Shown: one piece after another, positions 1-38,606 of the stretch | Layout of the letters: every line of letters begins with the position of its first letter | Position numbering within the stretch: position 1 is the first letter of the stretch | DNA from: Schleiferiaceae bacterium | GTDB taxonomy: Bacteria; Bacteroidota; Bacteroidia; Flavobacteriales; Schleiferiaceae | Direction of reading: 5' to 3' | Length of the DNA stretch: 38,606 bases | Assembly: GCA_030833905.1 (NCBI GenBank) | Contig: JAURGG010000008.1 | Span: forward strand, 1-38,606 | Position numbers and translations under genes: made by a program | Notes under the pieces: model-generated | Seen by the model: only the letters and a program-made list of their open reading frames with translations | Told to the model about the DNA's origin: nothing | The model's database searches: none

Positions 1-2395
1 CCTCGATGGCGACGAGCACAACGAGGTCGGGGTGCTCTTGGGTGAGCCCAAAGACAAGGTCCTTTGCAGCAGCTGCTCCAAGCGGAAGCTGCGCTGCGAT
101 CCAGCGAAGTCCCGCATGGGCGACAGCTTGGTCGATCAAATCGCCTTGAGCATCGGCGGCCTGTGCCCGCTGAAGGCCCTCAAGCTTCTTCTTGACTTCG
201 GCTACTTGGGCACGAAGGTCCTGAATCACTCCGACTGGATTGGCGTTCTTGGCTTCATCGACGACACCGAGCCACTGACGGCGAATCGCTTTGAGGTAGA
301 CCTCTGCCGACGCGCCTGAAAGTGCTTCAATGCGGCGGATTCCTGCCGCCACACTAGATTCTGAAACAAGTACAAAGGGTGACAGCATTCCGGTAGCGGC
401 GACGTGGGTTCCGCCACATAATTCAATGGACTCGCCGAACTGAATAACGCGCACGGCGTCGCCGTACTTTTCGCCAAACAAGGCCATGGCGCCCAAGGTT
501 TTGGCCTCTTCGATGGGCACCGCACGGCGCTCAACTAGGGGCTGGTTGGCACGAATTGCGGCCGCAACGTGGCCCTCAATAGCCTCCATTTCTTCGGGCG
601 AAACCTTTTGAAAGTGGCTAAAGTCAAAGCGCAAGGTCTCAGGTGAAACCAGTGAGCCGCGCTGCTCGACGTGGGTTCCGAGTACCGTGCGAAGCGCGTG
701 GTGCAGCAGGTGCGTCGCACTGTGGTTTTGGGCCGAAGACGAACGGCGCTCTGAGTCAACGATCAGACGAACTTCAGACGTCCACTCTGCCGGCGAAGTG
801 GCCAGCGTATGCAGGATCATTCCCGTTTCTTTCGTCGTAGCGAGCACCGCGATGCGCTCACCTCCGAATTCAATCCAACCCTGATCGCCGACTTGACCTC
901 CGCCCTCGGGGTAGAACGGAGTGGGCTCAAAGCAGGCCTGAACGACAAGGCCCTTTGCGGTTTCGACGCTGCGGTAGCGCAATAGCTGTCCCGTGGCCTC
1001 CAACTGATCGTACCCGACAAATCGGTCGGCCGGACCGTCAGAACAGATCGTCCAGTCTCCCACTTTTTGAGCAGATGCCTGGCGCGAACGGGCCTTTTGA
1101 GCCTCCATCGCGAGGGCAAAGCCCTTTTCATCGACACTTTTGCCCTGTTCGCGGCAAATCAGGGACGTCAGGTCAAGGGGGAAGCCAAACGTATCGTAGA
1201 GCTCAAACGCGCGCTCGCCAGGAAGTACATCTGAATCGGCCAGGGCAAGGTCAAGACGCTTCAGACCTGATTCAAGGGTGCGCAAAAACGCGAGCTCTTC
1301 TTCATGGATGACTTGGCGAATGAACTCGGCCCGCATCGAAAGTTCTGGGTACGCGGACCCCATGGTGTGCACCATAACGTCCACCAATTCCGCCATAAAC
1401 GGTTCGCGGAATCCAAGTGTGGAATACCCGTAGCGAATGGCGCGGCGCAGAATGCGGCGAATGACGTATCCGGCTCCGTTCGATGCAGGCATCTGGCCGT
1501 CTGCAATGGCGAAGGCCACCGCACGAATGTGGTCCGAAGCCACGCGCATTGCAATGTCCGTGCGCTCGTCCGAACCGTAGTTTAGCCCACTTAAGGCTTC
1601 TAGGCGGCGCAAGTAGGGCTTAAATACTTCGGTATCGTAGTTGGACGAGGCCCCAACCACGGCGCGGGCAAGGCGCTCAAAACCCATCCCGGTATCGACG
1701 TGCTGGGCAGGCAAGTTCACGAGGGAAGCATTGGCCTTGCGCTCGAACTGCATGAACACCAGGTTCCAGATTTCAATCACCTGGGGGTCATCGTTGTTGA
1801 CAAGAGTGGCGCCATCCACCGCGGCCCGTTCACCGGCGCTGCGGAGATCCACGTGAATTTCTGAACATGGTCCGCAGGGACCCGTGTCGCCCATCTCCCA
1901 AAAATTGTCCTTTTTACTGCCGTACAGAATTCGGTCTGCAGCCACATGCTTGAGCCACATTCCCTTGGCCTCGTCGTCCGCGGCGAGGCCGTCTCCCTCG
2001 TCTCCACCGAACACGGTCACGTAGAGGCGGTCCTTTTCTAGCTTGCAGACCTCGGTGAGAAATTCCCAGGCCCAATCAATAGCCTCCTGCTTAAAGTAAT
2101 CTCCAAAGGACCAGTTGCCGAGCATTTCAAACAACGTGTGGTGGTAGGTGTCAATACCCACCTCCTCGAGGTCGTTGTGCTTGCCACTGACGCGCAGGCA
2201 CTTTTGGCTGTCCGCAATTCGCGCATGCACTACAGGCTTGGCTCCGATAAATACGTCTTTAAACGGATTCATGCCCGCGTTGGTGAACATCAGCGTGGGG
2301 TCATCTTTAATCACCAGCGGAGCCGACGGCACAATCACGTGGCCTTTCGAGGCGAAAAAGTCTAAATATGCTTGGCGGAGTTCTGTCGGATTCAT
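1..2395 (-). CDS. alaS: Alanine--tRNA ligase (C-terminus cut by window edge)
   Basis: Charges tRNA-Ala with alanine in the cytoplasm and edits mischarged tRNA. The reading frame starts at the ATG whose complement lies at 2393-2395 (MNPTELRQAYLDFF) and stays open to base 1, giving about 798 codons. Family members are about 870 residues, so roughly the last 70-80 residues of the C-terminal domain lie outside the window. The N-terminal class II catalytic domain is recognisable (SGKHNDLEEVG, HHTLFEMLGNWSFGDYF). The editing-domain signature HSATHLLHHAL lies near 670-725 and the second metal-binding signature CGGTHV near 400-420. It is divergent from the M23 peptidase gene across a 37-base gap that holds a palindromic pair of promoter boxes. 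The identification is secure. Confidence 0.97.
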   Translation of the reverse strand, partial: MNPTELRQAYLDFFASKGHVIVPSAPLVIKDDPTLMFTNAGMNPFKDVFIGAKPVVHARIADSQKCLRVSGKHNDLEEVGIDTYHHTLFEMLGNWSFGDYFKQEAIDWAWEFLTEVCKLEKDRLYVTVFGGDEGDGLAADDEAKGMWLKHVAADRILYGSKKDNFWEMGDTGPCGPCSEIHVDLRSAGERAAVDGATLVNNDDPQVIEIWNLVFMQFERKANASLVNLPAQHVDTGMGFERLARAVVGASSNYDTEVFKPYLRRLEALSGLNYGSDERTDIAMRVASDHIRAVAFAIADGQMPASNGAGYVIRRILRRAIRYGYSTLGFREPFMAELVDVMVHTMGSAYPELSMRAEFIRQVIHEEELAFLRTLESGLKRLDLALADSDVLPGERAFELYDTFGFPLDLTSLICREQGKSVDEKGFALAMEAQKARSRQASAQKVGDWTICSDGPADRFVGYDQLEATGQLLRYRSVETAKGLVVQACFEPTPFYPEGGGQVGDQGWIEFGGERIAVLATTKETGMILHTLATSPAEWTSEVRLIVDSERRSSSAQNHSATHLLHHALRTVLGTHVEQRGSLVSPETLRFDFSHFQKVSPEEMEAIEGHVAAAIRANQPLVERRAVPIEEAKTLGAMALFGEKYGDAVRVIQFGESIELCGGTHVAATGMLSPFVLVSESSVAAGIRRIEALSGASAEVYLKAIRRQWLGVVDEAKNANPVGVIQDLRAQVAEVKKKLEGLQRAQAADAQGDLIDQAVAHAGLRWIAAQLPLGAAAAKDLVFGLTQEHPDLVVLVAIE

Positions 2396-2410
2396 GCGGG
2401 TGGTTTTGCC

Positions 2411-2418
2411 TACTTTTG
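2411..2418 (+). promoter_or_regulatory. -7 box (TACTTTTG) for the M23 peptidase operon
   Basis: This is a perfect match to the Bacteroidota -7 element TAnnTTTG, 14 bases before the ATG at 2433. No TTTG -33 element is visible at the usual distance. It forms one arm of a perfect inverted repeat with 2426-2433. Confidence 0.5.
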
Positions 2419-2425
2419 AAGGATA

Positions 2426-2433
2426 CAAAAGTA
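2426..2433 (-). promoter_or_regulatory. -7 box (TACTTTTG) for alaS
   Basis: Read on the minus strand this is again TACTTTTG, a perfect TAnnTTTG match, 30 bases before the alaS ATG. It is the other arm of the inverted repeat with 2411-2418, separated by 7 bases. Its last plus-strand base is also the A of the M23 start codon. Confidence 0.5.
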
Positions 2434-3410
2434 TGCGCCGCGCCAAGTACATCTACGACCCGTTGACCCTCGCCTACCACAAGGTCGAGCGCACCTGGAA
2501 GCATTTGCTGCGGGACACCTCATTGTTTCTGCTTGGCTCAATGCTGATGGGGCTGATTTTCTTTTTCGGAATCCAGTACTTCATGGATTCTCCCGAAGAA
2601 AAAGCGCTGAAGCGTCAGCTTGAAATCTCTGAAGAAACCTACCGCGAACTCGAAGAACAAATCCAAGAATTAGGCGCAGTCGCTGCAGAACTCGAGCGCC
2701 GCGACAACGAGGTCTACCGAGTCATTTTGGAATCCGAGCCACCCGCATCGTGGGTGCGCCAGGGCGGGCTCCCTTTGGACGCCGACCGCTACGAAAAAAT
2801 TCGCGGACTTTCGAACGAAACCTTGCTTGAACGCAGCCTGCGCAAGGTGGACGACCTAAAAAAGCGGCTCGCGGTACACTCTGCCAGTCTTGACGAGGTC
2901 GCAGACCTCGCCCAACGCAAAGGCGAAATCCTCAAGGCCCTCCCCGCGATTCGTCCGGTCAAGGACCAACCAAGTATTCGCTTTTCGTCTGGATTTGGAT
3001 ACCGCATCGATCCCATCTTTAAGGTCAGCAAGCTTCACCAAGGTGTGGACTTCTCGGCCAAGCAGGGCACGCCGATTTATGCCACAGCGGACGGTGTCGT
3101 CGCGTCAAACGAGCTGTACGGCGGCCGTGGCTACGGAAAGCACCTGACCATTAGCCACGGCTACGGATACCACACGCTCTATGCCCACATGAGCCGCGTG
3201 GTTCGACGCCAGGGTCAGCGAGTCAAGCGCGGCGACCTCATCGGCTACATTGGCAACACGGGTAAATCCACCGGCCCCCACCTGCACTACGAGGTCATCT
3301 ACCGCGGGCGGCGCGTGAATCCCATCAACTTCTTTTTCAACGACTTGACGCCTGCTGAATACAACAAACTGCTCGCACAGGCCGCTGCCAACAACCAATC
3401 GTTCGACTAA
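2433..3410 (+). CDS. Membrane-anchored M23 (LytM) peptidoglycan peptidase
   Basis: Predicted zinc endopeptidase acting on peptidoglycan cross-links in the periplasm, 325 residues. A membrane-spanning segment lies at about residues 30-50, followed by a charged coiled-coil stalk (about 52-90) and a C-terminal LytM domain. The zinc motifs are visible: HQGVD (H202, D206) and HLH (H283, H285), with GNTGKSTGPHLHYE typical of the active family. The ATG at 2433 was chosen because it directly precedes the hydrophobic anchor. An open frame extends upstream to 2148, but that part is antisense to alaS. The stop codon overlaps the next start (TAATG), so translation with the MerR gene is probably coupled. 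Whether it is an active hydrolase or an activator cannot be decided, but all zinc ligands are present. Confidence 0.93.
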   Translation: MRRAKYIYDPLTLAYHKVERTWKHLLRDTSLFLLGSMLMGLIFFFGIQYFMDSPEEKALKRQLEISEETYRELEEQIQELGAVAAELERRDNEVYRVILESEPPASWVRQGGLPLDADRYEKIRGLSNETLLERSLRKVDDLKKRLAVHSASLDEVADLAQRKGEILKALPAIRPVKDQPSIRFSSGFGYRIDPIFKVSKLHQGVDFSAKQGTPIYATADGVVASNELYGGRGYGKHLTISHGYGYHTLYAHMSRVVRRQGQRVKRGDLIGYIGNTGKSTGPHLHYEVIYRGRRVNPINFFFNDLTPAEYNKLLAQAAANNQSFD

Positions 3411-3751
3411 TGATCCCGACAGAATTCACCAAACGCTACTACAGCATCGGCGAGGCTGCCGCCATCTTTGAACTCAATACGTCGGCTTTGCGGTTTTGGG
3501 AAAAAGAGTTCCCAGAGCTCAAGCCCAAAAAATCCGAATCTGGTGCACGGAAGTACAGTGCCAAAGACATGGAGTTGCTCCGCAAAATTCACTTCTTGGT
3601 CAAAGAGAAGGGATTCACCTTAGAGGGAGCTCGCCAAAAACTTAAGCACGCCCCAGATGACTCAGTCAATACCGAAGACTTGGTACGGCGTTTGCAGAAT
3701 GTGAAATCCGAACTTGACCAACTGGCAAAAACGATTAAAACCTTACCATGA
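3410..3751 (+). CDS. MerR-type helix-turn-helix regulator
   Basis: Small DNA-binding protein of 113 residues. The N-terminal winged helix of the MerR family occupies about residues 8-77 (YYSIGEAAAIFELNTSALRFWEKEF, given here only as the landmark region; ends with GFTLEGARQKL). A short helical tail (about 85-113) would form the dimerisation coil. No metal- or drug-binding effector domain follows, so it belongs to the minimal MerR-like group. It overlaps the peptidase gene by one base and lemA by four (ATGA), so it is embedded in the operon. The target is unknown; autoregulation of this envelope operon is an inference. Confidence 0.85.
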   Translation: MIPTEFTKRYYSIGEAAAIFELNTSALRFWEKEFPELKPKKSESGARKYSAKDMELLRKIHFLVKEKGFTLEGARQKLKHAPDDSVNTEDLVRRLQNVKSELDQLAKTIKTLP

Positions 3752-4341
3752 ACCGTTCTACCATCATTCTTCTCTCCGTCCTCGGCGGCTTTGTCCTCAT
3801 CCTTCTTTGGGGCGTCGGTGCCTACAACCGCCTCGTCGGTTTGAGCGAAAGCACAGAGAGCCAATGGGCTAATGTCCAGTCGGCCTACCAGCGCCGCGCG
3901 GACCTTATTCCCAACTTGGTTTCGACGGTAAAAGGCTACGCGGATTTTGAAAAGTCTACCCTGACCGACGTGATCGAAGCCCGCTCAAAAGCCACATCCG
4001 TTCAAATCAGCGCAGACAACCTGACCCCTGAGAAGGTGGCTGAATTTCAAAAAGCTCAAGGTGAACTCAAGGGGGCCCTTAGCCGCCTGCTTGTTTCAGT
4101 CGAGCGCTACCCTGACCTAAAGGCCAACCAAAACTTCTTGGCCCTGCAGTCGCAGCTCGAAGGAACCGAAAACCGCATCAATGTGGAGCGCGACCGATTC
4201 AACGAGCAGGTTCGCACCTACAATTCATCGGTCAAGCGCATTCCCACCTCAATGGTTGCTGCCGTGGGCGGATTTGACGCGCGCGGATACTTTGAAGCAG
4301 AAGCTGAGGCCCAAGATGCCCCAGAAGTGAGCTTCGAATAA
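3748..4341 (+). CDS. lemA: LemA family membrane protein
   Basis: 197-residue LemA-family protein. It has an N-terminal membrane anchor (about residues 5-26), then the helical LemA domain with the typical stretch SQWANVQSAYQRRADLIPNL and a C-terminal part ending in an acidic tail (EAEAEAQDAPEVSFE). LemA proteins are of uncertain function and very often lie next to TPM-domain proteins, as here. It overlaps the upstream MerR gene by four bases and the downstream TPM gene by one (TAATG), so all are probably translated as one coupled unit. Confidence 0.93.
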   Translation: MNRSTIILLSVLGGFVLILLWGVGAYNRLVGLSESTESQWANVQSAYQRRADLIPNLVSTVKGYADFEKSTLTDVIEARSKATSVQISADNLTPEKVAEFQKAQGELKGALSRLLVSVERYPDLKANQNFLALQSQLEGTENRINVERDRFNEQVRTYNSSVKRIPTSMVAAVGGFDARGYFEAEAEAQDAPEVSFE

Positions 4342-4766
4342 TGCAGGTTCAACCCCACGATGAACAGCGTATCGTGGCTGCCATTGAGGCGGCAGAATTG
4401 GTTACATCCGGTGAAGTCCGTGTACACCTGAACGACACGTGCTCGGGCGACCCGCTGCGCGACGCCCAAAAGCAGTTTCACAAGCTCGGAATGCACCGCA
4501 CCGCGGAACGCAACGGCATTCTCTTTTTCATTGCCCTTGAAAGCCACAAGTTCGCTGTGGTGGGCGATTTAGGAATCCACGCAAAGGTGGGCCAGTCCTT
4601 CTGGGAAGGCATTCGGGACCACATGGTTCCAGAACTCAAAGTTGGCCGATGGGTTGTTGCGCTCGAACTCGGAATCGCAGAAGCGGGGCGGGCACTGGCT
4701 GAACACTTTCCGCACCAAGGCCTTAGCGACCGCAACGAACTCAGCAATGAAGTTTCACGCGGATGA
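4341..4766 (+). CDS. Small soluble TPM-domain protein
   Basis: 141 residues with no signal peptide or membrane segment. Most of its length is a TPM domain (TLP18.3/Psb32/MOLO-1 type). Landmarks are IVAAIEAAELVTSGEVRVHL at the start, then NGILFFIALESHKFAVVGD and GIAEAGRALAEHF. It begins in the LemA stop codon and overlaps the next gene by four bases. Some TPM domains have been reported to have phosphatase activity, but the role of this cytoplasmic-looking paralogue is unknown. The second, exported TPM protein follows directly, so the pair may act on the two sides of the membrane; that is inference. Confidence 0.85.
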   Translation: MQVQPHDEQRIVAAIEAAELVTSGEVRVHLNDTCSGDPLRDAQKQFHKLGMHRTAERNGILFFIALESHKFAVVGDLGIHAKVGQSFWEGIRDHMVPELKVGRWVVALELGIAEAGRALAEHFPHQGLSDRNELSNEVSRG

Positions 4767-5506
4767 GGCTTCTTATTCTATTTGCGTTAGCAGCCTTTAG
4801 CTTACAGGCTCAGCCCTGGGAGAAGCCTAGCCCCTCAGAGGGACTGGTCGTGTGGCGCAACACTGCACCCGTATTCGATGCCGCTGAAGAGGCACGCCTT
4901 GAGGCCGTGCTTCAAGCAATTAACGACTCGACATCTACCCAAATAGCAGTCTTATTTGTCGACCGCGTCAACGACGACCTCAACTTTGTCGCGGCCCAAA
5001 CCGGCGAAACTTGGGGCATCGGCCAAGCCGAAACAGACAACGGAATGCTGGTGCTCATAGCCCTCGAAGATCGAAAAATGGCGATCCAAGTCGGCCGCGG
5101 CCTTGAGGCCACGGTCACCGACCTCGAGAGCCACCTACTCATCGAAAACGTGCTAAAGCCCGCATTTCGAGAGCAGGCCTATGCTGCCGGAATTGAAGCC
5201 GTAGCCACCCAGGTGGCGCAAATGCTGTCCGGTCAGTTTGTCGCGGTCGAATCCACCAAAGAGCGCAAGTTCCCGTTTGGTTTGATTGCCATAGGTATTC
5301 TCCTACTCATCGCACTGTCCAAGCGCGGCGGTGGCGGAGGCAGTGGCCACCGAGGAATGTGGTACGGCCCGATGGGCGGCTACCCAGTCGGTGGCGGTTT
5401 TGGTAGCCGCGGCGGCGGGTTTGGCGGCGGCGGGTTTGGCGGCGGCGGATTTGGTGGCTTTGGCGGCGGAAGTTTCGGCGGCGGCGGAGCCAGCGGTTCG
5501 TGGTAA
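4763..5506 (+). CDS. Exported TPM-domain protein with glycine-rich tail
   Basis: 247 residues. A signal peptide (MRLLILFALAAFSLQAQ) is followed by a periplasmic TPM domain (about residues 25-160, including TQIAVLFVDRV and GMLVLIALEDRKMAIQVGRG). A single membrane segment lies near residues 170-185 (FGLIAIGILLLIALS), followed by a long Gly/Phe/Ser tail made of GGGF units. The arrangement signal, TPM, membrane span and glycine-rich tail is standard for this family. It is the last gene of the overlapping M23-MerR-LemA-TPM run. A lumenal TPM domain and a cytoplasmic low-complexity tail is the expected topology. Confidence 0.9.
   Translation: MRLLILFALAAFSLQAQPWEKPSPSEGLVVWRNTAPVFDAAEEARLEAVLQAINDSTSTQIAVLFVDRVNDDLNFVAAQTGETWGIGQAETDNGMLVLIALEDRKMAIQVGRGLEATVTDLESHLLIENVLKPAFREQAYAAGIEAVATQVAQMLSGQFVAVESTKERKFPFGLIAIGILLLIALSKRGGGGGSGHRGMWYGPMGGYPVGGGFGSRGGGFGGGGFGGGGFGGFGGGSFGGGGASGSW
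5386..5500 (+). repeat. Coding repeat: glycine-rich GGGF units
   Basis: Tandem copies of a GGC/GGG/TTT triplet pattern encode GGGF and GGFGGG units at the end of the exported TPM protein. The DNA copies are nearly identical around 5415-5460 (unit TTTGGCGGCGGCGGG), so the tract is a candidate for slipped-strand length change. Confidence 0.7.
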
Positions 5507-5511
5507 TTTGC

Positions 5512-5519
5512 GACCTTTG
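5512..5519 (+). promoter_or_regulatory. Candidate -7 box (GACCTTTG)
   Basis: One mismatch from TAnnTTTG and five bases before the ATG at 5525, the same spacing as several perfect boxes in this window. No -33 element is seen. Confidence 0.25.
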
Positions 5520-5524
5520 CCCTC

Positions 5525-5884
5525 ATGAACGTACTTCGCCCCATTCGAATCGGAGTCCTTGCCGGACTCAGTCTCCTAATAGCCAGCTGCGGTTCGCCGA
5601 AATTTAGCCTCGGAACCGACACCCAAGGCACCGTCATCACAGTGCGCAAACCCGTCCAGCAGCAGCTGAGTATTCAATCCATTCAAGTTGAATCGAGCGG
5701 ATCTTGGACGAGCCCTGCCTTTCAAGTGAAGTACGCTGAGCGCAATGAAGTCGTACTCGGAACCAAAGGGGAGTCCGTCCTTCGCGTGACCGTTCCAGGT
5801 ACCAAAGATGCTACCTCGGCACAGGTCACCTTTCGCACCGCGTCAGGAAAGCCCCTGAAGACCAAGCTGGTCAAAGCCAAGTAA
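5525..5884 (+). CDS. Small lipoprotein of unknown function
   Basis: 119 residues. I do not recognise the family. The N-terminus is a lipoprotein signal with the lipobox LIASC, so the mature protein would start at about Cys22 and be membrane-attached. The rest (about 97 residues) is rich in Val, Thr, Ser and Lys and has a beta-sandwich feel, with a basic C-terminal end (KPLKTKLVKAK). It lies 18 bases after the TPM operon and 3 bases before the PTPS gene, so it could be transcribed with either. The start is supported by the signal peptide. Confidence 0.75.
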   Translation: MNVLRPIRIGVLAGLSLLIASCGSPKFSLGTDTQGTVITVRKPVQQQLSIQSIQVESSGSWTSPAFQVKYAERNEVVLGTKGESVLRVTVPGTKDATSAQVTFRTASGKPLKTKLVKAK

Positions 5885-5887
5885 GCC

Positions 5888-6301
5888 ATGGTGTACATTC
5901 AACGCCGCGAGGTGTTCAGTGCGGCCCACCGCCTGTACAACGATGCGCTCAGCACTGAAGAAAACGAGCGTCTTTTTGGCAAGTGTTCGTGGAACTACGG
6001 GCACGGCCACAATTTTGAGGTGTGGGTTACCGTCAAAGGCCAGGTCAATCCCGAAACGGGCTTTGTAATGAATTTGGTCGACCTCAAGGCCCTCATGATG
6101 AAGTACGTGATCGAGCCCCTCGACCACAAGCACCTGAATCACGACACGACGTTTATGCTCGGAATTCTTCCGTCGACCGAAAACCTTTCGATCGAAATCT
6201 GGAAGCAGCTCGCCGAGCCCGTCGCGGGCTTTGGTGCCCAGCTGCACTGCGTCCGAGTGGTCGAAACCGAGAACAATGCCGTAGAGTACTACGGGGAGTA
6301 A
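5888..6301 (+). CDS. 6-pyruvoyl-tetrahydropterin synthase / 6-carboxy-tetrahydropterin synthase (QueD-like)
   Basis: Converts dihydroneopterin triphosphate to a tetrahydropterin product, either 6-carboxy-tetrahydropterin on the queuosine route or a pyruvoyl form. The 137-residue length fits the family. The three zinc ligands are visible: H14 (SAAHRL) and the pair H39 and H41 (GHGH), with the catalytic Cys at 33 (KCSWNY). The later LDHKHLN, PSTENLSIE and RVVETENN elements carry the catalytic His and Glu residues. No other queuosine genes are in the window, so QueD and PTPS cannot be told apart by context. It follows the lipoprotein gene after 3 bases. Confidence 0.88.
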   Translation: MVYIQRREVFSAAHRLYNDALSTEENERLFGKCSWNYGHGHNFEVWVTVKGQVNPETGFVMNLVDLKALMMKYVIEPLDHKHLNHDTTFMLGILPSTENLSIEIWKQLAEPVAGFGAQLHCVRVVETENNAVEYYGE

Positions 6302-6303
6302 AC

Positions 6304-6332
6304 TTTTGGCCCACGGGGCCGTGTTAATTTTT
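6304..6332 (+). promoter_or_regulatory. Candidate promoter for fabD
   Basis: A TTTTG (6304-6308) and a TAATTTTT (6325-6332, one mismatch from TAnnTTTG) are separated by 16 bases. The second box ends three bases before the fabD ATG. A small GGCCC/GGGCC hairpin (6308-6320) lies between them. It is one of the few places with both a possible -33 and -7 element. Confidence 0.35.
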
Positions 6333-6335
6333 ATC

Positions 6336-7205
6336 ATGAAAAAAGCCTACGTTTTCCCGGGCCAAGGGGCCCAAGCTCCCGGAATGGGACAGGATTTGTT
6401 TGAAGCGCACCGCGCCATGTTTGAGCAGGCCGATGCAGTTCTTGGGTTCGGTTTAACCGAACTAATGTTCAACGGCACGATGGAGGACCTCACGCAAACG
6501 AAAGTGACGCAGCCGGCCATTTTTGTGCACAGCGTCATCAAGGCCGCCTCCCTCGGATCCGAGTTTCAACCCGACATGGTAGCCGGCCATTCCCTCGGCG
6601 AGTTTTCAGCACTTGTAGCCGCCGGAGCCCTCAAGTTCGAGGACGGTCTTCGCCTCGTAGCCGAGCGCGCCCTCGCCATGCAGGATGCCTGCGATGCCGA
6701 GCCCTCGACGATGGCCGCCATTCTCGGTCTGAGCGACGAGCAGGTAGAGCAGATTTGTGCCGCAACTCCGGGCGTGGTGGTTCCCGCCAACTACAATTCT
6801 CCAGGCCAATTGGTGATTAGTGGCGCGCGCGCCGCGGTCGAAGCCGCGTGCGCTGCCTGCAGCGCGGCCGGCGCCAAGCGGGCACTGATCCTGCCGGTCG
6901 GAGGCGCATTCCACAGCCCGCTCATGGAGCCGGCCCGCGCGCGCCTCGCAGAGGCGCTTGATTCCGTATCGATTCAAGCCCCGCGCTGCCCCATCTACCA
7001 AAACGTAGTGGCCGCCCCCGTCAGTGACCCCGAAGCCATCCGAGCCAACCTCAAGGCCCAACTCACCGGATCGGTCCGCTGGACCCAGTCGGTCCTCGCA
7101 ATGGTCCACGACGGCGCCACCAACTTCTATGAAGTTGGACCCGGTAAGGCCCTACAGGGCATGATTAAGAAAATTGCTCCCGAAGTCGAAGCCATCAGCG
7201 CATAA
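6336..7205 (+). CDS. fabD: Malonyl-CoA:acyl carrier protein transacylase
   Basis: Transfers malonyl groups from CoA to acyl carrier protein for fatty-acid synthesis in the cytoplasm. The protein is 289 residues from the ATG at 6336, chosen because MKKAYVFPGQGAQ is the canonical N-terminus; the open frame extends 10 codons further upstream without homology. The nucleophile motif GHSLGE (Ser about 86) and the active-site His in GAFHSPLM (about 193) are present, and the length is normal. It stands alone without other fab genes and is followed by the repeat-rich leader of mvaD. Confidence 0.96.
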   Translation: MKKAYVFPGQGAQAPGMGQDLFEAHRAMFEQADAVLGFGLTELMFNGTMEDLTQTKVTQPAIFVHSVIKAASLGSEFQPDMVAGHSLGEFSALVAAGALKFEDGLRLVAERALAMQDACDAEPSTMAAILGLSDEQVEQICAATPGVVVPANYNSPGQLVISGARAAVEAACAACSAAGAKRALILPVGGAFHSPLMEPARARLAEALDSVSIQAPRCPIYQNVVAAPVSDPEAIRANLKAQLTGSVRWTQSVLAMVHDGATNFYEVGPGKALQGMIKKIAPEVEAISA

Positions 7206-7221
7206 ACCTGGTCGCTGGCTA

Positions 7222-7320
7222 ATGGCTCCTCGTAAAAAGCCAACAGCCAACAAGCCAACAGCTAACGAGCCAACAGCCAACAAGCCAACAGCTAACGAGC
7301 CAATCTCAGCCAACAGCTAA
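7222..7320 (+). CDS. Possible 32-residue repeat peptide (PTANK/PTANE)
   Basis: Sixteen bases after the fabD stop, an ATG opens a 32-codon frame that reads through the tandem repeat. After MAPRKK it encodes alternating pentapeptides PTANK and PTANE (two of each), then PISANS and a stop at 7318-7320. The 15-base repeat period keeps the frame open, and the stop comes where the repeat changes to a 25-base unit. It has no homologue I know and could be a chance product of a repeat whose length is a multiple of three. It could equally be a leader peptide ahead of mvaD. Confidence 0.22.
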   Translation: MAPRKKPTANKPTANEPTANKPTANEPISANS

Positions 7321-7364
7321 AGAGCCAATCTCAGCCAACAGCAAACAGCCAACAAGCCAACACG
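7238..7364 (+). repeat. Tandem AGCCAACA-type repeat in the fabD-mvaD gap
   Basis: A 30-base unit occurs twice without mismatch (7238-7267, 7268-7297), each made of two similar 15-base halves. It is followed by a 25-base unit (7298-7322) repeated nearly exactly (7323-7346) and a last partial copy reaching the mvaD start codon. The motif AGCCAA recurs throughout. Because copies abut directly with no unique spacers, this is not a CRISPR array. The rest of the gap (7206-7237) includes GGCTAATGGCT at 7217-7227, a degenerate inverted copy. Confidence 0.85.
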
Positions 7365-8378
7365 ATGAAGTCTTCATTCCGCGCCCCGTCCAACATCGCC
7401 CTCGTGAAGTACTGGGGCAAGTACGGCGTGCAGTTGCCGAGTAACCCATCGATTAGCTTCACATTGGATGCTTGTGCGACAGAGACCACGCTTGAATTGA
7501 CAGATGCTCCTGGAATCACCGTGGCGCTTGACGGGGTGGATACGCCGAGTTTCGTTCCGAAGGTGGCCCAGTTTGTGGACCGAATTGCTGCACGGCACCC
7601 TTGGGTAACGGACTACGGGTTCCGGGTGCAGACCCACAACACGTTTCCGCATTCCTCTGGGATTGCCAGTAGCGCGTCTGGAATGAGTGCCCTCGCGCTG
7701 TGTATTGTGGACCTTGCGCAAAAGCTGGGGCATGAAGTGGCTAACCCGATGCAAGAGGCCTCTGTGCTTGCCCGCTTGGGTTCTGGCAGCGCGTGCCGTT
7801 CAGTCTACGGTGGACTTGTGGTTTGGGGCGAAACAGCTTCGGTCGAAGGTTCGTCTCAGGATTTCGGGGTGGCCTACCCTGACTCGGTGCACGAAGTGTT
7901 CCGCAGCTATTGTGATACAGTCGCGCTCGTAGACGTTGGCCAAAAGGCGGTAAGTAGTACGGCGGGGCACCAGTTGATGGAGGCGCATCCGTTCCGAGAC
8001 CAGCGCTTTGCGCAGGCACATGACCACTTAGCTGCGCTAAAGCCAATTTTGGCTGCAGGTGACCTCGAAGCATTCATCGAATTGGTTGAGCTCGAGGCCC
8101 TTACCCTGCACGGATTGATGATGTCGAGCAGTCCAAGCTACATTTTGATGCGGCCAAATACCCTGCGCATTATTGAGGCCATCCGAGGATTCCGCCGAGA
8201 TTCTGGGGTACCCGTCAGCTTTACGCTCGACGCGGGTGCCAATGTGCACATCCTTTACCCTGCGGCCTTCGAACAAAAGGCGCTTCAGTTTGTTGAAGAT
8301 GACGTGAAACCTTGGTGTAAAGACGGTCGCGTGATTGTGGACCGCGTAGGCCAAGGACCGGTATCTTTGCAGCAATGA
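7365..8378 (+). CDS. mvaD: Diphosphomevalonate decarboxylase
   Basis: Converts mevalonate diphosphate to isopentenyl diphosphate with ATP, the last step of the mevalonate pathway. It has 337 residues and a GHMP-kinase fold. The N-terminus (APSNIALVKYWGKYG) is diagnostic. The phosphate-binding region reads FPHSSGIASSASG, followed by GSGSACRSVYGG and the late segment FTLDAGANVHIL that carries the catalytic Asp. The ATG at 7365 follows the repeat leader directly; no canonical start exists further upstream in frame. The end overlaps the mevalonate kinase gene by four bases (ATGA), so both products are probably made from one message. Confidence 0.95.
   Translation: MKSSFRAPSNIALVKYWGKYGVQLPSNPSISFTLDACATETTLELTDAPGITVALDGVDTPSFVPKVAQFVDRIAARHPWVTDYGFRVQTHNTFPHSSGIASSASGMSALALCIVDLAQKLGHEVANPMQEASVLARLGSGSACRSVYGGLVVWGETASVEGSSQDFGVAYPDSVHEVFRSYCDTVALVDVGQKAVSSTAGHQLMEAHPFRDQRFAQAHDHLAALKPILAAGDLEAFIELVELEALTLHGLMMSSSPSYILMRPNTLRIIEAIRGFRRDSGVPVSFTLDAGANVHILYPAAFEQKALQFVEDDVKPWCKDGRVIVDRVGQGPVSLQQ
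8362..8369 (+). promoter_or_regulatory. Perfect -7 box (TATCTTTG) inside mvaD, before the kinase gene
   Basis: TAnnTTTG match lying within the last codons of mvaD and ending five bases before the next ATG at 8375. If used, it would give a leaderless internal transcript for the mevalonate kinase and the gene after it. Confidence 0.4.
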
Positions 8379-9319
8379 ATCTGAGCCCCAAGTACTTCGC
8401 CAAAATTCTTCTTTTCGGAGAGTACGGTGTCATCCGCGACGCCATGGCGCTTTCGATTCCGTACACCAGCTACTCGGGAGTCCTTCGACTTCCTGACGGT
8501 GAAGCGAGTTTTGAACAGCGCGAATCAAACGCTTCGCTGGACCGATTTACGGCCTACCTCGAGGAACTCAGTGCCTTAGGCACATTGGCTGCCAACTTGG
8601 ACTTGCGCGCGCTTCGTGCCGACCTCGACCGCGGACTTTATTTTGACTCGAGCATTCCGCAAGGATATGGTGTGGGTTCATCTGGAGCCATGGTGGCGGC
8701 ACTGTACGCCCGGTACGCTCGTAATCCATTGCCACTCGACGAAGCCAACGAGCCAGAGAAGCTTATGGCGCTCAAGGCCGAAATGGCCCAGATGGAGTGC
8801 TACTTTCACGGAAAGAGTTCAGGTATGGACCCCACGATTTGCTACCTACAGCTACCGCTTCTGGTGCGCTCGTCTGAAGACTTGGGGACTGTTTCGATGC
8901 CGAGCCTTCCGACCGACGGCCGTGGCGGAATTTTTTTACTGAACTCGGGGTCGCCTGGCGAAACCCAGCCCATGGTGCAAATTTTCATGGACAAGCTCAA
9001 AGAGGAAGGCTTTCGCCGCTTGATGACCGACCAGTTCAAAAAGTACAACGACGCCTGTGTATCGGCCTTTTTGGACGGGAAAACCGACGTGCTGCTTCGC
9101 GAGCTCAAAAAACTCAGTGGCCTCGTGCTTGAGAACTTTGGCCCGATGATTCCGAACGACTACCACAACTTGTGGCAGAAGGGAATTGACACCAACGCAT
9201 ACTACCTCAAGCTTTGTGGCTCAGGTGGTGGTGGATACATTCTAGGGTTTGCCCCCGACCTCGAGCACGCCAAGGCGGAACTCGATCCGCACCGAATGGA
9301 CGTCGTCCTTCGCTTTTAA
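8375..9319 (+). CDS. Mevalonate kinase-like GHMP kinase
   Basis: Phosphorylates mevalonate (predicted) in the cytoplasm, 314 residues. The N-terminal motif reads KILLFGEYGV; the classical family has GEHxVV, and Tyr at this place is what I recall from flavobacterial relatives. The ATP loop is GYGVGSSGAMVAA (about residues 94-106), and the C-terminal glycine loop is LCGSGGGGYILGF (about 279). GKSSGMDPT is also typical of mevalonate kinases. Coupling by ATGA to mvaD supports the pathway assignment. A phosphomevalonate kinase gene is not in the window. Confidence 0.88.
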   Translation: MNLSPKYFAKILLFGEYGVIRDAMALSIPYTSYSGVLRLPDGEASFEQRESNASLDRFTAYLEELSALGTLAANLDLRALRADLDRGLYFDSSIPQGYGVGSSGAMVAALYARYARNPLPLDEANEPEKLMALKAEMAQMECYFHGKSSGMDPTICYLQLPLLVRSSEDLGTVSMPSLPTDGRGGIFLLNSGSPGETQPMVQIFMDKLKEEGFRRLMTDQFKKYNDACVSAFLDGKTDVLLRELKKLSGLVLENFGPMIPNDYHNLWQKGIDTNAYYLKLCGSGGGGYILGFAPDLEHAKAELDPHRMDVVLRF

Positions 9320-9329
9320 GCGCGCCGAT

Positions 9330-10007
9330 ATGCGGCGCCGAACCAAAATTCTGCTTCGCCTTACGGCATTTCTCAGCCTCGTTCGCTGGACCCACATTTT
9401 GTTTTTGACCGTGGCCCAGCTACTCGCGGCACTGACACTACTGCACGGACCCGAACCCACGCCCTGGCTCACCCTCGTGGGCGCCATTGCGACCACGGCA
9501 CTTATTGTCGCAGGTGGATCGCTCTTTAATAGTTTTTACGATTTAGAGCGCGACCTGATTGAGCGCCCATGGCAGACCCTTCTTGAGCGACCCGTAGCCC
9601 GCAAGTACGGAATGCAGTTGGCATTCAGTTTTTATGCTGCGGGGCTCATTACTTCGCTGCTCACCCTTCATCTACCGGTTGCCCTATGCTACTGGCTTTT
9701 TGCACTCGTCGTGTTTTTGTACTCCCACAAGCGAATGGGTTTTGGTGTGGCCGGAGCGCTACTCGCCAGCCTATTGGCTTTTGGTCCTCTGCTCTTGCTC
9801 GCGGGTGCACTGCACCCAGGTTCTTGGCCCGGATTTCTTCGCGGACTCCCCTTGGCCCTCGCCATGATTGCACTGGAATGGCGACGGCAGTGGGAGCGGC
9901 GCCAGATTCCGCACCGCAGCGAACCGCAGCGGATACAGCTGAAGCGGCAGCAGTGGATCTATAAATTACTGTTGGCCTTAGCCCTCGGGTTGATTCCTTG
10001 GATCTAG
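9330..10007 (+). CDS. Shortened UbiA-family prenyltransferase
   Basis: Polytopic membrane protein of 225 residues, with the ATG at 9330 ten bases after the kinase gene. UbiA enzymes attach prenyl chains using two Asp-rich motifs. The first is present (NSFYDLERD, residues 67-75, with N67, D71 and D75), and the conserved YSHKRM follows. At the place of the second motif the sequence reads LEWRRQWERRQ (around residue 180), without the expected Asp residues. The protein ends about 70 residues earlier than the roughly 300 I recall for flavobacterial relatives annotated as geranylgeranylglycerol-phosphate geranylgeranyltransferase. Six bases separate its stop from the stop of the convergent gene. 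Family membership is likely, but activity is doubtful. Confidence 0.75.
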   Translation: MRRRTKILLRLTAFLSLVRWTHILFLTVAQLLAALTLLHGPEPTPWLTLVGAIATTALIVAGGSLFNSFYDLERDLIERPWQTLLERPVARKYGMQLAFSFYAAGLITSLLTLHLPVALCYWLFALVVFLYSHKRMGFGVAGALLASLLAFGPLLLLAGALHPGSWPGFLRGLPLALAMIALEWRRQWERRQIPHRSEPQRIQLKRQQWIYKLLLALALGLIPWI

Positions 10008-10013
10008 GCGCGC

Positions 10014-12233
10014 TTAGCGAAAGACGGTAAACATACCGCGGCGTTCCTCGACCAAGCCGTCGGGAAGCCAAATAAACACCTTATAGCTGTACGGACCGGC
10101 AGGAACTTTTTCGCCCCCGTAGGTTCCGTTCCAGCCATTTGGATCCTCGTCGCTGTGGAAAATTTGAAGGCCCCATCGGTTAAATACGGCCCATTCAAAC
10201 TTCACGACTCCGGTAGCGACGACGTTGAAGCGCTCGTTGACCGCGTCTCCGTTGGGCGTGAATGCCGACGGAATGTAGACGTAGTGGTCCATCTTCAAAT
10301 CAATCGGGTAGGCCAAGCTGTCTGAGCAACCGAGGCTGTCGCGCACGGCGAGTCCCACCCAATAGGTTCCGGGGCGGCCGTAGACATGGCGCGGATGCAC
10401 GCGTGTAGAGGTGTCGCCGTCGCCAAAAAACCATCGCACATTGAGGGTGTCGCTCGAATAGTTGGTGAATCCAACATCCAAGGGATTTCCGGGATCTTGC
10501 AGGTAGCCAAATGAGGCTATGGGCTGGGGCACCACCCAGGCATAAATAGAGTCGCGTGCCTCGATCAAGCAGTTGTCGGTAACCTTGTAGCGGAACCACT
10601 GGCTCGAAGCTGGAGATACAGTCCACGTGCTGCCTGAAGGGGCGCCGCCAAGCCATTGGATGCTGCGGGTTCCGCGTCCGCCCGAGGCCACCGCCTCAAG
10701 CGTTACCGCGTCCCCGGGACACAGAAAAAGCGTGTCGGACTCAGTCCGGAGTGAATCGTACGGATCCACGTAGATGGTGATGCTGTCGGTGCTTGGAGCG
10801 ATACTGCATTCGTCCCAGCTCATGTAGCGGTAGGTCGTCGTTTGGGCCGGCGCTACCGCGGCGAGCACATTCTGGGTAGAATCATGTTCCCAGTACCCCC
10901 ATCGAACGCCTTCACCCCCCGTCAAGGTGGCCCGAAGGACTGCACTTGAGCCCGGGCACGCGAGGGTATCGTTGCCCTGATCGAGGGTGAGCAAGGCTTG
11001 ATGGGGCACTCGGTCGCGAATCCAAAAATCTACAGAATCTGAGGGATACACCGCGCAATTGGAAGAGACCGGTAGCATTCGAACCCTTAATAATTCCGGA
11101 GCCTCTACAATCCCATCATCGATGGGCTCAAACCAAAGGGTGTCGGTGGTTTGACCGGGGAACAGGGTGAGCGACGAAGGGAGTGCAGATGCGAAATCAG
11201 CGGCACCAGCGGTTCCGACATACTGAAACTGAGCGGTAAGGGTATCGCTCGTCGCCCCTGCACGCTGAAAGAGGAGGTAGCTCCGGGCGCAGCCTTCAAC
11301 CATCACCGAATCGGTAAAGGAGGCACCTGTATTTGTAGTCGAACTAAGATTGATTGTGGGCAATTTGAACGATCGGGCTCCCAAGAACACGGCTGAGTTA
11401 AATGCGCCATCCATCACGTCAGCTATGAGCAACTTGATTGTATACGGGTACCCGCAAACAACCGCAGCTTTTGCCTTGAGTACATCTGTAAATCCATTGA
11501 AGTTGATGGCATTAAACGACCCATTCGCATTGTAGTACATTGAATGAGCGACGTAGTTTGGATTTGCAGAGATGCAATTCGATGCCGGATAACTTCCAGA
11601 TGGGAAACCTTGGTTAATCGTGTTAATCGCTACAGGTGTTGTCGTTCCTGGAATCGTTGCTAAATTGATTGAGTCCATTCGGACACTACCATTTGCGTTA
11701 AATATCGGTGCGCCATTGATTCCAGGACCGACTAGAAAGAACCCAAAAACATCATTAAATGGACTGCAGGTGTAGCCCGTATACTCATTTGATGCAAAAA
11801 TGTATTCAAACTCTACACTATCGCCGGTTGCGTAGAAACTGAATTGGATTGCAGACAGATCATTCAAGGTGCTGTTTGACGAACCAATGGTATTCAATAC
11901 TGAAATTAGGTGTGGACTGGTTCCGAGGCCACCCGTGAACGGCTGGGCAGCTCCTGGCATCGCATTTAGTGCGTTATCGGTGTGCATCACGATTCCACTA
12001 TCCAATCCAAAAGCAGGGTTTGTATTCACAAACTTACCGATCTGCACAGAAGTAGGTTGAACCAGTGGGAGCCCTGGATTACTTCCCGACCAAACCGGAA
12101 TGTTGGGCCCCACCAACACGTTTTGAACTAACCACATAGGATTATTTCGCGGCGCAGTCGAATTCACCACAATATTTTGTGCCCCAGAGGTGAATCCGAG
12201 AACAAATGCGAGGTATAGAGCCAGTTTTCGCAT
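10014..12233 (-). CDS. Secreted T9SS type B cargo protein (choice-of-anchor L, PKD, gliding-associated C-terminal domain)
   Basis: 739 residues. A signal peptide (MRKLALYLAFVLGFTSGAQ) is followed by a choice-of-anchor L-type domain (about residues 30-300, with EYIFASNEYTGY and FGFFLVGPGI). Middle beta-rich domains and a PKD domain (about 574-634, VRWFFGDGDTS and HVYGRPGTYWVG) come next. The end is a type B sorting domain (about 650-739, YIPSAFTPNGDAVNERF and NRWGLQIFHSDE). Such tails direct export through the T9SS, to which SprA in this window belongs. The start at 12233 was chosen for the signal peptide; the open frame continues upstream to 12800, antisense to the M20 gene. The first part of the gene is much richer in A+T than the rest. 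The ligand or substrate is unknown. Confidence 0.9.
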   Translation of the reverse strand: MRKLALYLAFVLGFTSGAQNIVVNSTAPRNNPMWLVQNVLVGPNIPVWSGSNPGLPLVQPTSVQIGKFVNTNPAFGLDSGIVMHTDNALNAMPGAAQPFTGGLGTSPHLISVLNTIGSSNSTLNDLSAIQFSFYATGDSVEFEYIFASNEYTGYTCSPFNDVFGFFLVGPGINGAPIFNANGSVRMDSINLATIPGTTTPVAINTINQGFPSGSYPASNCISANPNYVAHSMYYNANGSFNAINFNGFTDVLKAKAAVVCGYPYTIKLLIADVMDGAFNSAVFLGARSFKLPTINLSSTTNTGASFTDSVMVEGCARSYLLFQRAGATSDTLTAQFQYVGTAGAADFASALPSSLTLFPGQTTDTLWFEPIDDGIVEAPELLRVRMLPVSSNCAVYPSDSVDFWIRDRVPHQALLTLDQGNDTLACPGSSAVLRATLTGGEGVRWGYWEHDSTQNVLAAVAPAQTTTYRYMSWDECSIAPSTDSITIYVDPYDSLRTESDTLFLCPGDAVTLEAVASGGRGTRSIQWLGGAPSGSTWTVSPASSQWFRYKVTDNCLIEARDSIYAWVVPQPIASFGYLQDPGNPLDVGFTNYSSDTLNVRWFFGDGDTSTRVHPRHVYGRPGTYWVGLAVRDSLGCSDSLAYPIDLKMDHYVYIPSAFTPNGDAVNERFNVVATGVVKFEWAVFNRWGLQIFHSDEDPNGWNGTYGGEKVPAGPYSYKVFIWLPDGLVEERRGMFTVFR

Positions 12234-12244
12234 GGTTTGAACCC

Positions 12245-12252
12245 GAAAGATA
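12245..12252 (-). promoter_or_regulatory. Candidate -7 box (TATCTTTC) for the T9SS cargo gene
   Basis: One mismatch from TAnnTTTG on the minus strand, eleven bases before the ATG. It lies in the 54-base divergent gap shared with the M20 gene. Confidence 0.3.
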
Positions 12253-12275
12253 CAAAGGGTTGGCCGAGTGGATTG

Positions 12276-12283
12276 TACCTTCG
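12276..12283 (+). promoter_or_regulatory. Candidate -7 box (TACCTTCG) for the M20 dipeptidase
   Basis: One mismatch from TAnnTTTG, ending four bases before the ATG at 12288. The same octamer with the same four-base gap precedes the gene at 16032. Confidence 0.35.
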
Positions 12284-12287
12284 AAGT

Positions 12288-13673
12288 ATGATTGATTCGT
12301 ACGTATCCCAGCACCGTCAGCGCTTTCTTGACGAACTCTTTACGCTTTTGCGCCTTCCCAGTATTTCGGCAGATCCTGCCTACAAAGACTCTGTGCTCGC
12401 CACGGCCGATGCGGTCGCCGACTTTTTGACCAAAGCCGGAGCACAGAACGTCGAAGTCTGCGCCACACCCGGTTATCCGGTGGTCTACGGCGAGTACCTC
12501 GTCGATCCCTCTCGCCCAACTGTACTGGTCTACGGTCACTACGACGTCCAGCCTGCAGACCCCTTGAACTTGTGGACGACTCCCGCCTTTGAGCCCGAGG
12601 TACGCACCACCCCCATTCACCCCAACGGAGCCATTTTTGCCCGCGGAGCCTGCGACGACAAGGGCCAGTTCTTTATGCACATCAAGGCCTTTGAGGCCAT
12701 GGTGGCTCAAGGCAACGTGCCCTGCAACATGAAGTTCATGATTGAAGGCGAAGAAGAGGTGGGCTCGAACAACCTCGAGTGGTTTGTGAAGCGCAACCAC
12801 GAGCGCCTCGCCTGCGACGTGATTCTTATTTCAGATACCGGAATCATCGCTCCGGGCGTCCCCTCAATCTCGGTGGGCCTTCGCGGTCTGTCGTACGTCG
12901 AGGTCGAAGTGACGGGTCCGAACCGCGACCTGCACTCGGGTATTTACGGCGGAGGTGTGGCCAACCCGATCAATATCCTCACCGAGATGATTGCCTCGCT
13001 GCACGACAAAGACAACAAAATCACCATTCCGGGATTCTACGACAAGGTGCAGATACTGAGCGACGCGCAGCGTTCCGACCTCAACAAGGCCCCGTTTAGC
13101 CTTGAAGAGTACAAAGAGGCCCTCGACCTCAGTGACGTTCACGGCGAAACTGGCTACACCACCATTGAGCGCACCGGAATTCGTCCGACGCTCGACGTCA
13201 ACGGAATTTGGGGTGGCTATACCGGCGAGGGCGCGAAGACCGTCATCGCTTCAAAGGCCTATGCCAAAATTTCGATGCGCTTGGTTCCGGACCAAGACCC
13301 CGACGAAATCACCGAGTTGTTCACGAAGCACTTCACGAGCATCGCTCCGGCAAGCGTCAAGGTTGAAGTTCGTCCCCACCACGGTGGCCACCCCTACGTA
13401 TGCCCCACCGACCACGCAGGGTACCGCGCCGCCCACAAGGCAATGGCAGAAACCTATGGCCGCGAACCGATTCCGACTCGTGATGGTGGATCGATTCCGA
13501 TCGTCGCCCTTTTTGAGCGCGAGCTTGGCGTGAAATCCATCCTGATGGGCTTTGGTCTGGACAGCGACGCAATTCACTCTCCCAATGAGCACTACGGACT
13601 GGACAACTACTTTCAAGGAATTCGAACGATTCCGCGCTTTTACCTGCACTACGCAGAGGAAGCCCGCGGCTAA
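12288..13673 (+). CDS. M20 family dipeptidase (zinc metallopeptidase)
   Basis: 461-residue cytoplasmic hydrolase of the M20 (ArgE/DapE/carnosinase-like) group, predicted to split dipeptides. Metal and catalytic motifs are in order: VYGHYDVQPAD (H84, D86), ARGACDDKGQ, EGEEEVGS (general-base and metal Glu residues), LISDTGI, and the late DAIHSPNEHYG with the last His ligand. The insertion between the halves (GPNRDLHSGIYGG) is the dimerisation domain. The start at 12288 was preferred to an in-frame position 17 codons upstream because homology begins with MIDSYVSQHR and a promoter-like box sits just before it. No signal peptide is seen. A bidirectional terminator follows. Confidence 0.92.
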   Translation: MIDSYVSQHRQRFLDELFTLLRLPSISADPAYKDSVLATADAVADFLTKAGAQNVEVCATPGYPVVYGEYLVDPSRPTVLVYGHYDVQPADPLNLWTTPAFEPEVRTTPIHPNGAIFARGACDDKGQFFMHIKAFEAMVAQGNVPCNMKFMIEGEEEVGSNNLEWFVKRNHERLACDVILISDTGIIAPGVPSISVGLRGLSYVEVEVTGPNRDLHSGIYGGGVANPINILTEMIASLHDKDNKITIPGFYDKVQILSDAQRSDLNKAPFSLEEYKEALDLSDVHGETGYTTIERTGIRPTLDVNGIWGGYTGEGAKTVIASKAYAKISMRLVPDQDPDEITELFTKHFTSIAPASVKVEVRPHHGGHPYVCPTDHAGYRAAHKAMAETYGREPIPTRDGGSIPIVALFERELGVKSILMGFGLDSDAIHSPNEHYGLDNYFQGIRTIPRFYLHYAEEARG

Positions 13674-13687
13674 GCGGGCTAAAATGC

Positions 13688-13716
13688 AAAAAGGCGCCTC
13701 AAGGGGCGCCTTTTTT
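13688..13716. terminator. Bidirectional rho-independent terminator
   Basis: A perfect 11-base-pair stem, AAAAAGGCGCC (13688-13698) with GGCGCCTTTTT (13705-13715), around a six-base loop. A T-run follows on the plus strand and an A-run precedes it, so it can serve both the M20 gene and the convergent PiT gene. Confidence 0.9.
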
Positions 13717-13732
13717 ATTTAAGTCACATTGT

Positions 13733-15940
13733 TTACCCGAAGTACACGCGGTGAACTCGGTACATCAAAGCGGTCACATCGCGAAGTTCCATGAGCAACT
13801 TGGACTGAAGGCGTGCTTGACGCGTCGAGATTTCGCCTTGGCGGTAGTGCTGAAGCGCCCAATCAATAGCCCGCTGCACGTCCTGTAGAATGCGGCGCTT
13901 GGCCGCCAGCAGTTCAGCATGAGGCTCGCCAGTCCCCGACTCTAGAGCTTGAACGATTCGGGAGCTGTACGCCGAAAACAGCGTGATTGATTCGGCATAG
14001 GCCAGCAAGAATGTGCCGTGCGGGCGCTCATGAAGGTTCATGAGGTGGTCGTACTGGGCGTTAACCAGTGATTGTGCCGACTCGGACATGTCTGAAACAT
14101 AGTCAAATGCCAGTAGGTGCGAACGAAAGGCGGCTGTCCCGTCTCCCTTAAAATCCTTAAGGATGCGCACCATACGAAGCTCCAGTGATTCCTGTCGCTT
14201 GAGAAGCAGCTTCATCTCGCGGCGAAGCCGAGCTGTCGTTCGCTTCTGGTTGCCCGCTAAGGCCTCAGATGCCATAACCACCACATCTGCAGTCCGCTGA
14301 AGATCTGAAGCCATGAGTCGACGGCTTTGATCCATGGGAGCGTCGGAATTTGCGAGGCGCTCGACTACATCTTCAAGAAGGTTTTCGGCCTTCATCTGCT
14401 CGGCAAACCCCATGTGGCTGCGTACCACAAGCCCAAGTGCAAACACCGTCAAAATGAGCGCAGCGATAAATTCTCCGTAGTAGATAAAGGCCGCAAATAT
14501 GGCGGACGTCACAAAGGCTATCACCGCGGTAAGTAGCCAGCCACCAATGACGTTCACTACGCCCGCCACGCGGTAGACTGCAGACTCCTTACCCCATGCA
14601 CGATCTGCGAGCGATGAGCCCATGCCGACCATAAAGACCACAAACGTAGTACTCAGCGGAAGGCCCAAACTCGTCGCATAAGCGATCAATGTGGACGCCA
14701 CCATGAGGTCGACACTGGCACGCAAAAAGTCAAATGCTTGTGCGTCGCGAGGATTTTCAGAACGGTCTTGCGCAAAGCGGCTATCCGTCCATGTTGCCAT
14801 GCGTCGCGAAACGACAAACGAAGCCAAACTCCCCAAATGAACAAAAAGTTGAGTCAGCCCGCGGCTCACCGTGTTGGGTTTGAACTTCTCGGATCCTTCG
14901 CCCTGGCGAGCCAATCCAATTTGCGTCTCGCTCACCTTGCGCGCCTTTGCACTCAGCCACAGTGTGGCGATCATCACCAGCCCCGCGAGAAGCAGGAGAA
15001 TGAATGGTGCAGAAACTTGCTCTGCCATCGCATCCATACTGTAGGTGCGCGGATCAAAACCCAGCGTTTTGTAGAGCTGGTACGACTGAAATGCAGCCAC
15101 TGAAACGCCAATAAAATTTACCAAATCGTTGCCAGCGAAGGCCATTGCGAGCGAAAAAGTGCCAAGCAAAACCACATAGCGCAATGGATTAACTCCGCGC
15201 AGCACCGCGAACTGTCCGAGCGCCGAAAACAGGACAAAAAGCACTGCCAATGACTGGTTTTGGTGGCTCAATAGCCAAGCACCGTAGGGGCCACCCATGA
15301 GCACACTACCCTTTAAGCCTTTAAAAATAAGGAAGTTAACGATTAAGGTGGTCGCGATTCCGGTAAAAATTCCGCCAGCTAAGCGCAAGCCGCGCTCGAG
15401 TCGGTAGGTCACAATCATTCGGGTCAGCCACTGAACGGCGAGGCCGCCGACAAATGCGACTCCGACTGACGAAAAGATGCCTGATATGATACGAAGTGTG
15501 CTGTCCACATTGAGGTAGTCGCCAAAACTCAACGGATCCAGTCCCCGCTCGATCGAGGTAAGAAAGCCGATGGCGGTTCCGGCACCAAAAAGTTCAAAGA
15601 CCAGTGAGACCGTGGTCGACGTCGGAAAGCCCAAACTGTTGTAGATGTCAAGCAAAATGACATCAGTGAGCATGACCGCCACGAACAAAAACATGAGGCT
15701 GTGAAAGGTAAAGTAGCCAGGATCGAACACCCCTTTGCGCGCGACTTCCATCATACCACTTGAAAACATGGTTCCGAGAAGCACGCCAAAACTGGCGACG
15801 ACTAATATTACCCGGTAACTGCCTGCACGGGATCCAATGGCGGAATTCATGAAATTGACCGCGTCGTTGCTCACGCCGACCACCAAGTCGAGCACCGCCA
15901 AAGCCATAAGTAGGACAACGAGAAGAAAGTAGGGATCCAT
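13733..15940 (-). CDS. PiT-family inorganic phosphate transporter with PhoU-like C-terminal part
   Basis: 735-residue inner-membrane phosphate permease. Two homologous PiT halves are visible, the first with VGVSNDAVNFMNSAIGSRA near the start and the second with GNDLVNFIGVSVAA. GFPTSTTVSLVFELFGAG and LPLSTTFVVFMVGMGSSLA are the matching repeat elements. The last 200 or so residues are soluble and helical (MKLLLKRQESLELRMVRIL, then helices rich in Leu, Arg and Glu) and look like a PhoU-type regulatory region. The ATG at 15940 was chosen over an upstream TTG because a perfect -7 box ends six bases before it. No separate phoU or pst gene is in the window. Confidence 0.9.
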   Translation of the reverse strand: MDPYFLLVVLLMALAVLDLVVGVSNDAVNFMNSAIGSRAGSYRVILVVASFGVLLGTMFSSGMMEVARKGVFDPGYFTFHSLMFLFVAVMLTDVILLDIYNSLGFPTSTTVSLVFELFGAGTAIGFLTSIERGLDPLSFGDYLNVDSTLRIISGIFSSVGVAFVGGLAVQWLTRMIVTYRLERGLRLAGGIFTGIATTLIVNFLIFKGLKGSVLMGGPYGAWLLSHQNQSLAVLFVLFSALGQFAVLRGVNPLRYVVLLGTFSLAMAFAGNDLVNFIGVSVAAFQSYQLYKTLGFDPRTYSMDAMAEQVSAPFILLLLAGLVMIATLWLSAKARKVSETQIGLARQGEGSEKFKPNTVSRGLTQLFVHLGSLASFVVSRRMATWTDSRFAQDRSENPRDAQAFDFLRASVDLMVASTLIAYATSLGLPLSTTFVVFMVGMGSSLADRAWGKESAVYRVAGVVNVIGGWLLTAVIAFVTSAIFAAFIYYGEFIAALILTVFALGLVVRSHMGFAEQMKAENLLEDVVERLANSDAPMDQSRRLMASDLQRTADVVVMASEALAGNQKRTTARLRREMKLLLKRQESLELRMVRILKDFKGDGTAAFRSHLLAFDYVSDMSESAQSLVNAQYDHLMNLHERPHGTFLLAYAESITLFSAYSSRIVQALESGTGEPHAELLAAKRRILQDVQRAIDWALQHYRQGEISTRQARLQSKLLMELRDVTALMYRVHRVYFG

Positions 15941-15946
15941 AGGGGG

Positions 15947-15954
15947 CAAAGGTA
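15947..15954 (-). promoter_or_regulatory. Perfect -7 box (TACCTTTG) for the PiT transporter
   Basis: TAnnTTTG match on the minus strand, six bases before the ATG at 15940. A transcript from it would start at or next to the start codon. It decides between the ATG and the upstream in-frame TTG, which lies inside the box. Confidence 0.5.
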
Positions 15955-16019
15955 CCGGTTGTTGGCAGCGGCAAATGTTACGACGAGGTTAAAAATACGC
16001 CGTGGCCCAGTCAGCTGGC

Positions 16020-16027
16020 TACCTTCG
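16020..16027 (+). promoter_or_regulatory. Candidate -7 box (TACCTTCG) for the YyaL-like gene
   Basis: One mismatch from TAnnTTTG, ending four bases before the ATG at 16032, with the same octamer and gap as at 12276. Confidence 0.35.
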
Positions 16028-16031
16028 TACA

Positions 16032-17927
16032 ATGAATCGACTAAAGCATTCTGCGAGTCTGTACCTTCAGCAGCACGCCGACCAGCCTGTGCACTGGAAC
16101 GAATGGGGCAACGAAGCGCTTGAAGGCGCTGCCGCTAAGGGTCAGTGGCTTTTGGTGTCGATTGGGTACTCGACCTGCCATTGGTGCCATGTGATGGCGC
16201 ACGAAGTGTTCGAAGATGCCGAGGTCGCCGCCTACCTCAACACCCACTTCACGAGCATTAAAGTCGACCGAGAAGAACGCACCGACCTCGACCACGCGTA
16301 TATGGCGGCATCGCTTGCGATGACCGGTCAAGGCGGATGGCCGCTTAACGCAGTATGCTTGCCCGACGGGCGCCCCGTGTGGACCTGCACCTATTTGCCC
16401 AAAGCACGCTTCCTTCAGGCCCTTGTGGAATTGACTGCTCTGAAGCAAACCCATTCGCTGCGCGCCGAAGACTATGCCGAAGAGGTGCGCCAGGCCATTC
16501 AGGAGGCGCATCGGGACCCCGATGATGGTGTTGGGCTCGACCGTTCGTTGGTGCGCCAGGAGATTCCCTCCACGTGGGATGCGTTTTGGGGCGGATTTCG
16601 CGGCGCTCCCAAGTTCCCTTTACCCAGTACCTGGACAGCCGTGTGGCGCTGGGGGCTACTTCAGGATTGGCCTGAAGGCCGTGCGCACGTTCTGCGTACG
16701 CTGGACACCCTGGCGATTTCAGGCACGTACGACGTGGTTCGGGGCGGAATCATGCGCTACAGTACAGACGGGGCCTGGGTGGTTCCGCACTTCGAAAAAA
16801 TGCTGTACGACAGTGCGCAGTTTGCCACGCTGTGTGCCGCGGTTGCCAGCCCGTTAGCGCTCGCCTGCCTCGAGGAGACCTTAGTATTTATGGAGCGTGA
16901 CCTCCTGCGGGCAGATGGGCTCTTTGCTGCCGCCCTCGACGCCGACCACCCCGACGGAGAAGGACGCCACAGCACCTGGACCGAGGCTGAACTCGATGAA
17001 GCTTTGGGCCGCACCGACGCCTCGGTGTGGCGCGAACATCTCGTTCGCGAAAGCCGTGTGCACGAAGGGGGTTGGGTCCTCGCATTCGGGCCCGCGGGCG
17101 GAACCAATCCACGGCACCTTTCTGGGTTTTCTGCCCTGCGAGCAGTGGGCCTGCGCCGCCCCCTACCAATGCGTGACTCTAAGTGCATTATGGGCTGGAA
17201 CGCCCTTGCCGTAACTGCCTTTGCCGACGGAGCCCAACTGAGCGGCACCCCCTCAGACCTTGAACGCCTTCGCCGCCTCGCGTCGGCGCACGCGAATACC
17301 TTTGGCAGCGGCAGCGTCCACGTCCACTACCCCGACGGCCGCACCTCAGGCCCCGCCTTTCTCGACGACGTGGCGTACAGCGTGCACATGGCCATTCGAT
17401 GCGGTCAAGTTTTGCTCGACTATGCGTGGATTGTGACGGCCTCGCGCTGGTTTGAGCGCAGTATCGCCGATTTTTTTCGCGGCGGAACCGCGTACTACGC
17501 ACTGGAAACGCCTGACGCGGCTGCCTTTGCCGCTCCGCTCGGATGGGACGACGACGTTCTGCCGAACCCTCGAGCAGTGTGGGCCGAATGTGGTTTGATC
17601 CTCGGCCACCTACTCGGACGGCAGGAATGGGTCGATTGGTCTGCCCAAATGCTGCGGCAAGGTCTCGAAATGGCACGCAGTACCCCGTCGCGGCACTGCT
17701 CGTGGTTGGCCCTTTCAGAGCTCACGGGGCCCGAAACCGAGCACTGGCTCATTGCCCCAGGCGGCACACTGGGCCCTCGTCCGATTGCGGCTTCGCCCTT
17801 GTGGGGACCCATGGAGCGCGAAACATCCGTTTATGCCCAGCTCTGCCGAATGGACGCCTGTACTTTGGTCGCTGCAACTTCAATCGAATTCAACAATGGC
17901 CCTAACCCATTCAAACCCCCACAATAA
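16032..17927 (+). CDS. YyaL-like protein: thioredoxin-fold DUF255 domain plus six-hairpin domain
   Basis: 631 residues. The N-terminal DUF255 thioredoxin-like domain (about 1-160) carries NRLKHSASLYLQQHADQPVHW and the CHWC motif (C49, C52), followed by GQGGWPLNAVCLPDGRP. The remainder resembles an (alpha/alpha)6 barrel of the N-acylglucosamine 2-epimerase or glycosidase type (GGIMRYSTDGAWVVPHFEKMLYD, and MGWNALAVTAFADGA). The biochemical role is not settled for the family. There is no signal peptide, so the protein is cytoplasmic. It is somewhat shorter than the roughly 670-690 residues I recall for relatives. Its last 32 bases overlap the start of the tag gene. Confidence 0.88.
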   Translation: MNRLKHSASLYLQQHADQPVHWNEWGNEALEGAAAKGQWLLVSIGYSTCHWCHVMAHEVFEDAEVAAYLNTHFTSIKVDREERTDLDHAYMAASLAMTGQGGWPLNAVCLPDGRPVWTCTYLPKARFLQALVELTALKQTHSLRAEDYAEEVRQAIQEAHRDPDDGVGLDRSLVRQEIPSTWDAFWGGFRGAPKFPLPSTWTAVWRWGLLQDWPEGRAHVLRTLDTLAISGTYDVVRGGIMRYSTDGAWVVPHFEKMLYDSAQFATLCAAVASPLALACLEETLVFMERDLLRADGLFAAALDADHPDGEGRHSTWTEAELDEALGRTDASVWREHLVRESRVHEGGWVLAFGPAGGTNPRHLSGFSALRAVGLRRPLPMRDSKCIMGWNALAVTAFADGAQLSGTPSDLERLRRLASAHANTFGSGSVHVHYPDGRTSGPAFLDDVAYSVHMAIRCGQVLLDYAWIVTASRWFERSIADFFRGGTAYYALETPDAAAFAAPLGWDDDVLPNPRAVWAECGLILGHLLGRQEWVDWSAQMLRQGLEMARSTPSRHCSWLALSELTGPETEHWLIAPGGTLGPRPIAASPLWGPMERETSVYAQLCRMDACTLVAATSIEFNNGPNPFKPPQ

Positions 17928-18495
17928 ATGCCCCTGGTGTCTTGGCGACCCCCTGATGGAAGCCTACCACGACCGCGAATGGGGCGTCCCTGTGACCACC
18001 GACCACGGAATGTTTGAGCACCTCGTGCTCGAAGGCTTTCAGTCAGGCCTCTCCTGGCGCACGGTACTTCACAAGCGCGAAGCTTTTCACACCGCGCTTC
18101 ACGGATTTGATGCAGAATCACTTTTAAGCTTCACAGAGGCCGAGCGCGAAGCGTTTTTGGCCAACCCTCAGGTCATTCGCAACCGGCTCAAGCTCGAGGC
18201 CGCCCTGCACAATGCCCGTACCTTGGTCGCATTTCGCGACCGCCACGGGAAGGGCTTTGCTAACTACCTCTGGGACTTTGTGGGCGGAACCCCACTCGAC
18301 GGGGCCCGCGAAGGGTCTTGGCCTGCTACCTCCAAGGAATCAGACGAGTTGTCCAAGGCATTGAAGTCCGAAGGGTTCAAATTCATCGGATCCACCACTT
18401 TGTACGCCCACATGCAGGCGACCGGACTGATCAACGACCACTGGATGAGTTGCCCCCGCTACCGCGAGGTCAAAGCGCTTGCCCAAACATTTTGA
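17896..18495 (+). CDS. tag: DNA-3-methyladenine glycosylase I
   Basis: Removes 3-methyladenine from alkylated DNA as the first step of base-excision repair. The protein is 199 residues. Zinc-binding residues of the family are visible: the N-terminal CPWC (C12, C15) and AYHDREWG, and the C-terminal HWMSCPRY. The catalytic region LVLEGFQSGLSWRTVL is typical. The start at 17896 lies inside the 3' end of the preceding gene; no in-frame start exists between that gene's stop and the CPWC motif, so the overlap is well supported. Its 3' end overlaps the convergent tsaB by 26 bases. Confidence 0.93.
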   Translation: MALTHSNPHNKCPWCLGDPLMEAYHDREWGVPVTTDHGMFEHLVLEGFQSGLSWRTVLHKREAFHTALHGFDAESLLSFTEAEREAFLANPQVIRNRLKLEAALHNARTLVAFRDRHGKGFANYLWDFVGGTPLDGAREGSWPATSKESDELSKALKSEGFKFIGSTTLYAHMQATGLINDHWMSCPRYREVKALAQTF

Positions 18496-19117
18496 GGTAG
18501 CGGGGTTCCCACGTGGCAAGGTGTTCTGGTCCGGTTGCCCTAAGGGCTCCCGCGAGGGCATGCCGCGCCCGCGCGTAGCGCACGCCACTGTCCTGCAGAT
18601 GCGGCCAGTGTTCTAAAACCTTATCAACGCCGTCACCCCCCGCAAGGGCTACGGGGCGTGCAGACCACGTGGGGTCGATCACTTCTGGTAGGTCGTCAGA
18701 CATCCGTTGGCCGCTGGCATCAAACCACGCCGAATACACCTCACTACGGCGCGCATCCATAGCCGACCATATGGGCAGTTCTGACGCAACGGACTCCCGA
18801 ACCGCTTCAGCGATGAGCTGGAGCGAATCAATTCCAAAGCAAGGTATACCCCACGGTAGGGCTAAGCCTTTTGCCGCGGCCAACCCTATTCGTAGCCCGG
18901 TATAGGATCCAGGACCTTGGGCCGCAGCTATTCCCGAAAGGTCACGAACGCGCAAGCCCGCGTCGGATAGCGCCGACTGAATCATTGGATTAAGTGCCTC
19001 GGCGTGGCGGTAGCCCTTGGGGTCGAGTTCCTCGTGCTCTGCCACCACCACCCCATCGATAGCCACCGCAACACTGCAGAGCCTTGTCGAGGTTTCAATA
19101 AGCAGCAGTGCGGACAT
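18470..19117 (-). CDS. tsaB: tRNA threonylcarbamoyladenosine biosynthesis protein TsaB
   Basis: Partner of TsaD in making the t6A37 modification of ANN-decoding tRNAs. It has 215 residues and an ASKHA fold. The N-terminus (LLLIETSTRLCSVAV) and the signature AAAQGPGSYTGLRIGLAAAKG are diagnostic, and KGYRHAEALNPMIQ also fits. Its start overlaps the stop of the adaptor gene by one base, so it is the last gene of a long minus-strand run. Its 3' end overlaps tag by 26 bases in opposite orientation, leaving no room for a normal terminator. Confidence 0.95.
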   Translation of the reverse strand: MSALLLIETSTRLCSVAVAIDGVVVAEHEELDPKGYRHAEALNPMIQSALSDAGLRVRDLSGIAAAQGPGSYTGLRIGLAAAKGLALPWGIPCFGIDSLQLIAEAVRESVASELPIWSAMDARRSEVYSAWFDASGQRMSDDLPEVIDPTWSARPVALAGGDGVDKVLEHWPHLQDSGVRYARARHALAGALRATGPEHLATWEPRYLKMFGQAL

Positions 19118-20343
19118 TACTCGCTTTTGCTTCGCTCCACGACGTCTCCATCTTCGAGCTTGCGCGAAACTGCATCAAATGGACCGCGAACGACTTCTTC
19201 GCCACCTTTAAGGCCTGTGACGACCTGAATGTAGTCCTCATCTTGAATTCCGGTAGTGACGCGCACTTGGCGCACCTTGCCCTCGTCCCACACAAACACC
19301 ACTTCAACGGGGTCAGTCTGGGTCGAATCACTGCGCAAGGCCACCGCCTCAACGGGCACTGAGGGAACTCCTTTTTCGACCTTCGTTCGCACGTCAACCG
19401 TAGCAGTCATTCCGCTGCGAAGGGGCTGCTCACCGTATTCCTTCACTAGTGAAGCGTAGCTCGCCGGATCCACCTCAAGGGTAACTTTAAAGTTGGTCAC
19501 TTGATTGACCCCTGCCGCCGCATTGACATTGGCCGCGTTGCGAACTTCGGTGACCACAGCCTTGAACTTATGGCCCAAAAAGGCGTCGACCTTGACGTCT
19601 GCGGAATCGCCTACGTTGATGCGAACAATGTCGTTCTCGTTGACGTCCACCACGACCTCCATGCGCCGCAGGTCTGAAATCCGCATGAGGTCCGTACCCG
19701 CCATTTGTGCAGTCCCCACGACGCGCTCGCCCAACTCGACATTGAGGCCGGTCACGGTTCCGTCCATCGGCGCAATCAGCGAAGTGCGCTTTAGGTTGTC
19801 CCGCGCCTCCTTAAGCGAATTTTCGGCAGACTTCACCTGAAATTCTGCAGACTTCACCGCCAATTCGGACACTTGAAAGGCACGCTGGGCGGCCTCCCAC
19901 TCTGCCTTCGAGAGTACGTTTTGGTTGTAGAGACCTTGATTGCGCTGGTACGCTGCGGCAACCTCAACCAACTGCGCCTTGGCCTGCATAAGGCCAGACT
20001 TTGACTGATTGACTAGCGCCTCGGTGCGACCAACTGCAGATTGGTAGAGGTCCGGATTAATGCGCGCAAGGAGCTGACCCCGTCGAACAGACTGACCCTC
20101 GACGACGGCCAACTCAATGATTTCACCGCTTACCTCAGGAGAAATTTTCACCTCGACCGCTGGTTGAATGCGGCCTGAAGCGCTGACTGTTTCAACGATG
20201 CTTCGCGACTCAACCTTGGCCAACTCTACCGAGACTACCTCGTCGGTCTGGCCCCACCATCCTTGCTTTTTACCGACGACTCCGACGATTAGTGCCAATG
20301 CGGCCGCGCCGCCAATCCACCAAATTCGTTGCTGCTTGTTCAT
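19117..20343 (-). CDS. HlyD/MacA-like periplasmic adaptor of an efflux system
   Basis: 408 residues. A single N-terminal membrane anchor (about residues 7-25) is followed by a membrane-fusion protein: lipoyl-like halves (SGEIIELAVVEGQSVRRGQL and APMDGTVTGLNVELGERV) around a long alpha-helical hairpin (about 105-190). Beta-barrel and membrane-proximal domains follow. It links an inner-membrane pump to an outer-membrane channel. It overlaps the TolC gene by four bases (ATGA), so the two are clearly partners. No permease or ATPase (MacB-like or RND) is adjacent, so the pump must be encoded elsewhere. Confidence 0.92.
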   Translation of the reverse strand: MNKQQRIWWIGGAAALALIVGVVGKKQGWWGQTDEVVSVELAKVESRSIVETVSASGRIQPAVEVKISPEVSGEIIELAVVEGQSVRRGQLLARINPDLYQSAVGRTEALVNQSKSGLMQAKAQLVEVAAAYQRNQGLYNQNVLSKAEWEAAQRAFQVSELAVKSAEFQVKSAENSLKEARDNLKRTSLIAPMDGTVTGLNVELGERVVGTAQMAGTDLMRISDLRRMEVVVDVNENDIVRINVGDSADVKVDAFLGHKFKAVVTEVRNAANVNAAAGVNQVTNFKVTLEVDPASYASLVKEYGEQPLRSGMTATVDVRTKVEKGVPSVPVEAVALRSDSTQTDPVEVVFVWDEGKVRQVRVTTGIQDEDYIQVVTGLKGGEEVVRGPFDAVSRKLEDGDVVERSKSE

Positions 20344-21785
20344 AGTTCGAGGGGATTATTGAGGTAGAACTCTACCACGTAGTTTTTAAATTGACTGTCG
20401 TACAGCGCACGGACGCGGTTGGACGCCGCCGCCAAGTAGTTGTTTTTGATGGACACAAAGTCGTACACGTTGAGTCCGCCCTGATCAAAGCGGATTTGGG
20501 CATCTTGGTATGCGCGTTCCGCCGAGCGTTCAGTTGCCAAGCTGGCGTCGTACTGCTTCCAAGCCGCAGCCGCGTCGGCGTGCGCCCTCTCAATGTTTTG
20601 ACGGTACGTGTCACGTTGCTGCATCACCTGAAGTTCTGCGTTTTCCTCGGCCAATTGAGCACGCTTTACCGCATTTGCGATTCGGAATCCATTGAACAAC
20701 GGCACCGACAGGTTCAATCCGACAAACTGACGCACGTTTTCGCGGAGCTGGTCCTCAAAGGTGAACTCTCCGAAACTTGGCGTATTTACAAGTGTGTATA
20801 CCGGTATCTCGTTGGCTCCATCTAGCCAGAAACCTACGGGAAGTACTTGGGGTGTGGTTCCGAGGTACTTCTGGGCACGGTCTGAATAGCTAGTGGAAAA
20901 TTGACTTGAAACTGATAGTGTCGGTACGCGCGCGCCCTGGGCCCGCTTGACCGCGAAGTGACTCGCCATAAGCTGGTGCTCGGCAGCCCGCACCGCAGGC
21001 TGCTTGGCCACGGATGCCGTAAAAATCGCTTGGGGGCTAAGCGCCATGACTGCAGTCGGGGCTGTTGGTAAATTCTCGGGGCGCTGCAGCACCAAGTCTT
21101 GGTCCCCAGAGAACCCAAGCAATTGTTTCAGCACCAACTGCGCAAACTGAAGCTGATTTTCAGATGCCACGACACGCTGCGCGTCAACTGCCCACTGCGC
21201 TTCCACGGAGAGGTATTCATTGGGTGCGATCGCACCGGCATTGAGTAATTTTTGACTGCGATCCTTTTGGCGCTCTGAAGTGGTAAGCTGCTCTTGAGAG
21301 ATTCGCAGAGACTCATCAGCGAGGAGTACGGCCAAAAACTGTGAAGCCGTGTTCAGTGCCACCGCATTCCGCGCATCGTCGAGCTGGGCTGCTGCAAGCG
21401 AAACCTGAACTTGGCTCTGGCGAAAGGCGTTCCATGTCTGAAACCCATCGAAAATCGTCCACTGCGCCGAAACGGAACCGCTCGCAGTCGACAAATTATT
21501 CCGGTTTACTTCATTGGTTACTGGGTCAATGCTCAGACCAGAGTTCCAGAAGTTTCCGGCACCTGCATTTACAGAAGGCAGTAGTCCGCCAAAATTTGCT
21601 AAGCGATCCGACTCAGCTGCCCGAACGTTATTGGCCGCTTGCCGCACGCTAAACTGGTACTCAAGTGCTTGATTTACACAATCTTGAAGTGTCCATGTTT
21701 CACGATCCGTGCCAGATTGTGCGTAAAGATTTGCTCCGCCAATCCATAGGACGAGGGTCGCAACGATAAGGGTGTTCAAGCGCAT
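20340..21785 (-). CDS. TolC-family outer-membrane efflux protein
   Basis: 481 residues from the ATG at 21785, chosen because it starts a good signal peptide (MRLNTLIVATLVLWIGGANLYAQ); the open frame continues 26 codons upstream with no signal character. The two-fold repeat of TolC-type helical segments is visible (WTLQDCVNQALEYQFSVRQA at the start, NLSVPLFNGFRIANAVKRA in the second half). It forms an outer-membrane and periplasmic channel with the adaptor encoded directly downstream. The upstream neighbour, the CAMC protein, is 34 bases away, so it could share the oxidase-assembly transcript. Confidence 0.92.
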   Translation of the reverse strand: MRLNTLIVATLVLWIGGANLYAQSGTDRETWTLQDCVNQALEYQFSVRQAANNVRAAESDRLANFGGLLPSVNAGAGNFWNSGLSIDPVTNEVNRNNLSTASGSVSAQWTIFDGFQTWNAFRQSQVQVSLAAAQLDDARNAVALNTASQFLAVLLADESLRISQEQLTTSERQKDRSQKLLNAGAIAPNEYLSVEAQWAVDAQRVVASENQLQFAQLVLKQLLGFSGDQDLVLQRPENLPTAPTAVMALSPQAIFTASVAKQPAVRAAEHQLMASHFAVKRAQGARVPTLSVSSQFSTSYSDRAQKYLGTTPQVLPVGFWLDGANEIPVYTLVNTPSFGEFTFEDQLRENVRQFVGLNLSVPLFNGFRIANAVKRAQLAEENAELQVMQQRDTYRQNIERAHADAAAAWKQYDASLATERSAERAYQDAQIRFDQGGLNVYDFVSIKNNYLAAASNRVRALYDSQFKNYVVEFYLNNPLEL

Positions 21786-21819
21786 GCCCGGAATTTTGCA
21801 AATACCGTGCAAAATAACC

Positions 21820-22047
21820 CTAAAGAGTGGCAGATTTCTTTTTTTGACTTCGGTACCACGCAATTCCTACTGCTGCCATGATGAGGTACGGAAACGCCAT
21901 TAGGTATAATATTCCGGAATTGAGACCCGCGGCCTCCGTCGAACCGGCGGCTTGACCTGATTCTGCCGTCGCCTTGCACATTGCGCACTGAGCCCAAGAT
22001 GAAACGGACAAGAGTACCGCGAGTACGAACGTCAAGAATTTTCTCAT
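21820..22047 (-). CDS. Small membrane protein with CAMC motif, unknown function
   Basis: 75 residues from the ATG at 22047, which overlaps the DUF420 stop (ATGA). A signal peptide (MRKFLTFVLAVLLSVSSWAQ) should be cut just before CAMCKA, leaving a Cys pair near the mature N-terminus. One membrane span follows (about residues 47-66, ILYLMAFPYLIMAAVGIAWY) with a short basic cytoplasmic tail. I recall similar unnamed proteins near cytochrome oxidase genes in Flavobacteriia. The CxxC facing the periplasm next to SCO1 suggests a redox or copper role, but that is inference. Too short to be called with certainty by length alone; the overlap and signal peptide support it. Confidence 0.75.
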   Translation of the reverse strand: MRKFLTFVLAVLLSVSSWAQCAMCKATAESGQAAGSTEAAGLNSGILYLMAFPYLIMAAVGIAWYRSQKKKSATL

Positions 22048-22595
22048 TGGGGGTAGTATGGTGCCATAATTAGGTACACGAGCACACCCGTAACAGCCAC
22101 ATACAGCCACACGGGAAAAGTCCACTTCACCCACCTCTTGTGCGCGGCAATCTGGTTGTTCAGTGCGCGGTAGATGCTAAACATCGCCATTGGCAGTACC
22201 GGAACACTCAATACAATGTGGCTAATTAGGATAAAGAAGTAGAGGGGGCGAATCCAGCCCTCACCACCGAATTTGGCATCAGGATTCGACAAGTGACTCA
22301 CCACATAGCTGACGAGAAACACCGCAGAAAGCATAAACGCCGACAAATTTGCCAGTCGGTGAGCTGCTACATTCTTGGTCTTAATCATTCCAAAGCCGAC
22401 AAGTAAGAGTACTGCCGTCGATCCGTTTAATATGGCATGAAAGAAGGGTAGGCTGCGTACATTGGCACTTCCCCACTGAATCTTCCAGTCCTCAGGTAGT
22501 AAAAAAAGCAGTGCTACCGCGATCGGAACCACCACAGACAAGCTTACAATCAGAGGCACAAAAACGCGATCACGCGGGTGGTTGGCGGAGTTCAT
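22044..22595 (-). CDS. DUF420 family membrane protein
   Basis: 183-residue polytopic protein with about five membrane spans and conserved His residues (FFHAILNGSTAVLL, RLANLSAFMLSAVFLVSYVVSHL, ISHIVLSVPVLPMAM, and HKRWVKWTFPVWLYV). The DUF420 (YozB-like) family commonly sits beside cytochrome oxidase assembly genes, as here between SCO1 and the CAMC protein; the His residues could bind haem. It overlaps both neighbours by four bases. The function is unproven. Confidence 0.88.
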   Translation of the reverse strand: MNSANHPRDRVFVPLIVSLSVVVPIAVALLFLLPEDWKIQWGSANVRSLPFFHAILNGSTAVLLLVGFGMIKTKNVAAHRLANLSAFMLSAVFLVSYVVSHLSNPDAKFGGEGWIRPLYFFILISHIVLSVPVLPMAMFSIYRALNNQIAAHKRWVKWTFPVWLYVAVTGVLVYLIMAPYYPQ

Positions 22596-23278
22596 TTTCC
22601 CATTTTTTGTTGGCGGTACTCTTTGACTAAAACACGCAAATCCTCGACTAGTTCATCTACTTGAACCGGTTGGGACACATCATAGGCACCAAGGATTTGA
22701 TTCTGATCGTCGAAGCGAGTGCGAATGTCCCCGTTCCAATCGACGATCACTGCCGACTGCGAGTGGGTGTAGCCACCCTCTGCAGCGGAATCCTTCATCG
22801 CAGTCAAAAAGTAGGCCTGAGCCAGCTGGTAAATGGTCTCCCGATTTCCTGTAATGAAGTGCCACTTTTGGCTACCCCCTACGTCAAATCGCTGCTTGTA
22901 TGCTTCTAGTACGGGAGGTGTATCCGTTTCGGGATCAATGCTGTAACTCACAAAAACGACATCTTTAAACGCATACATGCGGTCGTGGGCCTGCTTCAAA
23001 TGAAAATTCATTGCAGGGCATATGGTGGGACAGCTTGAAAAAAAGAAACTAACAACCGCGATTTTGCCCTCTAGGCTATCGGCAGTCCAAGGCTGACCCG
23101 TAGACTGCGTCAACTCAAAATCTCGCAGCGGATGACCCTTTGCCGTCGGTCCTTGACCGATGTTCTCCAGAGTACGAAAATTCACAGCTCCGCTGATGAG
23201 CAGCGAGCCCAAGTACATAGAAACCGGCAGCAGAAGCAATGCCGCCAAGATCAGTTTTTTGGCGACGGGCTTGGCCAT
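22592..23278 (-). CDS. SCO1/SenC family copper chaperone
   Basis: 228 residues. It delivers copper to the CuA site of cytochrome oxidase. An N-terminal membrane anchor (about residues 8-28) precedes a thioredoxin-fold domain with the copper motif CPTICP (C-x3-C, in FFSSCPTICPAMNFHLKQ) and the distal His in THSQSAVIVD. The ATG at 23278 was chosen; a TTG four codons upstream would overlap the previous gene. It follows the subunit IV-like gene after one base. Everything needed for copper binding is present. Confidence 0.94.
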   Translation of the reverse strand: MAKPVAKKLILAALLLLPVSMYLGSLLISGAVNFRTLENIGQGPTAKGHPLRDFELTQSTGQPWTADSLEGKIAVVSFFFSSCPTICPAMNFHLKQAHDRMYAFKDVVFVSYSIDPETDTPPVLEAYKQRFDVGGSQKWHFITGNRETIYQLAQAYFLTAMKDSAAEGGYTHSQSAVIVDWNGDIRTRFDDQNQILGAYDVSQPVQVDELVEDLRVLVKEYRQQKMGK

Positions 23279-23279
23279 A

Positions 23280-23600
23280 CTAGTATCCAAATACCTTAAC
23301 GCCCTCGTACAGGGTGATGAAGGTGAGGTACGGGATGAGGATCAGAACGGGAAGGTAAATTGACGTGCGGAGCGTCGAGTCCTCATACTTTAAGTGCATG
23401 AAGTACTGCACGATGTATCCAGCTTTGACCAAAGTCAGCCCGATAAAAATCAAATTAAGGATCGTTGTTCCTGCAACTTCATGCAGAAGGAACGTAGGCT
23501 TGACGATGCCCAAGGCAACCTCAACGCCGGTCACTACCAGCAGCAGCCAAAAAACGTTCCAGATCCAACGGGTTCCTGAGGGAGAATGTGCGTCTGCCAT
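23280..23600 (-). CDS. Cytochrome c oxidase subunit IV-like protein
   Basis: 106 residues with three hydrophobic segments (WNVFWLLLVVTGVEVALGIV, TTILNLIFIGLTLVKAGYIV, and the final YLPVLILIPYLTFITLY). The element YIVQYFMHLKYE is typical of prokaryotic subunit IV-type proteins. It starts two bases after the subunit III gene and ends one base before SCO1, so it is within the oxidase operon. It is an accessory, non-catalytic subunit. Confidence 0.88.
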   Translation of the reverse strand: MADAHSPSGTRWIWNVFWLLLVVTGVEVALGIVKPTFLLHEVAGTTILNLIFIGLTLVKAGYIVQYFMHLKYEDSTLRTSIYLPVLILIPYLTFITLYEGVKVFGY

Positions 23601-23602
23601 GA

Positions 23603-24511
23603 TTACACGAGGTAAAAGAAGGTGAATACAAATACCCAAACAAGGTCAACAAAGTGCCAGTAGAGACCGACCTTTTCGACCATGAGGTAGCTTTTGCGGC
23701 GCTCGTAGGTTCCGAGTAGCGCGTTGTAGAACACGATGATATTCAGTATCACACCAGAGAATACGTGGAATCCGTGAAAACCGGTAATGAAGAAAAAGAA
23801 GTTGGCAAACTGCTTTTGGCCGTATTCGTTGCGCTTCATATTCGCGCCCTGCACGACTTCAGCAGTACCAAGAGACTGAACTGACTCTGTACGCGAAAGT
23901 TGTTCGTGACCCTTGCCCGGAGACTGAAGCACCACACCCTCATTTGAGGCAAAGGCTTCACGTACCTCAGCAATGGTAAAGGTCTCGTGATGGTTTGATG
24001 CATGACCCGCTTCACCATGAACAAGCTGACTGAGTGAAAGAACTTCACCTGTCTCTACGTCTGCGACTTTGAGTACACGGCCGTCAGCCAATTCGATTGC
24101 GCCTTTATCACCAATGATAAAGTGGTACCATTCCCACGCCTGTGAGCCCAAGAAGATGAATCCACCCACTACGGTAGCAATCATCCACCAACCCACTGCG
24201 CCTTGCCTGCGCTCGTGGCCTGCGTTAACCGCCAATACCATCGTTACCGACGACATAATGAGAATAAACGTCATCAATGCTACGTACAAAAGGGGCTGAT
24301 CGCCTTCGATTCCTGGGAAGTGAGTAAACACGTCCTCGGCAATCGGCCAAGTCTTCTCGTTCGCGAAGCGCATAAAGCCATAGGCCGTCAAGAAACCCGA
24401 GAATGTAAGGGCATCAGAGATGAGGAAGTACCACATCATCATCTTGCCGTACTCGGCTTTCATAGGCTCGTTGCCTCCGGACCAAGTCCCTGTCGCAGCT
24501 GGTTGTGCCAT
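23603..24511 (-). CDS. Cytochrome c oxidase subunit III (with a long His-rich insertion)
   Basis: 302 residues, haem-copper oxidase subunit III. The membrane core is recognisable (KMMMWYFLISDALTFSGFL at the start; GFHGFHVFSGVILN and GLYWHFVDLVWVFVFTFFYL at the end). Between the span near residue 130 and the next near 218 lies a soluble insertion of about 80 residues, with HGEAGHASNHHE near its middle. It follows the other subunit III gene after 37 bases, with a perfect -7 box in between. Subunits I and II are not in the window. Confidence 0.92.
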   Translation of the reverse strand: MAQPAATGTWSGGNEPMKAEYGKMMMWYFLISDALTFSGFLTAYGFMRFANEKTWPIAEDVFTHFPGIEGDQPLLYVALMTFILIMSSVTMVLAVNAGHERRQGAVGWWMIATVVGGFIFLGSQAWEWYHFIIGDKGAIELADGRVLKVADVETGEVLSLSQLVHGEAGHASNHHETFTIAEVREAFASNEGVVLQSPGKGHEQLSRTESVQSLGTAEVVQGANMKRNEYGQKQFANFFFFITGFHGFHVFSGVILNIIVFYNALLGTYERRKSYLMVEKVGLYWHFVDLVWVFVFTFFYLV

Positions 24512-24543
24512 GGTGTTATTGGATTGTCAGTTTAGGGGTCGCG

Positions 24544-24551
24544 CAAAATTA
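24544..24551 (-). promoter_or_regulatory. Perfect -7 box (TAATTTTG) before the second subunit III gene
   Basis: TAnnTTTG match on the minus strand overlapping the stop codon of the preceding gene and 32 bases before the ATG at 24511. It could give an internal transcript of about 27 leader bases. The overlap with the TAA stop makes a chance match possible. Confidence 0.3.
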
Positions 24552-25115
24552 ACGCAGGATGAGCAAAAACCCGAGCAGGTACAGCCAAAGAAATCCGAGG
24601 AAGTGCCAAAATTGTGCTCCAAGGGTAAAGCGCAGGACCTTGGCACCGACGTAGTAGCCTCTGGACGTGCGCACAAGCATCAACAACAGGACCAAAATAC
24701 CCGCAAGGACGTGGAGCCAGTGGAACCATGTGATTACGTAGAGCCAACTCGCTTCGGGCTTGCTGCCTTCCCCAGTAAAGTAGATTTTTTGATCAATGAG
24801 GTCTGCCCATCCAAGTACTTGAAAAACAGCGAAAAGGACCCCAAGTAGAAGCACCAATACTACCAAAGATGTAGGCTTAGTTTCGACTGAAATTTGCTTC
24901 TGCGCACGGCGAAGTACGATGCTCGAAAGCACTACTGCGGCCGTACTGAGGTAAAACCACATGGGGAGCTCAATAGTCTGCCAATTATTTGCAGCTACGA
25001 GTGACGAACGCGCCACTACATAACCAGAAGTAAGGCCAGCGAAGGCCATGCCGATGCTCGCGAGCCCTAGGTAGAGTAGCGGCCGAGATGCTTTTTGTTG
25101 GGGAGTGAGTTCCAT
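24549..25115 (-). CDS. Cytochrome c oxidase subunit III family protein (short paralogue)
   Basis: 188 residues with five membrane spans, a haem-copper oxidase subunit III of the five-helix type. The conserved end (YVITWFHWLHVLAGI and LGAQFWHFLGFLWLYLLGFL) is characteristic. It begins four bases after the ctaB stop, so it is in the same operon. Pairs of subunit III genes are usual in this group, and the second, longer one follows directly. Which one associates with which oxidase cannot be read from the sequence. Confidence 0.9.
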   Translation of the reverse strand: MELTPQQKASRPLLYLGLASIGMAFAGLTSGYVVARSSLVAANNWQTIELPMWFYLSTAAVVLSSIVLRRAQKQISVETKPTSLVVLVLLLGVLFAVFQVLGWADLIDQKIYFTGEGSKPEASWLYVITWFHWLHVLAGILVLLLMLVRTSRGYYVGAKVLRFTLGAQFWHFLGFLWLYLLGFLLILR

Positions 25116-25119
25116 AATC

Positions 25120-25974
25120 TTAGTGTATGAACCGGTCTACCACCCATAAGGTTTGCACAAGGGGCAGGTAGCGAATGGTACTGAACATGAGTGCGCGTGC
25201 TGAGGTATCGTCTGCGCGGCGAAAGTGCTGTACGGCGTGGTACATGACGTCTAGTCCGAGTATGCCTGTCGCGACGGACGCCCACAGTGAGGCCGTAAGG
25301 GTTCCGGCCAGTCCGAATGCGGGGAGTAGTGAAATGAGTACCATCCACAAGGAGTAAAACACCGTCATTCGAGTAGCCAGTCGATCTTTGGCGCGGTTGG
25401 GGAGCAAGAAGTATCCAGCCTTAGCGTAGTCGTCGTAGGCAAGCCAAGCGATCGCCCAGAAATGCGGAAACTGCCACACAAATTGGTACGCAAATAAGAC
25501 ACCGGGCTCGAGTCCGAATGAACCCGTAGCCGCGACCCATCCGAGCATGAAGGGAATAGCACCAGGGATGGCTCCGACTAGCACAGCCCAGGGCGACTTG
25601 GCCTTTAGTGGAGTGTATATCAGGACATACAAAAGAAGGCTGAGCGCACCAAAGCCCGCTGTTTTAAAGTTAAGTACCGCGAGTGCGGCGATCCCCGTAA
25701 TTCCAAAGGCAAATGCCCAAATGAGCGCGCGTGTTTGCGTCATGCGTCCAGATGGCAGTGGGCGATTTTGGGTGCGCCCCATGAGCGCATCCTGCTCAAT
25801 CTCCCAAACCTGATTGAAGGCATTGCTCGAACCCACTACGGCGAATCCGCCGAGTGTCAGCAGCACGAGTTCGGCCCAAAGAACCTCAGGAGCGCCGAGC
25901 AAGTAGCCCGCCACCGCAGAGATTACGACCGAAAAGGCCAGGCGAAATTTGAGCAAAAGCCCGAGGTCACGCAT
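25120..25974 (-). CDS. ctaB: Protohaem IX farnesyltransferase (haem O synthase)
   Basis: Adds a farnesyl chain to haem B to make haem O for the oxidase. It has 284 residues from the ATG at 25974 and is a UbiA-fold membrane protein with about eight or nine spans. The first Asp-rich region reads SSNAFNQVWEIEQDALMGRTQNRPLPSGRM and the second FPHFWAIAWLAYDDYAKAGY (both shown as landmarks only). YTPLKAKSPWAVLVGAIPGAIP is the family signature. The ATG was preferred to an in-frame position eight codons upstream because a perfect -7 box ends five bases before it. It overlaps the cysQ stop by eight bases and heads the oxidase genes. Confidence 0.93.
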   Translation of the reverse strand: MRDLGLLLKFRLAFSVVISAVAGYLLGAPEVLWAELVLLTLGGFAVVGSSNAFNQVWEIEQDALMGRTQNRPLPSGRMTQTRALIWAFAFGITGIAALAVLNFKTAGFGALSLLLYVLIYTPLKAKSPWAVLVGAIPGAIPFMLGWVAATGSFGLEPGVLFAYQFVWQFPHFWAIAWLAYDDYAKAGYFLLPNRAKDRLATRMTVFYSLWMVLISLLPAFGLAGTLTASLWASVATGILGLDVMYHAVQHFRRADDTSARALMFSTIRYLPLVQTLWVVDRFIH

Positions 25975-26806
25975 CGGTACAAAGATACGGGGCGGCACAG
26001 GCCAAGAAGGGTGGATTCAGTAAGTTTTCTTTGTTGTACTTCAGCGGCGTACCGCGACGAAATCCCAGTTTGGGATCCGGCACGAGCTCGTAGAGTTCCA
26101 TTCCGGCTCCGCGTAGCACGGCGTGGCCAGCTGCAGTGTCCCATTCCATGGTCGGAGCTGCGCGCGGGTATGCGTGCGCACGTCCCTCGGCAACTAAACC
26201 AATTTTGAGCGACGACCCCATACTGACACGCTCAATGCTCCCGTGCGCAGACTCCCAGCGCGCAATTAGGGCCTCGGTCTCAGGGTTGGCGTGGGAGCGA
26301 CTCGCTACTACGGTAACCGATTCAGGAAGGCGTGCAGGCAGCTGCTGGGCATGGGTCCATAGTTCATCCCACGTCACGCGCACCATTGACTTGCGGGCGC
26401 CGAGCCCCTCTCCGCCAACGTACAGCCATCCGAGAACTGGAGCGTAGACGATTCCAAATATTGGTTCGCCATGGTGTACTAGGGCGACATTCACCGTGAA
26501 TTCACCGTTGCGCTTGATAAACTCCTTTGTTCCGTCGAGCGGGTCCACTACCCAAAATGTATCCCAAGCGCTGCGTTCTGCGTAGGGAATACTTCTACCC
26601 TCTTCACTGAGCACCGGGAACCCAGCCGCCGAAAGCACCGGATCGAGAATGGCGTTCGCTGCGTGGTCTGCTGCAGTCACGGGGCTGTTGTCGGATTTTA
26701 CTTCGACATTCATGTCCTTGTGGCCCTCGTAGACTTCGAGAATGGCATCCGCAGCGCGGTAGCAGGCTTCGAGGACCGCCGGTCCCCATGAATTAAACTC
26801 TGACAT
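25967..26806 (-). CDS. cysQ: 3'(2'),5'-bisphosphate nucleotidase CysQ
   Basis: Hydrolyses adenosine 3',5'-bisphosphate to AMP, recycling a by-product of sulfate assimilation and cofactor transfer. It has 279 residues and belongs to the inositol-monophosphatase fold with metal motifs LSEEGR and WVVDPLDGTKEF, plus the late PTMEWDTAAGHAVL. The start is the ATG at 26806, one codon after a TTG. It lies downstream of the tonB terminator, and its stop overlaps ctaB by eight bases, so it may be transcribed with the oxidase genes. Confidence 0.94.
   Translation of the reverse strand: MSEFNSWGPAVLEACYRAADAILEVYEGHKDMNVEVKSDNSPVTAADHAANAILDPVLSAAGFPVLSEEGRSIPYAERSAWDTFWVVDPLDGTKEFIKRNGEFTVNVALVHHGEPIFGIVYAPVLGWLYVGGEGLGARKSMVRVTWDELWTHAQQLPARLPESVTVVASRSHANPETEALIARWESAHGSIERVSMGSSLKIGLVAEGRAHAYPRAAPTMEWDTAAGHAVLRGAGMELYELVPDPKLGFRRGTPLKYNKENLLNPPFLACAAPYLCTDA
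25980..25987 (-). promoter_or_regulatory. Perfect -7 box (TATCTTTG) inside cysQ, before ctaB
   Basis: TAnnTTTG match in the last codons of cysQ, ending five bases before the ctaB ATG. It could give a separate leaderless transcript for the oxidase assembly genes. Confidence 0.4.
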
Positions 26807-26817
26807 CAATGTGGTGC

Positions 26818-26844
26818 AATAAAAAACCCCGGGAGACCCGGGGT
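26818..26844 (-). terminator. Rho-independent terminator after tonB
   Basis: On the minus strand the stem ACCCCGGG/CCCGGGGT (26826-26833 with 26837-26844, three-base loop) is followed by a T-run and TATT. It lies 20 bases after the tonB stop and separates the sprA operon from cysQ. Confidence 0.9.
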
Positions 26845-26863
26845 AGTAAACAAGTTCGATTGA

Positions 26864-27562
26864 CTACTGAAGTCGGGCGTTAATTGGAAGCGTGTAGCTC
26901 ATTTTTACCGGACGACCACCCACCTTAGCTGGGGACATCTTTGGCATCATGCGCACGACGCGAAGCGCCTCTTCGTCCAAAAGCTTGTCGACTCCGCGGT
27001 CAACTTTGACGTTGGTCACCTTTCCGTCTTTATCAATGACGAACGAAACCCAAACTTTACCTTGAATACCCATCTGCTTTGCCATCTCAGGAAACTCAAA
27101 GTTCTTACCAATAAACTGGCGTGCTTTTAAGTTAAAGCAGTTAAAGCGCTCGTCTTCGGTGGGAAGGTTTTCACAACCGGGGAATACAGGACGGTTCTCT
27201 ACGTTGACAAAACTGAATACCTCGTCGTCGGTACTTACCTCAATAATATCAATTTCGGTATCATCGTCAATTTCAGTTGAAATCAAGTCAATCTCTACGA
27301 TGTCAATCTTGTCGTCGACAATTTTAAATTCCAAGGTCGGAGCTGGAGGTGGTGGTGGCGGCGGCGGCGTGTTGCGGTTAGTGACGATCATTTCTTCGTC
27401 TTCTAAAACGCCCTCTAGCGTACCAAGATCCATGGGACCTGTCTCGTACGTCTTCCATTCAAATGCCATCCACGTGAAGCCCAGGGCAATCACGAGACCA
27501 AGCTGCAAAAAGAGGCCCTTGCGAGCGTCGAGGTCTGCACCAAAATTTTTACGCGGGTTCAT
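26864..27562 (-). CDS. TonB family energy-transducing protein
   Basis: 232 residues. It carries proton-motive energy from ExbB/ExbD to outer-membrane receptors. It has a short cytoplasmic N-terminus, one membrane span (about residues 17-35), a Pro run (about 66-76), and an unusually acidic linker rich in Asp, Glu and Ile (about 80-115). The Bacteroidota-type signature VFPGCENLP with a second Cys (FNCFNL) comes next, then the C-terminal TonB domain (about 150-232, GIQGKVWVSFVIDKDGKV and RVVRMMPKMSPAKVGGRPV). It overlaps the vanZ-like gene by four bases. No exbB or exbD is nearby. Confidence 0.92.
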   Translation of the reverse strand: MNPRKNFGADLDARKGLFLQLGLVIALGFTWMAFEWKTYETGPMDLGTLEGVLEDEEMIVTNRNTPPPPPPPPAPTLEFKIVDDKIDIVEIDLISTEIDDDTEIDIIEVSTDDEVFSFVNVENRPVFPGCENLPTEDERFNCFNLKARQFIGKNFEFPEMAKQMGIQGKVWVSFVIDKDGKVTNVKVDRGVDKLLDEEALRVVRMMPKMSPAKVGGRPVKMSYTLPINARLQ

Positions 27563-27945
27563 ACTACGTCGTGTTTGGGGTTAAAGATACGATTTCTAAG
27601 GAATCGGGCAAGAAGCATGCCGACCGCAATTCCTGCAGTATTGGCCACTACGTCAGACCACGAAAACATACGACCCTCGGCAACAATGGGTTGCAAAAAC
27701 TCAACCACTAGACCGTACATGAAACTTAACAAAAACACCTTCCAAGGACCCGCCTGTGAGCGGCTGTAGAGCATTAAGGGAAAGGCGATTCCGGCATAGG
27801 CGCCAAAGTGCAGCACCACATCGCGAAACAAGCGAAAGATTCCGGGTAGCTCAACACTCGGCTGAAGGGAATAAAAAAGGACAATGCCCGCCCAAAGGAG
27901 GGCGAGCATTAGCCAAAACCAGCGCTGCTGGAGTATTTTTTGCAC
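27559..27945 (-). CDS. VanZ-like membrane protein
   Basis: 128 residues with about four membrane spans. The conserved elements DVVLHFGAYAGIAFPLM and VEFLQPIVAEGRMFSWSDVVANTAGI fit the VanZ-like family. The start is a GTG at 27945, eleven bases after the gcvH stop; no ATG exists before the first membrane span's LMLALLW. Homologues are named after a teicoplanin-resistance protein, but this one is almost certainly housekeeping. It overlaps tonB by four bases (ATGA). Confidence 0.85.
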   Translation of the reverse strand: MQKILQQRWFWLMLALLWAGIVLFYSLQPSVELPGIFRLFRDVVLHFGAYAGIAFPLMLYSRSQAGPWKVFLLSFMYGLVVEFLQPIVAEGRMFSWSDVVANTAGIAVGMLLARFLRNRIFNPKHDVV

Positions 27946-27956
27946 AAAAAGGCGGA

Positions 27957-28337
27957 TTATGCTCCGACCAACGCGCGGTAGGCATCTACATCGAGAAGCG
28001 CCTCAACATCTGTCGCCGACGCAACTTTGATACGCACCATCCAGCCCGCGCCGTAGGGGTCCGTGTTGACCAAGTCTGGCTGGCCGTCGATGTCTGCATT
28101 GACTTCAACAATCTCTCCGGCCACAGGCAGGTAGAGGTCGCTCACCGTCTTCACCGCTTCCACAGATCCGAAGACCTCTTCGGCAGCGAGAGTCTCGCCT
28201 TCAGTAGGGATGTCGACGAATACGATGTCTCCCAATTCTCCTTGGGCAAAATCTGTAATGCCAATAGTGGCGATGTCGCCGTCCAGGCGAATCCACTCGT
28301 GGTCTTTGGTGTAGCGTAGGTTGCTTGGGAATTCCAT
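27957..28337 (-). CDS. gcvH: Glycine cleavage system H protein
   Basis: Lipoyl carrier of the glycine cleavage system, shuttling the aminomethyl group between the P, T and L proteins. It has 126 residues. The lipoylated Lys is K63 in FGSVEAVKTVSDLYLP, and the N-terminus YTKDHEWIRLDGD is typical. The ATG at 28337 was chosen over a position seven codons upstream because a perfect -7 box ends four bases before it. The gcvP and gcvT genes are absent here; it sits 30 bases after sprA, an arrangement I recall from other Flavobacteriia. Confidence 0.96.
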   Translation of the reverse strand: MEFPSNLRYTKDHEWIRLDGDIATIGITDFAQGELGDIVFVDIPTEGETLAAEEVFGSVEAVKTVSDLYLPVAGEIVEVNADIDGQPDLVNTDPYGAGWMVRIKVASATDVEALLDVDAYRALVGA

Positions 28338-28341
28338 GGCG

Positions 28342-28349
28342 CAAATATA
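28342..28349 (-). promoter_or_regulatory. Perfect -7 box (TATATTTG) for gcvH
   Basis: TAnnTTTG match on the minus strand in the 30-base sprA-gcvH gap, four bases before the ATG. It suggests a separate, leaderless gcvH-vanZ-tonB transcript. Confidence 0.5.
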
Positions 28350-28367
28350 GGAAGGCAAGAGCCCGAA

Positions 28368-31300
28368 TTATCCGCCCAGATTAAGACGAAGAGCAATGCC
28401 ACTTTGCCACTGGTTCGTCGGGAACGCCTGGGAAGTTTTGAATGAACTGACCGTCTGGTCGTAGTAGAACTGGGTCGTCAGTCGGCGACTCATGCGGTAG
28501 TCGGCCGTCAACTTGATTGTGGTCCGCGTTTGACCGGCGGTTGCTTGATTGAAATCTTCGAGAATTCGGCGAATTACCGTTTGGTTGTCGCTGAATTTGA
28601 CGTCGAGTTTGAGTTCGAGGTTCGACTTAATGGTGCGCGGAATTCCGCCATTCTCAACAATGCGGAACTGCACATCTTTAACGATGTAGCCGACGCCTAC
28701 CGTGACGTCTTTGCTCTTACTCTCGGTCAGCTGGTTGTTCGCCATGCTGAGGTTGAGCTGGCGAGTCATTCCGTAGTTCAGCTTGAATGAGGCATTGGTC
28801 TTGGTGCGCAGGTCCACTCCGAGCAGCGGCGACATGGATTCGGTGACCGAAATCTGCCCCACCTGGCGGTCAGGCATAATGTCAAAGTTGTCGTTGCGCG
28901 GGAAGGGATCCAAGGGGTTGTCTTGAAGGCGCTGGGCACGCAGCATGTGCGTTTGAAGTCCCGTGACGGTCATGGTACTAGCATACGAGTGGCTGAGACT
29001 GAGTGCCGTGAATACGTTGCGCACGGCTTTGAGGCGCATGAGTCCCGTGTAGGTCGCGTTCCAGTTCGGGAAGAAGGGCAGTGCCGCGTAGTTGCCCATG
29101 GGCAGGTTGGCGGTCCAACGGTTTCCGTACGCCGTCAAGAAGGCATTGGCGAGCACGTCGGTGTGGAGGACCGAGAATCCGTCGAAGCCGTAGCGCGACG
29201 AGTCCCCAAAATCGATGAAGTTCGCCGTGTAGTTGGGGTCGCGCAGGAGTTGATCATCTGCCAATCGCTTCGAGGCGTCCAGGCGGGCCGCTTTGAATTG
29301 GTCGTAGGCTGCACTTTCAAAATCGGGTCCCTTGCTCACGTCAAAGGCGGTTGGCCACGACAGCCAGCTACTGCTGTAGGTGACCACTTCTTGCGGATTG
29401 AAGGCGTGGAAGCCCTGCGCAAAGAGGGAGTCGATGCCGGTCCCCGTGGAGTAGCGGTAGGTGTAGGACGCCTGCCGTCCGTAGGTCTGGGTCGCATTGA
29501 GGGTGATGCGCATGTCCTGAAGTGGTTCAAGCTGGGCGCGCAGTGTGATGTTGCGGGTCGTGGTTTCGCTCGCGCGCAACGACTGTCGCGGATTTTCGAG
29601 CAACCATCCACTTGCCGAAGCCAGCGACGGAAGGTCGTGCGGGAGCCCCACCGCGGCCTTCCATCCCGGCGCCCATTGGGCTGAGGGCGACAACCCGCTA
29701 AGTACTGGTGTCGTTGAGAATCCTGGGAGCAGCGAACCCGTATTAAGGCTCGCAGTGGCATTCACACTCTTGAGCATGGTTGCAAAATCCACCGCTCCCA
29801 CAAGGATCTTCTTCGCCAACTTAGGATCTTCGGGCTTGCCTCCATTGGCGGATTTTCCGCCGGCAGCTGGAGCTGGTCCTTTTCCGCCGCGTGCTGTGGC
29901 CCCACGGGCGGGCTTTTTAAGCTTGCTGTAGCCCGGAATCAGATTGTACAGCGTCGCCATGTTTGCGTTGGCGGAGGCGTTCCACTTACCGCTGGACTCG
30001 ACCGTATTTCCGAAATTCAGCGAATCCAAGCCCGGTCGGCTCGCCCACAGCGAGTTGGTCTTCCAGTCCAAGTCCGCGGTGTAGCGAACTTGGGTCTGCA
30101 AAAATCCCATCAGCGGGAGCTTATTGATCGGAACTGCCCACGTGGTGTTGATGGTGTGGTGGTATTCGATGGGGCGACCCCCTGCGCGAAGGTTTTCGTT
30201 CAAGAAGTTCCGCACACTATCCTCGGAATTGGGGCCCGGGAGCTCGTCAAAACGCAGTCGAATGCGCGAAGTGTAGTCGAGCTTCCACATTTTGGTCGGA
30301 TCCCAAATCACGTTGTAGTTGCGGTCCATCGTGAAGTTCTTGCTGTACGTAATTGGAAGCTGGAACTTCGGATTGTCTACATTGCGCATCTGCATAGTTT
30401 GCTGAGTGCGAAGAACGTCAGCCCGGATGCTCACGCGCGAAGGCGTCAGATTGAGGTTGGCGTCGCGAATTAAGGCAAGGCTCTTGGGTTTCAGCTTTTT
30501 AAAGGGCTGAATATTTATCGGCTTCGTTTGGTAGGCGTATGCCATGCTACCGCGGTTCTCGACCCTAAGGTCCTGGAGCGTGTTGGCGTCGCGGCGAAGC
30601 ACTTCATTAAAGGCGTACGTGGCGCTGAGGTTTTCGACGTCCCACGGCATTGGTTTTTTGGGGAGCTTGGCACTGCCCTCGCCTGCATTGAGACCTTGGG
30701 CTGCTGACTTTGATTCGGAATCTCCCATTCCCGGCGGACCGATCGCTGGGCCGCGTCCCCCGGCAGATCCGCCACTTGGCGCGCGGTCAAGTCGAACATT
30801 CGTGAAGGCGACGGCACGGCGCTGCATGAAGTCGCTGACCATGGTACGCAGCGAATCCTTGGCCTGAGCGCCCGGAAGGTTGTCTATCGCCTTGCCCATT
30901 TCGATGTCAGGACTGTAGGGATTGAACATGGGCGTCTTCCAGTCCTGAGCATGGGTGACAAACATCGGCAGTCGGAGTCGGCTGTTCCCCGGTAAAAAGC
31001 GGTGCAGGTCCAGGTTGGTCTGCATGTCGTAGTTGACCGAACTAAACTTATTGCGCTCGTTGGGAGCCATATCGATTCCTCCAAATCCGGGCGTCGAGAA
31101 GCCTCCGCTCAGCGCCACCTGGCCGAGGTCGGCCAGCTTGGCGGTTCCGCGCGCAATGCCCGCCACGCCACCGCGGTTGTCAAAGTCGGTCATTCGGAGC
31201 TCGTTGATCCACACTTCCGCGCACTTGTTCAAGCCGTCGTCCGTCGGGTTGGACGACGAGCGCCGCGGGTTGCGCACGCCCACCATCATCGTGCGTACCC

Positions 31301-34300
31301 ACCCGAGGTTGGGCGTACCCACGACACGGTACACCCGATCGCCATCAACCCGCTCGTACGGCATTGCGGGAGTGATGTTGGGATTCGTGCGCATCGCGGC
31401 ATCGCGCTCGAGCTTGAGTGCCGTCCAAATTGCGAACTCGATGTCGACATCGTTGGCAGCGGGCCACACCACATCTTCTGCGCTGCTCGCCCACGGCGTT
31501 ACGGTCAGTGGCATTTCGTATTCGTAGTAGTTCTGGCTGTAGTCATTACCGAAGCGCACAAAAAGACGCAAGTCGCCGTCTTTCAAGCCATTGGGATTGT
31601 CGCCTGCTTCTGCGTGCACAAACATTTTCACGCGCTTGTTCATGCGCATGTCGACGCTGGTGTTCTTGAAGACGGCGCGTCCGTCTCCGTCGCGGAGCCC
31701 GCAAGTGCGCAGACTCAGCGACTGCTCGTTCTGCTGCAGGATTGAGGTGTTGCCGAGCAGTACTTGACGTCGGATTCCTGGAGGCATCACGTAGGCCACA
31801 GGAACCCGGCCGCCGTTCTCTTCAAGGTTTACGGCATTGACTACAAAGGAGGTCTCGTCGGACTCGTCCACGGGAATCATCTCGCGGGCCGCGTCAAGAC
31901 TGAATCGGTAGCGGCGCCATTCTCCGCGCACCAGGTCCAATCGAGCCATGCGTAGTACTACGGGCTGCTGCCAGTCGCGCAAGATCCAGCGGGCAAAGCG
32001 CACCGACCTGAAGTCTTGGGCGCCATTCACCTTTTGGTCGGGCTCAAAGACCGGAATCTTGAACTGAATCCACCGTACTGGCTTGCGGGTTTGGTCGGGC
32101 AATAAGTCAGTGGTCGTTTCGTAGATGTCGGCGATGTAGTTCTGTCCAACCACAAAGTCCTCGGGGCGCATAGAAATGCGGTAGCTGAAGTACTGCTCGC
32201 TTCGGTTGAGGGTGGCGTCTCGGTTGACGTCCTCTTTGTCGGGCATGTTGGTACTCATGGCGGGCTGGCCGTCAACGAGGTCGGTACGCGAGTTGCCGTC
32301 GGGATTGTTGAAGTAGCGGTAGCGGTCAAGAATGTTGGCGTCCGCCTGGTCCTGGTTGCTGCCGCGGTAAAAGACGAAGTTGTCGGCAGCAGGATCGATC
32401 TGGGCGGCAGTGTACACCGGGCTCCCTGGCCCAAAGGCCGCCTGAAGACGGTCAAGATAGGTCTGGGAACCGGGGCCAAGCCAGCGGCGCTCGTCGTCGT
32501 CGCGGAGCCCGTCAAGGCCCACATCTTGGTTGGGACGCGAGGTGGGGCTGTTGTCAAACGCGTCCACCACAGGCTGGTAGCGAGAGGCATAGCCCCAAAC
32601 CGAGGAATCCACATCTGTTCGCGATCCGTCAGAAGGGAGTCCGTGCTCGAACGACTGCATTCCGTCCTTGAGGATGTCCTCAGACACGTTGCCAAGGTGT
32701 AGGTATACATCGCCGCCCGGCGCAGTGGGGTTGTCCAAGAAGGGGTCCATCACCCAGAACTGTACGAATTCTATGTTTTGCTCCTCAAAGTTGTTGATGG
32801 TGAGCTGGCGCATGATTCCGCCCCAACGACTGCGCGGATCTTTGAGGGTTCCGTTGGGGTTCAGACCCGCAGAAATTCCGTTCAAGCCCTGAACGTCGTA
32901 GTTGTACGGACCGCGTTCGGTGGGGTCAAACTGCAGGTCAAAGGTGTTGATGTTGCGGGCCTGACTTGGGTCAAGGGTAATGTTGGGGAATACCTCTGCA
33001 AACGGAACCATGCGCTGGTAGTGGTCGCTGGTGATGGCTGGGTTGTCGCGAATGTTCTGTGGGGTGATGCTGGTTCCGGTAAAGAACGAGTTGTCAATCA
33101 TGTACCAGGCTAGACGGGCGCGGTTGTAGTTCGAAGCCCAGTCGTTGGCCATGGAGGCTTCAGGAAAGAGGTCGCGCTGGCCGTCGGGCACAGAGGAGAG
33201 CTGCCAGGTGGTGGTTCCGCGCAGGTCAATCGCCGTTTGGCTGCTTTCGAAGTCGTCGAGGTAGGTGGTTGGCTCGCCGTTGACGTTGATGATGCGAGGT
33301 GAACCGGGAAGGAGCTGCGCTACTTCAGCAGTGAGCATGATGCTCGACGGCGCCTTAGTCGACACGAATGGAAGCTTATCTAACGCGCGGGTCAAGCCCG
33401 GTAGGTTCTTTTCGTACTGCGTATTGAGGCCCCAAATGGCGTTGCGAACTGGCTCGTCGCCCGCGCTCACTTTTTGGGTAAGTGCCCCCTCGCGAAGCTG
33501 CAGTAGGGAGCCTCCGACCACCCAGTTCGGCTGGAGCTGGTGGTTGACTGTGAGTCCCGTAAACGTTTTTGCCTGAAAGTTGAAGAGCGAATTGTTTTCA
33601 AAACTAACCCGTATCGGAACCCCACTCTGAACAATTGCCTCGTTGATGATTCGCACTTGACCCAGGGCATAGTCCACTGTAAAATCTTGATTTTCAGTAA
33701 GTCGATTACCACCGGCCGTGACCGAAATGGATCCGCGCGGAATGTTGAATGAATTGAGCTGAATGACTGATCCGCCCGCCGACTTGTAGCGGCCTCGGAG
33801 CATGAATTTGTTGCGCTGGGTCTGTTCTTGGGCTCGAAACAACGTCGAGTCGTAGAGCTCTTGGTAGACATAGCGCTTGCGCTCGTCTGCCGTCGAAAGC
33901 TGCTTCGAAAGAGACGATCCAAACGGCTCAAGCGCAGGCAAGATGATGCGCCCCGTAGACGTTAGCACCGTCAGTCCCTCGACAAAATCAAAAAGTCCGT
34001 CGGGAAAAGGGTCGCCGTTGCTATTCACCTTATCGGTCTGCAGAACCTGAACGAGGAGCTGGTCCTTTACACTTGACTTGGGCAAAAACGGAATCGGTAG
34101 TCCCGTCTCGTCGTTCACGTACAGCAGTTCAAGGCGAAAGTCCTCGGGGCTCAGTTGAAACGCGTTGAGGTTGTACACGTTCTTCATCATGAGGTCCCAG
34201 GCCGGGCTGCGCACGTTGAGAATTTGGTGCTTGAGAAGCTTGAGAATGAGCGACTTTGGAGCGACGATTCCGTCATTCGAAAACTCACCCACCTGGTAGG

Positions 34301-35651
34301 TCCGGCCGTTAACCGTATACTGGTAGGCCACCGCGACGACCTCGTCTTGGTTGAGGGCCGTATTGAGCGAAAGGTATCCGAGCTGGGGGTTAAAGCTGTA
34401 CTCGTTCGGCTGCAGCATTCGAGCATTGGTGAGCTGTGCGTACTCAATGTTGCCGTCGTAGCCGCTCGCATCAAGAATGGATCCTGCCGACGCGGCATCG
34501 CGAATTGAGGCATAGCGCTGCAGCATTTCTTGCGGATCCAGTCGGTTGACGCGATTGCTGGGCCACGGATCTGCACTTGGGCCAGGGAAAATGGCTTCAC
34601 CCGGAAGGCTGCGGGAAGAACTTCGGTAGGCGCCCCCCTCCCCTTCTCCGAGGTCCAAGAACGCGATGAGATTGCGAACTTCGGTCGGGGTGTTGCGGCG
34701 GTTGGTCACCCACACCTCCACACGGGTAATTTGCACGGGGGATTGGATGATGGGGCGGGTTCCGACCCACTGCTCGTAGCGGTCGCGAAAGAACTGCGAC
34801 AGAAAGAAGTGGCGGTTGGCCTCGTAAGCATCTCCTTGAATCAGAAACTCTTGCGTGGAGGCTCCGCCCTGAATATTCATGCTCTGACTCTGCGAGCGCT
34901 GTTCGGCGAGGACCGTGGTCACGGTCGTCTTGCCGAACTGCATCTGGGTCTTGAGGCCAAAAAGACTTTGAACCCCAGTGATCAGGCTCCCGTTGGTGGG
35001 CAAGCTGACATCGCCCATTTCGAAGCCCTTGAGGATGTCGTCTTCTTGTCCTTTGAAGTCCAATTTGACCTTGTTTTCGAAGGCAAAGGTGGCCTCGGTA
35101 TCAAAGTTGAAGTTGAGGTTCAGTCGGTCGCCGAGCTTTCCGGCGGCGCTGATCTGCATCTTCTGGTCAAAGTCGAATGCCAAGGTGCGCCGGTTGCGTT
35201 CCGGAACAATGGGATTCTTAATGTGCTGGTAGCGAAGTCCAAAGCGCAGTTCGGCACTCCCCGTGGGGCGGATTTCAAGCTGGTCCGAACCAAAAATATC
35301 CCGCAGGACGGGATTCGTGATGTTCATGTCGGGCACGATGCTCGACCCGTCGCGGCTGGATGTACTGGTGCCTTGAGCCCACCGCTGCTGCCAGTATTCA
35401 GATTCGAGCTGGCTAAACTTCAGCTTTTGATAGTCCTCTTCGCTCAAATAGCGCGGCGCGCCTACCGGAACTCCAGCCACCGTTCGCTGAAGGATGTAAA
35501 ATCCGGTCACTGGGTCGTAGGTCACCTCAGTCTTCCAGTTCGGGGGAGTCGGCAAACCTGGCATCGGCCAGCCTGTACCTGTGGTGTCTTGTGCCCCAAG
35601 GCGCAGAACCGCCAGCAAGCCTAGCCCAACCAGTACCCCACGAATGTTCAT
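28368..35651 (-). CDS. sprA: SprA, outer-membrane translocon of the type IX secretion system
   Basis: 2427 residues, matching the roughly 2,400 of known SprA proteins. SprA (Sov) forms the very large beta-barrel pore through which T9SS cargo crosses the outer membrane. A signal peptide (MNIRGVLVGLGLLAVLRLGAQ) is present. The protein is rich in amphipathic beta strands, and the end GIALRLNLGG is a typical outer-membrane terminus. Recognisable stretches include NTFDLQFDPTERGPYNY, KCAEVWINELRMTDF and FRSVRFARWILRDW. Two low-complexity Gly/Pro/Ala/Lys segments lie near residues 1617-1667 and 1911-1950. The start overlaps the ruvA stop (TGATG). The three exported proteins in this window are plausible clients. 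Confidence 0.95.
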   Translation of the reverse strand: MNIRGVLVGLGLLAVLRLGAQDTTGTGWPMPGLPTPPNWKTEVTYDPVTGFYILQRTVAGVPVGAPRYLSEEDYQKLKFSQLESEYWQQRWAQGTSTSSRDGSSIVPDMNITNPVLRDIFGSDQLEIRPTGSAELRFGLRYQHIKNPIVPERNRRTLAFDFDQKMQISAAGKLGDRLNLNFNFDTEATFAFENKVKLDFKGQEDDILKGFEMGDVSLPTNGSLITGVQSLFGLKTQMQFGKTTVTTVLAEQRSQSQSMNIQGGASTQEFLIQGDAYEANRHFFLSQFFRDRYEQWVGTRPIIQSPVQITRVEVWVTNRRNTPTEVRNLIAFLDLGEGEGGAYRSSSRSLPGEAIFPGPSADPWPSNRVNRLDPQEMLQRYASIRDAASAGSILDASGYDGNIEYAQLTNARMLQPNEYSFNPQLGYLSLNTALNQDEVVAVAYQYTVNGRTYQVGEFSNDGIVAPKSLILKLLKHQILNVRSPAWDLMMKNVYNLNAFQLSPEDFRLELLYVNDETGLPIPFLPKSSVKDQLLVQVLQTDKVNSNGDPFPDGLFDFVEGLTVLTSTGRIILPALEPFGSSLSKQLSTADERKRYVYQELYDSTLFRAQEQTQRNKFMLRGRYKSAGGSVIQLNSFNIPRGSISVTAGGNRLTENQDFTVDYALGQVRIINEAIVQSGVPIRVSFENNSLFNFQAKTFTGLTVNHQLQPNWVVGGSLLQLREGALTQKVSAGDEPVRNAIWGLNTQYEKNLPGLTRALDKLPFVSTKAPSSIMLTAEVAQLLPGSPRIINVNGEPTTYLDDFESSQTAIDLRGTTTWQLSSVPDGQRDLFPEASMANDWASNYNRARLAWYMIDNSFFTGTSITPQNIRDNPAITSDHYQRMVPFAEVFPNITLDPSQARNINTFDLQFDPTERGPYNYDVQGLNGISAGLNPNGTLKDPRSRWGGIMRQLTINNFEEQNIEFVQFWVMDPFLDNPTAPGGDVYLHLGNVSEDILKDGMQSFEHGLPSDGSRTDVDSSVWGYASRYQPVVDAFDNSPTSRPNQDVGLDGLRDDDERRWLGPGSQTYLDRLQAAFGPGSPVYTAAQIDPAADNFVFYRGSNQDQADANILDRYRYFNNPDGNSRTDLVDGQPAMSTNMPDKEDVNRDATLNRSEQYFSYRISMRPEDFVVGQNYIADIYETTTDLLPDQTRKPVRWIQFKIPVFEPDQKVNGAQDFRSVRFARWILRDWQQPVVLRMARLDLVRGEWRRYRFSLDAAREMIPVDESDETSFVVNAVNLEENGGRVPVAYVMPPGIRRQVLLGNTSILQQNEQSLSLRTCGLRDGDGRAVFKNTSVDMRMNKRVKMFVHAEAGDNPNGLKDGDLRLFVRFGNDYSQNYYEYEMPLTVTPWASSAEDVVWPAANDVDIEFAIWTALKLERDAAMRTNPNITPAMPYERVDGDRVYRVVGTPNLGWVRTMMVGVRNPRRSSSNPTDDGLNKCAEVWINELRMTDFDNRGGVAGIARGTAKLADLGQVALSGGFSTPGFGGIDMAPNERNKFSSVNYDMQTNLDLHRFLPGNSRLRLPMFVTHAQDWKTPMFNPYSPDIEMGKAIDNLPGAQAKDSLRTMVSDFMQRRAVAFTNVRLDRAPSGGSAGGRGPAIGPPGMGDSESKSAAQGLNAGEGSAKLPKKPMPWDVENLSATYAFNEVLRRDANTLQDLRVENRGSMAYAYQTKPINIQPFKKLKPKSLALIRDANLNLTPSRVSIRADVLRTQQTMQMRNVDNPKFQLPITYSKNFTMDRNYNVIWDPTKMWKLDYTSRIRLRFDELPGPNSEDSVRNFLNENLRAGGRPIEYHHTINTTWAVPINKLPLMGFLQTQVRYTADLDWKTNSLWASRPGLDSLNFGNTVESSGKWNASANANMATLYNLIPGYSKLKKPARGATARGGKGPAPAAGGKSANGGKPEDPKLAKKILVGAVDFATMLKSVNATASLNTGSLLPGFSTTPVLSGLSPSAQWAPGWKAAVGLPHDLPSLASASGWLLENPRQSLRASETTTRNITLRAQLEPLQDMRITLNATQTYGRQASYTYRYSTGTGIDSLFAQGFHAFNPQEVVTYSSSWLSWPTAFDVSKGPDFESAAYDQFKAARLDASKRLADDQLLRDPNYTANFIDFGDSSRYGFDGFSVLHTDVLANAFLTAYGNRWTANLPMGNYAALPFFPNWNATYTGLMRLKAVRNVFTALSLSHSYASTMTVTGLQTHMLRAQRLQDNPLDPFPRNDNFDIMPDRQVGQISVTESMSPLLGVDLRTKTNASFKLNYGMTRQLNLSMANNQLTESKSKDVTVGVGYIVKDVQFRIVENGGIPRTIKSNLELKLDVKFSDNQTVIRRILEDFNQATAGQTRTTIKLTADYRMSRRLTTQFYYDQTVSSFKTSQAFPTNQWQSGIALRLNLGG

Positions 35652-36229
35652 CAGAGTCGAGCTAAGGCGCGTTTGATCAAATCTTCAACATTGGCATCTG
35701 CCGCCTCTGCCGCCAACGCAGAAAGCGCTTTTTCTACTGCTGGACGGGCGAATCCGAGCACTAAAAGTGCCTCGAGGGCCTCGCTGCGTGACGTGGAACC
35801 GCCTGCGGCAAGGGGGCTTGAGGCTCCAAGCTTGACCGCTTTATCTCGGACGTCGACCACGATTCGCTGGGCCGTCTTCGCGCCAATTCCTTTGATGCGC
35901 TGAAGGCTTCCTGAATCGCCATTCGCCACGACGCTCAGCGCCTCTTCGGGGCGAAGCGTAGACAAAATGACGCGGGCCGTACTTGCTCCAACGCCTGAAA
36001 CCGAATTGAGCATCAGAAAGACTTCGCGCTCGAGTTCCGAAGCAAAACCAAACAGCAACTGCGCGTCTTCGCGGTATACCGGATGAAGCAATAGCTTGAC
36101 TTCACCGCCGTCAGGCAACTGACCGAACGTCGTTAGTGAGATTTGGATGAGGTAGCCCAATCCGCCGCATTCCACCACGACATGCGTCGGGGTTTTCTCA
36201 ACGAGGGTTCCGCGTAGGTGATGAAGCAT
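35651..36229 (-). CDS. ruvA: Holliday junction branch migration protein RuvA
   Basis: Tetrameric DNA-binding subunit that loads RuvB helicase on Holliday junctions. It has 192 residues: an N-terminal OB fold (MLHHLRGTLVEKTPTHVVVE), two helix-hairpin-helix motifs (SVSGVGASTARVIL and IKGIGAKTAQRIVVDVRDK), and a C-terminal three-helix domain (ALEALLVLGFARPAVEKAL). It overlaps sprA by one base. Its ATG lies in one arm of an eight-base inverted repeat with the end of the upstream gene. Confidence 0.96.
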   Translation of the reverse strand: MLHHLRGTLVEKTPTHVVVECGGLGYLIQISLTTFGQLPDGGEVKLLLHPVYREDAQLLFGFASELEREVFLMLNSVSGVGASTARVILSTLRPEEALSVVANGDSGSLQRIKGIGAKTAQRIVVDVRDKAVKLGASSPLAAGGSTSRSEALEALLVLGFARPAVEKALSALAAEAADANVEDLIKRALARL

Positions 36230-36267
36230 ACCCCTATTAACGCCGTTATGGGCGAATTCGTATGCTT
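36224..36267. promoter_or_regulatory. Inverted repeat spanning the ruvA start codon
   Basis: AAGCATAC (36224-36231) and GTATGCTT (36260-36267) form an eight-base inverted repeat, with a smaller CGCC/GGCG pair (36241-36244, 36251-36254) inside. In the minus-strand RNA one arm includes the ruvA ATG and the other the stop of the preceding gene. No T-run follows, so it is not a normal terminator. Confidence 0.35.
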
Positions 36268-36946
36268 AGTTGACGGTAACCTTTACTGTGCGCTCACCGT
36301 GGGTAAGAACCACGCGAGCGAGCCACAATCCGCGCTGGTTGGGAACAGCCACCGAACCGTCTGAGCTGACTGGAGTAGTCATGGCAACGCGACCTAATGC
36401 ATCCACCCATTCGACACGCACCGCATCTGAGGGGAGACCAAACATCTTTGTTCCGCTGCGCGCAGGAGACGGGTAAAGTTGAATTACAGGAATCTCAGTC
36501 TCAGGTGTAGTCACATAGCGATTGAATCCGTAAACCACTTGAACCTGTAGGGAATCTGTGGCATCGGAAGCATTGATAAAGGTGTACCAAATGGTGTCTT
36601 GGCCGTTCGCTGAGGTATCGCGCACATAGGCATAGCCGCTGAAGTCGTTTGCAGTGCTACCGGCGCCAACAGTAACGGTACCCTGACTTTGATTTGCCCA
36701 CACGGGGTAGCACAAATCCCAGCAGAAGTAGTTCGAATCAACCAATCCGGTGGTTCCAACCTTGCGGCGCACCACGACGTAGTCCTTACTCGAATTTGAG
36801 GTATTGGTCACAGAAATGTGGGCCGTAGCCTGTATGCCGTTGTGGCTATTCACGTAGGCGATGCTGTCCATGGATGCTACGGATAAGCTTTGTGCTCCGG
36901 CTGCGGTTGCGGCCATTAGAGCGCATAGAATTACTACTTTTTGCAT
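36266..36946 (-). CDS. Small secreted protein with T9SS type A sorting domain and CWDLC motif
   Basis: 226 residues from the ATG at 36946, chosen for the signal peptide (MQKVVILCALMAATAAGAQ); the open frame runs 33 codons further up. The central domain (about residues 20-150) is beta-rich (SVTNTSNSSKDYVVVRRKV, DTIWYTFINASDATDSL) and contains CWDLCYP. The last 80 residues are a T9SS type A tail (IQLYPSPARSGTKMF, WVDALGRVAM, RGLWLARVVL). It would be exported by SprA to the cell surface or medium. I recall similar unnamed small proteins with a CW-x2-C segment in marine Bacteroidota. The function is unknown. Confidence 0.85.
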   Translation of the reverse strand: MQKVVILCALMAATAAGAQSLSVASMDSIAYVNSHNGIQATAHISVTNTSNSSKDYVVVRRKVGTTGLVDSNYFCWDLCYPVWANQSQGTVTVGAGSTANDFSGYAYVRDTSANGQDTIWYTFINASDATDSLQVQVVYGFNRYVTTPETEIPVIQLYPSPARSGTKMFGLPSDAVRVEWVDALGRVAMTTPVSSDGSVAVPNQRGLWLARVVLTHGERTVKVTVN

Positions 36947-36950
36947 TCGG

Positions 36951-36958
36951 TAAAGGTA
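36951..36958 (-). promoter_or_regulatory. Candidate -7 box (TACCTTTA) for the CWDLC protein
   Basis: One mismatch from TAnnTTTG on the minus strand, four bases before the ATG at 36946. It lies in the 104-base divergent gap with the Omp28-like gene, which otherwise shows only the palindrome TTTTATAAAA at 37030-37039 and a 16-codon open frame. Confidence 0.35.
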
Positions 36959-37050
36959 CTTCGCTGTGGACCTCGCAACAAAGCTGCCGAGCGCGTTCAT
37001 TTTATGCGTAGTTTTCGGCCGCTTAACCCTTTTATAAAAAGCCAATTCAA

Positions 37051-38606
37051 ATGAAGCACCTTACGCTGACGGCACTTGCCGGACTTTTAAGCCTTAGTGC
37101 CTTTGGCCAAAACCGCTTGGTCTTGGTAGAGCACTTCACTCAGGCATCATGTGGACCCTGCGCCTCGCAGAATCCCGCCCTCAAAACTCTCCTCGATGCC
37201 AACCCTACCAAGGTAGTTGCACTGAAGTACCAAGTGAGCTGGCCTGGATTTGACCCCATGTACCTTCAAAATCCTACTGAAGTCGACGCTCGAGTGCAGT
37301 ACTACGGCGTAACTGGCGTTCCGAACTCAGTTATGGACGGTAGTGGACCAGGCTCTCCTGGCACCATCGTTACTCAGTCTACGATTGACAACCGCTACAA
37401 CACAGCGGCTCCTTTGAACCTCACGGCGAGCCATCAGTGGACTCCCGGCTACGATTCTATTCAAATCGGAATTTTTATCGCCAACGCAGGCTCATCTACG
37501 GTAACGTCTGGTGCTGCGGGCTCACTTAAGCTCCACGTGGCCATTGTTGAAGAGGAGATCAACTACCCTTCTGCTCCTGGATCAAACGGCGAAACCAGCT
37601 TCTACCAGGTCATGCGTAAAATGGTACCGAACCAAAGCGGAACCACTCTTGCGGATACCTGGACTGGTGGCCAAACCCAGATGCTCAGCTTCAAGGTTGC
37701 AGCTCCTGCCTATCTGGCCAACTTGAACGAAGTTGCCATCGTTGCCTTTATTCAAGACAACCAAGGTAAGGCGGTATTAAACGCAGCCAAAACGACTCCA
37801 CAGGTGATTTCTGGTCTTCCTGACCTGGGCGTAACCGGATTCACTGCTGCGACAGCGGGCCTGTGCAACGGCAGCACGACTCCTACAATGACGATCAAGA
37901 ACGAGGGTAGCCTCGCGATTACGTCTGCAGTAGTGGGATACAGCATCAACGGCGGTACCCCCGTAACCCAGAACTGGACCGGCAACCTTGCTGCCGGCGC
38001 TACGGCAAGCGTAAGCTTCCCCCAAGTGACGCTTCCTGCAGGTGCCAACTCAATTGTAGGTACGGTATCTGCTCCAAACGGAACAGGTGACTACAACGGA
38101 ATGAACAACATGTCTGCTCCGGTTATGGCTGCGGTCCTGAACAACACGCCAACTCCTGCGCCCTACATGCAAGACATGGAATCTACGGCGTTCAACGAAA
38201 TCCCATCAGACTTCGTGTTGACGTACAACACATCAGATGCTCCGCTCGTTACCGTAGTTTCTAAGGCAAACGTCAACGGCCTGAACACTGAACTCGGTGC
38301 CTACGGCCAGTCTGCAAAGTCGCTGATGGTTGACTTCTACACAATGGCAGCCGGTGATCAAGCGAGCTTGATCACTCCCAAAGTGGGCGGAATCACTGCC
38401 AACCACAAGCTTCGCTTTCAGCACGCCTACGCTTCGTACGGAGGTGAGGCCGACGGACTCAAAGTATTTGTGTCGACCAACTGTGGCGCTTCATGGACCA
38501 ACGTCTTTGACAAGGCCGGTACTGCCCTTGCGACCGCTCCAAACAAGACGAGCCGCTACTTCCCTGCTCCGACAGAGTGGTACCCCAACGAAATCAGCTT
38601 GGCTTC
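37051..38606 (+). CDS. Omp28/thioredoxin-like secreted protein (cut by window edge)
   Basis: An open frame from the ATG at 37051 reaches the window end (518 full codons). A signal peptide (MKHLTLTALAGLLSLSAFGQ) is followed by a thioredoxin-like domain with LVEHFTQASCGPCASQNP; the CGPC motif is at about residues 35-38. YYGVTGVPNSVMDG matches the cis-Pro loop. This arrangement is typical of Omp28-related outer-membrane proteins. From about residue 255 a CARDB-like beta domain follows (PDLGVTGFTAATAGLCNGS), then a further beta-rich domain (about 375 onward). A C-terminal T9SS tail is expected but lies outside the window. It is divergent from the CWDLC protein. Confidence 0.88.
   Translation, partial: MKHLTLTALAGLLSLSAFGQNRLVLVEHFTQASCGPCASQNPALKTLLDANPTKVVALKYQVSWPGFDPMYLQNPTEVDARVQYYGVTGVPNSVMDGSGPGSPGTIVTQSTIDNRYNTAAPLNLTASHQWTPGYDSIQIGIFIANAGSSTVTSGAAGSLKLHVAIVEEEINYPSAPGSNGETSFYQVMRKMVPNQSGTTLADTWTGGQTQMLSFKVAAPAYLANLNEVAIVAFIQDNQGKAVLNAAKTTPQVISGLPDLGVTGFTAATAGLCNGSTTPTMTIKNEGSLAITSAVVGYSINGGTPVTQNWTGNLAAGATASVSFPQVTLPAGANSIVGTVSAPNGTGDYNGMNNMSAPVMAAVLNNTPTPAPYMQDMESTAFNEIPSDFVLTYNTSDAPLVTVVSKANVNGLNTELGAYGQSAKSLMVDFYTMAAGDQASLITPKVGGITANHKLRFQHAYASYGGEADGLKVFVSTNCGASWTNVFDKAGTALATAPNKTSRYFPAPTEWYPNEISLA

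Follow-up and report, generated by a model that had tools for sequence, protein, structure and literature searches.

Heptamer repeats dispersed over the genome are found in unrelated bacteria. According to the available part of Rehm et al. 2015 (PMC4692102), the GGGAATC / GGGGA(C/T)T heptamers of Xanthomonas and Nostoc form heterogeneous, dispersed and mostly intergenic arrays, which lie near gene ends and in some cases over stop codons, under-use divergent gaps, and are mostly shared by site between two related species while varying in length and sequence. TAACTGA repeats are reported from marine Beggiatoaceae, cyanobacteria and five Bacteroidetes in the accessible portion of MacGregor 2015 (PMC4679880), where they are intergenic and sporadic across distant lineages and, in the main Beggiatoaceae genome, mostly forward and just before starts; TAACTAG served there as a scrambled control that had no direct repeats in the genome studied. 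TAACTGA repeats are also mentioned in the available text of a Thiomargarita paper (PMC4853749). For long simple sequence repeats with units of 5–11 bases, Mrazek et al. 2007, as cited in the accessible parts of PMC4679880 and PMC4692102, found heptanucleotides over-represented and proposed slippage. Both of these later reports, in the portions available, leave the function and spread of heptamer repeats open.

The repeats described here work like the GGGAATC and TAACTGA families, with different units. They occur in two flavours, AGYWACN and GCCAAC. As in the described families, a tandem unit of about 7 bases is found at many sites of one genome, and both flavours lie mostly in intergenic gaps and at gene ends, with a preference for convergent gaps and avoidance of divergent ones; the unit sequence is identical to that of neither family. 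The dispersed, mostly intergenic and heterogeneous arrays, the gene-end placement and the recurrence at the same sites in related species with changed length and sequence are shared with the GGGAATC family, as far as the available text of PMC4692102 describes it. In contrast to that description, the unit here has no G-runs and hence no quadruplex logic, and a single clade carries two flavours, of which the more restricted mixes 7–9 base units and comes with composite spacers of 200–460 bp. With TAACTGA, as presented in the accessible part of PMC4679880, the family shares an intergenic and sporadic occurrence and a 7-base tandem unit close to TAACTAG (AGTAACT in another phase), whereas the AGYWACN arrays are located mostly at stops rather than just before starts. 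Unlike the repeats of Mrazek et al. 2007, as those are summarized in the available text, the units here are degenerate and the sites share one motif genome-wide. In the literature searched, with subscription papers mostly outside its scope and other papers available in part, we recognized no account of an AGYWACN/GCCAAC family; tandem strings of this kind came up in Borrelia plasmid and leprosy assay studies, neither of which, in the text available, concerns such families.

The window is a 38,606-nt stretch from the genome of a Schleiferiaceae bacterium (contig JAURGG010000008.1), referred to as G000; each genome compared represents one species, and G001 and G019 are sister species. The genes in the neighborhood were assigned by Pfam as 6-pyruvoyl tetrahydropterin synthase-like, acyltransferase, mvaD, GHMP kinase-like and UbiA-type. 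Between the stop codon of the fabD-like gene at 7205 and the ATG of mvaD at 7365 there is a gap of 159 bp, which is rich in A and C (61 A, 55 C, 28 G, 15 T) and holds the tandem array (Table 1). An exact duplication of a 30-base unit and a nearly exact duplication of a 25-base unit, running up to mvaD, had been predicted from the sequence, and both were confirmed; the register of the 25-mers was chosen in the present analysis, and the array stops 2 nt short of the ATG. The array is a nested 7/8-base repeat of AGCCAAC and AGCTAAC units with one extra base at approximately every second unit, and the motif AGC[ACT]AA occurs 16 times in the gap with a spacing of 7, 8, 7, 8, 7, 8, 7, 8, 10, 7, 8, 10, 7, 7 and 8. 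The longest exact repeat in the gap is 36 nt, compared with a maximum of 14 nt in 1000 dinucleotide shuffles, in which the motif count reached 7 at most. Ahead of the array, the gap carries GGCTAATGGCT-like units that resemble inverted AGCCA units (by eye only), followed by CGTAAAAA; an A-run ahead of GCCAAC is also present at some other sites of this flavour. A tRNA search of the window found none. In the TRF analysis of the window, the array has the top score (135). The highest score outside it (86) belongs to a 15-base repeat, GCGGCGGCGGGTTTG, present in 3.3 copies at 5409–5458 within a reading frame.

Table 1. Features at the fabD–mvaD junction (window coordinates).
Feature	Position	Strand	Basis
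FabD-like acyltransferase, PF00698	6336..7205	+	Pfam E 1.6e-39; start from custom gene caller (6306 in the ORF list)
Spacer start, non-array	7206..7237	.	First 32 bases of the gap; sequence read directly
Tandem array AGCCAAC / AGCTAAC	7238..7362	+	TRF, spacing, shuffles, GCCAAC matches elsewhere in the genome
30-base unit, copy 1	7238..7267	+	Identity to copy 2
30-base unit, copy 2	7268..7297	+	Identity to copy 1
25-base unit, copy 1, with AGCCAATCTC	7298..7322	+	Similar block in the G001 spacer (by eye)
25-base unit, copy 2	7323..7347	+	3 mismatches to copy 1
mvaD, diphosphomevalonate decarboxylase-like	7365..8378	+	PF22700 E 6.4e-38, PF18376

MvaD is present in 19 of the 22 genomes of the genus. 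In 12 of these species mvaD starts −4 to +2 nt from the stop of the acyltransferase gene, and in the remaining seven the two genes are separated by a spacer (G000, 159 bp; G019, 138 bp; G001, 259 bp; G020, 130 bp; and, shorter, G017, 58 bp; G002, 41 bp; G007, 40 bp). The seven form one clade with a support of 100/100 in a tree of the acyltransferase and MvaD proteins of the 19 species, for which the simplest reading is one gain followed by growth in the inner species. The spacers of G000 and G001 are of the GCCAAC flavour; by eye, the latter consists of approximately four copies of a unit of about 32 bases and has blocks like GAGCYAATCTCAGCCAA in common with G000. Those of G019 and G020 are filled, also by eye, with AGYAACN heptamers such as AGCAACT and AGTAACG. 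The resemblance of the G007 spacer to the repeats is only loose, so that repeats are no more than a candidate for what first opened the spacer.

The spacers diverge strongly, with an identity of 32–43% among sisters compared with 92–96% for the flanking genes. For G000 against G019 and G001, respectively, identity amounts to 92% and 94% over the final 300 bases of the upstream gene, to 96% and 95% over the first 300 bases of mvaD, and to 43% and 35% over the alignment columns of the spacers (50% and 66% over ungapped columns), with shuffled-spacer baselines of 28% and 24%. The G019 and G020 spacers (59%) are closer to each other than those of G019 and G000, although the genes are less alike. 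The original prediction of a variable regulatory leader was therefore right as to the variation between species (40–259 bp), and its regulatory part found no support.

A second junction behaves in the same manner. It lies between genes that we take, from their sequences, to be mfd and an ABC-transporter ATPase gene, and was located by protein lookup in 21 species. Arrays are present in six (G000, G001, G019, G017, G020 and G002), all of which fall in the mvaD-spacer clade, where G007 has no array; elsewhere the two genes overlap at ATGA in seven species and are 4–98 bp apart and array-free in eight. Like mvaD, this is a tight operon junction that was probably opened by repeats.

The window array is of the GCCAAC flavour, the typical form of which is GAGCCAAC-CTYGCCAAC with a mixture of 7-, 8- and 9-base units. 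Three consecutive GCCAACN{0,4} units were matched 30 times in G000, 11 times in G019 and 55 times in G001 and were absent from the other 19 of the 22 genus genomes, with the reversed control giving one match each in G005 and G007 and none in the rest. Thus, the uniqueness originally claimed for the array holds within the window but not genome-wide, and the dispersed intergenic repeat family offered as one option turned out to be right. A strict pattern, AGCYAACAGCYAAC, had matches in 5 of 60 genomes and made the array seem nearly unique, which was misleading because the pattern was too narrow; AGCYAACN8AGCYAAC with one mismatch gave mostly noise outside G000, with similar counts in the control.

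The AGYWACN flavour is more widely distributed. AGYHACNx3 is matched 34 times in G000 and 3–45 times in eight more genus genomes, is absent from the remaining 13 (reversed control over all 22: two in G020, one in G011, none in the other 20), and is found in 14 of 80 relatives and in 22 of 296 genomes of a wider sample of the order. G037 and G052, of another family and genus of the order (labels f2 and g17), have 221 and 40 matches, and their arrays, among the matches listed, are largely long AGTAACC or AGTTACG runs, which suggests an independent expansion in that family. In the genus labelled g21, the arrays among the matches listed are mostly homogeneous AGCAACT, compared with degenerate ones in the present genus. 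From its narrower distribution we infer that the GCCAAC flavour is the newer one.

To describe where the older flavour is placed, we analyzed 128 AGYWACN sites in nine genomes (nine of the 137 located, six in G001 and three in G005, were left out). Genes were called with our own simple codon-based caller trained on the present clade, and gap classes of G012 were excluded because the caller gives long gaps there. At 62 of the 128 sites, the closest gene boundary is a stop codon that lies within the array, and at 22 more it is a stop no further than 10 nt away (84/128 together). Array-touching junctions are convergent in 55 cases, co-directional in 50 and divergent in 3, compared with 28, 224 and 47 for array-free junctions from the same loci and six mvaD neighborhoods (L134–L139), corresponding to a convergent enrichment with p 4e-18 and a divergent depletion with p 2e-4. 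As most of these loci had been selected through the motif, we also scanned 480 kb of whole contig stretches of G020 and G002. The 21 sites found there are 8 convergent, 7 co-directional, 1 divergent and 5 inside genes; half of those in intergenic gaps (8 of 16) are thus convergent, compared with 50 of the 387 junctions in the background (286 co-directional, 51 divergent; p 6e-4). At a score of ≥14, at which our AGYWACN weight matrix misses the window array as one of the other flavour, the scan gave 36 strand-hits in the 480 kb and 3 in the reversed sequence, and in 320 kb of the array-free G012 none, with 2 in the reversed sequence. Arrays near stops are sense in 54 cases and antisense in 33, showing no clear strand rule. 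Using blastn on both flanks, 78 of the 128 sites could be linked into 28 groups, a persistence that is biased because each member had to match the motif, that includes groups chaining neighboring sites, and that perhaps exceeds what pure neutrality would predict.

Taken together, the tract upstream of mvaD is probably one local representative of a satellite-like family of short repeats, here of the GCCAAC flavour with 7–9-base units, that changes rapidly and has become dispersed over the intergenic gaps of a few closely related Flavobacteriales. The spacer would have been opened once, with AGYWACN coming first, and the array may then have grown by replication slippage and unequal exchange; growth by slippage, as originally suggested, fits the nested periods of 7/8, 15, 30 and 25 bases. 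The arrays would persist because promoter-less gene-edge spacers tolerate them. For mvaD, the likely outcome is that the ancestral overlap between its start and the fabD stop was lost and that the operon gained a longer leader of indifferent sequence rather than a dedicated switch. Slippage alone does not account for the presence of a single degenerate sequence at many sites in place of random local heptamers, which requires some dispersal or strong selection. Nor does it predict the polarity of the GCCAAC arrays.

This polarity was examined in the 40 GCCAAC arrays of G000, G001 and G019, ten of which were unscorable because they lie at a contig edge or inside a gene. Of the 30 others, 26 are nearer the gene on their 3′ side, and the median distance over all 30 is 11 nt on the 3′ side and 245 nt on the 5′ side. 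Among the 26, 19 meet an opposite-strand stop codon and 7 a same-strand gene start. The window array is counted among the four exceptions (33 nt on the 5′ side, 50 nt on the 3′ side) as a result of its automatic extension ending prematurely, and by eye it follows the polarity; at least one more of the four, L401, seems to reflect a start codon that the caller placed too far downstream. L383, in a stretch of 1150 bp that is probably uncalled coding sequence, and L388, which has no usable geometry, were left out of the inspection by eye. Six intergenic loci could be compared in contig stretches selected irrespective of arrays. By eye, AGYWACN units are present in the outgroup at four of them (mvaD, L377, L396 and L401) and absent at two (L376/L403 and L395), which suggests that the newer flavour settles at sites of the older one. 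A rather unlikely but conceivable reading of these observations is a system resembling satellite DNA, in which one repeat flavour after another is laid down at the edges of gene spacers, always in the same orientation and with the GCCAAC strand directed into the adjacent gene, and replaces the older flavour in place. If true, such targeted and directional copying of a 7–9 base unit would call for a novel enzymatic mechanism beyond simple slippage. Given that the genus has species with none, one and two flavours, together with matched junctions with and without arrays, the origin, polarity and turnover of the repeats are open to comparative study.

In addition to simple arrays, we found composite spacers of 200–460 bp, which raise the question of whether the arrays are the inverted edges of a MITE-like intergenic element of that size, with the mvaD copy as a remnant. 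Several gaps measure 85–376 bp in G000, G001 and G019 (204–376 bp for those considered in this respect) compared with 5–112 bp in G020 or G002, and five of these gaps have, by eye, GTTGGC/GTTAGC-type units at one edge and oppositely oriented GCCAAC units at the other. Spacer interiors are also shared between unlinked gaps of one genome, with 53 pairwise matches, the longest of which are 70–84% identical over 86–284 nt. However, at the thresholds used, these matches involve only 18 of 61 large gaps (120–900 bp). The interiors contain a core, TTCGGTTATAACCGGATTTTACTTTTT, of 21–28 nt that is nearly constant, while its surroundings differ by 16–30% where longer stretches align; it was noted at L394, L395, L309, L313, L407, L408 and L406 in G001, L125 and L127 in G000, and L226 and L369 in G019. 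A 21-base part of the core with ≤2 mismatches occurs 31 times in G000, 38 in G001 and 13 in G019, once or twice in G002, G008, G017 and G020, and not in the rest of the 60 genomes. The window spacer consists of an array without this core, which, with the limited sharing of interiors, leads us to regard a mobile element as unlikely. In silico folding of the core gives a small stem-loop with a U-rich stretch behind it (−6.8 kcal/mol), similar to a terminator. Among 24 sites surveyed in the three sisters, a sample of all matches, 11 of the 18 with both neighbors called are convergent. At L385, L395, L402 and L406, a GC-rich module like GCCGCGCAGCGGCCCTAGCGCGCAGCGC lies directly ahead of the A-run and the GCCAAC array.

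The position of the array, which ends just before the mvaD ATG, and the A/C-rich gap could also indicate translational or RNA-level control, with the leader serving to attract ribosomes or an RNA-binding protein, a role put forward for the TAACTGA repeats of Beggiatoaceae in the available part of MacGregor 2015 (PMC4679880). The seven GCCAAC arrays that meet a start codon are compatible with such a role, whereas the 19 facing opposite-strand stops and the AGYWACN arrays, most of which overlap or adjoin a stop, speak against it. Sisters with 92–96% identity in the flanking genes do not share a conserved array sequence, sense-strand folding of the mvaD leader is unremarkable (z −1.2; antisense −2.5), and Rfam at gathering score gave no matches in the window or in 15 loci with arrays or the TTCGGTTATAACCGGATTTTACTTTTT core. 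The regulatory leader or protein-binding array of the original prediction thus gained no support, given that the same repeats occupy numerous other junctions, chiefly 3′ ends, and we consider control of this kind quite improbable. None of the results marks out a mevalonate-specific control switch, and a repeat-filled leader before a metabolic gene need not be one.

Still more doubtful is a gene-end cassette under selection, providing either stops in all frames (TAACTAG with its 7-base period) or clean termination between converging genes. The enrichment in convergent gaps and the many genes with their stop codon in an array agree with this proposal, and in the 480-kb sample all-frame stops are reached within 113 nt at 13 of 19 array-bearing ends but are lacking within about 150 nt at over half of the 369 other ends. 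All-frame stops are, however, a trivial outcome for a unit that contains TAG and has a period of 7. Furthermore, ordinary hairpin terminators adjoin some arrays rather than being replaced by them (L122, L255 and L288; by eye), and the window array contains TAA but not TAG and leaves the mvaD frame open for 23 codons upstream of the ATG.

An assembly or sequencing artefact, suggested by the draft state of the genome (193 contigs) and several arrays near contig ends, is hardly credible because different public assemblies have arrays at the same junctions, including arrays of their own between fabD and mvaD in relatives.

Loss of the hairpin nuclease SbcCD was considered as a clade-specific cause of the repeats and found no support: SbcD was above the curated cut-off in none of the 22 genus genomes and in 8 of 14 control genomes. 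Matches below the cut-off, which cover approximately the first 90 of 252 positions, were obtained in 6 of 13 array-free and 0 of 9 array genomes. The lack of SbcD might ease the retention of palindromic spacers.

Finally, 11 of the 128 AGYWACN sites are located within a gene at a depth of more than 60 nt. A 7-base period in a reading frame gives a 7-residue protein repeat, and at L123, L265, L295, L299 and L266 the heptamer runs within reading frames look like low-complexity linkers.
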